Assembly: GCF_002025255.2 (NCBI RefSeq)
Contig: NZ_CP054587.1
Span: forward strand, 1,364,001-1,428,000
Direction: 5' to 3'
DNA from: Halolamina sp. CBA1230
GTDB taxonomy: Archaea > Halobacteriota > Halobacteria > Halobacteriales > Haloferacaceae
Length of the DNA stretch: 64,000 nucleotides
The notes beneath the pieces were generated by a model. The model did no database searches. It had not been told where the DNA came from and worked only from the letters and a program-made list of their open reading frames with translations. Position numbers and translations under genes: made by a program. Shown here piece by piece: positions 1 to 64,000 of this stretch. Numbering within the stretch: the stretch's first letter is position 1; every line of letters starts with the position of its first letter.

Positions 1-4
1 GTAG

Positions 5-880
5 TCAGTCCCCGTTCGGGGCCGTCTCGTTGCCGGCAGTGTCGTTCGGCGTCGCAGTCTCGTTGCCAGGCCCGTCCGGCGTCGTCTCGTTGCCGGCCGG
101 GGTGTCCGTTCCGTTGTCTGCTGGGGTGTCAGTCCCGTTGTCTGCCGGGGTGTCCGTCTCGTTCCCGTCCGGCGTCTCGGTCCCGTCCTCGGGCGTGTCT
201 GTTTCGTCACCGTTCTCCTCGTCAGCCACGAACTGGCCCACGGTGTCGAGCACGTCGGACTGGCTGCTCGCACCGTCGAACGCGTCCGGGAACGGCGACG
301 TCCCGGCGAGTTGGTTCGCCAGCGCCGCGTGGCGCGCCTCGACGCTGTGGATCGACAGCGCGACGGCGAGCAGATCGGGGCTCTCGACGAACGGCGCGGC
401 ACCCGCGTACGCGGCGACCCCGGCGTTCTCGATCACCGCCGCCAGCGAGAAGAACTCGCCCACCTCCTCGAACCCGAACTCGTACTCCGCGGGCTCGGCG
501 GGCTCGCCGCCGAGCAGTTCGACGGCCTCCGTGAGCACCTCGACGTGCTCGGCCTCGTGGTCCGCGAGCGTCTCGACGTAGCCGTACACCGTCTCGGCGT
601 CGTACAGTTCGACGGCGTCCGAGTCGTCGAACGCCGCCTCGTCGAACGTCTCGAGCGCCGTTTCGTAGAACGCGCTCTCGAACTGCTCGAGCGACAGCGC
701 GTAGTTCAGCACGTCGACGTCGGTTCCCTCCACGTCGTCGAACGCCTGCTCGGTGTCGGCGAGCGCGACGCCCGTGGCGCCGCCGAGGCTCAGCAGCGCG
801 CCGCCGGCTACCGCCGAGGTGGTCAGAAAGTTCCGCCTGGACTGCCCGTCAGTCGAACCTGTGTCGTCTCTGTCGGTCAT
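5..880 (-). CDS. Tat-exported ferritin-like domain protein
   Basis: An exported helical protein of the haloarchaeal ferritin-like (DUF4439-type) group. The start at 880 is preferred over 907 because it places the twin-arginine motif SRRNFLTTS about 17 residues in, followed by an Ala/Gly-rich hydrophobic stretch. Residues ~50-215 are predicted helical with repeated Glu and His (for example ALSLEQFESAFYE, DHEAEHVEVL, SVEARHAA), the pattern of a ferritin-like four-helix bundle. The last ~70 residues are a Thr/Asp/Asn/Pro-rich tail made of an 8-residue repeat (TDTPADNG), a likely wall-spanning or glycosylated spacer. The metal and substrate are unknown. Confidence 0.85.
   Translation of the reverse strand: MTDRDDTGSTDGQSRRNFLTTSAVAGGALLSLGGATGVALADTEQAFDDVEGTDVDVLNYALSLEQFESAFYETALETFDEAAFDDSDAVELYDAETVYGYVETLADHEAEHVEVLTEAVELLGGEPAEPAEYEFGFEEVGEFFSLAAVIENAGVAAYAGAAPFVESPDLLAVALSIHSVEARHAALANQLAGTSPFPDAFDGASSQSDVLDTVGQFVADEENGDETDTPEDGTETPDGNETDTPADNGTDTPADNGTDTPAGNETTPDGPGNETATPNDTAGNETAPNGD
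60..185. repeat. 24-nt tandem repeat encoding the TDTPADNG tail
   Basis: Imperfect tandem 24-nt units in the 3' part of the ferritin-like gene encode the Thr/Pro/Asp/Asn tail. The unit length is a multiple of three, so copy-number change keeps the frame. Confidence 0.7.
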
Positions 881-1060
881 GGTTGTCGCCGGAATCCGGC
901 AGGACAACCGTGTGAGCCGTGCCGATTAGTTATGCGCTACCGTCGAGTCGTAGGGGCGGACGAGGCCCAGTAGGGACGGTCGCGCGGCGGTCGTAACACC
1001 GCTCTACGTGGAGCGGATCAGGACCCACGAAGGGGACGGTAGTCGGATCCTTTTTCGACC

Positions 1061-1948
1061 CTACAGCTCCGCGTCGCGGAACCAGACGACACCGACCGCG
1101 AGCGGGACGGCCAGCCAGAGCAGCATCGCCGCCAGCACCACGCCGTCGGAGAACACCGGCGAGAGGTTCGGGCCGAGCGCCTGTGCGGCCTGCTGGTTCG
1201 GGATCATCCCCAGTAGCAGGCTGAACATCCGGACGCGGGCCTCGAAGTCGGAGAAGAACAGGCTGTCGACCAGCGACTTGTACGCCTGGATCGGGTTGAG
1301 GATCTTCAGCGCCAGCCGGAGCTGGAACTGCTGGGGCGTCGAGAGCCCGAACAGCTCCGTCGCCGCGCGGTTGACGCCGGTGACGAAGAAGTTCCAGAGG
1401 AACCAGAAGGTCGCGAACAGCCCGCCAGCGCCGACCAGCGCCTGCTGGTTCGTGTTCGCGGCGGCGGAGACGCCGACGGCGATGCCGACGAACACGACGC
1501 CCAGCAGCGCGGTCAGCAGCGCGAACTCGACGTAGACGAGGATGTCCAGCCCCGACGCCGCCGGCAGCAGCGCGAGGAAGGCGACGAGGAACCCGATCAG
1601 CACCGGCAGCGCGACGACGCCGCTGCGGCCGAGGAACTTCCCGAGCACCACGTCGTCCCGGGAGTGAGGTAGCGAGAGCAGGAGCTTGATCGTGCCCGAC
1701 TCCCGCTCGCGGGTGATCGAGCCGTAGGCGATCACCAGCGCCGTCAGCGGGATGATGATCGCCGTCCCCTGTTTGAGGAAGAAGAGGAACGTGCGGAGCA
1801 CGCCGCCGCCCTGCTGGCCGCCGCCGTAGTAGAGTCGGCCGATCGCCGCGCCGGCGAACACCAGGATCGACAGCGCCGACAGCACCCAGAGCCAGCGCGA
1901 GCGCACCGCATCCCGGAAATCCTTCCGCGCGACGGCCTCCCAGCTCAT
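1061..1948 (-). CDS. ABC transporter permease (ABC-2 type)
   Basis: Membrane subunit of an ABC-2 type exporter. The protein starts MSWEAVARKDFRDAVRSRW, a cytosolic amphipathic segment common in haloarchaeal NosY-like permeases, followed by about six hydrophobic spans. A cytosolic TRERESGTIKLLLSLPHSR loop is the hallmark of this family (ExSGTxxxLLs). The start at 1948 overlaps the stop of the upstream ATPase gene by an ATGA, so the pair is translationally coupled. The substrate cannot be told from sequence. Confidence 0.9.
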   Translation of the reverse strand: MSWEAVARKDFRDAVRSRWLWVLSALSILVFAGAAIGRLYYGGGQQGGGVLRTFLFFLKQGTAIIIPLTALVIAYGSITRERESGTIKLLLSLPHSRDDVVLGKFLGRSGVVALPVLIGFLVAFLALLPAASGLDILVYVEFALLTALLGVVFVGIAVGVSAAANTNQQALVGAGGLFATFWFLWNFFVTGVNRAATELFGLSTPQQFQLRLALKILNPIQAYKSLVDSLFFSDFEARVRMFSLLLGMIPNQQAAQALGPNLSPVFSDGVVLAAMLLWLAVPLAVGVVWFRDAEL

Positions 1949-2898
1949 GGCTCCACCTCCTCGGCGGCGCCGTCGTCGGGCCCGTCGTTCGGCGTATCCC
2001 CCTCCGTGTACGCGAGGAACAGGTCCTCCAGCGACGACTCGCGGGTCGAGAAGTCCTCGACGACGACGCCCGCGTCCTCGAGCGCGCCGATGACGGCGGT
2101 CTTGGCCTCGGGGTCGCACTGGACCGTCACGGTCGCGCCGTCGGTCGAGGCGGCGTCGACGCCGTCGAGCGCCCGCACCGCGTCGAGCGCCGCGTCGTCG
2201 ACGCCGTCGGCGGTGATCTCGAGCGTCGCGCCGGAGCCCACGGCGTCGCGCAGCCCTTCGACGGAGTCCTTCGCGACGAGCCGTCCCTCGCGGAGGATAC
2301 CCACGCTGTCACAGACCGCCTCGACCTGCCCGAGCACGTGGCTGGAGAAAAAGACGGTCGCACCGCGATCGGCCTCCTCCCGGACGATATCGCGCATCTC
2401 CTTCGCCCCCGCAGGGTCGAGCCCGGAGGAGGGCTCGTCGAGGATCAGCAGGTCGGGGTCGCCCACGAGCGCCATCCCGAGCGCGAGGCGCTGGGCCATC
2501 CCCTTCGAGTAGCCGCCGGCCTTGCGGTCGCCGTCGCCGGCGAGCCCCACCCGCTCGAGCACGGCGTCGGGGTCGGCGTCGGCGTCCTTGGACTCGATCG
2601 CGAACTCGAGGTGTTCGCGGCCCGTCAGGCGCTCGTACGTCGAGAAACCCTCCGGGAGCACGCCAGTTCGCTCCCGGACGGCGACGCTGTCGGCCTGGGG
2701 GTCCATCCCGAGCACCTCCACGCGCCCCGCGGTGGGGCGCACGAAGTCGAGCAGGAGGTTGATCGTCGTCGACTTCCCGGCGCCGTTCGGGCCGAGGAAG
2801 CCGAACACCTCGCCCTCCTCCACGGTCAGATCGAGCGCGTCGACGGCGGTCACGTCGTCGAAGCGCTTCGTCACCCCGTCGAGTTCGATGGCGGCCAT
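1945..2898 (-). CDS. ABC transporter ATP-binding protein
   Basis: ATPase partner of the downstream permease. Walker A GPNGAGKST is at residues ~36-44; then come a Q-loop region, a signature-like GGYSKGMAQRL, Walker B LLILDEPSSGLD and the H-loop SSH. The C-terminal ~90 residues form the extra domain seen in CcmA/NatA-type exporters. The 317-residue length is normal. A TATA-like box lies just upstream, so this is the first gene of the two-gene operon. Confidence 0.93.
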   Translation of the reverse strand: MAAIELDGVTKRFDDVTAVDALDLTVEEGEVFGFLGPNGAGKSTTINLLLDFVRPTAGRVEVLGMDPQADSVAVRERTGVLPEGFSTYERLTGREHLEFAIESKDADADPDAVLERVGLAGDGDRKAGGYSKGMAQRLALGMALVGDPDLLILDEPSSGLDPAGAKEMRDIVREEADRGATVFFSSHVLGQVEAVCDSVGILREGRLVAKDSVEGLRDAVGSGATLEITADGVDDAALDAVRALDGVDAASTDGATVTVQCDPEAKTAVIGALEDAGVVVEDFSTRESSLEDLFLAYTEGDTPNDGPDDGAAEEVEP

Positions 2899-2920
2899 GG
2901 GCCGGCTTGCCGCGGTTCCC

Positions 2921-2930
2921 GATAAAGGGT
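2921..2930 (-). promoter_or_regulatory. TATA-like box for the ABC operon
   Basis: Read on the minus strand this is ACCCTTTATC, about 25-32 bases before the ATG at 2898. It fits a leaderless haloarchaeal promoter. Assigned by position and sequence only. Confidence 0.45.
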
Positions 2931-2959
2931 TTCGGCTGCGTCGCGGGTGTAACTATCGC

Positions 2960-3217
2960 TCAGAGTACGTCTTCCGGGTCGTGTTCCGCCGCGACGCGCT
3001 GGGCTTCCGCCGCGTAGCGCTCCGCTGTCTCGGGGTCGTCGACGGGGTCAAGACGGTCGTCGTCGACGTCGACGGCGGCGGTCGGCGCGTCGCGACGGGC
3101 GAGACTGTCCAGCGCGGCCTGTCTGGAGAACGCTCGCTCGCCGTCCGGCGTGGCGTAGGTCATCGTCACGAGATTGCGGCTGTCGACGTCGCGGTCGACC
3201 AGCCAGACGCGGGTCAT
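2960..3217 (-). CDS. Hypothetical acidic protein, 85 aa
   Basis: A small acidic protein beginning MTRVWLVDRDVDSRNLV. I do not recognise a named family. It has a short N-terminal strand-like part, a middle TYATPDGERAFSRQ segment, and a C-terminal charged helix (DPETAERYAAEAQRVAAEHD). No membrane span or metal motif is visible. A longer upstream start (to 3562) would overlap the divergent AhpD-like gene and gives an arginine-rich non-haloarchaeal sequence, so 3217 is chosen. Confidence 0.6.
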   Translation of the reverse strand: MTRVWLVDRDVDSRNLVTMTYATPDGERAFSRQAALDSLARRDAPTAAVDVDDDRLDPVDDPETAERYAAEAQRVAAEHDPEDVL

Positions 3218-3422
3218 GGAACGTGGTTGTGGTGGGCGGGGTTTGTACTCGGCGGTCGGGGTGGTCACCCGTCGAGGGCCGCACCGGTGCGACGGGTCCC
3301 TAAGTCGTCGTGTCGTGGACATGGACAGCACTGTATCCGACGACACTCGGACACAGGTAGTGGCAGCACAGCTATCCGATCGCGCGTGCATTGGTATCAC
3401 TGCCCAAAGGAGGGCGACGATC

Positions 3423-3824
3423 ATGGCGACACAACAGACGGTCCAGGAGATCGAGGAAACGCTCGGACAGGTGCCGGGGTGGATGCAGCTCCTCGCGGAG
3501 CCCGCAAGCGACCACAGCTGGGGGATCTTCCGGGATCTCCTCCTCGGGGAGACCGAGCTCACCCCGCGGGAGAAGGCGCTCGTCGGCGTGAGCGCGGCCG
3601 CGGCGATGAACTGTCAGTACTGCTCGTACTTCCACAAGGAGGAGGCCCGGTTCGCGGGAGTCTCGGAGGCCGAACTCGCGGAAACGATCAACGTCGCCGG
3701 CGTCACCGAGTACTTCTCGACGGTGCTGCACGGCAACGAGTACGAACACGACACGTTCGTCACCGAGACGGACGAGGTGTTCGACCACCTCCGGGAACAG
3801 GGGATGGCCCCGGCCGACGACTGA
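3423..3824 (+). CDS. AhpD-like carboxymuconolactone decarboxylase family protein
   Basis: A 133-residue all-helical protein of the CMD/AhpD superfamily. The active-site motif is CQYCSYFHKEEA (Cys-x2-Cys-x3-His) at residues ~64-75, the redox pair that serves alkylhydroperoxidase activity in AhpD. The preceding TPREKALVGVSAAAAMN is the usual helix before the motif. The ATG at 3423 follows a strong AAGGAGGG ribosome-binding site. The real substrate is unknown; a peroxidase or disulfide-reductase role is inferred. Confidence 0.88.
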   Translation: MATQQTVQEIEETLGQVPGWMQLLAEPASDHSWGIFRDLLLGETELTPREKALVGVSAAAAMNCQYCSYFHKEEARFAGVSEAELAETINVAGVTEYFSTVLHGNEYEHDTFVTETDEVFDHLREQGMAPADD

Positions 3825-3873
3825 TTCGTCCAGGGCGTCACGCTCAAACGCGCCCACGCCCTACCCCGACTGA

Positions 3874-5670
3874 ATGGACGCGAGCGAGGTCCGCGAACGC
3901 GCCGGCGACCTCCCCCGGGAGCCCGGCGTCTACCAGTTCCTCGACCGCGACGGCGACACGGTTCTCTACGTCGGCAAGGCGGTCGACATCCGCGACCGCG
4001 TGCGCTCCTACGCCGACCATCGAGGCGGCTTCGCCGCCTCGAGCCGCGCGAACGGCGAAGCCGTGAGCGGACCGCGGAGCGATCGCATCCGGAAGATGGT
4101 GGCCCGCGCCGACGCCGTCGACACCGCCGTCACCGACACCGAAACACAGGCGCTGCTGCTCGAAGCGAACCTGATCAAGCGCCACCAGCCGCGGTACAAC
4201 GTCCGGCTGAAGGACGACAAATCCTACCCACTGGTGCAGTTGACCGACCACGAGTACCCCCGGATCGAGATCACCCGCGACCCCGACGACGCCGCCACGG
4301 TCTTCGGCCCGTACACCCGGAAGGGCGACGTCGAGACGGTCGTGAAGGCGATCCGGGAGACGTACGGGCTGCGGGGCTGTTCGGACCACAAGTTCAGCAA
4401 CCGCGACCGTCCCTGCATCGACCACGAGATGGGACTCTGTTCGGCGCCCTGCGTCGACGCGATCGACGCCGAGAGCTACGCGGAGGACGTCGAGAGCGCG
4501 GTCCGCTTCTTCGAAGGTGAGACGGGCGTCCTCGCCGACCCGCTCCGCCGGGAGATGGAGAGCGCCGCACAGAGCGAGGAGTTCGAGCGCGCCGCCAACG
4601 CCCGGGACCGCCTCGAAGCGGTCGAGTCGTTCCACGGCGAGGGCGGCGAGGCGGTCTCCTCGCCCGGGAATCGCCAGGAAATCGACGTACTCGCGGCGGT
4701 CGTAGAGGGTGGTGACGCCACAGTCGCGCGACTCCACGCCGACGCCGGGCAGTTGGTGGACCGCTCCAGACACCGCCTCGACGCCCCGGAGGGCGAGGAC
4801 CGCGTCGCGACGCTGCTCTCAGCGTTCCTCACCCAGTACTACGCCGAACGCGAACTCCCCGAGGCGATCCTGCTCTCGGAGCGGCCGGACGACCAGGACG
4901 TGCTCGACTGGCTCGAGACCGCCGGCGTCGACGTGTCGGTTCCGGGCGCAGGCCGGGAGGGGAAGCTCGTCGAACTCGCGCTGAAAAACGCCCGCAGCGG
5001 CGTCGGCGGCGCCGACGACCCCGTGGGCGCGCTCGGGCAGGCGCTCGACATCCCGCGCCCCGAGCGGATCGAGGGGTTCGACGTGAGCCACGCCCAAGGG
5101 AAGGCGGTCGTCGGCAGCGACGTCTGCTTCGTCGGCGGGAGCGCCGAGAAGTCGGGCTACCGGCGGAAGAAGCTGCCCGAGCGCAACGACGACTACGCCA
5201 ACATGCGCGAACTGGTGCGCTGGCGGGCCGAACGCGCCGTCGACGGGATAGACGACCGCCCCGATCCGGACCTGCTGCTGATCGACGGCGGCGAGGGGCA
5301 GCTGGGCGCCGCGACGGACGCGCTCGACGAGGTCGGCTGGGACGTCCCCTGCATCGCGCTGGCGAAGTCGGAGGAGCTGGTGATCACGCCCGACAACGTG
5401 GAGCGGTTCGACGACGACGCCCCCCACCTCCACCTGCTCCAGCGGGTGCGCGACGAGGCCCACCGCTTCGCGGTCCAGTACCACCAGAGCGTCCGCGACG
5501 AGGTGACGACCGCGCTCGACGAGGTGGAGGGCGTGGGGCCGGCGACCCGGAAGCGGCTGCTCCGGCGGTTCGGCTCGGTCGACGCGATCCGCGAGGCCGG
5601 CGAGTCGGCGCTGCGGGACGTCGACGGCGTCGGGCCGACGACCGCCGAACGGATCGCCCGACGGCTGTGA
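3874..5670 (+). CDS. uvrC: Excinuclease ABC subunit C (UvrC)
   Basis: Makes both incisions in nucleotide excision repair with UvrA and UvrB. Order of domains: GIY-YIG nuclease at the N-terminus ([11 protein letters not shown]...[17 protein letters not shown]), a UVR domain ([17 protein letters not shown]), the RNase H-like 5' incision domain ([18 protein letters not shown] and [12 protein letters not shown]), and two C-terminal helix-hairpin-helix motifs ([26 protein letters not shown]). The 598-residue length is normal. About 20 extra residues after VRSYAD ([12 protein letters not shown] region) come from an in-frame hairpin insertion. Confidence 0.97.
4021..4064. repeat. In-frame hairpin insertion inside uvrC
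   Basis: A 9-bp stem CGAGGCGGC with loop TTC occupies 4021-4041. A second hairpin, ACGGC-GAA-GCCGT, is at 4052-4064. Together they encode part of an extra ~20-residue loop between the GIY-YIG core and the conserved [11 protein letters not shown] segment. The design (inverted repeat with a 3-nt loop, frame kept) matches cassettes in the HAD gene. Confidence 0.65.
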
Positions 5671-5784
5671 CCCGACCGGTCAATCAGCCGTTTCACTCTC
5701 CAGTAACTATTTCACGAACGCCGACAAATCGCCGCCCGTTCGCCGCTCTTGCCCTCCATGGCGAGTCGCCGGCGTACGCCATCC

Positions 5785-7053
5785 ATGAAACGAACACTAC
5801 TGATCGCGCTCCTCGTCGTGCTGGCCGGCGTGCCAGCCGCGGCGGCAGTCGCGCCGACCGGCGGCGCGACGGACGCACCGGTCCCCGCAGTGAACGACGC
5901 CGTATCGACCGACGAGAACGACCACGACAACTACACGCGGCTCTACGTCGACGCCCAGGACAGCTACCTCGACCTCAAGCCCGGGCAGAGCGGGACGTTC
6001 ACCGTCGTCGTCGAGAACGGTGAGGACGAGACGGTCGACGTGAACCCCCACGTGTTCACGTCGCCGACCGACCGCAACCCGATCGAGGAGTCGTGGGTCG
6101 AGATCGACGGCCCCGACAGCATCGACGCGGGCGAGGAAGCCGAGTACGAGGTCAGCGTCGCGGTGCCTGAGGAGACCGAGATCGCGCGCTACACCGCCCA
6201 GATCGCGTTCACCGACGAGACCGTCTCGGCGGCCGGCGGGCCCGAGCGCCCGATCCACGCCGCCTACACGAGCGTGAACGTCTGGAAGGAGCCGACCGTC
6301 CAGATCCTCTCGAGTACGTACATCAACACGCAGGTCGAGGCGGGCGACTCGGTCAGCAAGCAGATCGTGATCGAGAACACCGGCGAAGAGGCGGTGCCGC
6401 TGAGCCCCGAGCGCGCCCAGCAGCAGGGCACCTGCATGGGCACCCACTGCCCGCAGCAGGTCGACCAGTCCTGGATCGACATCGACGCGCCGAGCCAGAT
6501 CGCGCCGGGTGAGACCGCGACGGTGACGGTCACCGTCTCGCCCGACGCCGACGCCGATCGCGGGCGCTACGACACGTCGATCGACCTGGGGCTCGACGAC
6601 CCCAACCGCCGTGACCGCAACGGCTACTGGCAGGAAGTCAGCCTGAGCTTCGTCGTCTGGGAACAGCCCGAGGAGGCGTACGAGGCCGAGTTCGACGTCT
6701 CGGAGCGGGCCGACAACGTCACGCTGACGCTGAACCCGCAGAACCGCCGCACCGCCGAGAACGCCGACGAGGCGAGCTTCGACGTGACGTTCGTCTCGCC
6801 CGACGGCGAACGCATCGAGGCCGAGCGCGTGCAGATCAGCCAGAGCGGTTACGTGAACCTCGGCGCCTCCCCGGAGCGCGGCGCCTCGCAGGACGGCGCC
6901 TACGCCACCAACGGCGGCGGGACCGAGTTCGTCTACGAGCTCGATGAGCCGGCCGCCGGCAAGTGGACCGCCGAGATCATGCCCGAGGACACGATCGGGT
7001 TCCAGTACGAGATCACGCAGAACGAGTCCGACGACGACGAGTCGGACGAGTAA
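5785..7053 (+). CDS. Secreted protein with Ig-like (NEW3/CARDB-type) domains
   Basis: Begins with a Sec signal peptide (MKRTLLIALLVVLAGVPAAAA) and continues as an acidic beta-rich extracellular protein of 422 residues. Two segments look like NEW3/CARDB-type beta-sandwiches of the COG1470 kind: LDLKPGQSGTFTVVVENG near residue 62 and EAGDSVSKQIVIENTGEE near 187. The tail is Asp/Glu-rich without a transmembrane anchor. ATG 5785 was chosen over 5749 because it directly starts the signal peptide. Function unknown; probably a cell-surface or secreted accessory protein. Confidence 0.82.
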   Translation: MKRTLLIALLVVLAGVPAAAAVAPTGGATDAPVPAVNDAVSTDENDHDNYTRLYVDAQDSYLDLKPGQSGTFTVVVENGEDETVDVNPHVFTSPTDRNPIEESWVEIDGPDSIDAGEEAEYEVSVAVPEETEIARYTAQIAFTDETVSAAGGPERPIHAAYTSVNVWKEPTVQILSSTYINTQVEAGDSVSKQIVIENTGEEAVPLSPERAQQQGTCMGTHCPQQVDQSWIDIDAPSQIAPGETATVTVTVSPDADADRGRYDTSIDLGLDDPNRRDRNGYWQEVSLSFVVWEQPEEAYEAEFDVSERADNVTLTLNPQNRRTAENADEASFDVTFVSPDGERIEAERVQISQSGYVNLGASPERGASQDGAYATNGGGTEFVYELDEPAAGKWTAEIMPEDTIGFQYEITQNESDDDESDE

Positions 7054-7070
7054 CCCCACCGTCTCCCCCA

Positions 7071-7076
7071 TTTTTT
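7071..7076 (+). terminator. T6 run after the secreted protein gene
   Basis: Six Ts lie 18 bases after the stop codon in an otherwise GC-rich spacer. Oligo-T tracts are the main intrinsic termination signal in archaea. Confidence 0.4.
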
Positions 7077-7150
7077 GCGGTGCCGCGGCCGACCAGCGGC
7101 GCGTGTCGCGACCGCCGACCTCTCCCCCACGGAAGCCCAATCCTGGAGCG

Positions 7151-8155
7151 ATGCCATCGGAGATGACCGCACACGTCGTCGAGGAGCACGGCGGCCCCGA
7201 CGAGTTCACCGAGATCGAGCGGCCGGTGCCCGATCCCGGCCCCGAGGAGATCCGTGTCGAGGTCGTCGCCTCCAGTGTCAACCCCGTCGACTACAAGATC
7301 CGCCGGGGCGACATCCCCGACTTCGCCCCGGAGTTCCCCGCGACGCTGGGCTGTGACGTGTCGGGCGTCGTCGACGCGGTCGGCGACGACGTCCAGCGCT
7401 TCGAGGCGGGCGACGAGGTGTACGGGATGCCCGGCGGCGCGGGCCGACAGGGCGCGCTCGCGGAGTACGTCGTCGGCGACGCGGGCACGTTCGCCAACGC
7501 CCCCGAGTCGATCCCGCTTTCCGACGCCGCCGCGCTGCCGGTCGTCGCGCTCACGGCGTGGGAGTTGCTGACCGACAAGAGCGACGTGGGAATCGACGAC
7601 GACGTGTTGGTGTACGGCGCCAGCGGCGGCGTCGGCCATATCGGCGTGCAGGTCGCCCGCTGGCTGGGCGCGAACGTCGTCGCCACCGGCTCGACCGCCG
7701 CGAAGCGCGACCTCGCGCGGGAACTGGGCGCCGACGCCGCCGTCGACTACACCGAGCGTTCGCCCGCCGAGTACGTCGACGAGCACACCGGCGGCGCGGG
7801 GTTCGACACCGTGTTCGACCCCGTCGGCGACGACCACCTCGAGACCGCGTTCGAGGCGGCCCGCCCGTTCGGCAGCGTCGTCACCACCGAGACAAGCGCC
7901 GCCGAGGACGTCTCGCTCGCAGCGCTGCACGAGAACTCGCTCGAACTCGGCGTCGTGCTGGTGATCCTCCCGGTGCTGCGCGGCGAGGGGGAGGAGCGGA
8001 TCGGCACGGAACTGGCCGAGATCGCGTCGCTGGTCGACGACGGCGCGATCACCCCCCACATCGACGAGCGGTTCGCGTTCGACGAGGTGGCCGACGCCCA
8101 CGAACTGGCCGAGTCCGGCGAGTTCGTCGGGAAGATCCTGCTCGAGAACGACTGA
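7151..8155 (+). CDS. NADPH:quinone oxidoreductase / zinc-binding alcohol dehydrogenase family protein
   Basis: Medium-chain dehydrogenase/reductase, quinone-oxidoreductase branch. The N-terminal GroES-like domain holds EVVASSVNPVDYKIRRGDIP and the LGCDVSGVV turn; the Rossmann domain holds YGASGGVGHIGVQVARWLGANV. The structural-zinc cysteines are absent, which fits the QOR group. It probably reduces quinones or enones with NAD(P)H. ATG 7163 (MTAHVVEEHGG) is an equally good start. The stop touches the convergent lipoprotein gene with no spacer. Confidence 0.9.
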   Translation: MPSEMTAHVVEEHGGPDEFTEIERPVPDPGPEEIRVEVVASSVNPVDYKIRRGDIPDFAPEFPATLGCDVSGVVDAVGDDVQRFEAGDEVYGMPGGAGRQGALAEYVVGDAGTFANAPESIPLSDAAALPVVALTAWELLTDKSDVGIDDDVLVYGASGGVGHIGVQVARWLGANVVATGSTAAKRDLARELGADAAVDYTERSPAEYVDEHTGGAGFDTVFDPVGDDHLETAFEAARPFGSVVTTETSAAEDVSLAALHENSLELGVVLVILPVLRGEGEERIGTELAEIASLVDDGAITPHIDERFAFDEVADAHELAESGEFVGKILLEND

Positions 8156-8605
8156 TCAGTCCTGCTCGATCAGGAGTCGGTAGTCGGCGACCGTGCGGGC
8201 CTCGTCGCCGCTGCCGGGGTACAGCAGTTCGAGCTCCCACTCCCCGCCGGCGGCGAGTCGGTCGGTGTCCGCTTCGCTCTCGTCGAGCAGCGTTCCGTCC
8301 TCGTCGAAGAACCGAGCGATAGCGGTGACGCCGACCGCCGCCGACTCGCCCGTGTTCTCGATCGTGGCTTCGACGGCGACGAGTTCGTCCTCGCTCCCCT
8401 CGTTCGAGCGGGAGAGACCGTGTTCGACTACTGCGAGCGAGCCGCTCGCCGGCGTCCCGATCGTCGACGGCGTCGGGGTAGCTGTGGGGCTCGGACTGGG
8501 AGTCGACGAGTCGGTGGGGGTCCCGTCGCCGAAGCCGGAACAGCCGGCCAGCCCGGCGGCGGTGGTCAGGAGGGCGGTGCGCGCGAGGAGGGCACGACGG
8601 CGCAT
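8156..8605 (-). CDS. FxLYD-type lipoprotein
   Basis: Signal sequence MRRRALLARTALLTTAAG with lipobox LAGC, then a Thr/Ser/Pro linker (GTPTDSSTPSPSPTATPTP) and a ~90-residue beta domain with AVEATIENTGESAAVGVTA and a FFDEDGTLLDESEAD turn, typical of FxLYD/DUF3426-like domains. Likely attached outside the membrane. The RR is close to Tat-lipoprotein signals common in haloarchaea. Specific role unknown. Confidence 0.8.
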   Translation of the reverse strand: MRRRALLARTALLTTAAGLAGCSGFGDGTPTDSSTPSPSPTATPTPSTIGTPASGSLAVVEHGLSRSNEGSEDELVAVEATIENTGESAAVGVTAIARFFDEDGTLLDESEADTDRLAAGGEWELELLYPGSGDEARTVADYRLLIEQD

Positions 8606-8641
8606 AGCGGTCGCTCGGACCGCGAACCCATAGCTCCTGTG

Positions 8642-9538
8642 CTACTTCCGGAGCAGCCACGCGGCGACGACCAGCCACGGCAGCGCCGCCAGCACGCCCA
8701 CCGGCGTCGGTCCGAACAGGCTCTCGGGCTGGCCGACGACGAACAGCAGCGCGATCCCGGCGATGGCGTTGATCGCGCCGTGGCCGACGCTCGCGGGCCA
8801 GACGCTCCCCTCCCGAACCGTGAGTTCGGCGAGAAACGTTCCGGCGCCGACGGTGAACACGAGGAACGCAGCCATTCCGGTCCACGGGAACCCGGGGTAG
8901 TCGAACCCGTAGTTGTACCCCATCGCGAGGATCGGCCAGTGCCAGACGCCCCAGATCACGCCCGAGAGGAGGACCGCTGGCCGGTACCCCAGCGGCAGGA
9001 GCTTCGGCAGCAGGTACGCCCGCCAGCCGAGCTCCTCGCCGAACGCGAACAGGCCGTTGATCAGCGGCGCGACCGTGAGCGCGCTGACGATCTGGATCAC
9101 CGCCAGGAGCCACGGATCCAGTCCCACGCCCATGCTCGCCATCTGCTCGCGGAACGCGGCCATCGTCGGGTCGAACTGGGCCGGGAAGACCGCGAAGTAC
9201 AGCGCAGCCCCGACGACGGTCAGCCCCGCGGGCGCCAGCCACGCGGCGGCGTAGGTCCACATCGTCCCCTCGAACTCCGGGCGGAGGCGGTGGCGCTCCC
9301 ACCCCTCCCCGGTCGCGAGCCGGGCGGCGACGGTGCCGATCGCGGGGCCGAACATGTACGCCGTCGGGAGGAGCACCGTCGCGAGCGTGATCCCCTCGGT
9401 GATCTCGGGGCTGTTGCGCAGGCCGCCAGTGGCCCAGATGGCCAGCGCCGTCGCCCAGGAGACGCCGAACGCGACCGCGAGGAAAACCGCGATCCGGCGG
9501 CGCTGGAGCGTCTCGGGCGCGTCGAGTCGACCGTTCAT
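8642..9538 (-). CDS. CPBP family intramembrane metalloprotease
   Basis: Polytopic membrane protein of the CPBP/Abi (type II CAAX protease) family. Motif 1 is FAFGEELGWRAYLLPKL (EExxxR), motif 2 SGVIWGVWHWP (FxxxH-like), and a later GHGAINA provides the last His/Asn box. About eight hydrophobic segments are visible. In haloarchaea such proteins are common and mostly unassigned; proteolysis of membrane or prenylated substrates is inferred from family. Confidence 0.9.
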   Translation of the reverse strand: MNGRLDAPETLQRRRIAVFLAVAFGVSWATALAIWATGGLRNSPEITEGITLATVLLPTAYMFGPAIGTVAARLATGEGWERHRLRPEFEGTMWTYAAAWLAPAGLTVVGAALYFAVFPAQFDPTMAAFREQMASMGVGLDPWLLAVIQIVSALTVAPLINGLFAFGEELGWRAYLLPKLLPLGYRPAVLLSGVIWGVWHWPILAMGYNYGFDYPGFPWTGMAAFLVFTVGAGTFLAELTVREGSVWPASVGHGAINAIAGIALLFVVGQPESLFGPTPVGVLAALPWLVVAAWLLRK

Positions 9539-9602
9539 ACTCGCTAACGAACCGGGGAGGGGAAAAACGGTGCCGGTGGGTCGCAGCCGTTGTGAGCGAC
9601 CG

Positions 9603-10517
9603 CTACTCGATCTTCCCGTACTGGTCGCGGAGCTTCTCCGCGGCGTCGTCCATCAGGTCGGCCTCGTAGTCGGCGAGCTCCCACTCGATCACTTCCTCAA
9701 CGCCGTCTGAGCCGAGCTTCAGCGGGACGCCGAACGCGGTGTCCTCGTAGCCGTACTCGCCGTCGAGCACGATACTCCCCGGCAGCACCTCGCCGGTGTC
9801 GCGGATCACCGACTCGGCCATGTGGGCGACGCCCGTCGCGGGCCCCCACTCGGTCGCGCCCTTGCGCTCGATCACGTCCATCGCGGACTGCTGGAGGTCG
9901 CCCAGGATCTCCTCGCGTTCCTCGGGAGAGAACTCGGGGTCGCGCCCGTCGACGCGCACCTTCGAGAAAGCGGGCACCTGCGCGTCGCCGTGTTCGCCGA
10001 GGATCGTCGCCTCGACGTTTTTGACCTGCGTGTCGAACCGCTCGGAGAGCACGTACCGGAACCGCGCGGAGTCGAGCCGGCCGCCGAAGCCGATCACCTT
10101 CGAGCGGTCGCGGTCGCCGGTCTCGTACAGGTGGCGGTTCAGCAGGTCGACGGGGTTGGAGGTGGTGATGGTGACGAAGTCGTCGTTGTGCTCGGCGAGC
10201 GAGGCGCCGATGTCCTCCATGATCGGCGCGTTGTCGCCCGCGAGGTCGATCCGACTCTGGCCCGGTTCGCGGGGGATGCCGGCGGTGATGATCACCACGT
10301 CAGAGCCGGCGGTGGCCTCGTAGCCGCCCTGCCGGACGGTCGTGTTCGAGTCGTACGCGACGCCGTGGTTGGCGTCGGCGGCCTGGCCGACGGTGACGTC
10401 CTCCTGCTCGGGGATGTCGACGTACACCAGTTCGTCGACGATATCCCGGAGCGCGAGGTTGTATCCCGCGGCCGCGCCGACGGTCCCTGCCGCACCGACT
10501 ACGCTGACTTTCGTCAT
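9603..10517 (-). CDS. mdh: Malate dehydrogenase
   Basis: Oxidises malate to oxaloacetate with NAD(P) in the citric acid cycle. Rossmann start [20 protein letters not shown]; substrate-binding Arg in [22 protein letters not shown]; catalytic His in [16 protein letters not shown]. The 304-residue length and LDH-like features match the tetrameric haloarchaeal malate dehydrogenase group. A monocistronic promoter lies upstream. Confidence 0.95.
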
Positions 10518-10543
10518 AACGCCTCGGAGTTGGGGCAGTTCGG

Positions 10544-10552
10544 GATTAAACG
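10544..10552 (-). promoter_or_regulatory. TATA-like box of mdh
   Basis: Minus-strand TGCGTTTAATCCC includes a TTTAA box about 28-34 bases before the ATG at 10517. This is the spacing of leaderless haloarchaeal promoters. Confidence 0.5.
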
Positions 10553-10577
10553 CACCGGTGGGCGGTCGGTAGAGGTG

Positions 10578-11144
10578 CTACTCCAGAACGGCCGCAGGCC
10601 CGTCCCACTCGCGTTCGAGCAGGCCGTAGTGGACGGCGTCGACGTGCGCGCCGTCGAGGAACCACGCCTCGCGGGCGGCGCCCTCCTCGACGAACCCCAG
10701 CCGCGCACAGAGCCGCCGCGAGGCGTCGTTGTCAGCCGCGACAGTCGCGGAGACGCGGTGGAGTCGGTGCGAGCGGAACCCGTAGTCGAGCAGTCGGGCG
10801 CCGGCTTCGAGCGCGAACCCGTCCCCCCACGCGTCGGGGTGGAGCCAGACGCCGAAGTTGGCGTAGCCGTCGGGCTGCTGGATCGGCGCGAGGCTGACGG
10901 AGCCGACTAGATCACCCCCGAACTCGCCGGATTTCGGGACCACGAGCAGTTCGACGCCGTCGTCGTCGTTCGACGGCGGCCAGCGCTCCTCGCGGTAGGT
11001 GGTCTCGTCGATCGGCGTTCGGAACCGGGAGACGTGGCGTCTGACTTGGGGGTGGTTCTCCGCCTCGACGAGGAACGGAACGTCGTCCTCGCAGGGTGGT
11101 CGGAGGTCGATACGGTCGCCGTCGACGAACGTCGTGTGTGACAT
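10578..11144 (-). CDS. GNAT family N-acetyltransferase
   Basis: RimJ/RimL-type GNAT of 188 residues: IDLRPPCEDDVPFLVEAENHP at the N-terminus, the GDLVGSVSLAPI strand, a GDGFALEAGARLLDYGF acetyl-CoA loop (Q/RxxGxG/A-like), and the final HRVSATVAADNDASRRLCARLGFVEEG. Start 11144 (MSHTTFVDGDRIDLRP) fits the domain edge. Probably acetylates an N-terminal amino group of a protein or a small amine; target unknown. Confidence 0.9.
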   Translation of the reverse strand: MSHTTFVDGDRIDLRPPCEDDVPFLVEAENHPQVRRHVSRFRTPIDETTYREERWPPSNDDDGVELLVVPKSGEFGGDLVGSVSLAPIQQPDGYANFGVWLHPDAWGDGFALEAGARLLDYGFRSHRLHRVSATVAADNDASRRLCARLGFVEEGAAREAWFLDGAHVDAVHYGLLEREWDGPAAVLE

Positions 11145-11444
11145 CGGTGTCGCTGGTGGTCGGTTGGCGGACAGTACGAGACCGGCGCCGACCAGCCGCG
11201 ACACCGCGGCGACGGCCGGCTCAGAACGAGGTCGAGCGGAGCATCGGTCAGCTCTGTGCGTCGGTGTGCTCGCCTCCCGGATAGCTGTTCTGGCTGTGTG
11301 AGTCGGGATGACGCGACGCGGTCGACGCCGTCGTGGGGGTGACGGGGGACGGATGCCGAACGGTTTTCACCGCGGCCCGGCTACCGTTCTCGAACATGAG
11401 TCCGATCCCGGCCCCGCTCGTCAGCCGCCCCGCGCCCCACCCCG
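11145..11444. other. Intergenic region between GNAT and Bat-like gene
   Basis: 300 bp between divergent genes. No RNA gene or convincing ORF is visible. It must hold the two promoters, but no clear TATA box stands out for the Bat-like gene. A 20-codon ATG frame at 11396 overlaps the regulator start and is not supported. Confidence 0.4.
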
Positions 11445-14294
11445 ATGCCGAGCGCTGACAGCATCCTCCACCGTTGTCACCTCCTGCTCGTGGGCGATAC
11501 GCCGTGGCTCACGGGGTTTGCGGACGCGCTGGAGCGACGGACGGCCGCGACCGTCGACGTGGAGCCGGGCGCCGCGGCGGCGCTCGATCGGTTCCGGCAG
11601 GCCGACGTCGACTGTGTGCTCGGCGCCCAGCAGCTGGCCGACGGCTCCGGCGTCGAACTGCTCGCGACGATCCAGGAGGAGACGCCGGCGTTCCCGCTGG
11701 TGCTGGGCGCGCGGGACGGCTCCGAACGGCTGGCGAGCGACGCGATCGCCGCGGGCGTAACAGACTACGTCCCGATCGACGGGACGGGCGAAGCGACGTG
11801 GGAGACACTGTTCGAGCGGCTCGAACGCGCGCTCTGGTCGGCGCGCCACACCGCCACCCAGCGTGACCGCGCCAGACAGTTCGAGGCCGTGTTCCAGGAC
11901 TCCAGAACCGCGACGTGGGTGCTCGACGTCGACGGGGAGCTGCTCCGCGTGAACCGGACCGCCCGGGGGATGACCGACGCGTCGGTCGAGGAGACCGTCG
12001 GCGAGCCGTTCTGGTCGCTGCCGTACTGGGACGACGCCACCGGGCGCGACGTACGCCGGCTCGTCGAGCGCGGGGCCGCCGGCGAGTTCGGCGACGTGGT
12101 CGTCGTCGACGGGCCGGCGTCGGCGGACCGGCGCGTGATCGAACTCTCCGTCCACCCCGTCGAGGACGAGCGCGGGACGGTCGTCTCGCTGGTCGTCGAG
12201 GGGCTGGACGTCTCCGAGCGGGTACGGCTGGAGCGCGACCTCAGACGCTCGGAGAAGCTCCACCGCGCGACGCTGAAGTACATGACCGACACGGTGTTGC
12301 TGACAGACGAGGCCGGCGAGTACGAGTACGTCTGTCCGAACGTCCACTTCATCTTCGGCTACACCGCCGAGGAGATCCGGGCCGACCACCCGATCGAGGA
12401 GCTGCTCGGCGACGACCTGTTCGACCGCGAGGAGCTGGCCGCCGAGGGCGTGCTCAAGAACATCGAGTGTACGGTGACCGACGAGGCCGGGCGGGAGCAC
12501 ACGCTGCTCGTCAACGTCCGGGAGGTGTCGATCCAGGACGGCCGCATCCTCTACACCTGCCGGGACATCACCACCCGGAAACAGCGCGAGCAGGCACTCA
12601 CCACGCTCCAGGGGACGGCTCGGGAGTTCCTCTACGCCGAGACGCCCGGGGCGATCGCCCGCCACGTCGTCGACGACACGGCGGACGTGCTCGGCCTCGA
12701 CGCCGCCGCCGTGTACCTGTACGACGCCGACGAGAACGCGCTCCGGCCCGAGAGCTGGTCGGCGGCGGTCGAGCGACTCCACGGCCCGCCGTCGACGGTG
12801 CGGGTCGACGCCGACAGCCCCGTCAACCGCTCGTTCGTCGGGGAGGAGACGCTGCGGTTCGCGGACGTGCACGACGCCCACGGCTTCGACGCGCCGGCGA
12901 GCGACCTCCGGCAGGCGGCGTTCGTCCCGCTGGGCGACCACGGCGTGCTCGTCGTCGGCTCGGCGGAGAGTCGGTCGTTCGACGACGTGACGGTCGAACT
13001 CGTGGACCTGCTGGCGGCGACCGCGGAGGCGGCGCTGGACCGGGTCGAACGGGAGTCCCGGCTCCGCCGGCAGGAGCGGGAGCTCCAGCAGCACAACAGC
13101 CGGCTCGCCCAGCTGAACCGGATCAACGAGACCATCCGCGGGATCGATCAGGCGCTCGTTCGCTCGGAGACCCGCGAGGAGATCGAACGCGGCGTCTGCG
13201 AGCGGCTCGCGGGCGACGACCGCTTCCCGTTCGCGTGGATCGGGACGGCCGACCCACAGGGCGACAGCGTCGAGCCGCGGCAGTGGGCCGGCGACGGCGG
13301 GGGGTATCTCGACAGCCGCTCGTTCCCGGTCCGCGAGGAGGGAGCGGAACCGGCCGGCCGCGCGGCCGCGACCGGCGAGCCAGCGGGCGTCGACGACGTG
13401 GCCGACGACCTGCGCCAGCCGTGGCGCAAGGACGCCCTCGCTCGGGAGTTCCGGTCGAGCCTGAGCGTACCGCTGCGGTACAACGACCTCTCCTACGGCG
13501 TGTTGACCGTCTACGCCGACGAGCGCGACGCGTTCGACGGGATGACGCGGTCGGTGGTGGCCGAACTCGGCGAGACCGTCGCCGCCGCGATCAGCGCGAC
13601 CGAGCGCAAGAACGCGCTGTTGAGCCCCTCCCGGACCCGGCTCCAGTTCGCGGTCGACGACCCGAGCTTCGTGCTCGCTCGGCTGGCCCGGCGCGCCGAC
13701 TGCACGCTCACCTACCGGGGTGGGGTGAGACAGACGATGGAGGGGAACGACGTGTTCGTCGCCGTCGAGAACGGCGACGCCGACGCCGTCGAGACCGCCG
13801 CCGCGGAGCTGGTCGCCGTCTCGGGGATCAAACGGATCACCACCGAGGGGGCACGCAGCGTGCTGCGGCTGCGGTTCGCCGACCAGTTCCTCGCGCTCGA
13901 ACTCGCCGACCACGGCGCCGTGTTCCACAGCGCGACCGCGACGCCAACCGGGACGACGCTCACCGTCGACGTGCCCGAGAACGTCGACACCCGATCGGTG
14001 TCCGCGCTGATCACCGACGAGCTCGCCGAGGTCGAGCTCCGCTCGAAGCGCACCCTCGACGACGCCGCCGACCCCTACGCGGAGTTCCTCGACCGGCTGA
14101 CCGAACGCCAGTTCGAGGTGCTCCAGACCGCCTACTACAGCGGCTACTTCGAGTCGCCGCGTGCCAGCTCCGGCGAGACGGTCGCCGAGACGCTGGACAT
14201 CTCGCCACAGGCGTTCTACCGCCACGTCCGGACCGTCCAGCGCAAGCTGTTCGACACGCTGTTCGACGACGCCAGCGACGGCGGGGTTGTATAG
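11445..14294 (+). CDS. Bacterio-opsin activator-like sensor/transcription regulator (REC-PAS-PAS-GAF-GAF-HTH10)
   Basis: One-component regulator of the Bat family. Residues ~10-125 resemble a receiver fold ([21 protein letters not shown]...) but the usual phospho-Asp strand reads VDCVLGAQ, so it looks like a pseudo-receiver. Then follow two PAS domains (~140-255, ~270-385), two GAF domains (~395-545, ~570-725), a Bat-associated beta domain and a C-terminal HTH-10 ([21 protein letters not shown] ... [16 protein letters not shown]). Members sense light, redox or oxygen; the signal and targets here are unknown. The adjacent gdh operon is a possible target. Confidence 0.92.
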
Positions 14295-14399
14295 TAAACC
14301 ATGACGGTTCGATGACGTTCGATAGTGAACGGTCAGGCTCTGGCGGGAGGAGCCCGTGGGTCGAACCGGAGCGGCGGCCGACCGCCCTCCGAACACAAG

Positions 14400-14534
14400 A
14401 TGAACGACGACAGCCACGATCCGACTCCCTACGAGTGTTTCTCGTGTGGGAACATCGTCCGAGCCGACAGCCAGCCGCTCACCTGCCCCGACTGCGGGGG
14501 GGAGATGCGCAACCGACGGACCACACTCGAGTGA
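14400..14534 (+). CDS. Small rubrerythrin-like zinc-ribbon protein, 44 aa
   Basis: A 44-residue protein with two CxxC knuckles ([10 protein letters not shown] and [10 protein letters not shown]), the zinc ribbon of small haloarchaeal 'rubrerythrin-like' proteins. ATG 14400 is chosen because it begins the acidic N-terminus [11 protein letters not shown]. Its TGA overlaps the GTG of the following glutamate dehydrogenase (GTGA), implying translational coupling. The pairing suggests a link to glutamate metabolism, but its role is unknown. Confidence 0.82.
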
Positions 14535-15832
14535 CAGTGAGTTCTACGACCGAAGACACGACGGGCGGGGAGGAGAGCGACGGCGCCGAACACGAGTCGG
14601 CGCTCGAGACGGCGAAGCGACAGCTCCACAGCGCGGCCGAGCACGTCGACGTGGACCCCAACGTGATCGAGCGGTTGAAACACCCGAAGAAGGTCCACGA
14701 GGTGACCGTGCCGATCGAACGCGACGACGGCTCCGTCGACGTGTTCACGGGGTATCGTGCCCAGCACGACAGCGTCCGCGGCCCGCACAAGGGCGGGCTG
14801 CGCTACCACCCCGAGGTGACCCGCGACGAGTGTGTGGGGCTCGGGATGTGGATGACCTGGAAATGTGCGGTGATGGATCTCCCGTTCGGCGGCGCGAAAG
14901 GCGGGATCGCGGTCAACCCCAAGGCGCTGAGCGAGGCCGAGACCGAGCGGCTCACCCGCCGGTTCGCGGAGGAGCTCCGGGGCGCCATCGGGCCGAACAA
15001 GGACATCCCCGCCCCCGACATGGGGACCAGCCCGCAGACGATGGCGTGGCTGATGGACGCCTACTCGATGCAGGAGGGGGAGACGACGCCGGGCGTCGTC
15101 ACGGGGAAGCCGCCGGTGGTCGGCGGCAGCGAGGGGCGCGACGAGGCGCCCGGCCGGAGCGTCGCCATCGTCGCCCGCGAGGCGGCCGCCCACTACGACA
15201 TGCCCCTGTCGGAGACCTCGATCGCGATCCAGGGGTACGGCAGCGTCGGCGCCAACGCGGCGCGGCTGCTCGACGAGTGGGGCGCGAACGTGGTCGCCGT
15301 CAGCGACGTGAACGGCGGCATCTACGACCCCAACGGGCTCGACACCTCGTCGATCCCCAGCCACCACGAGGAGCCCGAAGCGGTGCTCGGTCACCCTGCA
15401 CCCCGGCAGGTCAGCAACGAGGAGCTGCTCGAACTCGACGCGGACGTGCTGATCCCCGCCGCCGTCGGGAACGTCATCACTGCCGACAACGCCGACGACG
15501 TGCGAGCCGACGTGGTCGTCGAGGGCGCCAACGGGCCGACGACCAGCACGGCCGACAGGATCCTCGAGGAGCGCGGCATCCCCGTGATCCCGGACATCCT
15601 CGCGAACGCCGGCGGGGTGACGGTGAGCTACTTCGAGTGGCTGCAGGACATCAACCGCCGCGCGTGGTCGCTGGAGCGCGTCCACCGCGAACTCGAAGAG
15701 GAGATGGTCGGCGCGTGGGAGACGGTTCGTGACCGCCGCGAGGAGTACGACGTGAGCTGGCGCGACGCCGCCTACATCGTCGCCCTCACGCGGGTCGCGG
15801 AGGCTCACGACGCCCGCGGTCTCTGGCCCTGA
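14531..15832 (+). CDS. gdhB: Glu/Leu/Phe/Val dehydrogenase (glutamate dehydrogenase)
   Basis: Interconverts glutamate and 2-oxoglutarate plus ammonia. The dimerisation and substrate domain holds VKxP-type [35 protein letters not shown] with the catalytic Lys, and [19 protein letters not shown]; the Rossmann domain holds [19 protein letters not shown]. The 433-residue length is normal for haloarchaeal enzymes. The start is GTG: 14531 overlaps the zinc-ribbon stop; a second GTG at 14537 ([10 protein letters not shown]) is possible. Confidence 0.95.
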
Positions 15833-15845
15833 ATCGGGGGATCGG

Positions 15846-16505
15846 CTACATCTGGCCGCCTTCCTCGTACGGCTGGACGACGACGAACCCCTCGGAGCCG
15901 GTGAACTCCATCTGCATCGACTCGCCGGACTGCTGGCCGAGCTCGATCATCTTGTTCCTCCCGATCGAGGGCGAGAGGTCAGAACTCCACGCGACGGTCG
16001 CGTCCGGGTCGGTCGTGACCGGCGGCGACATCACCAGCGGATCGCCGTGGGTCGAGATCGCCACGTCGCCGGGGCCGGAGAGGTAGACGTTCGTCAGCCC
16101 GCCGGCGGCGGCGCCGGAGAGGCTGCCGATCGTGCCGATCTCGTAGTCGACCTGCTCCTCGAAGGCGAGCACGTCGGTGCCGTTGACCGAGATCGACTCG
16201 CTCTCGTCGAGCGAGAGGATCTGGACCTTCTTGCCCTGGTCGGCGAGATACAGCGAGCCGGTTCCCTCCGCCTCCATCACCGGCGTTCCCTCGTCGGTGA
16301 CCGCGTCCTTGACGAGCCCGGTGAGCCCGCCCTCCGCGGAGGACCTGCCGGTGAACGTCAAGTCGCCAGTGTAGGCGACCATCGTGCCCACCTTCACCGT
16401 GACGAGCCCGTCGACCGGGATCTTCAGCAGTCGGTTGTTCTCCTTCCGGAAGCCGGTACCAGCGTCCTCGGGGGCGTTCGCGTCGACGAACTGCTCTAGT
16501 TCCAT
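15846..16505 (-). CDS. AIM24 family protein
   Basis: 219-residue beta-rich protein of the AIM24/TIGR00266 (TRAP-like) family. It starts MELEQFVDANAPED and has Gly-rich repeats such as GLVTVKVGTMVAYTGDLTF, GSLYLADQGKKVQIL and GAAAGGLTNVYLSGPGDVAISTHGDP typical of the double-stranded beta-helix core. No signal peptide. The biochemical role in prokaryotes is unknown. It is divergent from the HIT gene. Confidence 0.9.
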   Translation of the reverse strand: MELEQFVDANAPEDAGTGFRKENNRLLKIPVDGLVTVKVGTMVAYTGDLTFTGRSSAEGGLTGLVKDAVTDEGTPVMEAEGTGSLYLADQGKKVQILSLDESESISVNGTDVLAFEEQVDYEIGTIGSLSGAAAGGLTNVYLSGPGDVAISTHGDPLVMSPPVTTDPDATVAWSSDLSPSIGRNKMIELGQQSGESMQMEFTGSEGFVVVQPYEEGGQM

Positions 16506-16533
16506 GGGGACACCCCGAAATGTGTCCCGATCC

Positions 16534-16545
16534 CCGATAAACGTC
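16534..16545 (-). promoter_or_regulatory. TATA-like box of the AIM24 gene
   Basis: Minus-strand GACGTTTATCGG lies about 29-40 bases before the ATG at 16505. It is embedded in a short inverted repeat (CCCCGA...TCGGGG, 16532-16549), which could also act as an operator. Confidence 0.45.
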
Positions 16546-16592
16546 GGGGACGTCCAGAACCACTAACCCCACGCCCGCCGGAGCCGATCAAC

Positions 16593-17144
16593 ATGGACCA
16601 GCTGTTCGCCCCCTGGCGCATCGACTGGGTCGAGCGCGACCCCGAGGACGAGGAGATCGACGGCTGCCCGTTCTGTGTTCTCCCGGAACGCGACGACGAC
16701 CGCGAGAGCAAGATCGTCGCTCGCAGCGAGCACTCGTTCGTCCTGCTCAACAACGCCCCCTACGCGCCGGGCCACGTGATGGTCATCCCCGACCAGCACA
16801 CCGGCGAGTGGGCCGACCTCTCGGACGCGGAACTGCTCGACCACGCGAAGCTGAAAGTCGCGACCATCGACGCGCTGGAGGCGGCGATGGACCCCGACGG
16901 CGTCAACGCCGGCGAGAACCTCGGCGGCGACGCCGCGGGCGGGTCGATCGACGACCACCTCCACACCCACCTGATCCCGCGCTGGTCGGGCGACACGAAC
17001 TTCATGCCGATCGTCTCGGACACGAAAGTGATCGTCGAGGCGCTCGGGGACAGCTACGACAAGCTCCACGAGGCGTTCGCGGAACGGTCGGCCGCCGAGA
17101 GCGACGTCGAGCGGACCGAGGCGGTCGAACTGCGGTTCGACTAG
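16593..17144 (+). CDS. HIT family protein
   Basis: Histidine-triad nucleotide hydrolase/transferase. N-terminal zinc-type CPFC (DGCPFCVLPE) near residue 27, the core NAPYAPGHVMVIPDQHTGEW, and the catalytic triad SIDDHLHTHLIPRWSGDTNF (HxHxH). 183 residues with a C-terminal helical extension, as in archaeal HIT proteins. It probably cleaves adenosine-nucleotide conjugates such as AMP-lysine or Ap4A-like molecules; the substrate is inferred from family. Confidence 0.93.
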   Translation: MDQLFAPWRIDWVERDPEDEEIDGCPFCVLPERDDDRESKIVARSEHSFVLLNNAPYAPGHVMVIPDQHTGEWADLSDAELLDHAKLKVATIDALEAAMDPDGVNAGENLGGDAAGGSIDDHLHTHLIPRWSGDTNFMPIVSDTKVIVEALGDSYDKLHEAFAERSAAESDVERTEAVELRFD

Positions 17145-17228
17145 GCGGCTACAGCAGCGACGACTCGGCGCCGTCGTCGAACGCGTGCGTGGAAAGATTA
17201 GTTAGATTAAATATCACAGCGGCTCCGA

Positions 17229-17239
17229 ACGGTTTTTAA
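17229..17239 (+). promoter_or_regulatory. TATA-like box of the NSS transporter gene
   Basis: CGGTTTTTAAC about 31-40 bases before ATG 17269. A second AT-rich stretch (TTAGATTAAATATC, ~17201-17214) further upstream may add a second promoter or regulator site. Confidence 0.4.
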
Positions 17240-17268
17240 CAAGCGAAGCGGACATGCCGTGGTAGAAC

Positions 17269-18612
17269 ATGGCAGAACGAGAAACGTGGACGACTCGAAT
17301 CGGTTTCATCTTCGCCGCCGTGGGAAGTGCGGTCGGACTCGGGAACATCTGGTCGTTCCCGTTCCAGACCGGATCGAACGGAGGGGCCGCGTTCCTCATC
17401 GTCTACCTGCTGGCAGTGCTCCTCATCGGCTTCCCGGCGATGCTGATGGAGTTCGTCATCGGTCGCCGGTCCAGTAAGAACCCGATCTCCGCGTTCGGTG
17501 AACTGGGGTTCGGCAACTGGTCGTTCGCCGGCACGCTCGGCGTCCTCACGTCGATCGCGACGCTGGCGTTCTACAGCGTCGTCGGCGGCTGGGTGCTCAG
17601 CTACATCACCGGCAGCCTTACCGGCGCCTACTTCGGCGACGCGGGCGCGTTCTTCAGCGCCGTCTCCGCCGGTCCGACCGCGGTGTTGACCCACGCCGTC
17701 TTCATGGCGATCACCATCGGCATCGTCGCCTTCGGCGTCCAGAGTGGCATCGAGAAGGCGACCAAGGTGATGATCCCCGCCATCATCGTGTTGCTCGTCG
17801 GCCTCGCCGTCTGGGGGTTCACCCTCGACGGCGCGGCCGCCGGCTACGAGTACTACCTCTCCCCCGACTTCGGCTACCTCGCGGCCAACTTCGCCTCGAT
17901 CGTCCCCTCGGCCGTCGGGCAGGCCTTTTTCACGCTCTCGCTCGGGTTCAGCGTGATGATCGCGTACGCCTCCTACCTCGGGCGGGACGATAGCCTCCCC
18001 GCCGACGGGGCCGCCATCGTCGTCGTGAACACGCTCGTCGCGCTGCTCGCCGGGTTCGTCATCTTCCCCGTGCTGTTCGCAATCGGCGTCGAACCCGGGT
18101 CCGGCGGCATGGGCGCGGCGTTCGTCAGCCTCGCGGGCGCGTTCGGCCAGATCCCCGGCGGCACGGTTCTCGGGTTCGTGTTCTTCGTCATCCTGCTGCT
18201 CGCCGCGCTGTCCAGCTCCATCAGCCTCCTCGAGACGCCGACGTCGTACGTCGTCGACAACTACGACTACGGCCGCAAGCAGGTCGCCATCGGCCTCGGC
18301 GCCGTCGTCTGGGCGATCGGCATCCCCACTGCGCTGTCGACGAACACGCTCGCCTGGTACAACGCCGTCGTGTTCAACCTCCTGCTGCCCATCGTCGTGT
18401 TGCTGTTCGCGGTGTTCGTCGGCTGGGTGGCGTTCGACCTCTCGTCGGACGAAGTCGGCCGCGGCACGTCACTCGGCGACGGCTTCGCCACCACGTGGCT
18501 GTGGTGGGTCCGCATCGTCATCCCCATCGCCATCGGGCTCACGCTCGTCCTCGGCATCCAGAGCCTGCTGATCAGAGCGGGGATCATCGAGACCGCGATC
18601 ATCCTCGGCTAG
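17269..18612 (+). CDS. Sodium-dependent transporter (NSS/SNF family)
   Basis: LeuT-fold Na+ symporter of 447 residues. TM1 carries the unwound Na+ and substrate motif FIFAAVGSAVGLGNIWSFPF, with NGGAAFLIVYLL next; about 11-12 hydrophobic spans follow, including FSVMIAYASYLGRDD (TM6 region) and SSSISLLETPTSYVVDN (TM8 Na2-site region). Prokaryotic members take up amino acids or related amines. An AT-rich leader with GGTTTTTAAC at ~17230 precedes it. Confidence 0.95.
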   Translation: MAERETWTTRIGFIFAAVGSAVGLGNIWSFPFQTGSNGGAAFLIVYLLAVLLIGFPAMLMEFVIGRRSSKNPISAFGELGFGNWSFAGTLGVLTSIATLAFYSVVGGWVLSYITGSLTGAYFGDAGAFFSAVSAGPTAVLTHAVFMAITIGIVAFGVQSGIEKATKVMIPAIIVLLVGLAVWGFTLDGAAAGYEYYLSPDFGYLAANFASIVPSAVGQAFFTLSLGFSVMIAYASYLGRDDSLPADGAAIVVVNTLVALLAGFVIFPVLFAIGVEPGSGGMGAAFVSLAGAFGQIPGGTVLGFVFFVILLLAALSSSISLLETPTSYVVDNYDYGRKQVAIGLGAVVWAIGIPTALSTNTLAWYNAVVFNLLLPIVVLLFAVFVGWVAFDLSSDEVGRGTSLGDGFATTWLWWVRIVIPIAIGLTLVLGIQSLLIRAGIIETAIILG

Positions 18613-18795
18613 GGACCGGCACCCCGAGTTCGAGAGTCCGGAACGGGCTCTCGGGCGCGCTCGACTGTGTGCCCACAGGTCGGGCATCTCGGCGGTTTTT
18701 CTGCCCGTGATCGTCGGCGCAAACGTAACGCCGGATACACGCAGGTCGGTAGCGACCACTCAAGTCAAGTACTGTCGCCCCCCGAATCCGGCCGC

Positions 18796-19704
18796 ATGGA
18801 GCGCAAGGGGGCCGTCCGCCGCGTCGGCGTCGTCGTGCTCGCCGCCAACCTCGCGCTGGCGCTGCTGAAGACGAGCGTCTGGCTGGAGACGGGGAGCCTC
18901 GCGCTCGTCAGCGAGGCGGTCAACAGCGGCTCCGACGCCGTCTACAGCGCGGTCGTCGTCGCCGGCCTCTACCTCACGACTCAGCCGCCGGATTTCGAAC
19001 ACCCCCACGGCCACGAGCGGATCGAGCCGTTCGTCGCGCTGTTCGTCGCGGCGGGCGTGCTCGCCGCCGGCGTCGGGGTGGCGTACTCCGGGGCCACCTC
19101 ACTGCTCGCCGGGTCGTACTCGGCAGTCTCTCCCCTTCCAGCGATCGTGCTCGGCGTCGGCGCCGCCGCGAAGTACGCGCTGTACCGCTACTGTCTGCGC
19201 GCCGGCGAGAACCACAGCTCGCCCGCGCTGATCGCCACGGCGAAGGACAACCGGACCGACGTGCTGACCGCGCTCGCGGCGCTCGTCGGCGCCGGCGGCG
19301 CCGCGTTCGGCTACCCCGTGCTCGACCCGATCGCCGCGCTGGTCGTCGCCGTCGGCGTCCTGCTCACCGGGGTGGACATCATCCGGGACAACGTCGGCTA
19401 TCTCGTCGGCGCCGCGCCGCCCGAGGACCTCCGCCAGGAGATCGTCGCGGCAGCGCTCTCACACCCGGAAGTCGAGGGGGCCCACGACGTGGTCGCCCAC
19501 TACGTCGGCCCGGAGGTCGACGTGAGCCTCCACATCGAGGTCGAGGGTGACATGACCGTCCGGGAGGCCCACGAGATCGAGACCGCGGTGATCAACGCGA
19601 TCCGCGAACTCCCGGAGGTCGACGACGCGTTCGTCCACGTCGATCCGAAGGAGCTCGGCGAGTGGAAGGAAGACGACCGCTGGCGCGACGAACGCGTGGA
19701 GTGA
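18796..19704 (+). CDS. Cation diffusion facilitator transporter (possibly Mn2+)
   Basis: 302-residue CDF efflux protein: six TM region then a ferredoxin-like C-terminal cytosolic domain (EVEGAHDVVAHYVGPEVDVSLHIEVEG...). In TM2 the metal residues are NSGSD (Asn-x3-Asp) and in TM5 DNRTD (Asp-x3-Asp). An N-D-D-D set is described for MntE-type manganese exporters rather than the His-containing zinc CDFs, so Mn2+ export is my inference. FEHPHGHERIEP is the conserved TM2-3 loop. Start 18796 begins the natural N-terminus. Confidence 0.9.
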   Translation: MERKGAVRRVGVVVLAANLALALLKTSVWLETGSLALVSEAVNSGSDAVYSAVVVAGLYLTTQPPDFEHPHGHERIEPFVALFVAAGVLAAGVGVAYSGATSLLAGSYSAVSPLPAIVLGVGAAAKYALYRYCLRAGENHSSPALIATAKDNRTDVLTALAALVGAGGAAFGYPVLDPIAALVVAVGVLLTGVDIIRDNVGYLVGAAPPEDLRQEIVAAALSHPEVEGAHDVVAHYVGPEVDVSLHIEVEGDMTVREAHEIETAVINAIRELPEVDDAFVHVDPKELGEWKEDDRWRDERVE

Positions 19705-19744
19705 GCGGGCGAGCGCTTATTCGGCTCCGTACCCCAGCACGGCC

Positions 19745-21133
19745 ATGGCCGGCTACGAGGCGGGGTTCCGTGACCTGACCGAGGAGGTTCGGGACCGTGA
19801 TCTGCCCGTCGAGGGGACGATCCCGGCGTGGCTCGACGGCGCGCTGTACCGCAACGGTCCGGCACGCTGGACCGTCGGCGACGCCGCGGCAGACCACTGG
19901 TTCGACGGGCTCACCCACCTCACGCGCTTCGCCTTCGACGACGGCGGGGTTCGGTACACCAACCGTTTCCCGCGGACCGAGGCGTACCGCGCCGCCGTCG
20001 AGGAGGGCAGCTTCGCCGGCCAGTTCTCCTCGACCGACGGCTACCTCGCCCGCGTGAAGTCGATGCTCACGGGCGAGTCGACCGACAACGCCAACGTCCA
20101 CGTCGCCCGGATCGGCGGCGACCTGGTCGCGCTGACGGAGACGCCGAACTGGCTCCGGATCGACCCCGAGAGCCTGGAGAGCGCGGGAACGCTCGACTAC
20201 GCCGACAACCTGACCGCCCACCACGTCACCGCGCACCTCCGGCAGGCCCCCGACAGCGGCGCCCACTGGGGGTACTTCACGAGGTTCGGCCGGACGAACG
20301 AGTACGTCCTGTTCCGGATTCCGGAGGGGACCACTCGCCGCGAACGCGTCGGGAGCGTCGCGGTGGAGAAGCCGGCGTACATGCACAGCTTCGCGCTCAC
20401 CCCGGCGCACGCGGTGCTGGTCGAACCGCCGCTGGTCACCCACCCCGCGAAGTTCCTGCTGCCCGGTTCCGGCGGCTTCATCGACAGCTACGACTGGGAG
20501 CCCGATCGGGGCACGCGGTTCCTGATCCTCCGGCGCGACACGGGCGAACTGGTCCGCGAGGCGACGGTGCCGGCGTTTTTCACGTTCCACACGGCCAACG
20601 CGTTCGAGCGCGACGGGAGCCTCGTCGTCGACCTCGTGGCGTACGACGACGACAGCGCGGTGACGGACCTCTCGCTGGGCGCGCTCCGTGGCGGCGACGC
20701 CGGCTTCCCCTCGGGCGAACTCCGGCGCTACCGGCTCCCGCTCGACGGCGGCGGCCCCAGCCACGACCATCTCGCCGACGAGGTGGAGATGCCGCGGTTC
20801 TCGCCCGCGGTCCACACCCGCGAGTACGAGCACGCCTACGCGCAGTCGACGGAGATGGACGGCGGCAACGCGCTCGTCCGCGTGGACGTGGCGGAGGGCG
20901 GAGCGGTCGGCGGGCGATGGGAGGAGGCCGGCGTCTACTCGGGCGAACCGGTGTTCGTCCCCCATCCCGAGGGAGACGACGAGGCCGAGGGCGTCGTGCT
21001 CTCGCTCTGTCTCGACACCGACGCCGAGCGGTCCGTGCTGGTGGTGCTCGACGGCGATCTGACGGAGCTCGCGCGGGCGCCGCTGCCCCACGCCGTCCCC
21101 TTCGGCTTCCACGGGGAGTACTTCCGAGACTGA
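19745..21133 (+). CDS. Carotenoid oxygenase (RPE65/CCD family)
   Basis: 462-residue seven-bladed beta-propeller Fe(II) dioxygenase family. N-terminal EGTIPAWLDGALYRNGPARW is the family signature; DHWFDGLTHLTRFAFDDGG follows. Candidate iron-ligand His residues lie in the LTAHHVTAH, YMHSFALTPAHAV, FFTFHTANAFE and the C-terminal PFGFHGEYF segments. It probably cleaves a carotenoid double bond to make an apocarotenal (retinal-type product). No rhodopsin or lycopene-cyclase gene is nearby, so the substrate is open. Confidence 0.92.
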   Translation: MAGYEAGFRDLTEEVRDRDLPVEGTIPAWLDGALYRNGPARWTVGDAAADHWFDGLTHLTRFAFDDGGVRYTNRFPRTEAYRAAVEEGSFAGQFSSTDGYLARVKSMLTGESTDNANVHVARIGGDLVALTETPNWLRIDPESLESAGTLDYADNLTAHHVTAHLRQAPDSGAHWGYFTRFGRTNEYVLFRIPEGTTRRERVGSVAVEKPAYMHSFALTPAHAVLVEPPLVTHPAKFLLPGSGGFIDSYDWEPDRGTRFLILRRDTGELVREATVPAFFTFHTANAFERDGSLVVDLVAYDDDSAVTDLSLGALRGGDAGFPSGELRRYRLPLDGGGPSHDHLADEVEMPRFSPAVHTREYEHAYAQSTEMDGGNALVRVDVAEGGAVGGRWEEAGVYSGEPVFVPHPEGDDEAEGVVLSLCLDTDAERSVLVVLDGDLTELARAPLPHAVPFGFHGEYFRD

Positions 21134-21146
21134 CCCCGACCGCCGA

Positions 21147-22067
21147 TCAGGCCGGCGTCGACGTGTTCTCGACGGTGATCTCCCGCTCGGCGCTCACGTA
21201 CCCCGCGACCCGGAGCGTGACGGGGCCGTCCTCGCCAGTCGTGTACTCGGTGTCGATCGTGAGCGACGCCGTGACCGACTCCCCGGCGTCGACGGACTCC
21301 TCGATCAAGTGGGACTCGTCGTCGTCGGCGATCAGTTCGGTCGGCCAGTACACCGCCGCGAGGAAGCGCCCGTCCGTCTCGCTGGTGTTCGTCGCCGTGA
21401 GTTCTACCTGCATCGACTCGCCCTGCTGGACCGACTCGGGCGCGTCGAGCGAGTCGAGTTCGAACGACGGCGCCGACGCGGCGAGCGTCTCGCGGGCGTC
21501 GTCTGGCAGAGACCACTCCGCGGACTCGCCGCCGCGTTCGAGGACGATCCGCGGCTCCTCGGCGTCGAGCGGGGAGTCAAGTTCGAACGCGACGTACCGG
21601 GGTGGGTCGCCGCCGCCGAGTTCGGGGCTGCCGACGATCCCGCCCTCGTGGCCGGCGACGGCGTAGTTCTGGGCGCCCTCGTCGCCGGGATCGACCGCAG
21701 CCCACGACTCGCCGCCGGCGTCGAGGGAGAACGCGTCCGTCTCGAGTTCGGCGTCACTCCGGACGGAGGCGACGACGAACTGCCGACCCTCGGGCGCGAC
21801 GACGCCGCCCGAACCCATGATCGACTGGTAGGTCACGGCTTTCTCGGTGACGATGTCGAACACCGCGACGTCGTCGCCGCCGACCGTTCGCTCGGCCGAC
21901 GCCGGCGGCGGGGCCTCGGTTTCGGACGGGGACCCTTTCGGCTCGGTCGGAGTGTCGGTCGGCGACTCGGTGTCGCCGCCGGGGGAATCGCCGATACAGC
22001 CGGCGGTCACGAGCGCCCCGGCGAGGCCGAGGCTGCCCGCGAGGAACTCTCGTCTGGTGGAGGGCAT
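21147..22067 (-). CDS. Tat lipoprotein, hypothetical
   Basis: Starts MPSTRREFLAGSLGLAGALVTAGC: a Tat-type RR motif plus lipobox, then a Ser/Thr/Pro/Glu linker of ~40 residues. The mature part is beta-rich, with AVFDIVTEKAVTYQSIMGSGG and GRQFVVASVRSDAE (DUF4352-like) and a second sandwich SVQQGESMQVELTATNTSETDG. 306 residues. Probably a membrane-anchored surface protein of unknown role. Confidence 0.8.
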   Translation of the reverse strand: MPSTRREFLAGSLGLAGALVTAGCIGDSPGGDTESPTDTPTEPKGSPSETEAPPPASAERTVGGDDVAVFDIVTEKAVTYQSIMGSGGVVAPEGRQFVVASVRSDAELETDAFSLDAGGESWAAVDPGDEGAQNYAVAGHEGGIVGSPELGGGDPPRYVAFELDSPLDAEEPRIVLERGGESAEWSLPDDARETLAASAPSFELDSLDAPESVQQGESMQVELTATNTSETDGRFLAAVYWPTELIADDDESHLIEESVDAGESVTASLTIDTEYTTGEDGPVTLRVAGYVSAEREITVENTSTPA

Positions 22068-22123
22068 CACGTCGAAAACGGACTGCCGAACGTAACAAGC
22101 CTTGTGGGGGCGATGCCGAGGAG

Positions 22124-23374
22124 TCAGACCGGCGTCCCGAACGCGTACACCGTCTGGTGGCTCGTCACCTCGACCTCGGCGAACTCGCCGGGTTCGAGGC
22201 CGTGTTCGCTCGCGTTCTGGACGACGATCTGGCGGTACGCCGAATCGCGGCACTTCACCGAGTCGCCCGTGCCCTCCTCGACGACAAGCACCTCGCGGGT
22301 GGTGCCGACCAGTTCCTCGTACGCTTCGGCGACGATCCCCTGTTTGAGTTCGCTCATCGCCTTCGAGCGGTCCTTCTTCGTCTGGCCGCCCAGGCCCTTC
22401 ATGTCGGCGGCGTCGGTGCCGGGGCGCTTGGAGAAGCGCGTGACGTTCACCTTCTCCGGGCGGATCTCGCGGAACAGCGCCATCGACTGCTCGTGGTCGG
22501 CCTCGGTCTCGGTGGGGAAGCCGACGATGAAGTCCGTCGAGAGTGTCCAGTGGTCGAGCGTCTCGTCGAACGTCTCCACGATATCGACGAACTTGTCGAC
22601 GCGGTGCTGCCGGCGCATGTCCTCGAGCACGTCGTCGCTCCCGGACTGCACGGGCGCGTGGAGGAAGTCGTACAGCTTCTCGTTCCGGTCGAACACGTCG
22701 GCCAGTTCCTCGCGGATCCCGTGGATGCCGCCGGGGTTGGCCATCCCCACGCGGACCCGGAACTCGCCGTCGATGTCGCAGATGCGGTCGAGCAGTTCGG
22801 GCAGGTCGCGCTCCCCGTCGTCCCAGCCGTAGACGCCGGTGTCCTGGCCCGTGACGCGGAGCTCCTTCGCGCCGGCGTGGACCAGCGCGCGGGCCTTCTC
22901 GACGTTCTCCTCGATCGAGGGGGAGTCGATCCGGCCCGTCGCCTGCTTCGTGATGCAGTACGAGCAGTTGCTCATGCAGCCCCGGGCGATGGGGAGGATG
23001 CCGACGACGCCGTCGAGGACGGGTTCGGTGCCCGGCCCGGGCGTGGGACACTCGCCGTTGGTGACGGCCTCGGGCACGTCGTCCCAGTGGAGCACCTGCG
23101 CGTCGAGGTCGGCCTGCTCGAACTCCTCGCTCTGGGCCAGCGCCATGCAGCCGGTGACGATCAGATCCGCCGTCTGCTCGTCGAGCTCCTCGGCACGGCG
23201 GAGCATGTTGCGCTCGGTCTTCTCGACGACCGTACAGGAGTTGAGGATGGAGACATCCGCCGCTTTGGGCCCGTCCACCCGGTAGTGGCCGGCGTCTCGC
23301 AGCGCGCTCTCGATCGACCGACTCTCACCCCGGTTCGACGTACAGCCGTACGTCTCGATGTGGTAACGGGCCAT
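22124..23374 (-). CDS. tRNA (N6-L-threonylcarbamoyladenosine(37)-C2)-methylthiotransferase
   Basis: Radical-SAM methylthiotransferase of the archaeal e-MtaB/CDKAL1 group that makes ms2t6A37 in tRNAs. UPF0004 domain: YHIETYGCTSNRGESRSIE, NSCTVVEKTERN and VTGCMALAQ supply the three Cys of one cluster; the radical SAM motif is RGCMSNCSYCITKQATG (CxxxCxxC). The C-terminal TRAM domain is the GTTREVLVVEEGTGDSV... region. Start 23374 (MARYHIETYG) matches the family; 416 residues. Confidence 0.95.
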   Translation of the reverse strand: MARYHIETYGCTSNRGESRSIESALRDAGHYRVDGPKAADVSILNSCTVVEKTERNMLRRAEELDEQTADLIVTGCMALAQSEEFEQADLDAQVLHWDDVPEAVTNGECPTPGPGTEPVLDGVVGILPIARGCMSNCSYCITKQATGRIDSPSIEENVEKARALVHAGAKELRVTGQDTGVYGWDDGERDLPELLDRICDIDGEFRVRVGMANPGGIHGIREELADVFDRNEKLYDFLHAPVQSGSDDVLEDMRRQHRVDKFVDIVETFDETLDHWTLSTDFIVGFPTETEADHEQSMALFREIRPEKVNVTRFSKRPGTDAADMKGLGGQTKKDRSKAMSELKQGIVAEAYEELVGTTREVLVVEEGTGDSVKCRDSAYRQIVVQNASEHGLEPGEFAEVEVTSHQTVYAFGTPV

Positions 23375-23427
23375 CCGTGTTCGAACTGGGCGAGCGGCGG
23401 GCAAAAGCGCGACGGTCCGCGCCCCGT

Positions 23428-24063
23428 CTACTCCGGCGCGCCCTCGAGAATTTCGACGCCCGAACTCGCGCCGATGCGCTCGGCGCCGGCGTCGAGCATC
23501 GCCATCGCGTCCTCGTAGCTCCCGACGCCGCCGGAGGCCTTGACGGGGAGGTACTCGCTCATCAGTTCCACGTCAGCCACCATCGCGCCGCTGTCAGCGA
23601 ACCCCGTCGAGGTCTTGACCATGTCGGCGCCGGCGGCCTCGGCGGCCTCGCAGGCGGCGTGTTTCTCGTCATCCGAGAGTAGCGCGGTCTCGATGATCAC
23701 CTTCACCGGCAGCGGCGTGGCGGCGACGACGCCGGCCAGCTCCTCCTGCACGGTGCCGGTTTCGAGGGACTTCAGCCGGCCGACGTTGATCACCACGTCG
23801 AGCTCGTCGGCGCCGTCCTCGTCGGCGACGACCGCCTCCTCGCGCTTGGCGGCGGGGGCGTTCTGGCCGTGGGGGAAGCCGATCACCGTCGCCAGCGTCA
23901 CGTCGGGGGCGTACTGGGCGGCCTCGGCGACGTAACAGGGTGGGATGCAGGCGTTCATCTCGTGTTCGGCGGCCTCGTCGAGGACGCGCTTCGTGTCGGT
24001 CCACGTGGTCTCCGGGCCGAGAACGGTGTGGTCGATGTGGGCGGCGAGCTCGTCGCGGTACAT
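23428..24063 (-). CDS. deoC: Deoxyribose-phosphate aldolase
   Basis: TIM-barrel class I aldolase that splits 2-deoxyribose 5-phosphate to acetaldehyde and glyceraldehyde 3-phosphate in deoxynucleoside breakdown. It begins [20 protein letters not shown]; the Schiff-base lysine lies in [18 protein letters not shown], and [20 protein letters not shown] is the preceding strand and helix. 211 residues, normal. Uridine phosphorylase at 26.2 kb belongs to the same salvage theme but is not in the operon. Confidence 0.95.
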
Positions 24064-24179
24064 GGCCGTCCCTGCGTGGTCCGCGGTGAAAAACACCGAC
24101 GCTCCGAGTCGCCGCCCGGCGTCGTCGTGCCCGCGAGCGCTCCGTAACGCTTTCTGCCCCACCGCTCCCCCCGGGAACC

Positions 24180-24983
24180 ATGGTACTCCCCGCCGGCTTC
24201 GCGCTGCCGCCGCTGCCGTACCTGCTCGGGCTGCTGCTCGCCGGCGGCGCCGTCGCCGCCGGCCTGTGGCGCCGCGACCCGCCGGTGTCGGACCGCCTCG
24301 TGCTCGCGCTCGTGCCGTGGATGCTCGCGGGCGCGTGGCTCCACGTGCTCGACGTGGTCGGCGCCGTCCCCGACGCGGTCGCCCCGCTGCTCGGCACCCC
24401 CGCGGCGTACGTCACCACCGCGATTCTCGCCGGCACGGTCTGGTTGGCGGTCAACGCTGACGACGGGAACGAACGCCCGTTCGCCGCCACCGGCGGCGTT
24501 CTCGCGCTGATCGCGCTCGTCGTCGGCTTCCGCTGGGGGTTCACTGAGGGGACGGTCGGCGTCGTCTGGCCGGCGGTCGCGGCCGTCCTCGGCGTCGCCG
24601 TCGGGATCGGCGTCTGGGTCGGTCTCCAGCGGCCCTACCCCGGGATCGCCGACGCCGGCGGCGCGGGCGCGCTGGCGGTCGTCGCCCACAGCCTTGACGG
24701 CGTCTCGACCGCCATCGGAATCGACGTGCTCGGCGCGACCGAGCGCACGCCGCTCTCGCGGGCGGTGATCGAGTTCGGCGCGACGCTCCCGACCGCGGAG
24801 CTGATCGGGAGCGCGTGGCTGTTCGTCCTCGTGAAGCTCGCACTCGGCGCGGGGATCACCGCACTGCTGGCCGAGTCGGTCCGAGAAGCGCCACGCGAGG
24901 GCCGACTGCTGCTCGCGTTCGTCGCGGCCGTCGGCCTCGGGCCGGGGGCGCACAACCTGCTGCTGTTCTCGATCACGGCGTGA
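24180..24983 (+). CDS. DUF63 family membrane protein
   Basis: 267-residue archaeal polytopic membrane protein with about eight hydrophobic segments. Family-typical pieces are [33 protein letters not shown] and [19 protein letters not shown], each with conserved polar residues in a membrane span. Widespread in archaea; function unknown. Divergent from deoC with a ~115-bp spacer. Confidence 0.88.
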
Positions 24984-25037
24984 GGGGGCCGTTTCGCCGG
25001 TTTGCGGTCAATGGTCCCCGTTTCGGTCGCTACTCGG

Positions 25038-25337
25038 TTACGAAAGCTCCGGAGCCTCGTCCTCGATCCGCCCGGAGAGTTCGACCTCGATCTCCAGTTC
25101 CGGCTCCCCGTCCCCCTCGAACTCGATGTCGAGTTTCACCGGTTCGCCGAACGCGAACGGCAGTTCCCAGTCGTCGCCCGTGAGGGTGATCTCGTCGTCG
25201 TCGTCGAACTGCTCACCGAGTTCGACCAGGAACTCCCCGGCGTCCTCGGCGTCGACGTAGTACTCTTCCTCGAAGTAGCCGTCCGTGATCGTCTCCACTG
25301 TCGGTTCGTCCGCTTCTTCGGTAGGTACTTCGGGCAT
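25038..25337 (-). CDS. Amphi-Trp domain-containing protein
   Basis: 99-residue very acidic protein (more than a third Asp/Glu). The region from YYVDAEDAGEFLVELGEQF to GDDWELPFAFGEPVKLDIEFEG is the amphi-Trp domain, a small haloarchaeal module with an amphipathic strand and conserved Trp. Role unknown; it may bind membrane phospholipid or a partner protein. It is divergent from an ArsR-type regulator with a 59-bp shared promoter region. Confidence 0.88.
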   Translation of the reverse strand: MPEVPTEEADEPTVETITDGYFEEEYYVDAEDAGEFLVELGEQFDDDDEITLTGDDWELPFAFGEPVKLDIEFEGDGEPELEIEVELSGRIEDEAPELS

Positions 25338-25396
25338 CGTGCATTCGATACGTGCCACCCGAAATTGATAAATCTTCGTTGGAATATTATCTCCGT

Positions 25397-25675
25397 ATGG
25401 ACTCGCTCGACGTACTCGGATCGAAGCCACGACTCGAACTGCTCCGATTGCTCTCCCGACGCGACATGTACGTCTCCGAGTTGATGGAGGAGGTCGGCAT
25501 GGACGGCAAGACCGCAACCCACCACCTCGACGTGCTCACGGAGGCAGGCCTCCTCGAGTCGTACAAGGACGGGCGTCGTCGCTACTACACGCTGGTTCGG
25601 GAGGTGAGAGTGGAGATCTCCCCGTCACCGAACCGACGGTTCGTCGCACGGTTTCCGGAGTCCGATGTGGAGTGA
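25397..25675 (+). CDS. ArsR family transcriptional regulator
   Basis: 92-residue winged helix-turn-helix. MDSLDVLGSKPRLELLRLL is helix 1; MYVSELMEEVGMDGKTATHHLDVLTEAGLLES is the recognition HTH, and YKDGRRRYYTL the wing. No metal-binding cysteines are present, so it is probably not a metal sensor. Sharing a short divergent promoter with the amphi-Trp gene suggests it may control that gene or itself. Confidence 0.9.
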   Translation: MDSLDVLGSKPRLELLRLLSRRDMYVSELMEEVGMDGKTATHHLDVLTEAGLLESYKDGRRRYYTLVREVRVEISPSPNRRFVARFPESDVE

Positions 25676-25730
25676 AAGACCGCTCCGAGGGTTCACCGGA
25701 GCCGACTGAGAACGTTCCGTCGTTCCCGCC

Positions 25731-26123
25731 TCAAAGCCGTCGATCCCGTCGGCGCTTGCTGTACCACTCGCGGTCGCGCCCCCAACTGCGCAGTCGCGAG
25801 CGCAGCGTCCCGTCGAGCATCCCGTGGCCCGGGTTCGCGATGAACTGGTAGATCGCGACCGCGAACACCGGGAGGCTCAGCGCGACGTTGAACGCCGTGA
25901 GCGCGAGGTACTGCTGGGTCACCAGGTCGACGAACAGCGCGATCGCCAGCAGCCGGAGGCCGGCGACGATCAGGAGCTCGTCGAGCCTGGCGAACAGCCG
26001 CTCACCGAGGCTCCGCCGGCCGGGCCTGCCGGAGTCGAACAGCAGCCGTTCGACGCGGTGGGGGAGGCGGGGCCGGAAGTACGCCCGGAGTGCACGGGAG
26101 CGATGCCGCTGGCGTCCCGACAT
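25731..26123 (-). CDS. Small integral membrane protein, hypothetical
   Basis: 130-residue protein with an Arg-rich N-terminus (MSGRQRHRSRALRAYFRPRLP), two predicted membrane spans (LLIVAGLRLLAIALFVDLV and ALTAFNVALSLPVFAVAIYQF) and a basic C-terminus. Unlike most proteins in the window it is basic. No family recognised. Divergent from uridine phosphorylase, with ~80 bp between. Confidence 0.65.
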   Translation of the reverse strand: MSGRQRHRSRALRAYFRPRLPHRVERLLFDSGRPGRRSLGERLFARLDELLIVAGLRLLAIALFVDLVTQQYLALTAFNVALSLPVFAVAIYQFIANPGHGMLDGTLRSRLRSWGRDREWYSKRRRDRRL

Positions 26124-26204
26124 GGCTCCGAGAACGGAAGCGAACGCTAAGAAAGCTCCGCCCGGACCGCGGTGTTTTTGCCCACGCCGCGGGCAACCGC
26201 GAGT

Positions 26205-26930
26205 ATGGCCAAACAGCCCCATCTGCTCGTCGGCGACGGCGACGTGAACGAGATCGCGCTCATCCCGGGCGATCCGGGCCGCGTCGACCGCATCGCCGCC
26301 CAGTGTGAGAACGTCGAGGAGGTCTCCCAGAACCGCGAGTACAAAGTCGTCAACGCGGAGTACGACGGGACGCCGCTGACGATCTGTTCGACGGGGATCG
26401 GCTGCCCCTCCGCCGCCATCGCGATCGAGGAGCTGCACAACGTCGGCGTCGAGATCGTCCTCCGCGTGGGGACGACCGGCGCGCTGCAGGAGCAGATCGA
26501 AATCGGCGACATGGTCGTCGCCACCGGCGCCGCGAAGGAGGAGGGGACGAGCAAGCGCTACGAGTCCGCGACCTACCCCGCGACGCCGGACTACGACGTG
26601 CTCTCGAACCTCGTCGACGCCTCCGAGGCCAACGACGAGGACGTCCACGTCGGCCCGATCGTCTCCGACGACGCGTTCTACAACGAGAGCGACGAGTTCG
26701 TCGCCGACTGGGAGGAGGCGGGCCTGCTCTGCATCGAGATGGAGGCCGCCGCGGTGTTCTCGCTGGCCCGCCGCCGCGGGATGAAGGCGGGTGCCATCTG
26801 CACCGTCGACGGCAACCTCGTGAAAGGGACGCAGAAGGGCGAGACCGAGGACGAGGAGCTGCCCGAGAAGGCGAAGGACAACGTCGAACGCGCGATCGGG
26901 ATCGCGCTCGACGCCGTCGACGCGCTCTAG
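26205..26930 (+). CDS. udp: Uridine phosphorylase (nucleoside phosphorylase)
   Basis: Cleaves uridine with phosphate to uracil and ribose 1-phosphate. NP-I fold: ALIPGDPGRVDRIAAQCENV (phosphate loop), ICSTGIGCPSAAIAIEEL, RVGTTGALQEQIEIGDMVVATGA, and the ribose-binding LLCIEMEAAAVFSLARRRG. 241 residues, normal. Start MAKQPHLLVGDGD at 26205. The next gene starts one base after its stop, so both may be co-transcribed. Confidence 0.95.
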   Translation: MAKQPHLLVGDGDVNEIALIPGDPGRVDRIAAQCENVEEVSQNREYKVVNAEYDGTPLTICSTGIGCPSAAIAIEELHNVGVEIVLRVGTTGALQEQIEIGDMVVATGAAKEEGTSKRYESATYPATPDYDVLSNLVDASEANDEDVHVGPIVSDDAFYNESDEFVADWEEAGLLCIEMEAAAVFSLARRRGMKAGAICTVDGNLVKGTQKGETEDEELPEKAKDNVERAIGIALDAVDAL

Positions 26931-26931
26931 G

Positions 26932-28404
26932 ATGGGGCTCAGGGAGCGCGTCCGCGCGATCCTGCGGCGCGGCCGGTCGGTCGAACGCCGGGAGATGGGT
27001 GAGTTCCGTCGGTGGGTCGAGAACACCGACAACCTCGTCCACCTCTCGGTGGTGGTGTTCGTCCCGCTGCTGATCGCGCTGGTGACGCTGCTCTCGAACG
27101 CCGTCCAGGTGCTCCCCTACCTGCTGTTCCCGCCGCTCGCGTCGGGGGCGTACACGCTGTTCGTCCGGCCCGAGAGCCGCTACGCGTCGCCGCGGCGGTT
27201 CGTCGGCGGGATCACGACCGGCGCGCTCTGTGGCTGGCTCGCGTTCGCGGCCGCGGAGCGACTGCTCCCGGGCGCGGCGGGCGTCTCCGTCCCGCCCAGC
27301 GCGGCCGCCGGCGCCATCGCGCTCACCGCGGTGGTGACGTGGGTGCTGGATCTCGAGGAGCCCTCGGCCTTTTCCTCGGCGCTGCTGGTGCTCGTGGTCG
27401 ACATGGGCAGCGGCGCCGTCGTCCTCCACCCGCTCCCGGATCTCGCCGTCACCGTCTCCCCGCGGGCGGCGTACGTCCTCAGCGTGCTGCTCTCGACGGC
27501 GATCGTGGCCGGCGCCTTCGCCGTCTGGGACAAGTCGTTCTACGAGCGCCGGGCGACGTACCTCTACGGCACCACCCACGGCGACGACCACGTGCTCGTG
27601 CCGGCCCGCGGCGCGAACGACCGCGAGACGGCGACGATGGCGGCCCGCATCGCCGCCGACCACGACGCCGGGAAGGTGGTGCTGCTCGACGTGCTGGCGG
27701 ACGTCGATCCGGACGTGCTGGCCGCCCACCGCGGCGAGGGCGACCCGGAATCCATCCACGAGGGTGACGCCGAACGCGTCCGCGAGGCGGCCGAACGGCT
27801 GGACGAACTGGCCGAGGAGCTACGGGCGGAGTACGGCGTCCCCTGCGAGGTGATCGTCGCCAGCGGCGATCCCGCGGCGACGGTGATCGACACCGCCGAC
27901 CGGGCGAACTGCGACCTCGTGATCACCCCCTACGAGACCGAGGACGGCGCGCTCGCGCCGTACGTCCGGAACGTGCTCTCGGGACCGATCGACGCCATCG
28001 TCCACCGCTCGACGGGGACGACGGACTGGCGTCGGGTGATGGTCCCCATCGCTCGGCCCGGGGACACCGCCCACGCGATGGTGGACTTCGCGACGCGACT
28101 GGCCGGCGAGCACGGCCGGGTGAGCGTCTGCACCTGCATCGACGCGGAGGGGTCGCGGCGCGCCGCCGAACACCGCCTCGCGAACGTGGTGGAGACGTTC
28201 GACGGGCCCGTGGAGACCCGGGTGGCGCGGGCGGAGATCACCGACTACATCGAGGAGAACGCCGGCGCGTACGACCTGGTGATGCTCGGCTCCTCGGGCG
28301 AGCGCTCGACGGCCTCGCGGCTGGTCTCGCCGCCGACGTTCAAGCGGTTGAAGGAGGTGGACTGTGACGTTGCGGTGGTGGATCGGGGGGACGTGAGGCA
28401 GTGA
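26932..28404 (+). CDS. HPP-domain membrane protein fused to two universal stress (Usp) domains
   Basis: 490 residues. The N-terminal ~200 residues form an HPP-type membrane unit (NLVHLSVVVFVPLLIALVTLL, LPYLLFPPLASGAYTLFV, plus two or three further spans). After residue ~215 come two Usp-like alpha/beta domains: HVLVPARGANDRETATMAARIA ... and RVMVPIARPGDTAHAMVDFATRLA ..., each with a late GSSG-type or VITPYE loop. Such proteins are usually annotated as HPP or Usp family; a nucleotide-gated transport role is possible but unproven. Confidence 0.85.
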   Translation: MGLRERVRAILRRGRSVERREMGEFRRWVENTDNLVHLSVVVFVPLLIALVTLLSNAVQVLPYLLFPPLASGAYTLFVRPESRYASPRRFVGGITTGALCGWLAFAAAERLLPGAAGVSVPPSAAAGAIALTAVVTWVLDLEEPSAFSSALLVLVVDMGSGAVVLHPLPDLAVTVSPRAAYVLSVLLSTAIVAGAFAVWDKSFYERRATYLYGTTHGDDHVLVPARGANDRETATMAARIAADHDAGKVVLLDVLADVDPDVLAAHRGEGDPESIHEGDAERVREAAERLDELAEELRAEYGVPCEVIVASGDPAATVIDTADRANCDLVITPYETEDGALAPYVRNVLSGPIDAIVHRSTGTTDWRRVMVPIARPGDTAHAMVDFATRLAGEHGRVSVCTCIDAEGSRRAAEHRLANVVETFDGPVETRVARAEITDYIEENAGAYDLVMLGSSGERSTASRLVSPPTFKRLKEVDCDVAVVDRGDVRQ

Positions 28405-28522
28405 TTATCTGGAGTAGTGAGGGGCGATTTCGGCGGTTGGTGGGTGTTCGCTGACTGCGACCGCGACAGCAACGGCGTCTCGATCGTTGGCAACTGAGAC
28501 AGCAACCGCAACAGCATCTCGA

Positions 28523-28843
28523 AGCATGACCACTTGTGACCGCAGGGTGCCGGGCACGAGGCCCGGTTATCAGAAATCAGAGATTTCTGATTGGCAGACG
28601 AGAATCGAAGATTCTCGTCGACGGCACAGCATGGACTCCCCACCCCTCCCCCCGCGCTCGCCACGTTGGCGAGCGCGAGGCGTCCACCGCCACCGCACCG
28701 CCGCGGCTGTCGGCGCGTGACGTGAGTGCCTCCGTGCACGAACGAGCGCGCGAGGGACGAGTGACTGAGCGGTAGCGAAGGAACGAGTCGGCTGGGGAGG
28801 TCTGAGGGCTGTGCGGGGCGGTGCGGTCACAAGTGGTCATGCT
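28523..28843 (+). repeat. Dispersed hairpin element, copy 1
   Basis: Bounded by a perfect 22-bp terminal inverted repeat (28523-28544 and 28822-28843; core ACCACTTGTGACCGC). Inside are three hairpins, each with a 3-nt loop: 28569-28591 (TCAGAAATC stem, loop AGA), 28597-28619 (ACGAGAATC stem, loop GAA) and 28653-28677 (CGCGCTCGCCA stem, loop CGT). A second copy lies inverted at 60817-61120. No transposase is encoded, so it is MITE-like or a structured non-coding element. Confidence 0.75.
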
Positions 28844-28854
28844 CGCTCCGCGGT

Positions 28855-28932
28855 GACGTTCGCGGTCGCGGTAGCGAGGTCGAACACGCAGTCGACGTTC
28901 GCGGTCGCAGTAGCCACGTCGAAGCCAACCGT
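28855..28932. repeat. 39-bp tandem repeat flanking the hairpin element
   Basis: Two consecutive 39-bp units both begin GACGTTCGCGGTCGC and continue with a similar GTAGC...GTCGAA core. Comparable ~39-bp units lie on the other side of the element (28455-28522) and next to copy 2. Confidence 0.6.
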
Positions 28933-29003
28933 AGTCGAAAACGCTCCCCACACCCGAGAAATACATCCCTCGGCCAGGAACAGAAACGAAGAAACTCCTC
29001 CCG

Positions 29004-30152
29004 CTACTCCTCGCCCAGCAGATCGTTCGCTTCGCGCTCACTATCCCCCTGTCCCATCGCCGCCTCCACCAACAGATGCCCGCCGATGGCCGCGGGGCTG
29101 ATCACCGTATCCGCGCCCGCCCGCTTCAGCTTGCTCACGTTCTCCCGCTGGGTCACGCCGACCGCGATGTGGATGTCGGGGTTGAGCTGGCGCGCCGTCA
29201 GGATCGAGAGCGCGTCCTCGGCGTCGCTGTTCGTGGCGGCGATGACGGCCCGCGCGCGGTCGATGCCGGCGTCCTCCAGCGGCTCCTCGTCGCTGGGGTC
29301 GGCCGTCAGCACGCGCACGTCGCGGTTCGCCAGCCGCCGGGTCGCCGCCTCGTCCTCGGTGATGACGACGAACTGCGCCTGGGCTTCGAGTTCTTCGAGG
29401 ATCGGTTCCGTCAGGTCGCCGTAGCCGAGAACCAGCACGTGGTTCTCGAGCGTGTCGAGTTGTTGTTCGGTCATGCGTCCGAGTGCGGCGGAGAGGCGGG
29501 CCTCGATCATCGGCGTCAGTACGACACCGAGCGCGACCGCGAAGGAGGCCACCGAGAGCAGGATCGCCGACATGGCGAACAGCCGCGCCTGCTCGGTCTG
29601 GGCGTAGATGTCGCCGTACCCCACGGTGCTACCGGTGACGAGCGTGTAGTAGAACGCGTCGGTGAGGCTGTCGGCGCCGTGGAACTCGTCCCGCAGCGCG
29701 TAGGTGCCCGTGGTGCCGTACACCTGCGCGGCCACCAGCGAGCCGATCGCGGCGATCTGGGTGGTCGACAGATCGAGTTCGTTGTCGAACGTCCGGCGGT
29801 TGAGCAGCACCACCGGGAGCGCGAGCAGCGACAGCACGACCAGCGGGTAGGAGTAGCTGCTCGCCTGCAGCAACCCCTGGACGGCCGTGACCGGCAGCAT
29901 CAACACCGTCAGGTACCAGCCGACGCGGTAGCGGTTCCGGAGCATGAACGCCCCGGCCAGTGTGAGAAACCCCGTCAGCGCGCCCGTAAAGCCGACCGTC
30001 TGCTGCACGATCGGCGGGACGAACTCAGCCAGCGGGCCGCCGACCGTCGTCGTCGAGATGTTGATGATCCCCGTCGCGACCGACAGCGCGGCGACGGCGA
30101 ACGTCAACAGGATCGACGCGCGAACGCCCACCCAGTCACGGTCCCACTGCAT
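29004..30152 (-). CDS. Potassium channel with TrkA-N (RCK) domain
   Basis: 382 residues. Five to six hydrophobic spans, then the pore region FYYTLVTGSTVGYGDIYAQ with selectivity filter TVGYGD, a final TM helix (FAMSAILLSVASFAVALGVVLTP) and a cytosolic TrkA-N/RCK domain (HVLVLGYGDLTEPILEELE ... VLTADPSDEEPLEDAGIDRARAVIAATN). Gates K+ flow in response to a ligand such as NAD(H), nucleotide or ions. It lies divergent from two membrane TrkA_C genes, forming a K+-handling cluster. Confidence 0.92.
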   Translation of the reverse strand: MQWDRDWVGVRASILLTFAVAALSVATGIINISTTTVGGPLAEFVPPIVQQTVGFTGALTGFLTLAGAFMLRNRYRVGWYLTVLMLPVTAVQGLLQASSYSYPLVVLSLLALPVVLLNRRTFDNELDLSTTQIAAIGSLVAAQVYGTTGTYALRDEFHGADSLTDAFYYTLVTGSTVGYGDIYAQTEQARLFAMSAILLSVASFAVALGVVLTPMIEARLSAALGRMTEQQLDTLENHVLVLGYGDLTEPILEELEAQAQFVVITEDEAATRRLANRDVRVLTADPSDEEPLEDAGIDRARAVIAATNSDAEDALSILTARQLNPDIHIAVGVTQRENVSKLKRAGADTVISPAAIGGHLLVEAAMGQGDSEREANDLLGEE

Positions 30153-30176
30153 ACACGTCCGGGGACGGGCGGCGGC

Positions 30177-30185
30177 GTTAAAACC
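30177..30185 (-). promoter_or_regulatory. TATA-like box of the K+ channel gene
   Basis: Minus-strand GGTTTTAAC lies 25-33 bases before the ATG at 30152, within the 89-bp region shared with the divergent TrkA_C genes. Confidence 0.5.
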
Positions 30186-30241
30186 TCGGTCGATCGGCCG
30201 CCGCCGGTACGTCTATGTCCCCGCCGGCGTTTCCTCGGTGT

Positions 30242-31456
30242 ATGAGTTCGTTCCCGCTCCAGATCCTGCTCGGGGTGTATCTCGGGCTGGTGACGGGGAT
30301 CGTCCCCGCGCTGGTGTCGTGGGGGCTAGGGTTCACGTTCAAGTACTTCACCAACGTCACCATCCCCGGGTTCGGGACGGTCGTGCTCGCGCTCGCGATC
30401 GCTGGGGTCAACGGCGGCCTGCTCGCGCTCAACGACCGCGCGATCGTCGGCAGCACCAACGGCGTCGCCATCCTCGTCGCCATCGTCGTCGTGCTGATGC
30501 TGTCGATGTACGCCCACGCGAAGGGCGACCAGATGGGCGCGGCGACGCCGAAACGGCTCACGCTGAAGAAGCTGACCGACCGCACGCTATCGGCGGACGT
30601 GGTGGAGTTCGTCGGCAGCCGCGGCCAGGTGAAGCTGAAGATCACTGGCGAGGTGGGCGACCTCGAAGGCTACCCGCCGCTGCCGGCCGAACTCCGGACG
30701 CGGATCCGCGAAGCCGAGGTCGCACTCCCCGCGGATCTCCCCATCTCCGAACTCGAACACCGCGCCGAGGACCGCCTCCGAACGGAGTTCGACCTCGCGG
30801 ACGCGTCGGTCCGGATCGACGAGCGCGGCCACGCCACCGTCGCCGCCGCGCCGCCGACCGCGGGCCTCTCCAAGCGCGTCCCCAACGGGCGCCGGGCGGT
30901 GTCGCTGACGACGCTCGTGCCGACGGGGCTGGCCGCCGGCGACGAGGTCCACCTCCGCACCGCCGAGAGCGAGTACGAGGGGACGGTCGTCAGCGTCCGC
31001 CCCGAGAAGGAAGCCGGGGCGAAGCCGGCAGTGACCGACGGCGGGACCGACGTCGCGCCACCGTCACCGCCCGCCGCCAAGACCGCCGCGGGTGGGCGCG
31101 ACCGCGTGACCGTCGCCGTGAGCCGCGACGCCTCGCGGGCGCTCGTGGCCCAGGACGTGACCGGGCTGACGGTGCAGTCCCGCGGCGAGCGCGAGGAGTT
31201 CGAACTGCTGGCGCTGCTACGGCGCTCGGGGAAGCGGCTCCGGCGGGTGACAGTGACGGAGGGGGGCCCGCTCGACGGCAACGGGCTGGGCGAGGTCGGC
31301 GTCCGCTCGACGTACGGCGTGGCCGTCCTCGCGGCACGGAGTGACGGGAGCTGGACGGTCGTCCCCGGCAGCGAGTACGTCCCGAAAGCCGGCCAAGAGC
31401 TGTTCGTCGTCGGCACGCCGACGGATCTCGACGCGTTCGCGGGGGTGGCAGCGTGA
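30242..31456 (+). CDS. Membrane protein with TrkA_C (RCK_C) domain
   Basis: 404 residues. N-terminus MSSFPLQILLGVYLGLVTGIVPALVSW starts two or three membrane spans, followed by a long acidic cytosolic region. The last ~75 residues (RRVTVTEGGPLDGNGLGEVGVRSTYGVAVLAARSDGSW... GQELFVVGTPTDLDAF) are a TrkA_C-type ligand-binding domain. A K+-transport regulator role is inferred from the domain and from the divergent K+ channel. Its TGA overlaps the GTG of the next, paralogous gene. Confidence 0.82.
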   Translation: MSSFPLQILLGVYLGLVTGIVPALVSWGLGFTFKYFTNVTIPGFGTVVLALAIAGVNGGLLALNDRAIVGSTNGVAILVAIVVVLMLSMYAHAKGDQMGAATPKRLTLKKLTDRTLSADVVEFVGSRGQVKLKITGEVGDLEGYPPLPAELRTRIREAEVALPADLPISELEHRAEDRLRTEFDLADASVRIDERGHATVAAAPPTAGLSKRVPNGRRAVSLTTLVPTGLAAGDEVHLRTAESEYEGTVVSVRPEKEAGAKPAVTDGGTDVAPPSPPAAKTAAGGRDRVTVAVSRDASRALVAQDVTGLTVQSRGEREEFELLALLRRSGKRLRRVTVTEGGPLDGNGLGEVGVRSTYGVAVLAARSDGSWTVVPGSEYVPKAGQELFVVGTPTDLDAFAGVAA

Positions 31457-32676
31457 TCCTCCAGATACTGCTCGGCGACGTGGATATCGTCGCGGCGCTG
31501 GGCGGGCTGTTCGGGCTCTCGGTGCTCGCCTTCCTCGTCTCGGGCGCGGTGTCGGCGGGGTATCGCTGGTACTTCCGGGAGCCGATCCCGCCGGGGCTGG
31601 CGGCGCTGTTCGGCGTCGCGACCGTCGCGCTCTACCTCAACACGGTGGGGCTGCTGGGCCGAGTGATCGGCGCCCCCGGCGGCGACCCGTTCGACGCGAC
31701 CGGCGTGGGGATCGACCTGCTCACGCTGCTTTCGGCGTTCGTCGCGACCGTTCCGGGCCGCCGGCTCGGCGACGCGTTCCACTCCGGCGTGCTGACCGCG
31801 GCGGGCGCCCGCGAGGTGAACGCGAGCGTCGGCCGCGCGCTGCGTGGCGTCGCCCGGCTCTCGGCGGTCGAACTCCCCGCCGCCGACGAGATCAAGGACA
31901 TGCAGAGCTACGACCCCGTCCCGACGGCGGTCAAGGAGGAGCTGGGCGGGAAGACGCTGCTGTTCCCCCGCAACACGACGGCGACGCTCCGAGATCGGCT
32001 GACGACCCGGCTGAAGGAGGACTACAACGTCGGCTACGTCGACGCCGAACTCGCCGACGACGGGACGGTGACGTATCTCGCACTGGGCTCCCGGCTGGCG
32101 GGGATCGGCCCCACGCTCGGTCCGGGCACCTGCGCCGTCGCCGTCGAGGCCGACCCCGCAACCGACGCCAGCCCGGGCGACATCGTGCAGGTGTGGACGA
32201 CGCCCGATCCGCCCGCGGAGCCGTCGGAGAACGGCGAACCGGTCGAAAACACGGTCGAGACGGTCGAGTCCGACGACGCCGAAGCACCACGCCGCGTGAC
32301 GACCGCGGAGCTGCGCGCGACAGCGGGTGAGACGGTGACGCTCGTCGTCGACGAGAACGACGCGGCGGCGCTGTCGCCAGAGGAGCGCTACCGGCTGGTG
32401 ACGCTGCCCGTGGCGGCCCGGGCCGACCAGGAGTTCGCGTCGCTGCTTCGCACGGCCGACGAGACGCTCGGCGTCGTCGAGGTCCCCGAGGGGAGCCCGC
32501 TCGTCGGCGGCACGGTCGGCGACCTCGACACCACGATCGTCGCGATCAGGGGCGAGTCGGGCGCGCTCGACGCGCTGCCGACCCGCGAGCGCGCGCTCGA
32601 CGCCGGCGACTCGGTGTACGCGATCGGCCGACCGGACGTGCTGCGCGGGCTGGAAGAGCGAGCCCGCGGCGAGTGA
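31453..32676 (+). CDS. Membrane protein with TrkA_C domain (paralogue of preceding gene)
   Basis: 407 residues, GTG start overlapping the upstream stop (GTGA), so the pair is coupled. Three or four N-terminal spans (ILQILLGDVDIVAALGGLFGLSVLAFLVSG ...), a cytosolic acidic middle, and a C-terminal TrkA_C-like domain (GVVEVPEGSPLVGGTVGDLDTTIVAIRGE ... DSVYAIGRPDVLRGLEE). Similar layout to its neighbour indicates an old duplication. The last 69 bp are copied again at 33496-33564. Confidence 0.82.
   Translation: MILQILLGDVDIVAALGGLFGLSVLAFLVSGAVSAGYRWYFREPIPPGLAALFGVATVALYLNTVGLLGRVIGAPGGDPFDATGVGIDLLTLLSAFVATVPGRRLGDAFHSGVLTAAGAREVNASVGRALRGVARLSAVELPAADEIKDMQSYDPVPTAVKEELGGKTLLFPRNTTATLRDRLTTRLKEDYNVGYVDAELADDGTVTYLALGSRLAGIGPTLGPGTCAVAVEADPATDASPGDIVQVWTTPDPPAEPSENGEPVENTVETVESDDAEAPRRVTTAELRATAGETVTLVVDENDAAALSPEERYRLVTLPVAARADQEFASLLRTADETLGVVEVPEGSPLVGGTVGDLDTTIVAIRGESGALDALPTRERALDAGDSVYAIGRPDVLRGLEERARGE
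32608..32676 (+). repeat. Direct repeat A: 3' end of the TrkA_C gene
   Basis: 69 bp ending with the stop codon of the TrkA_C gene. It matches 33496-33564 at 66 of 69 positions. Confidence 0.85.
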
Positions 32677-33495
32677 GCACACCGACTGACCGAGTGCGGG
32701 GTTCGATGCCTACGTCCTGAAACTACTGGTGTGCTCGTGGAGACGTGCGCAATCGGCGAACCGTTGGGCGGTGAAGATTGTCGAACGGCGACGGTGGCGA
32801 GTTCCACACCACCGATGAATCAGCGTCCTCGCCCGTGCGACATAATCATATCCGGATTGACCCCCGATATCGGCTGTCGCGCCCGCTCCCGGGTGCGTCG
32901 TGGATTTCATAATCGGATTTCGGCCCCGCAAGAGGTGTTCCCGTGGAATACGGTAGATGCATTCACACTGAGTTCGCTCGGCGCTGGCCCAGACAGCGAG
33001 TGCGCGGCGACGAGACGCCTCGGAACCGTCGAATTTGGTCAAATCAGGCTGACCGTCGACGGACGTCACGAAGGCGAATCGCCCGACTGAAACCGATTAT
33101 GAAGAATTTTCGCGCCGGTTTCCGGGGTATCGTTGCCTACGACGATGGCGTCGACGCCGCCGAAGCGGCGTCTCGACCGTGATTTCGCCGGTTCATCGGT
33201 TTGGCGACGCCCAGTCTACCTCCGGTTTTGCCCACAGTACAGGGGCTACTTGCGGGGATCTGGCCCGATTATGATGGCGCCACAGACCTGAAGCGACGGG
33301 GCGAGAATTTCATAATCGGTTCCAGTCTATCGGTTCGATGGGTGGAAATCCGAGTATGGGTTTCATCTGCAGATTGCCCCGTGTGACTGCCTCCAGAGGG
33401 ACTCGATCTGCGGGAGCCCCCATCGGCCACGGATACCGACGGTTCATCCTGGGTAGGCGTCGACTCACAGACGCGCTCGATACATTCCCGTCCAA
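32677..33495. other. AT-richer block between duplicated gene ends
   Basis: About 820 bp with no convincing gene and visibly lower GC than the neighbours. It has several short motifs around TTCATAATCGG in both orientations (near 32911, 33091, 33267 and 33308) and a hairpin GACGCCGC-CGAA-GCGGCGTC at 33153-33172. Short ORFs on either strand lack haloarchaeal codon bias. It looks like the eroded remains of an inserted element. Confidence 0.6.
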
Positions 33496-33564
33496 GACTC
33501 GATGTACGCGATCGGCCGACCGGACGTGCTGTGCGGGCTGGAGGAGCGAGCCCGCGGCGAGTGA
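33496..33564 (+). repeat. Direct repeat B: extra copy of the TrkA_C gene 3' end
   Basis: Matches 32608-32676 except for three substitutions, including the stop codon. No upstream part of the gene is present here, so it is a fragment, not a gene. Confidence 0.85.
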
Positions 33565-33663
33565 AGGGAGGTTGGGTAGTCCGATCGGTCGTCGACCGCT
33601 GGCCGGTCGGGACACGGTGGCTCGTCCCGAGAGCGCCGCTCCCGGGGCGAGCGTGTAGCGCCC

Positions 33664-34452
33664 TCACTCCCGGAGGGCCGTCGCCTCCCGCCACATCGTC
33701 CGGAACTGGCGTTCGAACTCGTCGACGACGGCGCCGTCGGTCACGCCGAGCACGCCGATACGGTCCGCAGCGTCTCGGGGGTGCGGGAGGTCGATCGTCG
33801 TGACCGCGCCGTCGACCACGTCGAAGGAGAGCGAGAGCTCCGGCAGCGTCCGGATCGCGGTCGTCGCCTCGTGGCGCTCGGCGAGCTCGACGGTCGAGTC
33901 GGGAAGCGACTCGGCGACCCGTTCGCTCAGGAGGAGTTCGACGTCGAGGTCCGCCCCGGCACCCTCGAAGAAGGCGTTCACCTCCCGTTCGAGCCGGTCC
34001 CACGACGCTGCCTCGTAGGGCGGGCCGACGACCGCGTGGACGGACTCCGTCGCGGTCCGGGCGTGCTCGTGGAGGGCGGTCTCCATCTCCGCGCCCCCGA
34101 GGCTGCCGAGCCAGACGCTCCCGTCGGTGGGGGCGGCCGGAAGGTGACTCGACCTGACCGACTCCGCGGCGTCGAGGTAGCGCGCCCACGCCCGCTCGAG
34201 GCCGACGTAGCGCTCGGCGAGCAGCGTCTCGACGGCGCTCTCCGGGTCGATCGCGGCGTACCGCGTCGGTTCCGTCGACTGTGTGGAGACGAGTCGGCGG
34301 TTCTCGAGACCGTTGAGCACGTCGTAGATCCGTCCGCGCGGCACGTCGCTGGCCTCGGCGAGTTCGGCCGCGGTCGCGGCGCCGGTCGCGAGCAGCGTCC
34401 GGTACACCGTCTCCTCGTAGCTGGAGAGCCCCAGTTCGTCGAGTTCGGTCAT
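33664..34452 (-). CDS. TrmB family transcriptional regulator
   Basis: 262 residues. N-terminal winged HTH: LDELGLSSYEETVYRTLLATGAATAAELAEASDVPRGRIYDVLNGL. A coiled-coil linker and a C-terminal effector-binding or PLD-like region (DLDVELLLSERVAESL) follow. TrmB proteins sense sugars or other small molecules. It faces away from an SMR pump gene with ~155 bp between, so it is a candidate regulator of that pump. Confidence 0.9.
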   Translation of the reverse strand: MTELDELGLSSYEETVYRTLLATGAATAAELAEASDVPRGRIYDVLNGLENRRLVSTQSTEPTRYAAIDPESAVETLLAERYVGLERAWARYLDAAESVRSSHLPAAPTDGSVWLGSLGGAEMETALHEHARTATESVHAVVGPPYEAASWDRLEREVNAFFEGAGADLDVELLLSERVAESLPDSTVELAERHEATTAIRTLPELSLSFDVVDGAVTTIDLPHPRDAADRIGVLGVTDGAVVDEFERQFRTMWREATALRE

Positions 34453-34607
34453 CGGTCGGGGGGTCGGCCCGAGCGCCCGTGAATCCGCCGGGACGCACGC
34501 GGCCGGCTCGTGACGTTACCGTCGCGAGTAGTCGAGTGTGATGCAATCCACTGCAAGAGACAGGCGGTTTGAGAACGGTCATACCCGGTGTCGCAGTAGC
34601 GACGGCC

Positions 34608-34940
34608 ATGAACCCGTACCTACTACTCGCGGTGGCGATCCTCTCCGAACTGCTCGGAACGACGGCGCTCGAGCTCTCGGAGGGGTTCTCCCGGCCGCTG
34701 CCGAGCCTCGGCGTCGTCGTCGGCTACGGACTGGCGTTCTACCTCCTCTCGCTCACGCTGGAGGAGCTCCCCGTCGGCGCCGTCTACACGACGTGGGCAG
34801 CACTCGGCATCGTCGGCGTGGCGTCGATCGGCGTCGTCGCCTTCGACGAGCCGATCGATCTCGCGGGGGTCGTCGGAATGGGACTCGTCCTCTGTGGCGT
34901 CTACGTCGTGAACGTCATCTCCGAGATGTCGGTCCACTGA
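34608..34940 (+). CDS. Small multidrug resistance (SMR) family transporter
   Basis: 110 residues, four TM helices: MNPYLLLAVAILSELLGTTALELS with the essential membrane Glu in TM1 (SELLGT, equivalent to Glu14 of EmrE), then VVVGYGLAFYLLSLTLEELPVGAVYTTWAALGIVGVA and a final TM. Only one SMR gene is present, so it should work as a homodimer. Substrates may be quaternary ammonium compounds or guanidinium. Start 34608 is chosen because it begins TM1 directly. Confidence 0.92.
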   Translation: MNPYLLLAVAILSELLGTTALELSEGFSRPLPSLGVVVGYGLAFYLLSLTLEELPVGAVYTTWAALGIVGVASIGVVAFDEPIDLAGVVGMGLVLCGVYVVNVISEMSVH

Positions 34941-35012
34941 TCGCTCGCGCGTCGGGGCCGTCGCTGTCGGGTACCCGCAACGCCTTTCTCCGCCCGCCGC
35001 CGACCGCCGGGC

Positions 35013-35276
35013 ATGCAGTGGAAGCTCTTCGCTGATCTCGCCGAGGCGGCCGGCGATCGCACCGTCGAGGTCGACGTCGAGGACGACGCGACCGTCGGCG
35101 ACGCGCTCGAATCGCTGCTGGCCGCGAAGCCGGCCCTCCGGGAGCGGGCGCTGACCGACGACGGCGAGCTCCGCGGGGACGTGAACCTCCTCAAGAACGG
35201 CGAGAGCGTCGACGCGGGTGCGAGTGTCCAGGCGGGCGACGAGCTCGCGCTGTTCCCGCCGGTCAGTGGCGGGTAG
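35013..35276 (+). CDS. Ubiquitin-like small archaeal modifier protein (SAMP/MoaD family)
   Basis: 87-residue beta-grasp protein ending in PPVSGG. The terminal Gly-Gly is the site adenylated by the E1-like UbaA and then used for protein conjugation or for sulfur transfer to molybdopterin and tRNA. It begins MQWKLFADLAEAAGDRTVEV, like SAMP1/MoaD. It stands alone; no E1-like or moaE gene is in the window. Confidence 0.92.
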   Translation: MQWKLFADLAEAAGDRTVEVDVEDDATVGDALESLLAAKPALRERALTDDGELRGDVNLLKNGESVDAGASVQAGDELALFPPVSGG

Positions 35277-35562
35277 GCTGCGGCCCCGGGATCGCAGGGA
35301 GAAGGTTCCTAGAACGCTTCTTCCGACCTGTCGAGCGAGATTGTCGATGTGGTCACGACGATCGTACCCGTCGTCGGACGGCGATAGCACCGCGCTGTGC
35401 CCTCGCGTGGTCCGTTCCTGACTCATGGACCCTCCGGTCACCCGCCCCGCCGACACAGGCGAGACGTGAACCGATTGGCCCGACCGGCGCCATCAGCCGT
35501 ACGCCCCCTGTCGGCGGCGAACCCGGGGTTTCAACTCAACTCCCCACGACGCGCCGGCCGAG

Positions 35563-35847
35563 ATGGCGACGGCGACGCTGATCGCGGTCTGGATCCTCGC
35601 GCTGGGGACGCTCGGCGTCGGCGCCGTGCTGGCGTTCCGGGTCGAGCGAGCGCTCGCGCTCCAGGAACGGTTCGCGGAGTGGATCAGCTGGGTCCCGCCT
35701 TCGGAGAACCCGGCGTACTACGACGACACCCGCGAGTACCGGGAGTGGACGTTCCGGTTCGGCGGCGCCGTCCTGCTCGTCGTCGGCTGCCTGCTGCTCG
35801 CAGTGGCAGTGTACGGCACGGTGTTCGTCGAGTCGTTCCCGGCCTGA
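35563..35847 (+). CDS. Small membrane protein, 94 aa
   Basis: Two predicted membrane spans (ATLIAVWILALGTLGVGAVLAF and FRFGGAVLLVVGCLLLAVAVYGT) with an acidic loop between them (PPSENPAYYDDTREYREW). The codon pattern is haloarchaeal. No family recognised. Confidence 0.7.
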   Translation: MATATLIAVWILALGTLGVGAVLAFRVERALALQERFAEWISWVPPSENPAYYDDTREYREWTFRFGGAVLLVVGCLLLAVAVYGTVFVESFPA

Positions 35848-36020
35848 GCGACGCTCGATCGGCGACGAGGTGATCGCCGAGCCGTCTCACTCCTCGTGTG
35901 TCGGGTGTCGTGACGATACCCATGTTGTGTGCCCCAGTTCGTCACCTGATCGACACGGAACTGTCTCGGACATCTCGGCGCCGGACAGGTCACTTCCGTC
36001 TGGGCGTGGTACTTGCACGT

Positions 36021-36248
36021 ATGGTCGACGTCCCGGACGAGGAGACCGCGGCCGAGATCGCGGAGCGCTACGCGGAGGCGGAGTGTACCGGCCAGTTCGG
36101 CACGGTCACCGACGTCGGGAAGCAGGACGCCGAGTGGGTCGTCGCGTTCGAGACCCACACGTTCTCGGAGACGTACACCCATCGCGTCCGGATCACCGAG
36201 CGCGTGGGGAACGTGATCGCCCACGAGCGGTCGAGCCGGTTCGAGTAA
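36021..36248 (+). CDS. Hypothetical acidic protein, 75 aa
   Basis: MVDVPDEETAAEIAERYAEAECTGQFG..., one N-terminal helix followed by strands (GTVTDVGKQDAEWVVAFETHTFSETYTHRVRIT). The start at 36021 is chosen over 35898 because the extra segment is Arg/Ser-rich and unlike haloarchaeal proteins. A conserved small haloarchaeal protein by look; function unknown. Confidence 0.65.
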   Translation: MVDVPDEETAAEIAERYAEAECTGQFGTVTDVGKQDAEWVVAFETHTFSETYTHRVRITERVGNVIAHERSSRFE

Positions 36249-36265
36249 CGGCGAAGAAGCGCGGC

Positions 36266-37411
36266 TCAGTCCCGCGGGAAGCCGACGTGCTCGGCGTCCG
36301 CAACGGCGCGGTCAGCCGCCTCGTCGATGTCGAACTCCCGGACGAGTTCGCCGTCGCGGAGCAGGGGCTCCAGCAGCGGTTCGCCGTCGGCGTCGCGGTC
36401 CGCGAGCGCGACGTGGTGGCCGCCGGGTTCGGTACGGTACACCTGCTTCGTCCCCGAGAGCTTCCCGCGCTTCGCGGCGGGGTCGCCCTCGACCGCGACG
36501 ATATCCAGCGCGAAGTCGATCGGGTCGGCGTTGCTGACGTAGCCGCCGACGCCGAACCCGTCGGCGACGTCGCGGAGGTGGCGTAGGCTCTCGGGCGTGA
36601 GCCCGCCGCTGACGAACACGTCGACGTCCCCGTGGCCGCGGGCGTCGAGCTCCCACTGCACCTCCCGGACGATATGTCGGAAGTCACCGCGCCGGGAGCC
36701 AGTGGTGTCGAGGCGGACGCTGTCGAGATTCTCGCCCAGCGTCTCGACCGCGCGCAGCACCTCGTCGACCTCGTCGGAGTAGGTGTCACAGAGCGTCACG
36801 CGGGGGACGTCGGGGGCGACCGCCTCGTCGAACGCGCGCCAGGCGGCCTCCTGGTTCCCACGGCCGAAGCAGATCAGCAGCGCGTGGGGCATCGTCCCGC
36901 CGGCCTCGCGGTCGATCAGCTCGCCGGCAGCGACGTTCGAGACGCCGTCGAGCCCACCCACGAGCGCCGAGCGCTCGACCATCGCGCCGATCGAGGGGTG
37001 GACGTGTCGGGTGCCGAAAGAGAGCACGCGCGAGGCCGGTGCCGCCCGCCGGGCACGGAGCGCGTGTGTCGCGACCGCGGAGGCGTGGGAGAGGAACCCG
37101 AGAAGCGCCGTCTCGTACCGCGCGAAGTCGAGGTAGTTCCCCTCGATCCGGAGGACGGGCCCGCCGTCGAACAGCGTCCCCTCCGGCAGCGCGTCGGCGT
37201 CGATCGGCAGCCCTTCGAGCAGGTGGGCGGCGTCTTTCAGCCCGGCGAGCAGTTCGAACTCGCCGGTCGGGAACTGGTCGGCGGTGACCTCCGCGACGAC
37301 GTGGGGGTTCCGTCCCGCGTGGGAGAGCGTCTCGGTCGTCCGGTCGAAGTAGGCGTCCGTCGCGTCGCCTGCCTGAATCGCCTCGGGTGGGATGATGTCG
37401 AACTCGCTCAT
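36266..37411 (-). CDS. pncB: Nicotinate phosphoribosyltransferase
   Basis: Converts nicotinate and PRPP to nicotinate mononucleotide in NAD salvage. Family blocks: AGDATDAYFDRTTETL at the N-terminus, LDFARYETALLGFLSHASAVAT, SFGTRHVHPSIGAMVER (catalytic His region), RLDTTGSRRGDFRHIVREVQWEL, DVFVSGGLTPESLRHLRD and the PRPP-related GVGGYVSNADPIDFALDIV. 381 residues, the archaeal length. Start 37411. Confidence 0.94.
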   Translation of the reverse strand: MSEFDIIPPEAIQAGDATDAYFDRTTETLSHAGRNPHVVAEVTADQFPTGEFELLAGLKDAAHLLEGLPIDADALPEGTLFDGGPVLRIEGNYLDFARYETALLGFLSHASAVATHALRARRAAPASRVLSFGTRHVHPSIGAMVERSALVGGLDGVSNVAAGELIDREAGGTMPHALLICFGRGNQEAAWRAFDEAVAPDVPRVTLCDTYSDEVDEVLRAVETLGENLDSVRLDTTGSRRGDFRHIVREVQWELDARGHGDVDVFVSGGLTPESLRHLRDVADGFGVGGYVSNADPIDFALDIVAVEGDPAAKRGKLSGTKQVYRTEPGGHHVALADRDADGEPLLEPLLRDGELVREFDIDEAADRAVADAEHVGFPRD

Positions 37412-37507
37412 GGTGTGGGTCCCGCACGCGCGGGAGACAGTCCGTGGGCGAACTCGGGGGCGTGTGAACAAAAAGTCCCGTCTATCGGCGACGGGTAGCG
37501 GTTGGCA

Positions 37508-37927
37508 CTACTCCGACTCCAACTGCTCGGCTAGCGTCACCGCGTCGGCGGCGACAGTCGTGTAGTCCACGCCGGCCTCGTCCGACACTAGCCGGAGGTG
37601 GGAGGCAAGCAGCGAGAGCGCCTGCATCCCCTCTTCCTGGGCGTCGTCGGCCTGCTGGGCGAACGTGGAGTCGACCTCGCGCCCCTCGCGGACGACGCCG
37701 ACGTAGAACGCGGTGGCGTCGTCGCCGATCAGCTCCCGAGCCTCCGCGACTCGGCGGGCGAACTCCTCGTCGTCCGCGTCGTTGCCGGCGTCCTCGCCGG
37801 CAGCGTGTGAGTCGCCTCCGGCATCGTCGCCGGCAGCGTGTGAGTCGCCCCCGGCATCGTCGCCGGCAGCGTGTGAGTCACCGTCGCCGGCGTCGGTCGG
37901 CGCGCCGTCCTCGGGGTCGTCGACCAC
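37508..37927 (-). CDS. Hypothetical protein with 11-residue repeats
   Basis: 139 residues. The N-terminal ~50 residues contain three copies of GDSHAAGDDAG encoded by a 33-bp tandem repeat; the rest is helical (DDEEFARRVAEARELIGDDATAFYVGVVREG ... EEGMQALSLLASHLRLVSDEAGVDYTTVAADAVTLAEQLE). It starts 5 bp after the end of the Rieske gene, so the two are probably one operon and it may assist that protein. Confidence 0.75.
   Translation of the reverse strand: MVDDPEDGAPTDAGDGDSHAAGDDAGGDSHAAGDDAGGDSHAAGEDAGNDADDEEFARRVAEARELIGDDATAFYVGVVREGREVDSTFAQQADDAQEEGMQALSLLASHLRLVSDEAGVDYTTVAADAVTLAEQLESE
37791..37889. repeat. 33-bp tandem repeat, three units
   Basis: Unit TCGTCGCCGGCAGCGTGTGA... repeated three times with few changes. 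Encodes GDSHAAGDDAG on the minus strand; the unit length preserves the frame. Confidence 0.8.
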
Positions 37928-37932
37928 GGGAA

Positions 37933-38796
37933 TCAGTCAGGCCGCGGTCGGGCGACGAACAGCGTCTGGACGATGCTGAACGGGTCGTAGACGGACTGGT
38001 GGCAGGCACAGTAGACGCCGTCGGCGCCGCCGAAGGAGGCCGAGGAGGCGGTCTGTTTGTAGCCGGGGACACAGCAGAAGTGGGTACACTTGTTGAGCCA
38101 CGCGATGAACCCGTCCTGCGTGCTGGCCTGGACCCAGTTCACGATCGACTGGTCGGCGTCGGTGTTCCCGTTGGCGATGTTCTCGATGATCGGGCTGCGG
38201 ATCACCTGGATCGGGATGGTGTTCTCGGTGTCCTCCGAGCGCCAGCGACCGGTCGCGGGCTTGCCGAGGCCGGACTGGCCGATCCCGTTGCCCCAGGTCT
38301 CGTAGTTCTCGAACATGTCGATGTTGAGCCGGTCGCCCTCGCTGAGCTCCTCGCTCTGCCAGTCGTAGGCGGGGCCGGCGCCCGATCGGAAGTAGTTCTC
38401 GGACTCGTAGCTCGGAACGATCCCCTGGTAGGACTGGACGCCGCAGTACTGGAACCACTCGGAGGAGTAGGTCTGCCCCCCCATCTCGGTCTGGGCGACC
38501 TCGATCGTTCGGCCGCCCTGCTCGACCTCCTCGACCTCGGGCCAGACGCCCTTGAGATACCCCTCGTCGTCGATCTCGATGGGGATCTGGGGCATCCCGC
38601 GCGGCGCGGGGCCCGCGGTGTTCTCGATGGCCATCGCGGTGGTCGAACCGCCGCCCGACCCCGGCGACTGGGTCGCGGCGTTGATGCCGGTCGCACCGGT
38701 CATCCCGACGGCGGCCAGCCCCGCGCCGCCGACGACCCCTTTGACGAACCGCCGACGCCCGGACTCGGCGGGATACTTGTCCTCGTCTGCGCTCAT
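37933..38796 (-). CDS. Rieske (2Fe-2S) iron-sulfur protein, Tat-exported
   Basis: 287 residues. Tat signal GRRRFVKGVVGGAGLAAVG near residue 13. The Rieske cluster ligands are in CTHFCCVPGYK (C-x-H) and YCACHQSVYDPF (C-x2-H), ~22 residues apart. A ~150-residue insertion precedes the cluster domain, as in haloarchaeal bc-type complexes. It should pass electrons from quinol to a c- or halocyanin-type carrier. No cytochrome b gene is adjacent. Confidence 0.92.
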   Translation of the reverse strand: MSADEDKYPAESGRRRFVKGVVGGAGLAAVGMTGATGINAATQSPGSGGGSTTAMAIENTAGPAPRGMPQIPIEIDDEGYLKGVWPEVEEVEQGGRTIEVAQTEMGGQTYSSEWFQYCGVQSYQGIVPSYESENYFRSGAGPAYDWQSEELSEGDRLNIDMFENYETWGNGIGQSGLGKPATGRWRSEDTENTIPIQVIRSPIIENIANGNTDADQSIVNWVQASTQDGFIAWLNKCTHFCCVPGYKQTASSASFGGADGVYCACHQSVYDPFSIVQTLFVARPRPD

Positions 38797-39035
38797 GCCT
38801 AACAGGTCGGTGCCGCGTTCTCAAAAGCATGACGAAGCACCCATGCGGCGGCTCTCACCCGTCAGACCCCCTGTCGATCACTGCGACGCGCTCGGGAGCC
38901 GCCAACGTCCCCCTCGCGCTCGGGGTTCCCGTGATCGAGTCGCAGGGTTCGGAGCCATTGTGTTCTACTCCGCACGCGCGAGGCGGCCGCGGAGTCCGGC
39001 GAACCCTTTAGGCGCTACCGGGGGAACGATGTCGT

Positions 39036-39656
39036 ATGGTTGAACTGACGCGTCGACGGGTCCTCCGGGCGGTCGGTATCGCCGGCGTCGCCGCGCTGGC
39101 GGGCTGTACCGACGGGACGGGCGATCGGATGGCGACCGACTCGGCGACGCGGACAGCGACCCCCAACGCCACTATGACCGACGACCCCGACACCGAGACC
39201 GACGAGGAACAGCGACTGACCGACGTCGAGACGACGATCCACCAGACTGCCCGCGCGCTCGACCGATCGTGGGAGCGCGAACAGCGCCCCGGGATCTGTG
39301 CCCTGTTCCGCTCCGCGGCGGCGGCCGAGGCGCTCGTCGAGGACGCCGACGAGGAGACGCGGTCGTTCGTCGACGACACCGAGTTCGAGTCGTCGGTGCT
39401 GGTGTACGTCGAGTCCGTCGGCCCCACGGGCTGCTACGACGAGATCGAGTTCTCGGAGCTGGGGCTCGACGACGACGCCGTGCTCCGCGGGAACGCCGCG
39501 GCGGTCGACACCTCTGACCGGATGACCGCGTGCCAGGACGTGATCACCTACGCCGGGGCGCTGGTGCGGGTGGAGGCAGAGGTTCGGAGCGCAGAGCTTC
39601 GCGTGTTCGACGGCTGGGGGCGGAGTGCGCTGGTGAGTTCGCGCAGCGAGCGGTAA
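39036..39656 (+). CDS. Tat lipoprotein, hypothetical
   Basis: 206 residues: TRRRVLRAVGIAGVAALAGC combines an RR motif and lipobox, followed by a Thr/Asp-rich linker. The mature domain contains four Cys (GICALF, GCYDEIE, ACQDV region) that could form disulfides, with acidic surface. No family recognised. The last ~15 residues (SALVSSRSER) are encoded by a short GCGCAGCGAGCG repeat-like sequence and may be a late extension. Confidence 0.75.
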   Translation: MVELTRRRVLRAVGIAGVAALAGCTDGTGDRMATDSATRTATPNATMTDDPDTETDEEQRLTDVETTIHQTARALDRSWEREQRPGICALFRSAAAAEALVEDADEETRSFVDDTEFESSVLVYVESVGPTGCYDEIEFSELGLDDDAVLRGNAAAVDTSDRMTACQDVITYAGALVRVEAEVRSAELRVFDGWGRSALVSSRSER

Positions 39657-39703
39657 TGGCGGAGTTTTCGGGTCCTGCGTTGCTGCTCGCCGTCAGTACC
39701 GCG

Positions 39704-39709
39704 AAAAAA
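39704..39709 (-). terminator. T6 run after the surface-protein gene
   Basis: On the minus strand CATTTTTTCGC lies about 30 bases after the stop of the large surface-protein gene; a plausible archaeal terminator. Confidence 0.35.
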
Positions 39710-39737
39710 TGACCGCGAGTCGCAGTTAGTTGCTCGT

Positions 39738-42700
39738 CTATTCCGCTGCTTGGACAGTGACCGTATCGCTGTCCTGAGTGTCGCTACTGACAGTAACGTT
39801 CACTTCCGGCACGTCACCGGGTCCAGTCGAGTAGGTGAACGAACTCCCAGTGTCCTGACCAGCGTCGATCTGGAGCGTGGTGCTGTCCACGCTGGAGCCG
39901 TTGATCAGGAGGTCGATCGACTTCTCTCCGATTACGTCACCGGTGTTGGTCACCGTGTAGTCGACGACGATGTCGTCGCCCTCGCTCACGGAGTCGTTGA
40001 TCGAGTCGATCGTGACCTGGAAGTTCGCCGGTTCGCTCACGCTCAGCGTCCGCTGAGCCGAGTCGTCCGCCGAGGAGACGGTGACGTTCGCACCGTCGTC
40101 CGCGGCTGACGTCGTGTAGCTGAGTTCGACGGTCGTACTCGCCCCGCCGACGAGCGTGACTTCCTCAGTGACAGCCTCACTACCGCCGACGTCGAGGCTC
40201 ACCGTCTGGGTGGCCTGCTGACTGCCGGTGTTCTCGATCGTGGCGTTCACGACCGCGTCCTCGCCGCCCACGACGTCGAGGCTACTGTCGGCGTCGTTGA
40301 TGCTGACCTCGAAGTTCGCCGGCTCCTGAACCGTCAGTTCGGTCGAATTGGTGCTGTCGGCTGAACTGACTTCCACAGTGTACTCGCCCGTGGAGAGGCC
40401 GGAGACATCGAGGTTGTTGAACGGCAGGTCACGGCTCTCACCGGAGAACACCTGCACGTCCTGAAGCGTCCGGCTGATGCCGGTCTCGTTCCCCTCGGAG
40501 TCGAGGATGCGCAGGGTGATATCCTGCTCGCCGGTGACTTCACCGACGTTCTCGACGACCACGTCGGCGTCGATACTCTCAGTACCCACGTCGATCTGGT
40601 CGTCGCTCAGGCTCGGTTCCTGGACCTCGTACTCCGCGGAGACCACGTCGATCGTCGCGGAGTCCTGAAGGTCCTCGAATCCAGTGCCGGAAGCGACAGC
40701 GACCGTCTCACCGTCGACCTCAGCAGTCACGGTGACGTCGGTCTCGCCGCGCGCCAGCTCCTCGCCGAGAGTCACTTCAGCATCAGTGTTGGCGCCAGTG
40801 ACCGTCTCGGTGCCCAGCGACTCGCCGCCGCTGGTCACGTTGAGGGTGAACTCTGCGCCGTCGTTGCTGCCGTCAAGCAGGGTCGCGGTCGACACCGTGA
40901 TGGTGTCGAGATCGTCGGTCCCCTGCTCGAGCGTCTGATCGTCGACCGTCAGCTCGCCCGTGTACACCGTCGCGGTTGCGTTCACGCCACGAGGCGCGTC
41001 CGGATCGGGTGCCTCACCGGTCGCGTTCGGTTCGTGGATCGCGACCGTGTGGTTGCCGGGCGAAGCGTCCGACGCGTTCAGCATCACGTCGCCTCCGCTG
41101 AACTCGCCTTCGCTGAGTTCGCTGAACTGCTTGTAGTCGACGATCTCGCCGGTATCGGTGTCGATCAGCACCAGGAAGTCGCTCTGGGGCTCGACACCGG
41201 CTTCGGTCATCACCGTGTTCACGTCCACCGGCTGGACGTTCTCGACCACGACCTCGCCGTTCTCACCGACCGCCTGGTCGGCGAAGTCGACGTTGCCGTT
41301 GGTTGCCGTCTCGACGGTGACCGTCGCGCTGTCGGTCAGCGACTGGTACGACGACGTACCCGCCTGCGGGATCGCCCCGTCGGCGTCCACGAGCGTCGCG
41401 GTCACCTCGCTCGTCACGTTGATGGACTCGCTCAGCGAGACCGTCACGTCGTCGTTCTCGCCAGTCAGGCCCATCTCGGAGCCGATGACCTCGCCGTCGA
41501 CGCTGATCTCGACGCCGAACGTGGTATCGTCGTTCGCGCCGTCGAGCAGGTCAGCGGTCGCGACCGTGACTTCGTCGGTCGAGTCCTGCACCGTCTGGTC
41601 CTCGACCGAGACGCTGGCGTCGTAGACGGTCGCGCTCACATTCGTCGTCACGTTGGCCGCGGTGGCCGCAGAGACGTTGTCACCCGGACCGTACTCGCTG
41701 CTGAGCTGGTCCGTCGGGATGACGTGGGCGGTGTGATCGCCCGGGAAGCCGCCGGCGTCCGCGACCGTGATCGAGACATTCGTCGGCTCGTCGCTCGCCG
41801 GGAACGCCGCCGTGCCAGCGATCGTGCGGTTCTCGCCGTAGGTGAGGACAACAGTGCTGTCCTCGGCCGCCTGCACGTCCTCGATCAGCACCTCGCTGCC
41901 GTCACCGAGGATCTGATCGTCGAACGCCGCGTCGCTCTCGATCGGCGTGATCGTCGCGGCGTCCGTGATCGTGCTCACGGAGCCGTCGTCAACCACGTTG
42001 ATCGGAGCCAGCGCATCCGTCTCGTTGCTGAAGTGCAGCATCGCGACGTACTCGCCTTCCTCGTCGATCGACTCTTCGAGGCTGACGGTCACGTCGCTCT
42101 CCTCACCGGTCAGGTCCGTCTCCGTTCCGATGATGTCGCCGCTCGCGTTGTGGATGGCGACAGCGAACTGCGTGCTGTTGCCCATCCCGTCCATCAGGGC
42201 AGCCGTCTGGACCGTGACCTCAGTGGTGCTGCCGACGAACTCCTGGTCCTCGAAGGCCAGGTCGGCGTCGTACAGTTCACCCGTGTCGGTCACGATACCG
42301 TCGTCGCCCACCAGCTGCACGTCACTGGTGAGGTGGGCGCGGTACTCGCCCGGTTCGACGCTCTCGTCGAGTTCGACGACGAACTCCTCGTTGGCCGCGC
42401 GGTCCTCGAGCGCGTACGTACCAACGACGTTGAGGTCGTCGTCAGTGATCACGACGTACTGGCCTTCGTCGCCAGTCACGCCGTCGACGAACACGGAGTC
42501 GTTCCCGTTGTAGGAGCCGATCTCCTGGTTCGGGAGGTTGACGCTCGCGTCGAGTTCGCCAACGGTAATCGTCACCGTGGCGCTGTCGGAGACGTCCACG
42601 AAGCCAGTTTCGCTGGCCTCCTGGAACGTCTCGCCCGTCTCGTTGTTGACCAGCACGGCCTCGATGTCCGTCACACCTTCCGCGGTGATCGGGTCGTCGA

Positions 42701-45116
42701 GCGTGACCGTCACCGAGTTGCTGCCGGTCAGCACCTCGGACTCACCGATCATGTTGCCGCCCTGGTGAATCTCGACGGTGAAGTTCGTCTCAGTCGCTGC
42801 CTCGACATTCGCTGTCGAGACGTCGACCTCGGAGACTTCAGCCGTCTCGTCTTCCTCGAAGCTCTCACTCACGTCGTCGACAGTCACGTCAGCGTCGACG
42901 ATGGTCGCCTGATCGTCCACCAGGCCCGGGCTATCGGCCATATCGCTCGTCTCCGTCGAGACGATGTGGGCGATGTACTGGCCCGGTTCCGAACCGGAGA
43001 CATCGACGAGAACGGTCTCCTCGTTGATGTCACCGGCCTCGTCGTACTCACCGACGATGTTGAAGTCGGTGTCGGTCACGACGATCTTCTGGTCCGCGCT
43101 CGCGATGACGTCCTCGACGAGGACCTCACCGTCGGCGTTCATGGACTGGTCGTCGAACGTCAGCGTCGACTCGGCCACAGTCAGCGTGCCCGAGGCGGTG
43201 TCGTCCGGCGAGGAAGCCGTGTACTCCACGGTGTCGCCGGTCGACATGTTGCTCGTGTCGACGGTGAAGCTCGTGGTCGTCCAGTCGTCACCGTAGACGG
43301 AGACTTCCGAGCTCTTGGTTTCACCGTCGGCCGAGAAGTTGATCGTCGCGGTCTGGTCGATCAGCGCGTTATTGTAGACCTCGACGTCGACCAGCGTGCT
43401 GTCCGCGTCAGCGAACGCGAACTGGTCGTCGACATCCACGCCGATGGTCGTCTCCTCGATGGTGACCGTCTCGTTGGTCTCCTGCTCGCCGTCAGCGTTG
43501 AGCAGGCGGACCTCGACCGTGCTGTCCTCGATCATCGACGCGTTCACGTCGAGGGCGAGGTTCGTCGCGGTGCCGCTGTCGACGGCCGTGGTGTTGAGAA
43601 CGGTGCCGTTGGAGACGAGTTCGACGCTCGCTGCGCCGTTGTAGTCGACCTGGCTGACCACGAACTCGTTGTCGAGCGTGAGCGCCTGGTCCTGCACGTA
43701 CAGGCCCTCGTCACCAACGTCGACGGAGTCCGTCGCGCTGTCGCCCTCGGTCAGTGCCTCAACCGTGAGGCCGGGCACGTCGTCCTGCGAGAGCCTGTAG
43801 GTCAACGTGACCGTCTCGCTCTCGCCGTTCTCGAGCGTCACGCCGAGGCTGCGGTCGACGCGCTCGTCGGAGACGTTCAGGTCGACGAACTGCGTGTCGA
43901 GGCCACCGTAGTTCTCGACGGTGACGGTGACGGTGACTGCCTGCTCGTCACTTTCGAGCACCTGGTGGTTGTCCTCGGCCTGGTACTCGTCGCGCGGGAC
44001 GACCGTCGCGTCGACGTTCGTGACCGTGAAGTTCGACTCCTCGATCCCGAGCACTTCCTCGCGGTCCCCAGTCTCGTAGGACGGCGAGATGATCGCGCGC
44101 TCGTAGCTGGTGTTCTCGTCGTTGTAGGCCCAGTAGGCCTCGTAGGAACCGATCTCCGTGCTACCGTCGTACTTCTGGTTGAACGTGGAGCTGAACACGC
44201 TGAGCTCGGACGGGTCGACCTCGAGGAGGTCCTCGTCGAGCGTACGCGTGTCCTGCATCTCGGTACTGTCGATCGCGAAGTTCGAACCCGTCAGCGTCCA
44301 GCCCTCTGCCAGGTCCGCCGTGCCGGCGACCGGCACGTCGTCGCTGAACGTGAAGCCGAGGCGGGCATCGTCAGCCGCCGCGGAGACGTACAGCCCCTGG
44401 TGGAGGTCGGACGGCGAGTCGAACTCGGACTGGGTGACCGACTCGTAGGTCACGCCCGAGGTGTTCCACGTGTTGATCGCGCTGACGTTGTCGGCGGAGA
44501 GTTCAGCGGCCTGCGGGACCGAGAGGAGGTTGTACCCTTCCTCCAGGTCGGCCGTCTCGTGGACCGTCTCCACCGTGTCCGTTTCGAGCACCATCATCTC
44601 CTCGACGCTGACCGTCAGCGTCTCGCCCGCGGACGCGTCGAGCGTCGCGGGGTCGAAGGAGGCCGTGGCGGTGCCGTTCTCGACCTCGGCGGTCGCGACC
44701 GGCTCGTCGCCGACGGTGAAGGTGATCATCTCGCCATCGACGAGTTCGCCGTCGGAGACGACGTCGTTGGCAGTCACGGTGACGCTCTCGGCGTCGTCGA
44801 CCGTCCCGACGAAGTCGGCGTCGATCGAGGTCGAGCCGACGGCGTCAGTGACTATGCCGTCCTGCGCGACGCTCACGGCGTTCGCGAGCACGCGCGCGGC
44901 GTCGTCAGTGAACACGTCGACCGGTTCGTAGTTGTTCGGTGCGATACTGCTCAGCAGCACCGACCCGGAGTCCGGATCGACCGCCGCTGCGGGCCCGGCG
45001 GGGCTCTGCCCCTGCAGACCGGACTCCGCGAGCGTCTCGCCGCTGGCACCATTGAACCAGGTGTAGTCCGAGTCGCCACCGGTGTGGATCACGAAGCTCT
45101 CGCCCGCTTCAGCCAC
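39738..45116 (-). CDS. Giant surface-type protein with alternating DQ modules and CARDB domains, probably N-terminally truncated
   Basis: 1792 residues, very acidic, beta-rich, Thr/Val/Asp-dominated. Residues ~1-140 resemble the first part of S-layer/BGTF-type haloarchaeal proteins (FVIHTGGDSDYTWFNGASGE). The middle has at least four pairs of ~95-105-residue modules: one type starts xDDQ...VLVEDV...VVITD.D, the other xDDQ...TADLLDGxNDxTxFxVEI. The C-terminal third holds three CARDB-like sandwiches. The start is GTG 45116; an in-frame stop lies 39 bases upstream of it. There is no signal peptide and no PGF-CTERM or membrane anchor. Confidence 0.8.
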   Translation of the reverse strand: MAEAGESFVIHTGGDSDYTWFNGASGETLAESGLQGQSPAGPAAAVDPDSGSVLLSSIAPNNYEPVDVFTDDAARVLANAVSVAQDGIVTDAVGSTSIDADFVGTVDDAESVTVTANDVVSDGELVDGEMITFTVGDEPVATAEVENGTATASFDPATLDASAGETLTVSVEEMMVLETDTVETVHETADLEEGYNLLSVPQAAELSADNVSAINTWNTSGVTYESVTQSEFDSPSDLHQGLYVSAAADDARLGFTFSDDVPVAGTADLAEGWTLTGSNFAIDSTEMQDTRTLDEDLLEVDPSELSVFSSTFNQKYDGSTEIGSYEAYWAYNDENTSYERAIISPSYETGDREEVLGIEESNFTVTNVDATVVPRDEYQAEDNHQVLESDEQAVTVTVTVENYGGLDTQFVDLNVSDERVDRSLGVTLENGESETVTLTYRLSQDDVPGLTVEALTEGDSATDSVDVGDEGLYVQDQALTLDNEFVVSQVDYNGAASVELVSNGTVLNTTAVDSGTATNLALDVNASMIEDSTVEVRLLNADGEQETNETVTIEETTIGVDVDDQFAFADADSTLVDVEVYNNALIDQTATINFSADGETKSSEVSVYGDDWTTTSFTVDTSNMSTGDTVEYTASSPDDTASGTLTVAESTLTFDDQSMNADGEVLVEDVIASADQKIVVTDTDFNIVGEYDEAGDINEETVLVDVSGSEPGQYIAHIVSTETSDMADSPGLVDDQATIVDADVTVDDVSESFEEDETAEVSEVDVSTANVEAATETNFTVEIHQGGNMIGESEVLTGSNSVTVTLDDPITAEGVTDIEAVLVNNETGETFQEASETGFVDVSDSATVTITVGELDASVNLPNQEIGSYNGNDSVFVDGVTGDEGQYVVITDDDLNVVGTYALEDRAANEEFVVELDESVEPGEYRAHLTSDVQLVGDDGIVTDTGELYDADLAFEDQEFVGSTTEVTVQTAALMDGMGNSTQFAVAIHNASGDIIGTETDLTGEESDVTVSLEESIDEEGEYVAMLHFSNETDALAPINVVDDGSVSTITDAATITPIESDAAFDDQILGDGSEVLIEDVQAAEDSTVVLTYGENRTIAGTAAFPASDEPTNVSITVADAGGFPGDHTAHVIPTDQLSSEYGPGDNVSAATAANVTTNVSATVYDASVSVEDQTVQDSTDEVTVATADLLDGANDDTTFGVEISVDGEVIGSEMGLTGENDDVTVSLSESINVTSEVTATLVDADGAIPQAGTSSYQSLTDSATVTVETATNGNVDFADQAVGENGEVVVENVQPVDVNTVMTEAGVEPQSDFLVLIDTDTGEIVDYKQFSELSEGEFSGGDVMLNASDASPGNHTVAIHEPNATGEAPDPDAPRGVNATATVYTGELTVDDQTLEQGTDDLDTITVSTATLLDGSNDGAEFTLNVTSGGESLGTETVTGANTDAEVTLGEELARGETDVTVTAEVDGETVAVASGTGFEDLQDSATIDVVSAEYEVQEPSLSDDQIDVGTESIDADVVVENVGEVTGEQDITLRILDSEGNETGISRTLQDVQVFSGESRDLPFNNLDVSGLSTGEYTVEVSSADSTNSTELTVQEPANFEVSINDADSSLDVVGGEDAVVNATIENTGSQQATQTVSLDVGGSEAVTEEVTLVGGASTTVELSYTTSAADDGANVTVSSADDSAQRTLSVSEPANFQVTIDSINDSVSEGDDIVVDYTVTNTGDVIGEKSIDLLINGSSVDSTTLQIDAGQDTGSSFTYSTGPGDVPEVNVTVSSDTQDSDTVTVQAAE

Positions 45117-45171
45117 CCTCAGGGAGTGACGGTCAGCTCGCGGCAGGAACAGTCAACGAGGGTTCGCGCCG

Positions 45172-45693
45172 TCAGCCCAGCAGCCGCGAGCAGGAGCCAC
45201 AGAGGTTCTCCTCCTTCACGTCGACCTCACGCACCGTCGGAGAGAACGACATCACGCATTTGCTGTTGTCGCAGTGTTCCAGCCCGAAGTTGTGGCCCAT
45301 CTCGTGGACGACTTCCTTGCGGACGCGGTCGGCGAACACCTCCGAAGTGGGCTTGTTGGAGATGCCGCCGTCGGAGGAAGTGTTGAGCCGGTGGGTCGAG
45401 ATCACCGACCCCCGACCGTTGAGGTAGGCGAGCCCGAACACGTAGTTGCGCTGCCGGTAGTAGAGATCCTCGGTGGTGATGGCGATGTTCTTGTCGCCGG
45501 TGCCGGCGTCGCCCGCCACCTCGATGAACCGCTCGGCGCGGTACTGGCTCCGGCCGCGGTCGAACGCGTCCTCCGGGATCGCCTGCTCGCTCCGAACGCC
45601 GACCTCGCAGTCGTAGACGGTCCGCAACGCCTCTGACGCCTCGCGTTTGGCGCGGCTCGGGACCGGCCCGACTGGAACGATGTCGACGTGCAT
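45172..45693 (-). CDS. amzA: Archaemetzincin metalloprotease
   Basis: 173 residues. The zinc site HEMGHNFGLEHC (HExxHxxGxxH plus Cys) is followed by CVMSF with the Met-turn and LCGSC, the full archaemetzincin consensus with its extra zinc-binding cysteines. MHVDIVPVGPVPSRAKREASEAL is the usual N-terminus; start 45693. A predicted zinc peptidase whose natural substrate is unknown. It stands 55 bp before the surface-protein gene on the same strand. Confidence 0.94.
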   Translation of the reverse strand: MHVDIVPVGPVPSRAKREASEALRTVYDCEVGVRSEQAIPEDAFDRGRSQYRAERFIEVAGDAGTGDKNIAITTEDLYYRQRNYVFGLAYLNGRGSVISTHRLNTSSDGGISNKPTSEVFADRVRKEVVHEMGHNFGLEHCDNSKCVMSFSPTVREVDVKEENLCGSCSRLLG

Positions 45694-45731
45694 ATCCCGA
45701 CCAACGCCGAGGATCAGCATAAACCCTCGGC

Positions 45732-46157
45732 ATGACACGTGAAACCGACCCCCTGATCGTCCGACGGCTCCGCGACGCCGACCGCCTGCTCGAGGTCGGG
45801 ATCGGCGACCGAACCGGCGTCGCAGCCAGCCTCGTCGCCGACAGTGTCGACGTGCGCGCGACGGACGTTCGTCCCGTCCCCGTCCCCGAGGGAGTCCGGT
45901 TCCGCGTCGAGGACGTGACGACCGTCGACGAGCCGGACGCGTTCCACCGTGTCGACGCCATCTACGCGCTCAACTGCCCGCCCGAACTCCATCGCCCGAT
46001 TCGTGACCTCGCGCAGGCGGTGGGCGCGACGTTCCGGTTCACGACGTTGGGGTACGACGAGCCGGCGATCACCGTGGAGCGCGAGACGCTGGGTGGTGGC
46101 GATCGGCCCCGGGTGACACTGTACACCGCAGCAGAGCGACGACAGGGGCGCCGCTGA
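45732..46157 (+). CDS. UPF0146 family protein
   Basis: 141-residue Rossmann-like protein: [28 protein letters not shown] resembles motif I of SAM methyltransferases, followed by [22 protein letters not shown] and [15 protein letters not shown]. Archaeal-only UPF0146 family, function unknown. Divergent from amzA with a 38-bp gap. Confidence 0.9.
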
Positions 46158-46206
46158 CCGCGCTACGAGCCGCAAACGCCTTTCACCCCGGGGCCGGAGC
46201 GGGGGT

Positions 46207-47286
46207 ATGCACGCTGACGCGGTCGTCCTCGACGTCGACGGGGTTCTGGTCGACGTCGCCGACTCCTACCGACGGGCGATCATCGAGACGATCGAACGGC
46301 GCCACGGCGACACCATCGAGCGCGCGACGATCCAGCGCTTCAAGGATGCCGGCGGGTTCAACAACGACTGGGAACTCACCGACGCGGCGACGCTGTTCGT
46401 GCTCGCCCGCGAGGCAGGCTACTCCGGTGATGCGGTCGAGTTCACCGACGCCATCGCCGCCCACGAGGAGGGCGGGCTCGCGGCTGCCCGCGCAGTCCTG
46501 CGCGAGGCCGCGGGGCGGGAGGGGTTCGACGGTCACGAATCGCGCAGCGATTCGTTAGCCACCGAGGGGCACGGCCCCTCGGGCAACCGGAAGCCGACGG
46601 CTTCCGGTGACAGCCAGAACGCCACGCGTTCTGGCGACGCTGATTCTGTCGAGGCCGAGTGGGACCCCGACGGCGTCAGGGAGACGTTCCAGGCGCTCTA
46701 CCTCGGCACCGAGCTGTACCGCGAGATCGAGGGCGGCGAACCGCCGTTCGAGGCGCCGGGGTACATCCACGACGAGCCGGTCATCGTCGAACCGGGGACG
46801 ATCGAGCGACTGCAGTCGGGGTTCTCGGTCGGCGTCCTCACCGGGCGCCCCGCCGCCGAGGCGGAGATCGCGCTCGAACGGGCCGGCCTGTCGGTGCCCG
46901 AGGAACACCGCTTCACGATGGACGACTGGGCGGAAGGTAAGCCTCACCCGCGCGCGTTGGTTACGCTCGCGGAGCGGTTTGACGGTCTCGAATCGCGTAG
47001 CGATTCGATAGCCAACCAGAACGCTTCGCGTTCTGGTGACGCCGACTCGGTCGTCACAGAGGGCGCGGCTGACAGTCGCCGCGCCTCAGTCGTCTTCGTC
47101 GGCGACACGCTCGACGACGTGCGAACCGCGACGAACGCCGCCGAGTCGGACCCCTCCCGCGAGTACCACGGTGTTGGCGTGCTCACCGGCGGGCTGACGG
47201 GCGAGTCGGGCCGCCGGAAGTACGAGGCCGAGGGCGCGGCGGCGGTGCTCGACTCCGTGAACGACCTGCCCGACCTGCTGGAGTAG
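46207..47286 (+). CDS. HAD superfamily phosphatase (TIGR01548-like) with two in-frame hairpin insertions
   Basis: 359 residues. HAD motif I is [17 protein letters not shown]; motif II lies in [20 protein letters not shown]; motif III Lys in [16 protein letters not shown]; motif IV in [14 protein letters not shown]. The haloarchaeal relatives are ~290 residues long; the excess is explained by insertions of ~36 residues ([12 protein letters not shown]..., from base 46536) and ~20 residues ([14 protein letters not shown]..., from base 46988). Both lie between conserved blocks and keep the frame. The phosphate substrate is unknown. Confidence 0.9.
46536..46635. repeat. In-frame cassette of four hairpins inside the HAD gene
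   Basis: Four perfect inverted repeats in a row, each with a 3-nt loop: 46536-46554 (CGAATCGC, loop GCA), 46562-46582 (CCGAGGGGC, loop ACG), 46586-46608 (ACCGGAAGCC, loop GAC) and 46613-46635 (GCCAGAACGC, loop CAC). All are translated in the HAD reading frame. Confidence 0.85.
46988..47037. repeat. Second in-frame hairpin cassette in the HAD gene
   Basis: Two perfect inverted repeats with 3-nt loops: 46988-47008 (TCGAATCGC, loop GTA) and 47015-47037 (ACCAGAACGC, loop TTC). Stem sequences are the same as hairpins 1 and 4 of the first cassette, with different loops. Confidence 0.85.
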
Positions 47287-47335
47287 CGTCGCCGCTCACG
47301 CAACCCTTACCTCGGAACCGACCGCAGCCTCACGC

Positions 47336-48004
47336 ATGGACATCGCGATACTCGGCGGCACCGGCGACATCGGCGAGGGGCTGGCGCTGCGTTTGGCCTA
47401 CCACACGAACCACGACGTGCTGATCGGCTCCCGTAACGCGGAGAAAGCCGAGACGAAGGCCGCGGAGTACGAGACCGAACTCGACTCCCGCGGCGTGGAG
47501 ACGACGATCCGGGCCGGCGAGAACGCCGACGTGACCGCCGACGCGCGCGTGATCGTCGTCGCAGTCCCGCCGTACTACGTCGACGACACGATCGAACACG
47601 TCGCCGGCGACCTCGACGAGGGCGACATCGTCGTCTCGCCCGCGACGGGGATGGACCGCGACGACGACGGGTTCCACTACGCACCCCCGCCCGCGGGCAG
47701 CGTCACGGAGCACGCCGCGAGCGCGGTTCCCGAGGGGATCCATCTCGTCGGCGCGTTCCACAACCTCGCGGCCGCGCGGCTGGCGAACCTGGACGCCGAC
47801 CTCGGCGTCGACACGTTCGTCGTCGGCGAGGACGAGGACGCGAAGGGGATCGTGACCGACATCGCCGAGGGGATCGAAGGGCTGCGCGCGCTCGACGCCG
47901 GCGGCCTCGCGAACGCCGCGGAGGTGGAGTCGATCACGCCGCTGCTCGTGAACGTCGCGATGCACAACGACGGACTGCACGATCTGGGGCTGGAGCTGAA
48001 GTAG
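47336..48004 (+). CDS. npdG: F420-dependent NADP oxidoreductase (NADPH-dependent F420 reductase)
   Basis: 222-residue Rossmann protein transferring hydride between NADPH and coenzyme F420. Start MDIAILGGTGDIGEGLALRLA (GxGxxG-type GGTGDIG), NADP-contact LIGSRNAEKAE, VIVVAVPPYYVDDTI, and LVGAFHNLAAARLANLDAD near the F420 site. A CCCTTAC box lies ~30 bases upstream. An LLM-class, possibly F420-using enzyme is at the end of the window. Confidence 0.94.
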   Translation: MDIAILGGTGDIGEGLALRLAYHTNHDVLIGSRNAEKAETKAAEYETELDSRGVETTIRAGENADVTADARVIVVAVPPYYVDDTIEHVAGDLDEGDIVVSPATGMDRDDDGFHYAPPPAGSVTEHAASAVPEGIHLVGAFHNLAAARLANLDADLGVDTFVVGEDEDAKGIVTDIAEGIEGLRALDAGGLANAAEVESITPLLVNVAMHNDGLHDLGLELK

Positions 48005-48385
48005 GCGAATCCGTCGAGAATCTCGGCCAGTGATCGGTTTGTGGGATAGATCGACTGTGTTGTGTGGTACCACGCCCTACCCAGCTTTTTACTGTCGGTT
48101 CCACAACCAATGGGTGAGGTGACGACGACGTGCACTCACTCGATCCCACGAGCGTGCTTCTCCCCGGGCAGGGAACCCAGCCACGCGACCGTCGTCCGGT
48201 CGAAGGCTGGGAGTTCCGCGCCCTGCGCGTCGTCGTTGCCGCCGTCCGGTGGATGATCTGACGCAGTCTGTCCCCGACGGCCCCGTCCCGATCCTGGCTC
48301 GTTCGGGTTCGTAACCCCGGATATCCGGATACGGCGACGTGGCTCGTATCGCCCTGCTGACGCACGGTACGACCCTCCACAGACG
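48005..48385. other. Intergenic region, no recognised feature
   Basis: About 380 bp after npdG. No RNA gene or ORF with haloarchaeal codon bias is evident; there are TATCC-GGATA inverted bits near 48318-48333 and otherwise nothing I can name. Confidence 0.4.
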
Positions 48386-48559
48386 ATGTACGAACCACCG
48401 CAGACGATGGACTATCCGACGTATCGCCACCCACCCACGTTCGGAACGATGCTGCTGATCGCCGCCCTGCCGCTGGTGATGGTGTTCGCGGCGTCGTTCC
48501 CGGCGGCCACGGCCGGCTTGCTCGTCGGCGTGGTAGCGGGGGCGGCCCTCCAGCGATAG
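48386..48559 (+). CDS. Small membrane protein, 57 aa
   Basis: ATG at 48386 opens MYEPPQTMDYPTYRHPPTFG, then one or two hydrophobic stretches (TMLLIAALPLVMVFAASFP and ATAGLLVGVVAGAALQR). Third positions are GC-rich in the way of real genes here. A second ATG at 48407 is possible. Family not recognised; supported by composition only. Confidence 0.5.
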   Translation: MYEPPQTMDYPTYRHPPTFGTMLLIAALPLVMVFAASFPAATAGLLVGVVAGAALQR

Positions 48560-48656
48560 CCCTCTCACAGGGGTAACGCGGCGCCAGCCCTCGCTGTTCA
48601 CGTGGGGAATCAATATCGCCGACAGTGACGACGAGCAGATAGCGGAGTCGTCCCGG

Positions 48657-48965
48657 CTAGAACCGCGACTCCAGCTCCTCCCGCAGGTCCTCCGGCTCCA
48701 TCCCCTTCATCGAGAGCAGCACCAGCAGGTGGTAGAGGAAATCCGCGCTCTCGGCTGCTAGCTCCTCGTTGTCGTCGTCCTTGGCGGCGAGGATCAGCTC
48801 CGTGGTCTCCTCGCCCAGTTTCTCCAGTACGGCGTTCTCACCTTTCTCGTGGGTGAACAGCGAGGCGGTGTAGCTGTCCTCGGGCAGGTCGCGCTTGCGC
48901 TGCTCGATCGTCTCGAACAGGGCGTCGATGGTGTCGGCGTCGAGCGCCTCATCGGGATCGCTCAC
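48657..48965 (-). CDS. hisE: Phosphoribosyl-ATP diphosphatase
   Basis: 102-residue all-alpha NTP pyrophosphatase (MazG-like fold) doing the second step of histidine synthesis. Key segment: SYTASLFTHEKGENAVLEKLGEETTELILAAKD with the Glu-rich metal site, then ESADFLYHLLVLLSMKG. Its ATG overlaps the stop of pdxT (ATGA), so it is the second gene of a pdxT-hisE operon. Confidence 0.95.
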   Translation of the reverse strand: MSDPDEALDADTIDALFETIEQRKRDLPEDSYTASLFTHEKGENAVLEKLGEETTELILAAKDDDNEELAAESADFLYHLLVLLSMKGMEPEDLREELESRF

Positions 48966-49672
48966 TGCCCGCTCACCTCGACGGTCTCGAAGAATGCGAG
49001 GTCGTGGATCCGGGAGTCCGACGTGAGTTCGGGGTGGAACGACGTGCCGACGACGGGGCCCTGCCGGACCGCGACGGGGTCGCCCTCCCAGCGCGCGAGC
49101 ACCTCGACGGAGTCGCCGTCGTTGATCGGTGCGCCGGAGCCGTCGCCGCTGCTCGCGGGTCGTTCCTCCCCGCTCGCTTCCGAGGCGGTTTGCCGTCGCT
49201 CACTTCGTTCGCGCCGTTTTCCCGCCTCGCCCACCTCGTCGATCAGCGGGGCTCGGATGAACACCGCCGGGAACAGGGAGTCCAGCCCTTTCACGTCCAA
49301 CGGCGCCTCGAAGGAGTCCTTCTGCCGGCCGAACGCGTTGCGGTCGACGGTCACGTCGATGAGGTCGAGCGTGTCGACGCGTTCGTCCTTCGCGTCGGTG
49401 GAGGCGACGATCAGGCCCGCACAGGTCGCGAGCACCGGCTTGCCGGCCGCGACGTGGTCGCGGATCTCCTCGTCGATCCCCTCGCGGGCGAGCAGCCGGG
49501 AGATGGCCGTCGACTCGCCGCCGGGCATGAGGAGCACGTCGCAGTCCGGAACGGTGCCGGACTGGCGGATCTCCACCACCTCGGCTTCCTCGCCGTGGGC
49601 CCGGGCGGCGCGCTCGATGGCGGCGGCGTGTTCGCTCACGTCGCCCTGGACCGCGATGACGCCTGCTTGCAT
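48962..49672 (-). CDS. pdxT: Pyridoxal 5'-phosphate synthase glutaminase subunit
   Basis: Class I glutaminase supplying ammonia to PdxS for PLP synthesis. GVIAVQGDVSEHAAAIERAA, LLMPGGESTAISRLL, ATCAGLIVAS with the nucleophile Cys, and GTSFHPELTSD with catalytic His. 236 residues, about 40 more than usual: the segment GKRRERSERRQTASEASGEE and the following residues, between IRAPLIDEV and VEVLARWEGDPVAV, is an in-frame insertion. pdxS is not in the window. Start 49672. Confidence 0.93.
   Translation of the reverse strand: MQAGVIAVQGDVSEHAAAIERAARAHGEEAEVVEIRQSGTVPDCDVLLMPGGESTAISRLLAREGIDEEIRDHVAAGKPVLATCAGLIVASTDAKDERVDTLDLIDVTVDRNAFGRQKDSFEAPLDVKGLDSLFPAVFIRAPLIDEVGEAGKRRERSERRQTASEASGEERPASSGDGSGAPINDGDSVEVLARWEGDPVAVRQGPVVGTSFHPELTSDSRIHDLAFFETVEVSGQ
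49136..49229. repeat. In-frame repeat insertion inside pdxT
   Basis: Contains an 8-bp inverted repeat CGAGGCGG (49181-49188) / CCGCCTCG (49222-49229) around an imperfect hairpin GCTCAC-TTC-GTTCGC, plus CGTCGCCGCTGCTCGCGGG-type sequence. It accounts for the extra ~30-40 residues in PdxT. The stem CGAGGCGG matches the uvrC insertion. Confidence 0.6.
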
Positions 49673-49720
49673 GGCTGGAGGTGGGTGGGCGCCGCGCAAA
49701 AAGGGTGCGTTCGCCCGGGC

Positions 49721-49873
49721 TCAGAGCGCCCGGAGGACGAGAACCAGCACGCCGAACAGCATCCCCGAGGCGACGACGGTGCGGGGATCCATTCGGATGG
49801 CGTTGCGGTCCTCGGCGTCGAAGTAGCGGACCAGCCCCGCGCTGGACATCAGTCCGCCGTCGTTACTGCTCAT
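49721..49873 (-). CDS. Preprotein translocase subunit Sec61 beta (SecG-like)
   Basis: 50 residues: [30 protein letters not shown] then one TM helix ([20 protein letters not shown]). The [13 protein letters not shown] box is the archaeal Sec61 beta signature. Small subunit of the SecYE translocon in the membrane. Start 49873 rather than 49918 because it matches the family N-terminus. Confidence 0.93.
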
Positions 49874-50022
49874 ACGCGACACTGCGTCGCTCGGACGCGT
49901 AAAACTTCCGGACGACACGTACCGCCACGAAGGCGATCGATCGTCAGCCGTCGGACGCCACCCGTCGAGGGGACGTGAAGCCTTCCGAACAATTTTGAGT
50001 CAACCGTTCACAATCGGAACTA

Positions 50023-50271
50023 ATGGGCGATATCGTTCGCCGATCGAAACATCGGTTCGGACAGCTGTTCGCCGCCTTCCTGTTGTTGTTCACGCTCGCG
50101 TTCGTCCCCACTGGCTACGACATGTGGCAGGCGACGCCGGCGTTCGTCGATTACGAGCCGTTTTCGCTGGTCTACAACCTCGTGTTCTTCGCCGCCACAG
50201 CCATCCCGGTAGTGGTCGGGCTTTATTTGACACGGAACGCGTACCGGTGGTCGAAACGCCACGCATCGTGA
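50023..50271 (+). CDS. Small membrane protein, 82 aa
   Basis: Two TM segments (FGQLFAAFLLLFTLAFVPTGY and LVYNLVFFAATAIPVVVGLYL) with a short loop and basic ends (RRSKHR, RWSKRHAS). Not recognised as a named family. A CAACCGTTCACAATC stretch just upstream may carry its promoter. Confidence 0.7.
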   Translation: MGDIVRRSKHRFGQLFAAFLLLFTLAFVPTGYDMWQATPAFVDYEPFSLVYNLVFFAATAIPVVVGLYLTRNAYRWSKRHAS

Positions 50272-50328
50272 GGCGACCACCGCCGGCGGAACCCTTATGC
50301 GCGGCCACGGTCAATTTCGGCTCACGCT

Positions 50329-50610
50329 ATGACCGTCCGATTGAAGGATTTCTACGCCGACTGGTGTGGCCCGTGTAAGACCCAGGACCCGATCCTGGAC
50401 GAACTCGAGGAGGAGTTCGGCGACGTCGAGTTCGAGAAGATCGACGTCGACTCCGACCAAGAGACCGCCAACGAGTACTCCGTGCGCTCGCTCCCGACGC
50501 TGGTGATCGAGAACGACGACGGCGTCGTCGAACGCTTCGTCGGCGTCACCCAGCGCGACGAGCTCGAGGAGGCGCTCAACCGCGCCCAGCAGGGCCAGCA
50601 GGCCGCCTGA
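50329..50610 (+). CDS. Thioredoxin family protein
   Basis: 93 residues. Active site DFYADWCGPCKTQDPILDEL (WCGPC), cis-Pro in VRSLPTLVIEND, and a C-terminal helix ending in a Gln/Ala tail. A cytosolic dithiol-disulfide oxidoreductase. A CCCTTATGCG box ~30 bases upstream could be its promoter. Confidence 0.94.
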   Translation: MTVRLKDFYADWCGPCKTQDPILDELEEEFGDVEFEKIDVDSDQETANEYSVRSLPTLVIENDDGVVERFVGVTQRDELEEALNRAQQGQQAA

Positions 50611-50683
50611 GGAGTACGCCTCGTTTCTCCCCGCCGAACGCGAGCCCCGTAGCGGCGCGTCCCGCGCTCGGCCCGCAAGGTAA

Positions 50684-50694
50684 GCGTTAAACGC
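50684..50694 (+). promoter_or_regulatory. TATA-like box of the L40e gene
   Basis: GCGTTAAACGC, itself a near-palindrome, 22-32 bases before ATG 50716. Confidence 0.5.
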
Positions 50695-50715
50695 CCGCCG
50701 AGAGAACCCGGACGT

Positions 50716-50865
50716 ATGGCTAAGTTCGAAGACGCGGAGGAGCGCATCCTCAACAAACTGATCTGCATGCGCTGTAACGCCCGCAACCCCCAGCGCGCCG
50801 ACCAGTGCCGGAAGTGCGGCTACGGGAACCTCCGCCCGAAAGCGAAGGAACCGCGCTCGGCCTGA
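50716..50865 (+). CDS. rpl40e: 50S ribosomal protein L40e
   Basis: 49 residues: [24 protein letters not shown] then [18 protein letters not shown]. Four Cys in two CxxC knuckles form the zinc finger of archaeal/eukaryotic L40e; the ubiquitin part of the eukaryotic fusion is absent as expected. Basic, unlike most neighbours, as for ribosomal proteins. Confidence 0.96.
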
Positions 50866-50917
50866 TCACGCGTTCTCCAGTTTCTGCCGCTCTCCACGCT
50901 GCCAGCCACAGCACCGC

Positions 50918-51538
50918 CTACTCGTCGGGGTACTTCGGCTCTCGGCGCTCGGCCCGTTCGAGCGCGCGCTCGATCACGTCCCGCACTGAGTCCTCGCCCG
51001 CCTCGAACGGGTCGCCGTGGCCGGCGTACATCCCTGTCACTGAGTCGGGCAGCCGATCGAGGATCGTCCGCAGGCTCTCGATCAGGCGCTCGCGATCGCC
51101 CGTCGCGTGGTCGGTCCGCCCGAAGCTGCCGTCGTCGAACGCGCCGTCGTTGTACACCACCACGTCGCCGCTGAACAGCGCCGTCTCGCCGACGAACGCG
51201 ACGTGGTCGTCGGCGTGCCCCGGCGTGTACACCACCTCGTGAGCCTCGTCGCCGATCTGCACCTCGTCACCGTCGGCGATCTCGTTGGTCCGTCGTGGGT
51301 GGTCGTCGTAGGCGTACAGCTCCGCGTCGAACGCGTCCAGCACCGCGTCCAACTGCTCGACGTGGTCGCCGTGCTGGTGGGTGAGGACCACGCGATCGAG
51401 GTCGTCGACGTGCTCGCGGATCTCCTCGACGACGCCGGGCATCGCGCCGGCGTCGACCAGCGTCGTGACCTCGCCGTCGACGAGGTAGGCGTTGCACGTG
51501 AACCGCTCGGCGTCGGCGGTGACGTTGATCGGGTTCAT
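50918..51538 (-). CDS. MBL fold metallo-hydrolase
   Basis: 206 residues, metallo-beta-lactamase fold of the glyoxalase II-like group: NAYLVDGEVTTLVDAGA, VVLTHQHGDHVEQL (HxHxDH), VVYTPGHADDHVAFVG, and ALFSGDVVVYNDGAF with the bridging Asp; final His in MYAGHGDPFEAG. Start 51538 (MNPINVTADAERFTCNAYLV). The substrate, a thioester or other hydrolysable group, is unknown. Confidence 0.93.
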   Translation of the reverse strand: MNPINVTADAERFTCNAYLVDGEVTTLVDAGAMPGVVEEIREHVDDLDRVVLTHQHGDHVEQLDAVLDAFDAELYAYDDHPRRTNEIADGDEVQIGDEAHEVVYTPGHADDHVAFVGETALFSGDVVVYNDGAFDDGSFGRTDHATGDRERLIESLRTILDRLPDSVTGMYAGHGDPFEAGEDSVRDVIERALERAERREPKYPDE

Positions 51539-51896
51539 GGGCGGGCGTTGGGGCGAGTTCCGTAAAACGGCGGCGGCAGTGGCCGACGGTGATCGCCAAC
51601 CGTCGGCGGCGGCAGCGGTCGCCGACACGCAGTCAGCCGGCGGCGGCGGCGGCAGCGGTCGCCGACAACGGTCAGTCAGCGACGGCGGCAGAGCCGGCAG
51701 CGATGGTCCCAGTGGTTGGTAGCACCGCTTCTTCGTTCAGAACTGGCTGTGGAACCGGCAGTAGAACGGATATTTCGGACACCGACGGACGACTCGGTCA
51801 CCCGATCGAACGATGGCTCTCCCACGAGTAGTTCACTGATCTCGGTGCCAGAAACTCGGCTGGAGGATATAAGGATCAGACGTGCTACTCGTCTGT
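51539..51896. other. Intergenic region with ~40-bp tandem repeats
   Basis: No supported gene in ~360 bp. 51571-51690 contains two or three imperfect units of 36-40 bp (GGCGGCGGCAGCGGTCGCCG at 51605 and again 40 bp later). Units share the GGTCGC...ACACGCAGTC pattern seen near the dispersed hairpin element. Confidence 0.55.
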
Positions 51897-52007
51897 ATGG
51901 ACTGGGCGCTCAGAGTTCGAAAAGACGTCCCATCGTGGGTGTTCAAACTCGTACTGATCGGTTCCATCCTGTTGGTCGCCGGGCTCCAATACTTCGATGT
52001 GATTTGA
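51897..52007 (+). CDS. Possible small membrane protein, 36 aa
   Basis: MDWALRVRKDVPSWVFKLVL followed by IGSILLVAGLQYFDVI: short basic N-terminus and one TM helix. An AGGATATAAGG sequence ~25-35 bases upstream could be a promoter. Very short, so only tentative. Confidence 0.35.
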   Translation: MDWALRVRKDVPSWVFKLVLIGSILLVAGLQYFDVI

Positions 52008-52066
52008 ACCGCCTTTCTCGTCATGAGAGATACGCTTATCGTCGGTGTTGTTCGATTGGATAGCCG

Positions 52067-52357
52067 ATGACCGATTGGGAACGCGTGAAACGGGAGCTCC
52101 AGGATGCGGGCTACTCCGGGTTCGAGTTCGAAACTGGGGACACGGCAGTGCCGGGGTTAGCAGGGGAACGAGTGGTAGGAGAGATCGCGCGTGAAGGAGG
52201 GTTGAAACGCGAGAACCAACCGCTACCGGTGCGAGTTCTCGATACGCTATCGATTACTGGCGGTGCCGTCGATGCTGACCCGAAGCGCGCCCCGAACTCC
52301 GTTCGAAGAACTGCTACTCGACACGGGTTGGAAGTCCTGACATCCTCCCACGGCTAA
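52067..52357 (+). pseudogene. Hypothetical gene with 3' end inside the IS end (probably truncated)
   Basis: 96 codons: MTDWERVKRELQDAGYSGFEFE ... NQPLPVRVLDTLSITGGAVD. The last residues (LTSSHG) and the stop are encoded by the right-end sequence and hairpin of the IS200/IS605 element, so the original C-terminus was probably lost when the IS inserted. No family recognised; codon bias looks slightly less GC-rich than in the surrounding core genes. Confidence 0.55.
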
Positions 52358-52366
52358 AGCCGTGGG
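52347..52366. repeat. Right-end hairpin of the IS (tnpB side)
   Basis: 8-bp stem with TAAA loop. The tnpB stop codon lies in the loop. In related elements this end also encodes the 3' part of the omega RNA guide scaffold. Confidence 0.75.
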
Positions 52367-53508
52367 GTTCCCCCACTGGGGGTTGAACCCACGGACACGG
52401 AGAGGTTCGCAGGTTCGTCGTCGCGGTGGACGATGACCTGCGTTTCGGGCTGTGCCAGTACAGCCCCCGCCTCGGACAGCGGTTTCGAGAACTTGCCCAA
52501 GGCTCGTTTACCGATGTTCAGCGCACCGTTCTTGTCTGCGTTGTCGTCCAGCCCACACTCCGGACACTCAAAGCGACCCTGCGTCTCACGGACACCCTCG
52601 CAGACACAGCGGTTGCACGTCTGGGACGTGTCGTATTCGTCGACCAACTGTACGTCGATGCCTGCGCCGTGGGCTTTGTACTCGATGTAGTTGAGCAGGC
52701 AGGCGAACGGCATCTTGTGAGTCTTGTCGTTGACGTACCGCCCCTTGTCGTTGTCCTTGCGGATTCCGCCGAGATCGCCCACGACGATCACCGCGTTCCG
52801 TTTTTCGGCGTCCTCAACGATCTGGCGCGAAATCTTGTGGAGGCGGTCGTCCACTTTTCGTGCTTCAGCGTCACTGATACGCTCCACTACCTGCTGGCCC
52901 TGTCGGGGTTTCGCCTTCCCGATGGACTTCCGCAACTGCTTGTAGTGTTCGCGGATACGGCGCACTTCCTCGCCGTAGAACGTGGTTGTGCGGTCGGAGA
53001 GGAACGCACAGGTAGCGACCCAGCGTGCGCCCATGTCGATGGCCAGTACGTCGTCGTACTCGTCAGCCACGGTCACAGACCGCTTGACAACGAGATGGAC
53101 GTACCAATCTCCGTCACGGAGCACGAGTTCGCTGTCCCGAATATCTCCCTCGCGAACGAGTTGGTCGTCCTTGTGTGGGACGTGGGCAGGACACCAGATG
53201 GAGTTACCTCGCCCACGCTCGGGATCGTAGACGGGAACTTTCACCCACCACGACGAGAGAACAGTATCCTCGTCGTGGGCCACGTCGAACACGTCGTTGC
53301 GGAGGACGACGGGTTGGTCGGTGTTGGGGTTCGGATCTTTCTGTCGCTGGACTTTCGACGCCTGCTGCTTGGTCGCGGAGTAGAGGTCGGTGTCTCCGTT
53401 GTGTACCTCGGTCTGGAACGCCTCGTACTCACGGGTGAGTAGATCGTCTTTCCTGTTCGTTAGCGAGTGGAGTTTGACTCGCACCGTGGTCGAGACAGTT
53501 CGTTGCAC
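52354..53508 (-). CDS. tnpB: TnpB / IS605 OrfB family RNA-guided nuclease-like protein
   Basis: 384 residues. RuvC-I in VLAIDMGARWVATCAFL (catalytic Asp), zinc finger CNRCVCEGVRETQGRFECPECG, RuvC-III in DDNADKNGALNIGKRAL. The RuvC-II block reads IVVGDLGGIRK, with Gly where active TnpB proteins have the catalytic Glu. That may mean a nuclease-dead protein, or a subgroup variant. Located directly downstream of tnpA. Confidence 0.92.
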   Translation of the reverse strand: MQRTVSTTVRVKLHSLTNRKDDLLTREYEAFQTEVHNGDTDLYSATKQQASKVQRQKDPNPNTDQPVVLRNDVFDVAHDEDTVLSSWWVKVPVYDPERGRGNSIWCPAHVPHKDDQLVREGDIRDSELVLRDGDWYVHLVVKRSVTVADEYDDVLAIDMGARWVATCAFLSDRTTTFYGEEVRRIREHYKQLRKSIGKAKPRQGQQVVERISDAEARKVDDRLHKISRQIVEDAEKRNAVIVVGDLGGIRKDNDKGRYVNDKTHKMPFACLLNYIEYKAHGAGIDVQLVDEYDTSQTCNRCVCEGVRETQGRFECPECGLDDNADKNGALNIGKRALGKFSKPLSEAGAVLAQPETQVIVHRDDEPANLSVSVGSTPSGGTPRL

Positions 53509-53510
53509 GA

Positions 53511-53900
53511 CTACTCACCTGCTTGGGCGTCGATGTACTCCTCGATTACCTCGCTGGACACGTCGCCCGCACTTGAAACGAAGTACGAGCGCGTCCACAG
53601 CGAGGGGAGGCCGAAGTCGAACTCGTCGCGGAGATGGCGCGAGGAGTAGCCCTTGACCTGTTGCATGATCTTGTTCGGGGCAAGCGTCGGGTCGCCCGTG
53701 ATGAACAAGTGAACGTAGTCGGGGCGAATTGCCAACTCCAGTATCTCTAGCCCGAGTTCGTCGGCTTTCTCCTCGATGAGTTCTTCAAGACGGTCGCGTA
53801 CCTCACCCTCGAGCACCGACTTGCGGTATTTCGGACACCAGACGAAGTGGTACTGGAGTTTGTGGACGGTGGTCCGCTCCCTATCGAACCCACGGGGCAT
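53511..53900 (-). CDS. tnpA: IS200/IS605 family transposase (TnpA, Y1 HUH)
   Basis: About 129 residues (MPRGFDRERTTVHKLQYHFVWCPKYRKSVL...). The catalytic Tyr helix SSAGDVSSEVIEEYIDAQ is present. The HUH motif, normally PDHVHLF, is PDYVHLF here: one CAC to TAC change removes the first metal-binding His. The protein may therefore be catalytically weak or dead. An alternative start at 53924 adds eight residues. Confidence 0.9.
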   Translation of the reverse strand: MPRGFDRERTTVHKLQYHFVWCPKYRKSVLEGEVRDRLEELIEEKADELGLEILELAIRPDYVHLFITGDPTLAPNKIMQQVKGYSSRHLRDEFDFGLPSLWTRSYFVSSAGDVSSEVIEEYIDAQAGE

Positions 53901-53999
53901 CGTCAGTATATAGAAACTACTCACCTAAAGATGTTACTCCAGTATTCAACCCCAGTCGTGGCTACGAGCGTGGAGAGATCCCCAGTTGTCGGCTTCATC

Positions 54000-54017
54000 C
54001 CACCCGTGAACGGGTGG
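54000..54017. repeat. Left-end hairpin of the IS (tnpA side)
   Basis: 7-bp stem CCACCCG with loop TGAA, about 100 bases before tnpA, in the place where the TnpA recognition hairpin is expected. Confidence 0.6.
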
Positions 54018-54208
54018 CTTTCGCCTCGCTACCGCTGTAATCGTTAGTGTCTCAAAAGATACGGCTCGGGTTGCACTCTGTGAACCCTCGGAGTAACGCG
54101 TGCCCACAGACGGCGAGTTCGCTGTACCGACGTCTCACGCACGTCGCGGGGAGTTCCGAACAAAGTATCAGCCGTCGTAGTCGCCAGCGGTCAGCCGTCG
54201 CCAGTCCG

Positions 54209-56443
54209 CTACTCTCCACGCCGTGCCGGATCGAGCAGTTCCACGGGGTGGGTCGCCGACCGATCGAGCAGGTCGGTCAACTGCTCCTCGCAGGAGGTAC
54301 CGCTCGCGACGACACGACGGACTCCGTCCTCGTCGCGTTCTCGAACCTCCTCGGCCAGCGACTCGCCGACGGCGACGCTGAGTTCGTAGTAGTCCGACTT
54401 GTAGCCGAAACTGCCCGCCATCCCGCAGCACTCCGCCTCGGTCGTCGCCACGTCGTACCCCAGCCGGCCCAGCACCGCCTCGGTGTGGGCGTCGAGGCCG
54501 AGCGTCCGCTGCTGACAGTGGGCGTGGTAGGTCAGTCGCTCCCCGTCGCCGCGGGTGAGTCCCTCAGGATCGACGCCGTTCTCCAGCAGGCCGTACACGT
54601 ACTCCAGCACCTCGAAGCTCCCGTCGGCCAGCGCCTCCGCCCGCTCCTCGGGCAGGAGCTTCTCGTACTCCGCACGCACCATCGCGAGATCCGACGGTTC
54701 GACGAACACGATATCCCGGCCGGCGTCGACGTGTGGCTCCAGCGCGTCGGCGACCGCCTCTGCCCGGTCGCGCGCGGTGGCGAGCATCCCCTGCGAGAAC
54801 GGCGCGCGGCCGCTCCCCACCTCGCCGGCGACGCGGACCGGCACGCCCAGCGCCTCCAAGACGCGGACGGCGGCCTTCCCGCGCGCCACGTCGACGTGGT
54901 TGGTGAACACGTCCGGGAACAGGATCGCCTCGCGGTCCGTCCGCGGGGTCCCGACGGCAGCGTCGCGCTGCTGGTCCCACCGCCGAAGCGTCTCGCGCCG
55001 GAACTCGGGGAGCCCTCGTCGGGCGTCGATTCCCAAGCGGCGTTCGATCACGCCCCGAACCGGCGCGCTGTCGGCGAGCCAGTTCGAGACCGGCGCGGTC
55101 GCGCTTCCCAGCCGTGCGAGTGTTCCGACGTTGCCGAACGCGCGTTTGCCCCAGTCCATCCCCGGCTCCTCGTCGTCGGGCACGAGCCCGTCGACGAGGC
55201 TGTCGACCGCGTCCGGCTCCGCGCCGCGGTTGATTCGGTCCCGGACGACGGTGTTGATCCACGGCACGTCGATCTTCACGGGACAGGCGTTCACGCAGCG
55301 CGAGCAGCCAGTGCAGAGGTCGTTGAACTCCGCCGCGGCTTCGGGGTCGATCGCGTCCTCGCCGGTGCCGGCCTCCCAGCCGGTCGCGATCCCGCCCGTG
55401 TACGTGTCGCCGCCGAACGCGTGGCCGCCGACGTGCTGGAAGTTCGCACAGGAGTTGCTGCAGGCGCCACAGCGCACGCAGTACAGCGTCTCCCGCAGGT
55501 CGTCGTCCCCGCGCATCTCGAAGCGGCCGTTGTCGACGAGCACGAGGTGGAACTCGCGGTCGTCCTGCCCGCCGCCGATCGGCTCCGCCGAGTCGAAGTC
55601 GATCGTCGGCGACTGGGTGGGCGGCGTGAGCAGCGAGACGTACTGGGCCATCTCCTGCCCGGTCGCGCTGCGGGCCAGCAGTTCGACGAACGGCGGCAGC
55701 TCGTCGATCGAGGGGAGGAGCTTCTCCACGCCCGCGACCGCGACGTGGGTGTCGGGCGTGACCGCACACTTGCGCGCGTTCCCCTCGTTCGTGACCAGCG
55801 CGAGCGTGCCGCTGTCGGCGAGCACGAAGTTCGCGCCGGTCATCCCCACGTCGGCCTCGCGGATGCGCCGCCCGACGTGGTCGCGTGCGAACGCGGTGAG
55901 TTCCTGGGACGTCTCCAGCGGGTCGTCGAGATCGAACTCGGCGTTGAACAGCGCCGCGATCTCGTCGGTCGACTTGTGGAACCCGGGCGTGATCAGGTGG
56001 GAGGGCGCCTCGTCGGCGACCTGGAGCACGAACTCCCCGAGATCCGTCTCGGTCACGTCGATCCCCGCCGCTTCGAGATGTTCGTTCACCGCCAACTCCT
56101 CCGTCGTCATCGACTTCGACTTCGCTACCGCGTTGGCGTCGGCACACACCTCGGCGATGTACTCGTTCGCGTCCGCCGCGTCGTCAGCGAGGTACACCGT
56201 TCCGCCGTTCTCCTCGACCCGCTCGCGGACGCTCTCGATCAGTTCGGGCAGGCGCTCGATGGCGTTTTCCTTGATCTCGCGGGCCTCGGTTCGGAGTTTC
56301 TCGCCGTCGACGTCGGCCATCGCCGCGTACCGGCCCTCGTTGAACCCCTGCGCGTTCTGCTTGACAGTGGGGCCCTCCGTCTCGAGCAGGCGGCGGATCT
56401 GCTCGGCGCGGCTCTCGTTGGGGGGCGTGTCGTCGGCGCTCAT
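54209..56443 (-). CDS. LUD domain / 4Fe-4S / CCG fusion protein (LutB-LutA-like)
   Basis: 744 residues. LUD domain up to ~330 (MTTEELAVNEHLEAAGIDV, GMTGANFVLADSGTLALVTNEGN), two 4Fe-4S clusters (CVRCGACSNSCANFQ and CTGCSRCVNACPVKID), then a GlpC/LutA-type region with CCG motifs (YHAHCQQRTLG and ECCGMAGSFGYKSDYYE). It thus unites parts that are separate LutB and LutA proteins in Bacillus. Predicted to oxidise L-lactate or a similar 2-hydroxy acid at the membrane. Coupled (ATGA) to the upstream LUD gene. Confidence 0.92.
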   Translation of the reverse strand: MSADDTPPNESRAEQIRRLLETEGPTVKQNAQGFNEGRYAAMADVDGEKLRTEAREIKENAIERLPELIESVRERVEENGGTVYLADDAADANEYIAEVCADANAVAKSKSMTTEELAVNEHLEAAGIDVTETDLGEFVLQVADEAPSHLITPGFHKSTDEIAALFNAEFDLDDPLETSQELTAFARDHVGRRIREADVGMTGANFVLADSGTLALVTNEGNARKCAVTPDTHVAVAGVEKLLPSIDELPPFVELLARSATGQEMAQYVSLLTPPTQSPTIDFDSAEPIGGGQDDREFHLVLVDNGRFEMRGDDDLRETLYCVRCGACSNSCANFQHVGGHAFGGDTYTGGIATGWEAGTGEDAIDPEAAAEFNDLCTGCSRCVNACPVKIDVPWINTVVRDRINRGAEPDAVDSLVDGLVPDDEEPGMDWGKRAFGNVGTLARLGSATAPVSNWLADSAPVRGVIERRLGIDARRGLPEFRRETLRRWDQQRDAAVGTPRTDREAILFPDVFTNHVDVARGKAAVRVLEALGVPVRVAGEVGSGRAPFSQGMLATARDRAEAVADALEPHVDAGRDIVFVEPSDLAMVRAEYEKLLPEERAEALADGSFEVLEYVYGLLENGVDPEGLTRGDGERLTYHAHCQQRTLGLDAHTEAVLGRLGYDVATTEAECCGMAGSFGYKSDYYELSVAVGESLAEEVRERDEDGVRRVVASGTSCEEQLTDLLDRSATHPVELLDPARRGE

Positions 56444-56946
56444 CGGTCGGTGAGGACGATCACGTGTACCTCGCGCGGCCCGTGGACGCCCTCGACGGTC
56501 GCGCCCATGTCCGCGGTCGCGCTCGCGCCCGTCGCGAGCACCGCACTCCCGCGTTCGGCCGTGATCCGCTCGCGCAGGCCGGCGGTCGCCTCGTCCACGT
56601 CCGCGACGAGGTCGCTCTCCCGCAGCACGGCGACGTGACGCTCGGGGTAGAGCGAGACGAGTTCGTCGCCCTCGGGGCGGGACTCGACGACGACGGTGCC
56701 GTAGTCGGCGATCCCGCCGAACGCCGGCGTGACGCCCGTCGTCGCCGCCTCCAGTTCGCCGGGCGTCGGCGGCACGGTCACGCCCTCGGGGAGCGAGACG
56801 CCGTCGAACGGGAGCGGCGTGCCGACCGCGGGCGGTTCGATCGCGTCGGCGAGCGCGGTCGAGAACTCGACGGCCGCCGTCCGCGTCAACCCGACGCCGA
56901 TCCCGTCGAGCGCGTCGGCGAACGTCGATCCGAGCGACTGACTCAT
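56440..56946 (-). CDS. LUD domain protein (LutC-like)
   Basis: 168 residues. Family parts: SLPEGVTVPPTPGELEAATTGVTPAFGGIADYGTVVVES and AVLATGASATADMGATVEGVHGPREVHVIVL. LutC-type subunit of the lactate-utilisation complex, first gene of a two-gene operon with the LutB-LutA-like fusion. Start 56946, after a TATA-like box. Confidence 0.92.
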   Translation of the reverse strand: MSQSLGSTFADALDGIGVGLTRTAAVEFSTALADAIEPPAVGTPLPFDGVSLPEGVTVPPTPGELEAATTGVTPAFGGIADYGTVVVESRPEGDELVSLYPERHVAVLRESDLVADVDEATAGLRERITAERGSAVLATGASATADMGATVEGVHGPREVHVIVLTDR

Positions 56947-56968
56947 GGACTGGGGATAGGGCGTATGA

Positions 56969-56979
56969 CCGATAAACTC
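56969..56979 (-). promoter_or_regulatory. TATA-like box of the LUD operon
   Basis: Minus-strand GAGTTTATCGG, 23-33 bases before ATG 56946. Confidence 0.5.
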
Positions 56980-57020
56980 TCGGCAGAACCTGTCGGTCAC
57001 TAACGATACTGAACGGCCAA

Positions 57021-57030
57021 GCGTTTATCC
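57021..57030 (+). promoter_or_regulatory. TATA-like box of the DUF5786 gene
   Basis: GCGTTTATCC, 26-35 bases before ATG 57056; back to back with the LUD operon promoter. Confidence 0.5.
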
Positions 57031-57055
57031 ATATCGGACACAAAGTATAGATGTA

Positions 57056-57229
57056 ATGGGCTTCGGGAGCTACGATGAATCCGAGCAGGAGAATCAGCAG
57101 CTCGACATGAACGACGGCGACGACGCGGTCGACGCCGACGGCGGGACCCACGAAGGCACCGTCGAGTTCGACAACGGAGCCTCCAACGACGAACTCCTGG
57201 ACCGGCTGCAGGACATCAAGGACGATTAA
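57056..57229 (+). CDS. DUF5786 family protein, 57 aa
   Basis: MGFGSYDESEQENQQLDMND followed by a Gly/Asp linker, HEGTVEFDNGASNDELLDRL and a short helix. A small, very acidic haloarchaeal protein of the DUF5786 family; function unknown. Its TAA overlaps the apparent beginning of the DUF99 frame, suggesting one transcript. Confidence 0.85.
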   Translation: MGFGSYDESEQENQQLDMNDGDDAVDADGGTHEGTVEFDNGASNDELLDRLQDIKDD

Positions 57230-57845
57230 GCCGGGCCAGCGGGCGCTCGGCGTCGCCTTTTCCGACGCCGACGCCGTCTCGACCTGTGCGGGAGCCGTGG
57301 TCCGCGGCGACCGCACTGTCGACGGCCTCGCCTTCGAACGCTGTACCGTCGGCGGCGACGACGCGACCGATGCGGTGGTCGCGCTGGTCGGCCGCATCGA
57401 CAGACCCGACGTCTCAGTACTTCTGCTCGCGGGGGTCGCCCCCGCGTGGTTCAACGTTCTCGACCTGCCCCGACTCCACGAAGGGACGGGTCTCCCGACG
57501 ATCGCGATCTCCTTCGAGGCCAGCCCCGGCCTCGCGCCGGCGATCCGCGAGGAGTTCGACGGCGCGGCTCGGGACTGGCGCCTCGACGTCTACGAGTCAC
57601 TGCCACCGCGGCGCTCGCTGACGGTCAACGACGAGCAGGTGTTCGTCCGCGGTGTCGGCGTCGAAACACCCGTCGCCGAGAGCGGCGACGCCGACGGCGC
57701 CGATGTCCCGCCCCTCGCGCCGAACTGCGAGGCCGCGCAGTTCGTCCGTGGGTTCACGCCCGAGGGCGGTCGACCCGAACCGCTCCGGGTAGCCCGACTC
57801 GCAGCGCGGGCGGGCCGCGAACTGGGTGAGCGACTCGATTCCTGA
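57225..57845 (+). CDS. DUF99 family protein with probable ATT start
   Basis: 206 residues if started at ATT 57225 (KPGQRALGVAFSDADAVSTC), 182 from the first GTG at 57297. The N-terminal KxGxRALGxAxS segment is conserved in DUF99 (endonuclease V-like fold), so the frame clearly extends above the GTG, yet it holds no ATG, GTG or TTG. Other family blocks: LLLAGVAPAWFNVLDLPRLHEGTGLPTIAISFEA and GFTPEGGRPEPLRVARLAA. Function unknown; a nuclease-related fold is known for the family. Confidence 0.85.
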   Translation: MKPGQRALGVAFSDADAVSTCAGAVVRGDRTVDGLAFERCTVGGDDATDAVVALVGRIDRPDVSVLLLAGVAPAWFNVLDLPRLHEGTGLPTIAISFEASPGLAPAIREEFDGAARDWRLDVYESLPPRRSLTVNDEQVFVRGVGVETPVAESGDADGADVPPLAPNCEAAQFVRGFTPEGGRPEPLRVARLAARAGRELGERLDS

Positions 57846-57890
57846 CCCGCGAACGACGCCGATAAGCCCCGCCGCCACCAACCGCGACCG

Positions 57891-58181
57891 ATGAGCGACG
57901 AGCCACCGGAGCCGTCGGTCGCGCCGCTGATCGAGGCGCTGTCGGTGCGGCGCAACGCCGCCGTCGGTGCCGCCGCAGGGGTCGCATTCGCGGTGCTGGC
58001 GTACGTCTTCCGGATCACCCGGGTCGCGGGCCCGTTCGCGGGCACGCGGGAGTTCCCCGTGCTCGGCGAGACTGGCTGGTTCCTGCTGCTCTCCGTCGTC
58101 CTCGCGTCGACGGCGGCGCTGCTGGTGACGACGCTTTTGACGCTCGGTTCGTTGATCCGGCTCGTTCGGGCAGAAGCGTAG
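57891..58181 (+). CDS. Small membrane protein, 96 aa
   Basis: Acidic Pro-rich N-terminus (MSDEPPEPSVAPLIEAL) and two TM segments (AAVGAAAGVAFAVLAYVFRI and GWFLLLSVVLASTAALLVTTLL). Ends at the base before the convergent PhoU-TrkA_C gene stop. A conserved haloarchaeal membrane protein by look; no name assigned. Confidence 0.75.
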   Translation: MSDEPPEPSVAPLIEALSVRRNAAVGAAAGVAFAVLAYVFRITRVAGPFAGTREFPVLGETGWFLLLSVVLASTAALLVTTLLTLGSLIRLVRAEA

Positions 58182-59402
58182 CTACGCGTCGAACTCCCGG
58201 GGGTCGCCGGCCATCTCGGAGAGCCGCTCGGCGCCCGCCCGGGTCCCTTTCGCGACGAGCACGTCGCCCGCCGAGAGCCGGGTGTCGGCGTCGGGGGAGA
58301 CCACCCACGACTGCTCGTCGCCCGGCCGGCGGACCGCGATCACGCGACAGCCCGTCTCGGTACCGAGTTCGAGCTCGCCCAGCGTTCGGTCGGCGATCTC
58401 GGCGCCCTCGCTCACGGTGAGCCGGACGATCACCTCGTCGCTCTCCTCGACGGCGGCGGCGACGACGGGGTGGGCGTCCAACCCCCGGAGCACCCCCTCG
58501 CTGATCTCCAGGGCGGCGTCGCTGATCACCTCCGTCGCGGCCGCGAGATGGACCAGCCCCCGGAGTTCGACGGGGTCGTCGACGCGCCCGGCCGCCCGCA
58601 GCGTCCACGCCTCCAGCCGGGATTTGAGCGCGTCGACCTCGGCTTCGAGTTCGACCACCTCCTCGGCGACCGCCTCGCTGTCGAACAGCACCGAGCCGTA
58701 CGCGAGATCGACCGCGAGCTCGCTCGTGTCCTTCATCGTGACGATGGAGTCGACCGCGCGTTCGAGGTCGTCGATCGGCGCCGCGGCGGGTTCGGGCGGC
58801 TCGTACGCTCCGCCGGTCGCGTCCCGGTACACTGCGGCAAGCCCCTCGTCGAGCCCCCGCAGCAGGAGCACGTCGCCGGCGTCGATCCGCGTCTCGGCGT
58901 CGGGGTTGGTGATCCAGGCGCGCTTGCCCGTCTCGCTGGCCCGGCGGACGGCGATCACACGAACGCCGCGTTCGGTCTCCATGTTGATCTCGCCCAGCGT
59001 CCGCCCGGCGTACGCCGAGTCGGCGTCGACGGTCGCCCGGACCAGCGCCTCGGTCGCCTCGGGGATCGCCGCCCGCATCACCTCGGGCAGGCCGATATCC
59101 TCCAGCACGATCTTCGCGATGTCGCCCGACGCGTCGGCGATCTTCTCGGCGGCGCCGACGACGCCCAGCACCGGCGCCAACTGCTCGGCGTCCTCGGGGC
59201 TGCGGGCGGCCAGCAGCAGGCTCATCCGGGCCTGCAGCTGGAGCACGTCCATGCGCTCCTCCAGGGCGAGCACCTCCTCGGCCACCTCGTCGCTGCCCGA
59301 CAGCACCGCGGAGTAGGAGAGGTCGATGAGTAGCTCCGCGGTGTCTTTCATCTCGGACAGCACCGCCTTCACGCTGACCGGCTCGTACTCGACGTCGGGC
59401 AT
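58182..59402 (-). CDS. Tandem PhoU-TrkA_C (RCK_C) protein, potassium channel family
   Basis: 406 residues with an internal duplication. Each half has a PhoU-like helical unit (VLSEMKDTAELLIDLSYSAVLSGSDEVAEEVLALEERMD; VTMKDTSELAVDLAYGSVLFDSEAVAEEVVELEAEVD) and a TrkA_C unit (RTLGEINMETERGVRVIAVRR...DVLLLRG; RTLGELELGTETGCRVIAVRR...DVLVAKG). No membrane span. Such proteins are soluble regulators of K+ (or other) transport; nucleotide or cyclic-di-AMP binding by TrkA_C is known in other lineages. Confidence 0.9.
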   Translation of the reverse strand: MPDVEYEPVSVKAVLSEMKDTAELLIDLSYSAVLSGSDEVAEEVLALEERMDVLQLQARMSLLLAARSPEDAEQLAPVLGVVGAAEKIADASGDIAKIVLEDIGLPEVMRAAIPEATEALVRATVDADSAYAGRTLGEINMETERGVRVIAVRRASETGKRAWITNPDAETRIDAGDVLLLRGLDEGLAAVYRDATGGAYEPPEPAAAPIDDLERAVDSIVTMKDTSELAVDLAYGSVLFDSEAVAEEVVELEAEVDALKSRLEAWTLRAAGRVDDPVELRGLVHLAAATEVISDAALEISEGVLRGLDAHPVVAAAVEESDEVIVRLTVSEGAEIADRTLGELELGTETGCRVIAVRRPGDEQSWVVSPDADTRLSAGDVLVAKGTRAGAERLSEMAGDPREFDA

Positions 59403-59526
59403 ACTCGGCGGTTCAGCCGGACGGGGGATAAGGGTTGTCGGCGCGCGGCCGGGACGGGGTTCGGATTCCACGGCCGAGCGGGCCGAACGGCAACGCTTTT
59501 TCGTCGACCCGACCAACCTACAGCCT

Positions 59527-60678
59527 ATGTCAGGCGAGGTTCAGAAAGGTCTGGAGGGTGTGGTGGTCGCGGAGTCTCAACTCAGCTATATCGACGGGGA
59601 CGAGGGGCAACTGATCTACCGCGGCCACGACATCGAGACGCTGGCGGAGCACGCCAGCTACGAGGAGGTTCTCTATCTGCTCTGGCACGGCTCGCTGCCG
59701 ACCGCCGACGAGCTCGAGGCGTTCACGGCGACCATGGCCGAGGAACGAACCGTCGGCGACGACGTGCGCGCCGCGCTCGCCGATCTCGCCGCCGCCGACG
59801 AGGCGCCGATGGCCGCGCTGCGGACCGCGACGTCGATGCTGTCGGCCAGCGACCCCGAACCCGACGCCGACCCCGAGGACGGGGGCGCCCGGCTCCGACA
59901 GGGTCGCCGGATCACCGCCAAAATCCCGACGGTGCTCGCGGCCTACCAGCGCCTCCGCGACGGCGAGGAGCCGCTCGCACCCAAGGAGGATCTGAGCCAC
60001 GCCGCGAACTTCCTCTACATGCTGACCGGCGAGGAGCCCGACGACGTCGCCGAGGAGACACTGGACATGGCGCTGATCCTCCACGCCGACCACGGACTGA
60101 ACGCCTCGACGTTCACGTCGATGGTGATCTCCTCTACGCTAGCTGATACGTACGCCGCGGTCACCGGCGGCGTCGGCGCGCTCTCGGGGGCGCTCCACGG
60201 CGGCGCGAACCAGGACGTGATGGAGACGCTGATCGAGGTCGAGGAGTCCGACAAGGGCTCGATCGAGTGGGTGAAGGACGCGCTCGAGCAGGGGCGGAAG
60301 ATCCCCGGCTTCGGCCACCGCGTGTACAACGTGAAGGACCCGCGGGCGGTGATCTTGGAGGAGAAGTCCCGCGAGCTTGGCGACGCCTCCGGCGAGCGCA
60401 AGTGGTACGACCACGCCAACGAGATCGAGCAGTACCTCGTGGAGGAGCAGAACTTCGCCGAGAAGGGGCTAGCGCCCAACGTCGACTTCTACTCCGGGAC
60501 GGTGTACTACCAGCTGGGTATCCCGGTCGATATGTTCACGCCGATCTTCGCGATGAGCCGCGTCGGCGGCTGGGTTGCTCACGTGCTCGAACAGGTCGAG
60601 GACAACCGCATCATGCGGCCGCGGGCGAAGTACACAGGTGAGAAAGCGGCGGAGTGGGTGCCGATCGAGGAGCGGTAA
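59527..60678 (+). CDS. gltA: Citrate synthase
   Basis: Condenses oxaloacetate and acetyl-CoA. 383 residues: GLEGVVVAESQLSYIDGDEGQLIYRGHDIETLA, HADHGLNASTFTSMVISS (catalytic His), GALSGALHGGANQDVM (catalytic His), PGFGHRVYNVKDPRA, and VDFYSGTVYYQLGIP with the catalytic Asp. Short type II-like archaeal enzyme. An AACGCTTTTTCG box is ~35 bases upstream. Partner of mdh (9.6 kb) in the citric acid cycle. Confidence 0.96.
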   Translation: MSGEVQKGLEGVVVAESQLSYIDGDEGQLIYRGHDIETLAEHASYEEVLYLLWHGSLPTADELEAFTATMAEERTVGDDVRAALADLAAADEAPMAALRTATSMLSASDPEPDADPEDGGARLRQGRRITAKIPTVLAAYQRLRDGEEPLAPKEDLSHAANFLYMLTGEEPDDVAEETLDMALILHADHGLNASTFTSMVISSTLADTYAAVTGGVGALSGALHGGANQDVMETLIEVEESDKGSIEWVKDALEQGRKIPGFGHRVYNVKDPRAVILEEKSRELGDASGERKWYDHANEIEQYLVEEQNFAEKGLAPNVDFYSGTVYYQLGIPVDMFTPIFAMSRVGGWVAHVLEQVEDNRIMRPRAKYTGEKAAEWVPIEER

Positions 60679-61289
60679 GTCTGGGTCTCAGTTTTCGGGT
60701 TTGAGTGCGGGCAACAGTGTTTTCGGCGTTCGGAGGGATCGACTTCGGGGACTGCAACCGCGAACAGCACCGCAGGGTTCGGTGTTGTGATCGCCAACAC
60801 GACCGCGGAGCGAGCATGGCCACTTGCGACCGCAACCGCCACGCACAGCCCACAGACCTCCCCAGCCGATTCGCTCACGTCCGTTCGCTCATCCCTCGCG
60901 CTGGTCGCGCCACAGAGGGCGCTCCTGCTTCGCGCCGACAGCCACGGCGGTGCGGTGGCGGTGGACGCCTCGCGCTCGCCAATGTGGCGAGCGCGGGGGG
61001 AGGGGTGGGGACTCTGGGCTGCGCCGTTGACGAGAATCTTCGATTCTCGTCTGCCAATCAGAAATCTCCGATTTCTGATGATGGACCTCGTGTCCGGCGC
61101 CTCGCGGTCACAAGTGGCCAACGATCGAGATTGCTGTTGCCGTCGCGGTTGCTGTCTCAGAAGTCAACGATCGAGATGCTGTCGCGGTTACGGTTTCTGT
61201 CTCAGAACTCTACGAGGGAGACACTGTCTAACCCTCGACCAACCGAGAAACACGAACCACACTCACCAACCACACAAAATCGACCGAAC
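60679..61289. other. Repeat-rich intergenic region
   Basis: 611 bp between citrate synthase and the convergent MFS gene. It holds the second dispersed hairpin element and, at 61121-61235, two degenerate ~46-bp units beginning ACGATCGAGA. ORFs here are repeat by-products. Confidence 0.7.
60817..61120 (-). repeat. Dispersed hairpin element, copy 2 (inverted)
   Basis: Reverse-complement relative of 28523-28843. Ends match as inverted repeats at 16 of 17 positions (60817-60833 and 61104-61120). It has the same three hairpins: 60971-60995 (CGCGCTCGCCA stem, loop ATG), 61029-61051 (GACGAGAATC stem, loop TTC) and 61057-61079 (ATCAGAAATC stem, loop TCC). The part between 60835 and 60960 is conserved at both edges but differs in the middle. 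Confidence 0.75.
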
Positions 61290-62501
61290 TCACTCCCGGC
61301 CACGAAGCACGATCACCGTACTGCTCAGCAACAGACAGCCCACCAGCCCCGCGAACGCGGTGTCGAAGTCGACGTACTGCCCGACGAAGCCGACGTACGT
61401 CGCGCCCAGCGAGCCGATCCCGATGTAGACGCTGCGCATCGCGCCCAGATCACCGCCCATGCTGTCGCCCGGGAACGAGTCCATCAGGTACGCCTGCATC
61501 ACGGGCGGGTACGCCAGCAGCCCCGCCGCGAAGACGGCGACGCTCCCCAGCGCGATTACGGGCGTCGAGGAGACGACGAGACCGGCCAGGGCGGCGGCGG
61601 CGACGACCAGCACGGCCGGCGCGAGCAGCCCCCGCGGCACGTGGTCACCCAGCCCGCCGGCCAGCGGTTTCACGACGGCGCCGACGACGAACAGCACCGC
61701 GAGCGACGCGTTCGCGACGGCCGGGGAGAGATCCTTCGCCTGGAGATACGTCGGGAGAAACCCCGTGGCCGACTGCCAGGTGAACGCGTACAGCGCGTAG
61801 GCAAGAAGGAGCCAGCGCAGCCGCGACACGTCCCAGAGCCGGCGGAACGTGTCGCCGACCGCCAGATCCACGGAGGCGAGCTCGTACCCCTCCTCGCTCC
61901 AGACGTGGAGCAGCAGCGCGATCAACAGCAGCGCGGCCGCGATGGGGGCGAACGCTGCCCGCCACGTCGCCACCGCGATCACGACCGTTCCGATCCCGGC
62001 CGCCAGGATCCCGCCCACGTCGCCCGACGCGGTGTGGAGGCCGAACGCACGCCCCCGTTTGGCGACGAACAGGTCCGACACCAGCCCCCGCGCCGGCGTG
62101 GGGTAGAGGCCGACCCCGGCGCCGATCACGACCGCGCCGAACAGGAAGGCAGGGTACGTCGGCGCCGCCGAGAGCGTGAGAAAGCCGACGGCCGCGAGCG
62201 AGAGCCCCGCGACCAGCAGCGTCGTCCGGGAGAGGCGGTCCGAGAGCCGGCCGCTGGGGTACTGGAGGATCGCGTACGTCCCCCAGACGACCGTGATGGC
62301 GAACCCCGACGCGCCGCTGCCGATGCCCAGGTTCGTCTCGATGGCCGGCAGCAGCGGCGAGATGCTCAGCCGGCCGGCCTGCAGCAGTGCCCACCCCAGC
62401 GAGATGACGAGCAGCAGGCGCCCGGAGTACCCGCGGAACAAGTGCTCCTCGTCGGTCACGTGGCTCACGGCGTAGCTCCCGACGCCGAAGCACTTGAACA
62501 C
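61290..62501 (-). CDS. MFS transporter
   Basis: 403 residues, 12 predicted TM helices. Motif A-like loop GTYAILQYPSGRLSDRLSRTTLLVAG between TM2 and TM3, GVGLYPTPARGLVSDLF in TM4-5, and a matching GGLGDHVPRG loop in the C half. Sugar, antibiotic or organic anion specificity cannot be told. A GTG at 62459 (TDEEHLFRGYSGR) is a likely alternative start, since the first 14 residues are atypical. Confidence 0.9.
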   Translation of the reverse strand: MFKCFGVGSYAVSHVTDEEHLFRGYSGRLLLVISLGWALLQAGRLSISPLLPAIETNLGIGSGASGFAITVVWGTYAILQYPSGRLSDRLSRTTLLVAGLSLAAVGFLTLSAAPTYPAFLFGAVVIGAGVGLYPTPARGLVSDLFVAKRGRAFGLHTASGDVGGILAAGIGTVVIAVATWRAAFAPIAAALLLIALLLHVWSEEGYELASVDLAVGDTFRRLWDVSRLRWLLLAYALYAFTWQSATGFLPTYLQAKDLSPAVANASLAVLFVVGAVVKPLAGGLGDHVPRGLLAPAVLVVAAAALAGLVVSSTPVIALGSVAVFAAGLLAYPPVMQAYLMDSFPGDSMGGDLGAMRSVYIGIGSLGATYVGFVGQYVDFDTAFAGLVGCLLLSSTVIVLRGRE

Positions 62502-62524
62502 GGGCGTACCGGCTGTTCTCCCCT

Positions 62525-62941
62525 CTACCCCTCGTGGCGGTACGTCCGGGTGGGCTCGCCGCGGAACCGCGGGCCCGCACCGGCGGCCTCGAAGCCGACC
62601 GACTCCGCCGCCGAACGCATCGCGTCGTCGTCGTCCCGGAGCACGACTTCGACCGGCAGCCCCTCGGCGCGGGCGAACCGCAGCGGCTCCGCGAGCAGGC
62701 GCTCACAGGCTTCCCGGTCGCCGCCGAACTGGGTGACGAACACCGCGTCCTCCCGGGCGTCGAAGCTCACGAAGCCGCGGAGCGCCGACTCGTCGTCGGG
62801 ATCGTCGTCCGCTGTGCCGTCCTCCTCGGCCAGCACGCGGACGCTCCGCTCGTGGATCACGTTCCTGAGCACCGGCTCCGGCGCGTCGGTCATGGCGGCC
62901 ATCGCCGCCGCGTCGCGCTCGACCGCGTCGCGGACCTCCAT
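62525..62941 (-). CDS. GNAT family N-acetyltransferase
   Basis: 138 residues: MEVRDAVERDAAAMAAMTDAP, SVRVLAEEDGTADDDPDDESALRGFVSFDA with an acidic loop insert, then ACERLLAEPLRFARAEGLPVEVVLRDDDDAMRSAAESVGFEAAGAG. A short GNAT; the acetyl-CoA loop is weak, so the activity is less certain. Followed 23 bp later by the MFS gene in the same direction. Confidence 0.82.
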   Translation of the reverse strand: MEVRDAVERDAAAMAAMTDAPEPVLRNVIHERSVRVLAEEDGTADDDPDDESALRGFVSFDAREDAVFVTQFGGDREACERLLAEPLRFARAEGLPVEVVLRDDDDAMRSAAESVGFEAAGAGPRFRGEPTRTYRHEG

Positions 62942-63024
62942 TCGCCCGTCCCTTTCGGCCGTGCGGGCTTAAACGGCGGGGGCGAGCCACGGGATTGATG
63001 GCGACACCGACCGATTGCCGAACC

Positions 63025-63765
63025 ATGACCGACGGTCCGAGCCCGCCGGTCGCGCTCGTGATCGCGCTGACCCTCGCCGTCGGCGGGCTCGTCGTGAGCA
63101 CGATCACCGGACTCGTGGGGACGGTCGGCGGCGCGCTCGTCGGCGCCGGAACGAACCCCGACGCGGCGGTCCCCGTCCTCGTCGGCGTGGTGCTCGTCAC
63201 CTCGGAAGCGGGGTTCCTCCTCGTCGGCTACGCGTTCCGGCAGACCGACGACGGAGGTGATCTCGTCGTCGACTGGATCGCCCGACACGGGCCGAGCGTT
63301 CGCGACGCCGGGCTGATCGCCGTCGCCACCGCCGGCCTCGCCGCGTTCAACCGACTCGCGTTCGCGGTCGGCTCGCTGTTCGGCGTCGATCCCACGACCG
63401 CCGTCTCGGCGCCCGAGGAGCTAACCGCCGCCGTCCTGGTGTTCGTGATCCCCGCGATGCTGTTCGCGGTCGGGCCGGCCGAGGAGTACCTGTTCCGCGG
63501 GGTGATCCAGGGGTACCTGCGGGAGTCGTTCTCCGCACGGGGCGCGGTCGGCTGGAGTTCGGTCCTGTTCACGCTGGTCCACCTGCCGAACCTCGTCGCC
63601 AACCCCGAGTCGGCCGTCGTCTCGATCCCGGTCTGGCTGGCCATCGGCGTCGTGCTGGGGTGGCTGTACGAGCGAACCGGGGCGCTGCTGGTGCCGATCG
63701 CGGTCCACGGGCTCTACAACACGATCGTGATCGCGCTGCTGTTCGCGGAGTGGGGGCTGCTCTAG
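63025..63765 (+). CDS. CPBP family intramembrane metalloprotease
   Basis: 246 residues, about seven TM segments. Motif 1 is GPAEEYLFRGVIQGYLRESF (EExxxR), motif 2 SSVLFTLVHLPNL (FxxxH) and motif 3 IAVHGLYNTIV (HxxxN). Second CPBP gene in the window. Start 63025 (MTDGPSPPVALVIAL) places TM1 naturally; 62995 is possible. Its stop overlaps the convergent gene at the window edge. Confidence 0.92.
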   Translation: MTDGPSPPVALVIALTLAVGGLVVSTITGLVGTVGGALVGAGTNPDAAVPVLVGVVLVTSEAGFLLVGYAFRQTDDGGDLVVDWIARHGPSVRDAGLIAVATAGLAAFNRLAFAVGSLFGVDPTTAVSAPEELTAAVLVFVIPAMLFAVGPAEEYLFRGVIQGYLRESFSARGAVGWSSVLFTLVHLPNLVANPESAVVSIPVWLAIGVVLGWLYERTGALLVPIAVHGLYNTIVIALLFAEWGLL

Positions 63766-64000
63766 GCGTCGAGCAGTTCGTCCAGCCCCCGCGCGGGGTA
63801 GCCGACGACCGTGTCGACGCCGGCGCCGTGGAGCCCCTCGACGCGCCCACGGACCGTCTCCTCGTCGCCGACGATCGCGAAGTCCTTGCTCGCGGCAAGC
63901 AGCACCTCGCGGGCGCGACCGGTCGCCGCCGAGTCGGTTTCGTACTCGTCGGGCAGCGCGCGCCGGACGGTCGCCCGCCGGGAGACGTACGCGCCGACGG
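63762..64000 (-). CDS. LLM-class (luciferase-like, possibly F420-dependent) oxidoreductase, C-terminal part
   Basis: Only the last 79 codons are inside the window. They read ...YVSRRATVRRALPDEYETDS, then LLAASKDFAIVGDEETVRGRVEGLHGAGVDTVVGYPARGLDELLDA. The pattern 'x-F-A-I-V-G-D-E-E-T-V-x-x-R-V-E-x-L-x-x-A-G-V-D-T-V' is typical of the end of bacterial-luciferase-like TIM-barrel enzymes. The TAG overlaps the CPBP stop. Cofactor assignment (F420 or FMN) is inference. Confidence 0.7.
   Translation of the reverse strand, partial: VGAYVSRRATVRRALPDEYETDSAATGRAREVLLAASKDFAIVGDEETVRGRVEGLHGAGVDTVVGYPARGLDELLDA

Follow-up and report, generated by a model that had tools for sequence, protein, structure and literature searches.

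The gene at positions 46207-47286 of the window, by which we mean the whole 64,000-nt stretch of Halolamina sp. CBA1230 analysed here, raises the question of how a chain of DNA hairpins came to lie in frame inside a HAD phosphatase gene. An earlier note on this DNA had reported four perfect inverted repeats with 3-nt loops, translated as about 36 extra residues between conserved HAD blocks. All four were found, with stems of 9, 9, 10 and 10 bp, and the residue figure was right, since the insertion is 108 bp and thus 36 codons long. A second insertion (46984-47040) and a 39-bp piece (47056-47094) in the same gene had been overlooked. The features of the gene are:

46207..47286, + strand: host gene, TIGR01548-family HAD hydrolase of 359 aa, from the TIGR01548 profile and a fold match
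46531..46638, + strand: insertion 1, 108 bp (36 codons) with four hairpins; starts after TTCGAC, last bases GAC
46535..46555: hairpin 1 of insertion 1, 9-bp stem, loop GCA
46562..46582: hairpin 2 of insertion 1, 9-bp stem, loop ACG
46586..46608: hairpin 3 of insertion 1, 10-bp stem, loop GAC
46613..46635: hairpin 4 of insertion 1, 10-bp stem, loop CAC; its stem CAGAACGC is found 18 times across the genome, the loops varying
46984..47040, + strand: insertion 2, one dimer of 57 bp (19 codons); starts after TTTGAC, last bases GAC
46988..47008: first hairpin of insertion 2, 9-bp stem, loop GTA
47015..47037: second hairpin of insertion 2, 10-bp stem, loop TTC
47056..47094, + strand: third in-frame piece of 39 bp (13 codons); contains an imperfect hairpin at 47062-47085

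The assignment of the host as a HAD phosphatase gene held. Its TIGR01548 match (E 6e-62, 208.7 bits) was above the curated cut-off of 140.2, and the AF2 model of the protein resembled the HAD phosphatase 6iah (Z 22.6, rmsd 2.2, 232 residues aligned). The fold search with this model confirmed the family and gave nothing further.

Insertion 1 was missing in every Halolamina orthologue shown and in 38/38 other aligned orthologues. Its lack in Halolamina and in 35 other haloarchaeal sequences bears out its reading as an insertion; in the congeners the HAD blocks on either side abut directly. The identical peptide was looked for in orthologues from distant genera and did not occur. Insertion 2 was missing in the Halolamina orthologues and in nearly all aligned orthologues. 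In Halorussus aquaticus, an unlike dimer was found at the same point as insertion 2, and in Halorussus marinus a similar peptide whose palindrome was gone. The same target point was thus used in two genera, and the Halorussus site would reflect repeated targeting followed by decay. The third piece is unlike the triloop units, with a near-repeat TC(G/A)GTCGTC on its flanks and an imperfect GGCGCGGC/GCCGCGCC hairpin, and is possibly an older, decayed insertion.

Folded as a single strand, insertion 1 formed exactly the four hairpins (DNA, -45.7 kcal/mol, z -9.8), and it also folded well as RNA (z -9.5). In the AF2 model both HAD insertions were low-confidence loops (pLDDT 52-56 and 59-70), while the core was mostly >90, and insertion 1 is accordingly predicted to be disordered.

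The four-hairpin chain, described by the earlier note as a distinct design, turned out to be one array of a modular family found genome-wide and across the haloarchaea. We counted 67 arrays of clustered triloop hairpins in the main contig, of which the first 2.8 Mb were read, and the identical cluster detector gave 0-1 on four order-5 Markov simulations, which rules out chance palindromes. With the loop length in the detector set to 4 nt one array was found, and with 2 nt none. The genome-wide stem search suggested earlier was run, and the stem CAGAACGCNNNGCGTTCTG occurred 18 times with differing loops (reversed-pattern control, 0). Family arms fit C-R-R-R-R-N-[GT]-C, stems are 6-11 bp long, commonly 9-10, and there are 34 kinds of loop. 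Tail-to-tail linkers are mainly TGCCA/TAGCA, and head-to-head ones GACGTC/GACATC; 27 TGCCA junctions plus variants stand against about five of the head-to-head type. The commonest dimer, GTC-hairpin-TGCCA-hairpin-GAC, adds GTC and GAC to 51 bp of hairpins, which makes 57 bp in all. The foot is GTC/ATC (other strand GAC/GAT) in 26 of the 42 oriented arrays, GTT also being common. One 107-bp four-hairpin array is present three times with identical stems and loops (C1:1230978, 2325055 and 2651899), so long arrays were copied as one piece.

A strict pattern for one unit type matched 70 of 392 Halobacteriales genomes, in 27 of 95 genera (reversed control, 0), and was absent among about 100 genomes of the phylum sampled outside the order. 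Six plasmid records matched, all haloarchaeal, with intergenic positions in the two looked at. A phage origin was dropped, as none of 50,697 phage records matched the hairpins.

Filled and empty sites could be compared within the genome in repeat R, an intergenic repeat of ~250-420 bp with dozens of copies and a conserved GTCCCCACCCCTCCCCCCGCG stretch. Its copies and their dimers in the window are:

28453-28868: copy of R
28566..28622: dimer of the family inside the first hairpin of this copy, intergenic
60789-61188: copy of R
61026..61082: second intergenic dimer, likewise in an R copy

A dimer occupies the first hairpin of about 10-15 R copies; in some forty others this hairpin is empty. The empty site GAGGTCC^GGCGCTGG (^ marks the junction) becomes GAGGTCC-GTC-hairpin-TGGCA-hairpin-GAC-GGCGCTGG when filled, a gain of exactly 57 bp with no duplication. 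Insertion without target duplication thus holds at the best-resolved sites, which are few; in the HAD gene a 3-bp GAC target duplication and a GAC belonging to the element are indistinguishable. Some of the dimers in R may have been copied along with R, already inside it. R itself had no Rfam match. Its core motif was counted 36 times in its own genome and, among the congeneric genomes, 36 times in G004, 12 in G003, four in G005, two in G006 and not at all in G001 and G002. The second hairpin of R has arms that are very different between copies yet palindromic, with a stem of 7-11 bp in 40/42.

At least ten further genes, as called by a simple codon-model gene finder, carry arrays. Nine were identified by Pfam: a methyltransferase, an S9 peptidase, a SnoaL-like protein, a NUDIX protein, a TruA-type pseudouridine synthase, a Khk/PfkB kinase, an endonuclease V, a histidine kinase and an RHH protein. 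In all six further genes tried, the flanks joined in silico matched uninterrupted sequence in up to six congeners. The elements are thus dispersed and precisely inserted, with empty sites. Insert lengths readable from the alignments were about 45, 45, 51-54, 57, 108 and 114 bp, consistent with multiples of three. Some sites were also filled in one congener (SnoaL in G004, NUDIX in G003, PfkB in G001); the SnoaL locus of G004 had +46 relative to the joined query, like the own genome.

Arrays are depleted in genes, 13/53 being intragenic against 80% coding sequence (P 6e-18). Those with a clear grammar all have one orientation and one frame, encoding a peptide like D-E-[NS]-x-R-x-S-S-A-N-Q-..-S-[DG]-D. 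A typical dimer usually has four of its six frames open, yet a single one is used in genes. In genes as in R, most junctions read GNC^GNC, as judged from about eight sites that were for the most part reconstructed. The constant frame may arise because GNC codons are frequent in these genes, the target is GNC^GNC and the element runs from GTC to GAC.

Taken together, these hairpins probably belong to a haloarchaeal family of palindromic mobile elements that are non-autonomous and REP/RPE-like; we infer their movement from presence and absence in sequences. The module is a hairpin whose arm reads C-RRRR-NN-C and whose loop has 3 nt; as a rule two modules pair into a 57-bp dimer, and chains can form. 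The elements would travel in the form of folded single-stranded DNA, with an enzyme provided in trans to cut it and join it into C^G sites, mostly GNC^GNC. Within genes the inserts would add a polar, acidic and probably disordered loop. They may survive there because the insert is a multiple of three, open in the frame set by the upstream GNC codon, and loop-like. Some copies would afterwards stay palindromic and others would decay under the constraint of coding, the latter as in Halorussus marinus, and the cores would invert relative to the feet, for example by template switching or cruciform processing.

The search for a mover bears on the best-surviving alternative, in which the elements are terminal-only IS200/IS605 derivatives (PATE-like) moved by a resident TnpA, two end hairpins having fused without a core and inserted 3' of a fixed target without duplication. 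The architecture is in principle the same, with end hairpins, no target duplication and a strand-specific target. Terminal-only PATEs of 52 bp are known in Haloquadratum (PMC3119063), and one TnpB gene (C1:2082398-2083777) lies between hairpin dimers. However, these dimers sit within IS605-like end sequence on each side, as if inserted there, and the end palindromes at other Y1 loci are different. Of the nine Y1 loci checked for adjacent hairpins (L166-L174), only a broken relict has them; no arrays adjoin the intact Y1 genes of this genome. Neither does the number of Y1 (PF01797) genes follow array copy number among congeners: G004 has 22 unit-pattern matches with fragmentary Y1 genes only, and G001 has three matches and no Y1 gene. 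A resident Y1 transposase was therefore rejected as the mover, for want of both flanking hairpins and copy-number correlation, and no transposase was found. A REPtron-like gene was also sought. Two genes had arrays on both sides; the convincing one was the TnpB gene, whose ends look like targets, not sources. On this evidence we consider an IS200/IS605 derivation rather unlikely.

The TnpB site (C1:2082362-2083857, L076) encodes a Cas12f1-like TNB domain and adjoins an Mrr_cat fragment. The window has an intact IS200-type (Y1) transposase gene at 53523-53870, and the CCCACGGCTAAAGCCGTGGG palindrome near it is unlike the triloop hairpins.

It is less probable still that the hairpins were selected as regulatory RNA or DNA structures, acting in mRNA stability, termination or protein binding, with their spread being secondary. 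Perfect stems, covariation and the intergenic position of most arrays would suit such a role. Against it speak the patchy presence of the arrays, with empty orthologous sites in congeners, the unrelated host genes, and the many arrays within one repeat or within reading frames. A known RNA family was ruled out, as the 64-kb window had no Rfam match at gathering scores.

The makeup of stems and loops counts for the preferred reading. The stems of 56 distinct units, drawn from many genera, had 98.4% of their cells paired, with two-sided changes at five pairs. The covariation score was 0.403 against 0.132 for shuffled stems (0/500 shuffles as high), and the search pattern leaves two inner pairs free, so that for those pairs the covariation is not circular. 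The stems thus covary. Loops were GNA (other strand TNC) in 95 of 163 hairpins (58%), and all but one of these 95 were closed by a C-G pair (94); the background is 10% for any CnnnG and 49/330 (15%) in other hairpins of the chromosome. The rule fails in about 40% of loops, including 3/6 in the HAD gene. GNA loops are given as the rule for exceptionally stable DNA mini-hairpins by Yoshizawa et al. 1997, as cited in PMC6479982. On one and the same stem, a loop was found alongside its reverse complement (score 150; the reverse scored 7 and the complement 4). Two congeneric genomes have an orthologous array with identical stems, whose second hairpin has the loop TGC in one genome and GCA in the other. 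This array is located at the 3' end of a dnaK-like gene (L279:1460-1610 and L281:1460-1610), which we take to be dnaK from its C-terminal sequence, and the stop codon lies within the first hairpin. 

In a local origin, the palindromes would have arisen where they stand, through template switching during replication at the fork, and would never have moved. Varied stems of perfect complementarity and inverted loops are what template switching would produce, and it may be behind the later evolution of stems and loops. As a source of the elements it is highly improbable, since fixed linkers, an arm consensus and stems common to unrelated sites and genera require copying of sequence.

An ancestral variable loop of this HAD subfamily, to which the unrelated extra peptide at the second site in Halorussus could point, was rejected on the orthologue alignments and has next to no probability: the first insert was in no orthologue, the second was missing in nearly all, and the inserted DNA is a copy of dispersed repeats.

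We return to the preferred reading, that of non-autonomous mobile palindromes, and to its place among known systems. In-frame palindromic insertions are best known from Rickettsia, and the likeness that the earlier note had seen was apt in kind, the elements being short, palindromic, in frame and in unrelated genes. Rickettsia palindromic elements (RPEs, including RPE-4 and RPE-6), described as ~150-bp families (PMC10969869), are likewise short palindromes in many copies, in frame in unrelated genes and tolerated in the protein (PMC10969869, PMC3733652). The trait of an in-frame palindromic repeat in unrelated genes, lacking in orthologues, was found here too. By description, the elements here differ in their triloop chains, alternating linkers and 57-bp dimers, in being archaeal and in being mostly intergenic. 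Clustered hairpins inside genes were already on record: clustered GTAG/CGTC-tagged REPs encode 43-82 residues in Thauera and Rickettsia conorii (PMC3733652). REP insertions that preserve the reading frame are also reported (PMC6006769).

CGTC-tagged REPs resemble the family in being small stem-loops and in their dimers, clusters, intragenic copies and lack of a known transposase. A GTC-like foot at one end and a short tail, unpaired, at the opposite one may also be common to the two. According to the main text of PMC3733652 there are none in archaea. Their stems have 8-9 bp (here mostly 9-10, range 6-11), their loops 4-5 nt (here 3 nt) and their terminal motif is CGTC (or TGTC/CCTC); here the foot is often GTC/ATC, and GTT is common too. 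Head-to-head dimers predominate in them and tail-to-tail ones are rare; here it is the reverse. The tail-side linkers here are TGCCA, TAGCA and TAGCCA, with a register not comparable to the published tail consensus CCA. Given the 3-nt loop and the prevalent tail-to-tail dimers, the published description (PMC3733652) does not apply. GTAG REPs and REPINs share non-autonomous hairpin monomers paired into dimers. They have a GT[AG]G foot, whereas GTC/GAC/GTT and TGCCA flanks occur here, and a RAYT (TnpA-REP) gene flanked by repeats, which was found at none of our nine Y1 loci.

For haloarchaeal REP-like or in-frame palindromic elements, our literature search, mostly outside subscription papers, returned only reports on PATEs, SMRs and MITEs. 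The terminal-only IS200/IS605 PATEs are similar in length (about 52-57 bp), hairpins and lack of target duplication, but the Y1 genes of this genome have palindromes nearby that are unlike the family hairpins in sequence and loop. As for MITEs, which bear the terminal inverted repeats of a known transposon and often come with target duplication, no duplication was seen in R and no parent transposon was recognized, the ends not having been compared with IS libraries. The earlier note knew of no haloarchaeal name, and a comparable class exists, by description only, in the "small mobile repeats" of Haloquadratum walsbyi. SMR-A/B have 80-110 bp, no transposase, no target duplication and an enigmatic mobilisation; copies of one SMR type commonly share >95% identity, and the main targets of SMR-A are PATE/IS605 ends (PMC3119063). 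The elements here are likewise haloarchaeal, short and transposase-free, lack target duplication (57-bp inserts in R) and enter the palindromes of other repeats, although their stems and loops vary greatly and protein genes, too, hold copies. With regard to the SMR-type target, near-terminal PATE/IS605 palindromes, dimers are common in R hairpins and flank one TnpB element at each end. SMRs thus appear to be the haloarchaeal class nearest in behaviour, HqIRS40-43/55 being likened by description, not by sequence. By analogy, the family works like REP/REPIN and RPE elements and matches no described family that could be tested.

Tentatively, a bolder reading can be proposed, in which haloarchaea at large share a mobile system of DNA hairpins that is neither REP/RAYT nor IS605. 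Its parts would be interchangeable mini-hairpins with GNA triloops, their cores flipping against the feet and their stem arms evolving in concert. The dimer, 57 nt from GNC to GNC, would suit insertion at codon boundaries and so spread within genes as well as between them, by a recombinase not yet described.

The setting here is a free-living archaeon with at least 11 host genes, resolved empty sites and congeners of widely different copy number, among which Halolamina salifodinae has many copies. Some haloarchaea are genetically tractable. Together these make two questions testable: what moves palindromic repeats without a transposase, and by what route mobile DNA supplies proteins with new disordered segments. 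Concrete handles on a single-stranded DNA mechanism come from the GNA-loop rule, loop flipping and paired arm changes.

A second linker grammar with the same triloops was also observed. It reads gtt, a CGAGAGAGC-like hairpin, TGATGA/TCATCA, a CGAAAGACGCC-like hairpin and aac. One of its copies is in a broken Y1 transposase gene. The copies are at:

C1:988670
C1:2020577
C1:2082362
C1:2270831
C1:2354714
C1:2651899
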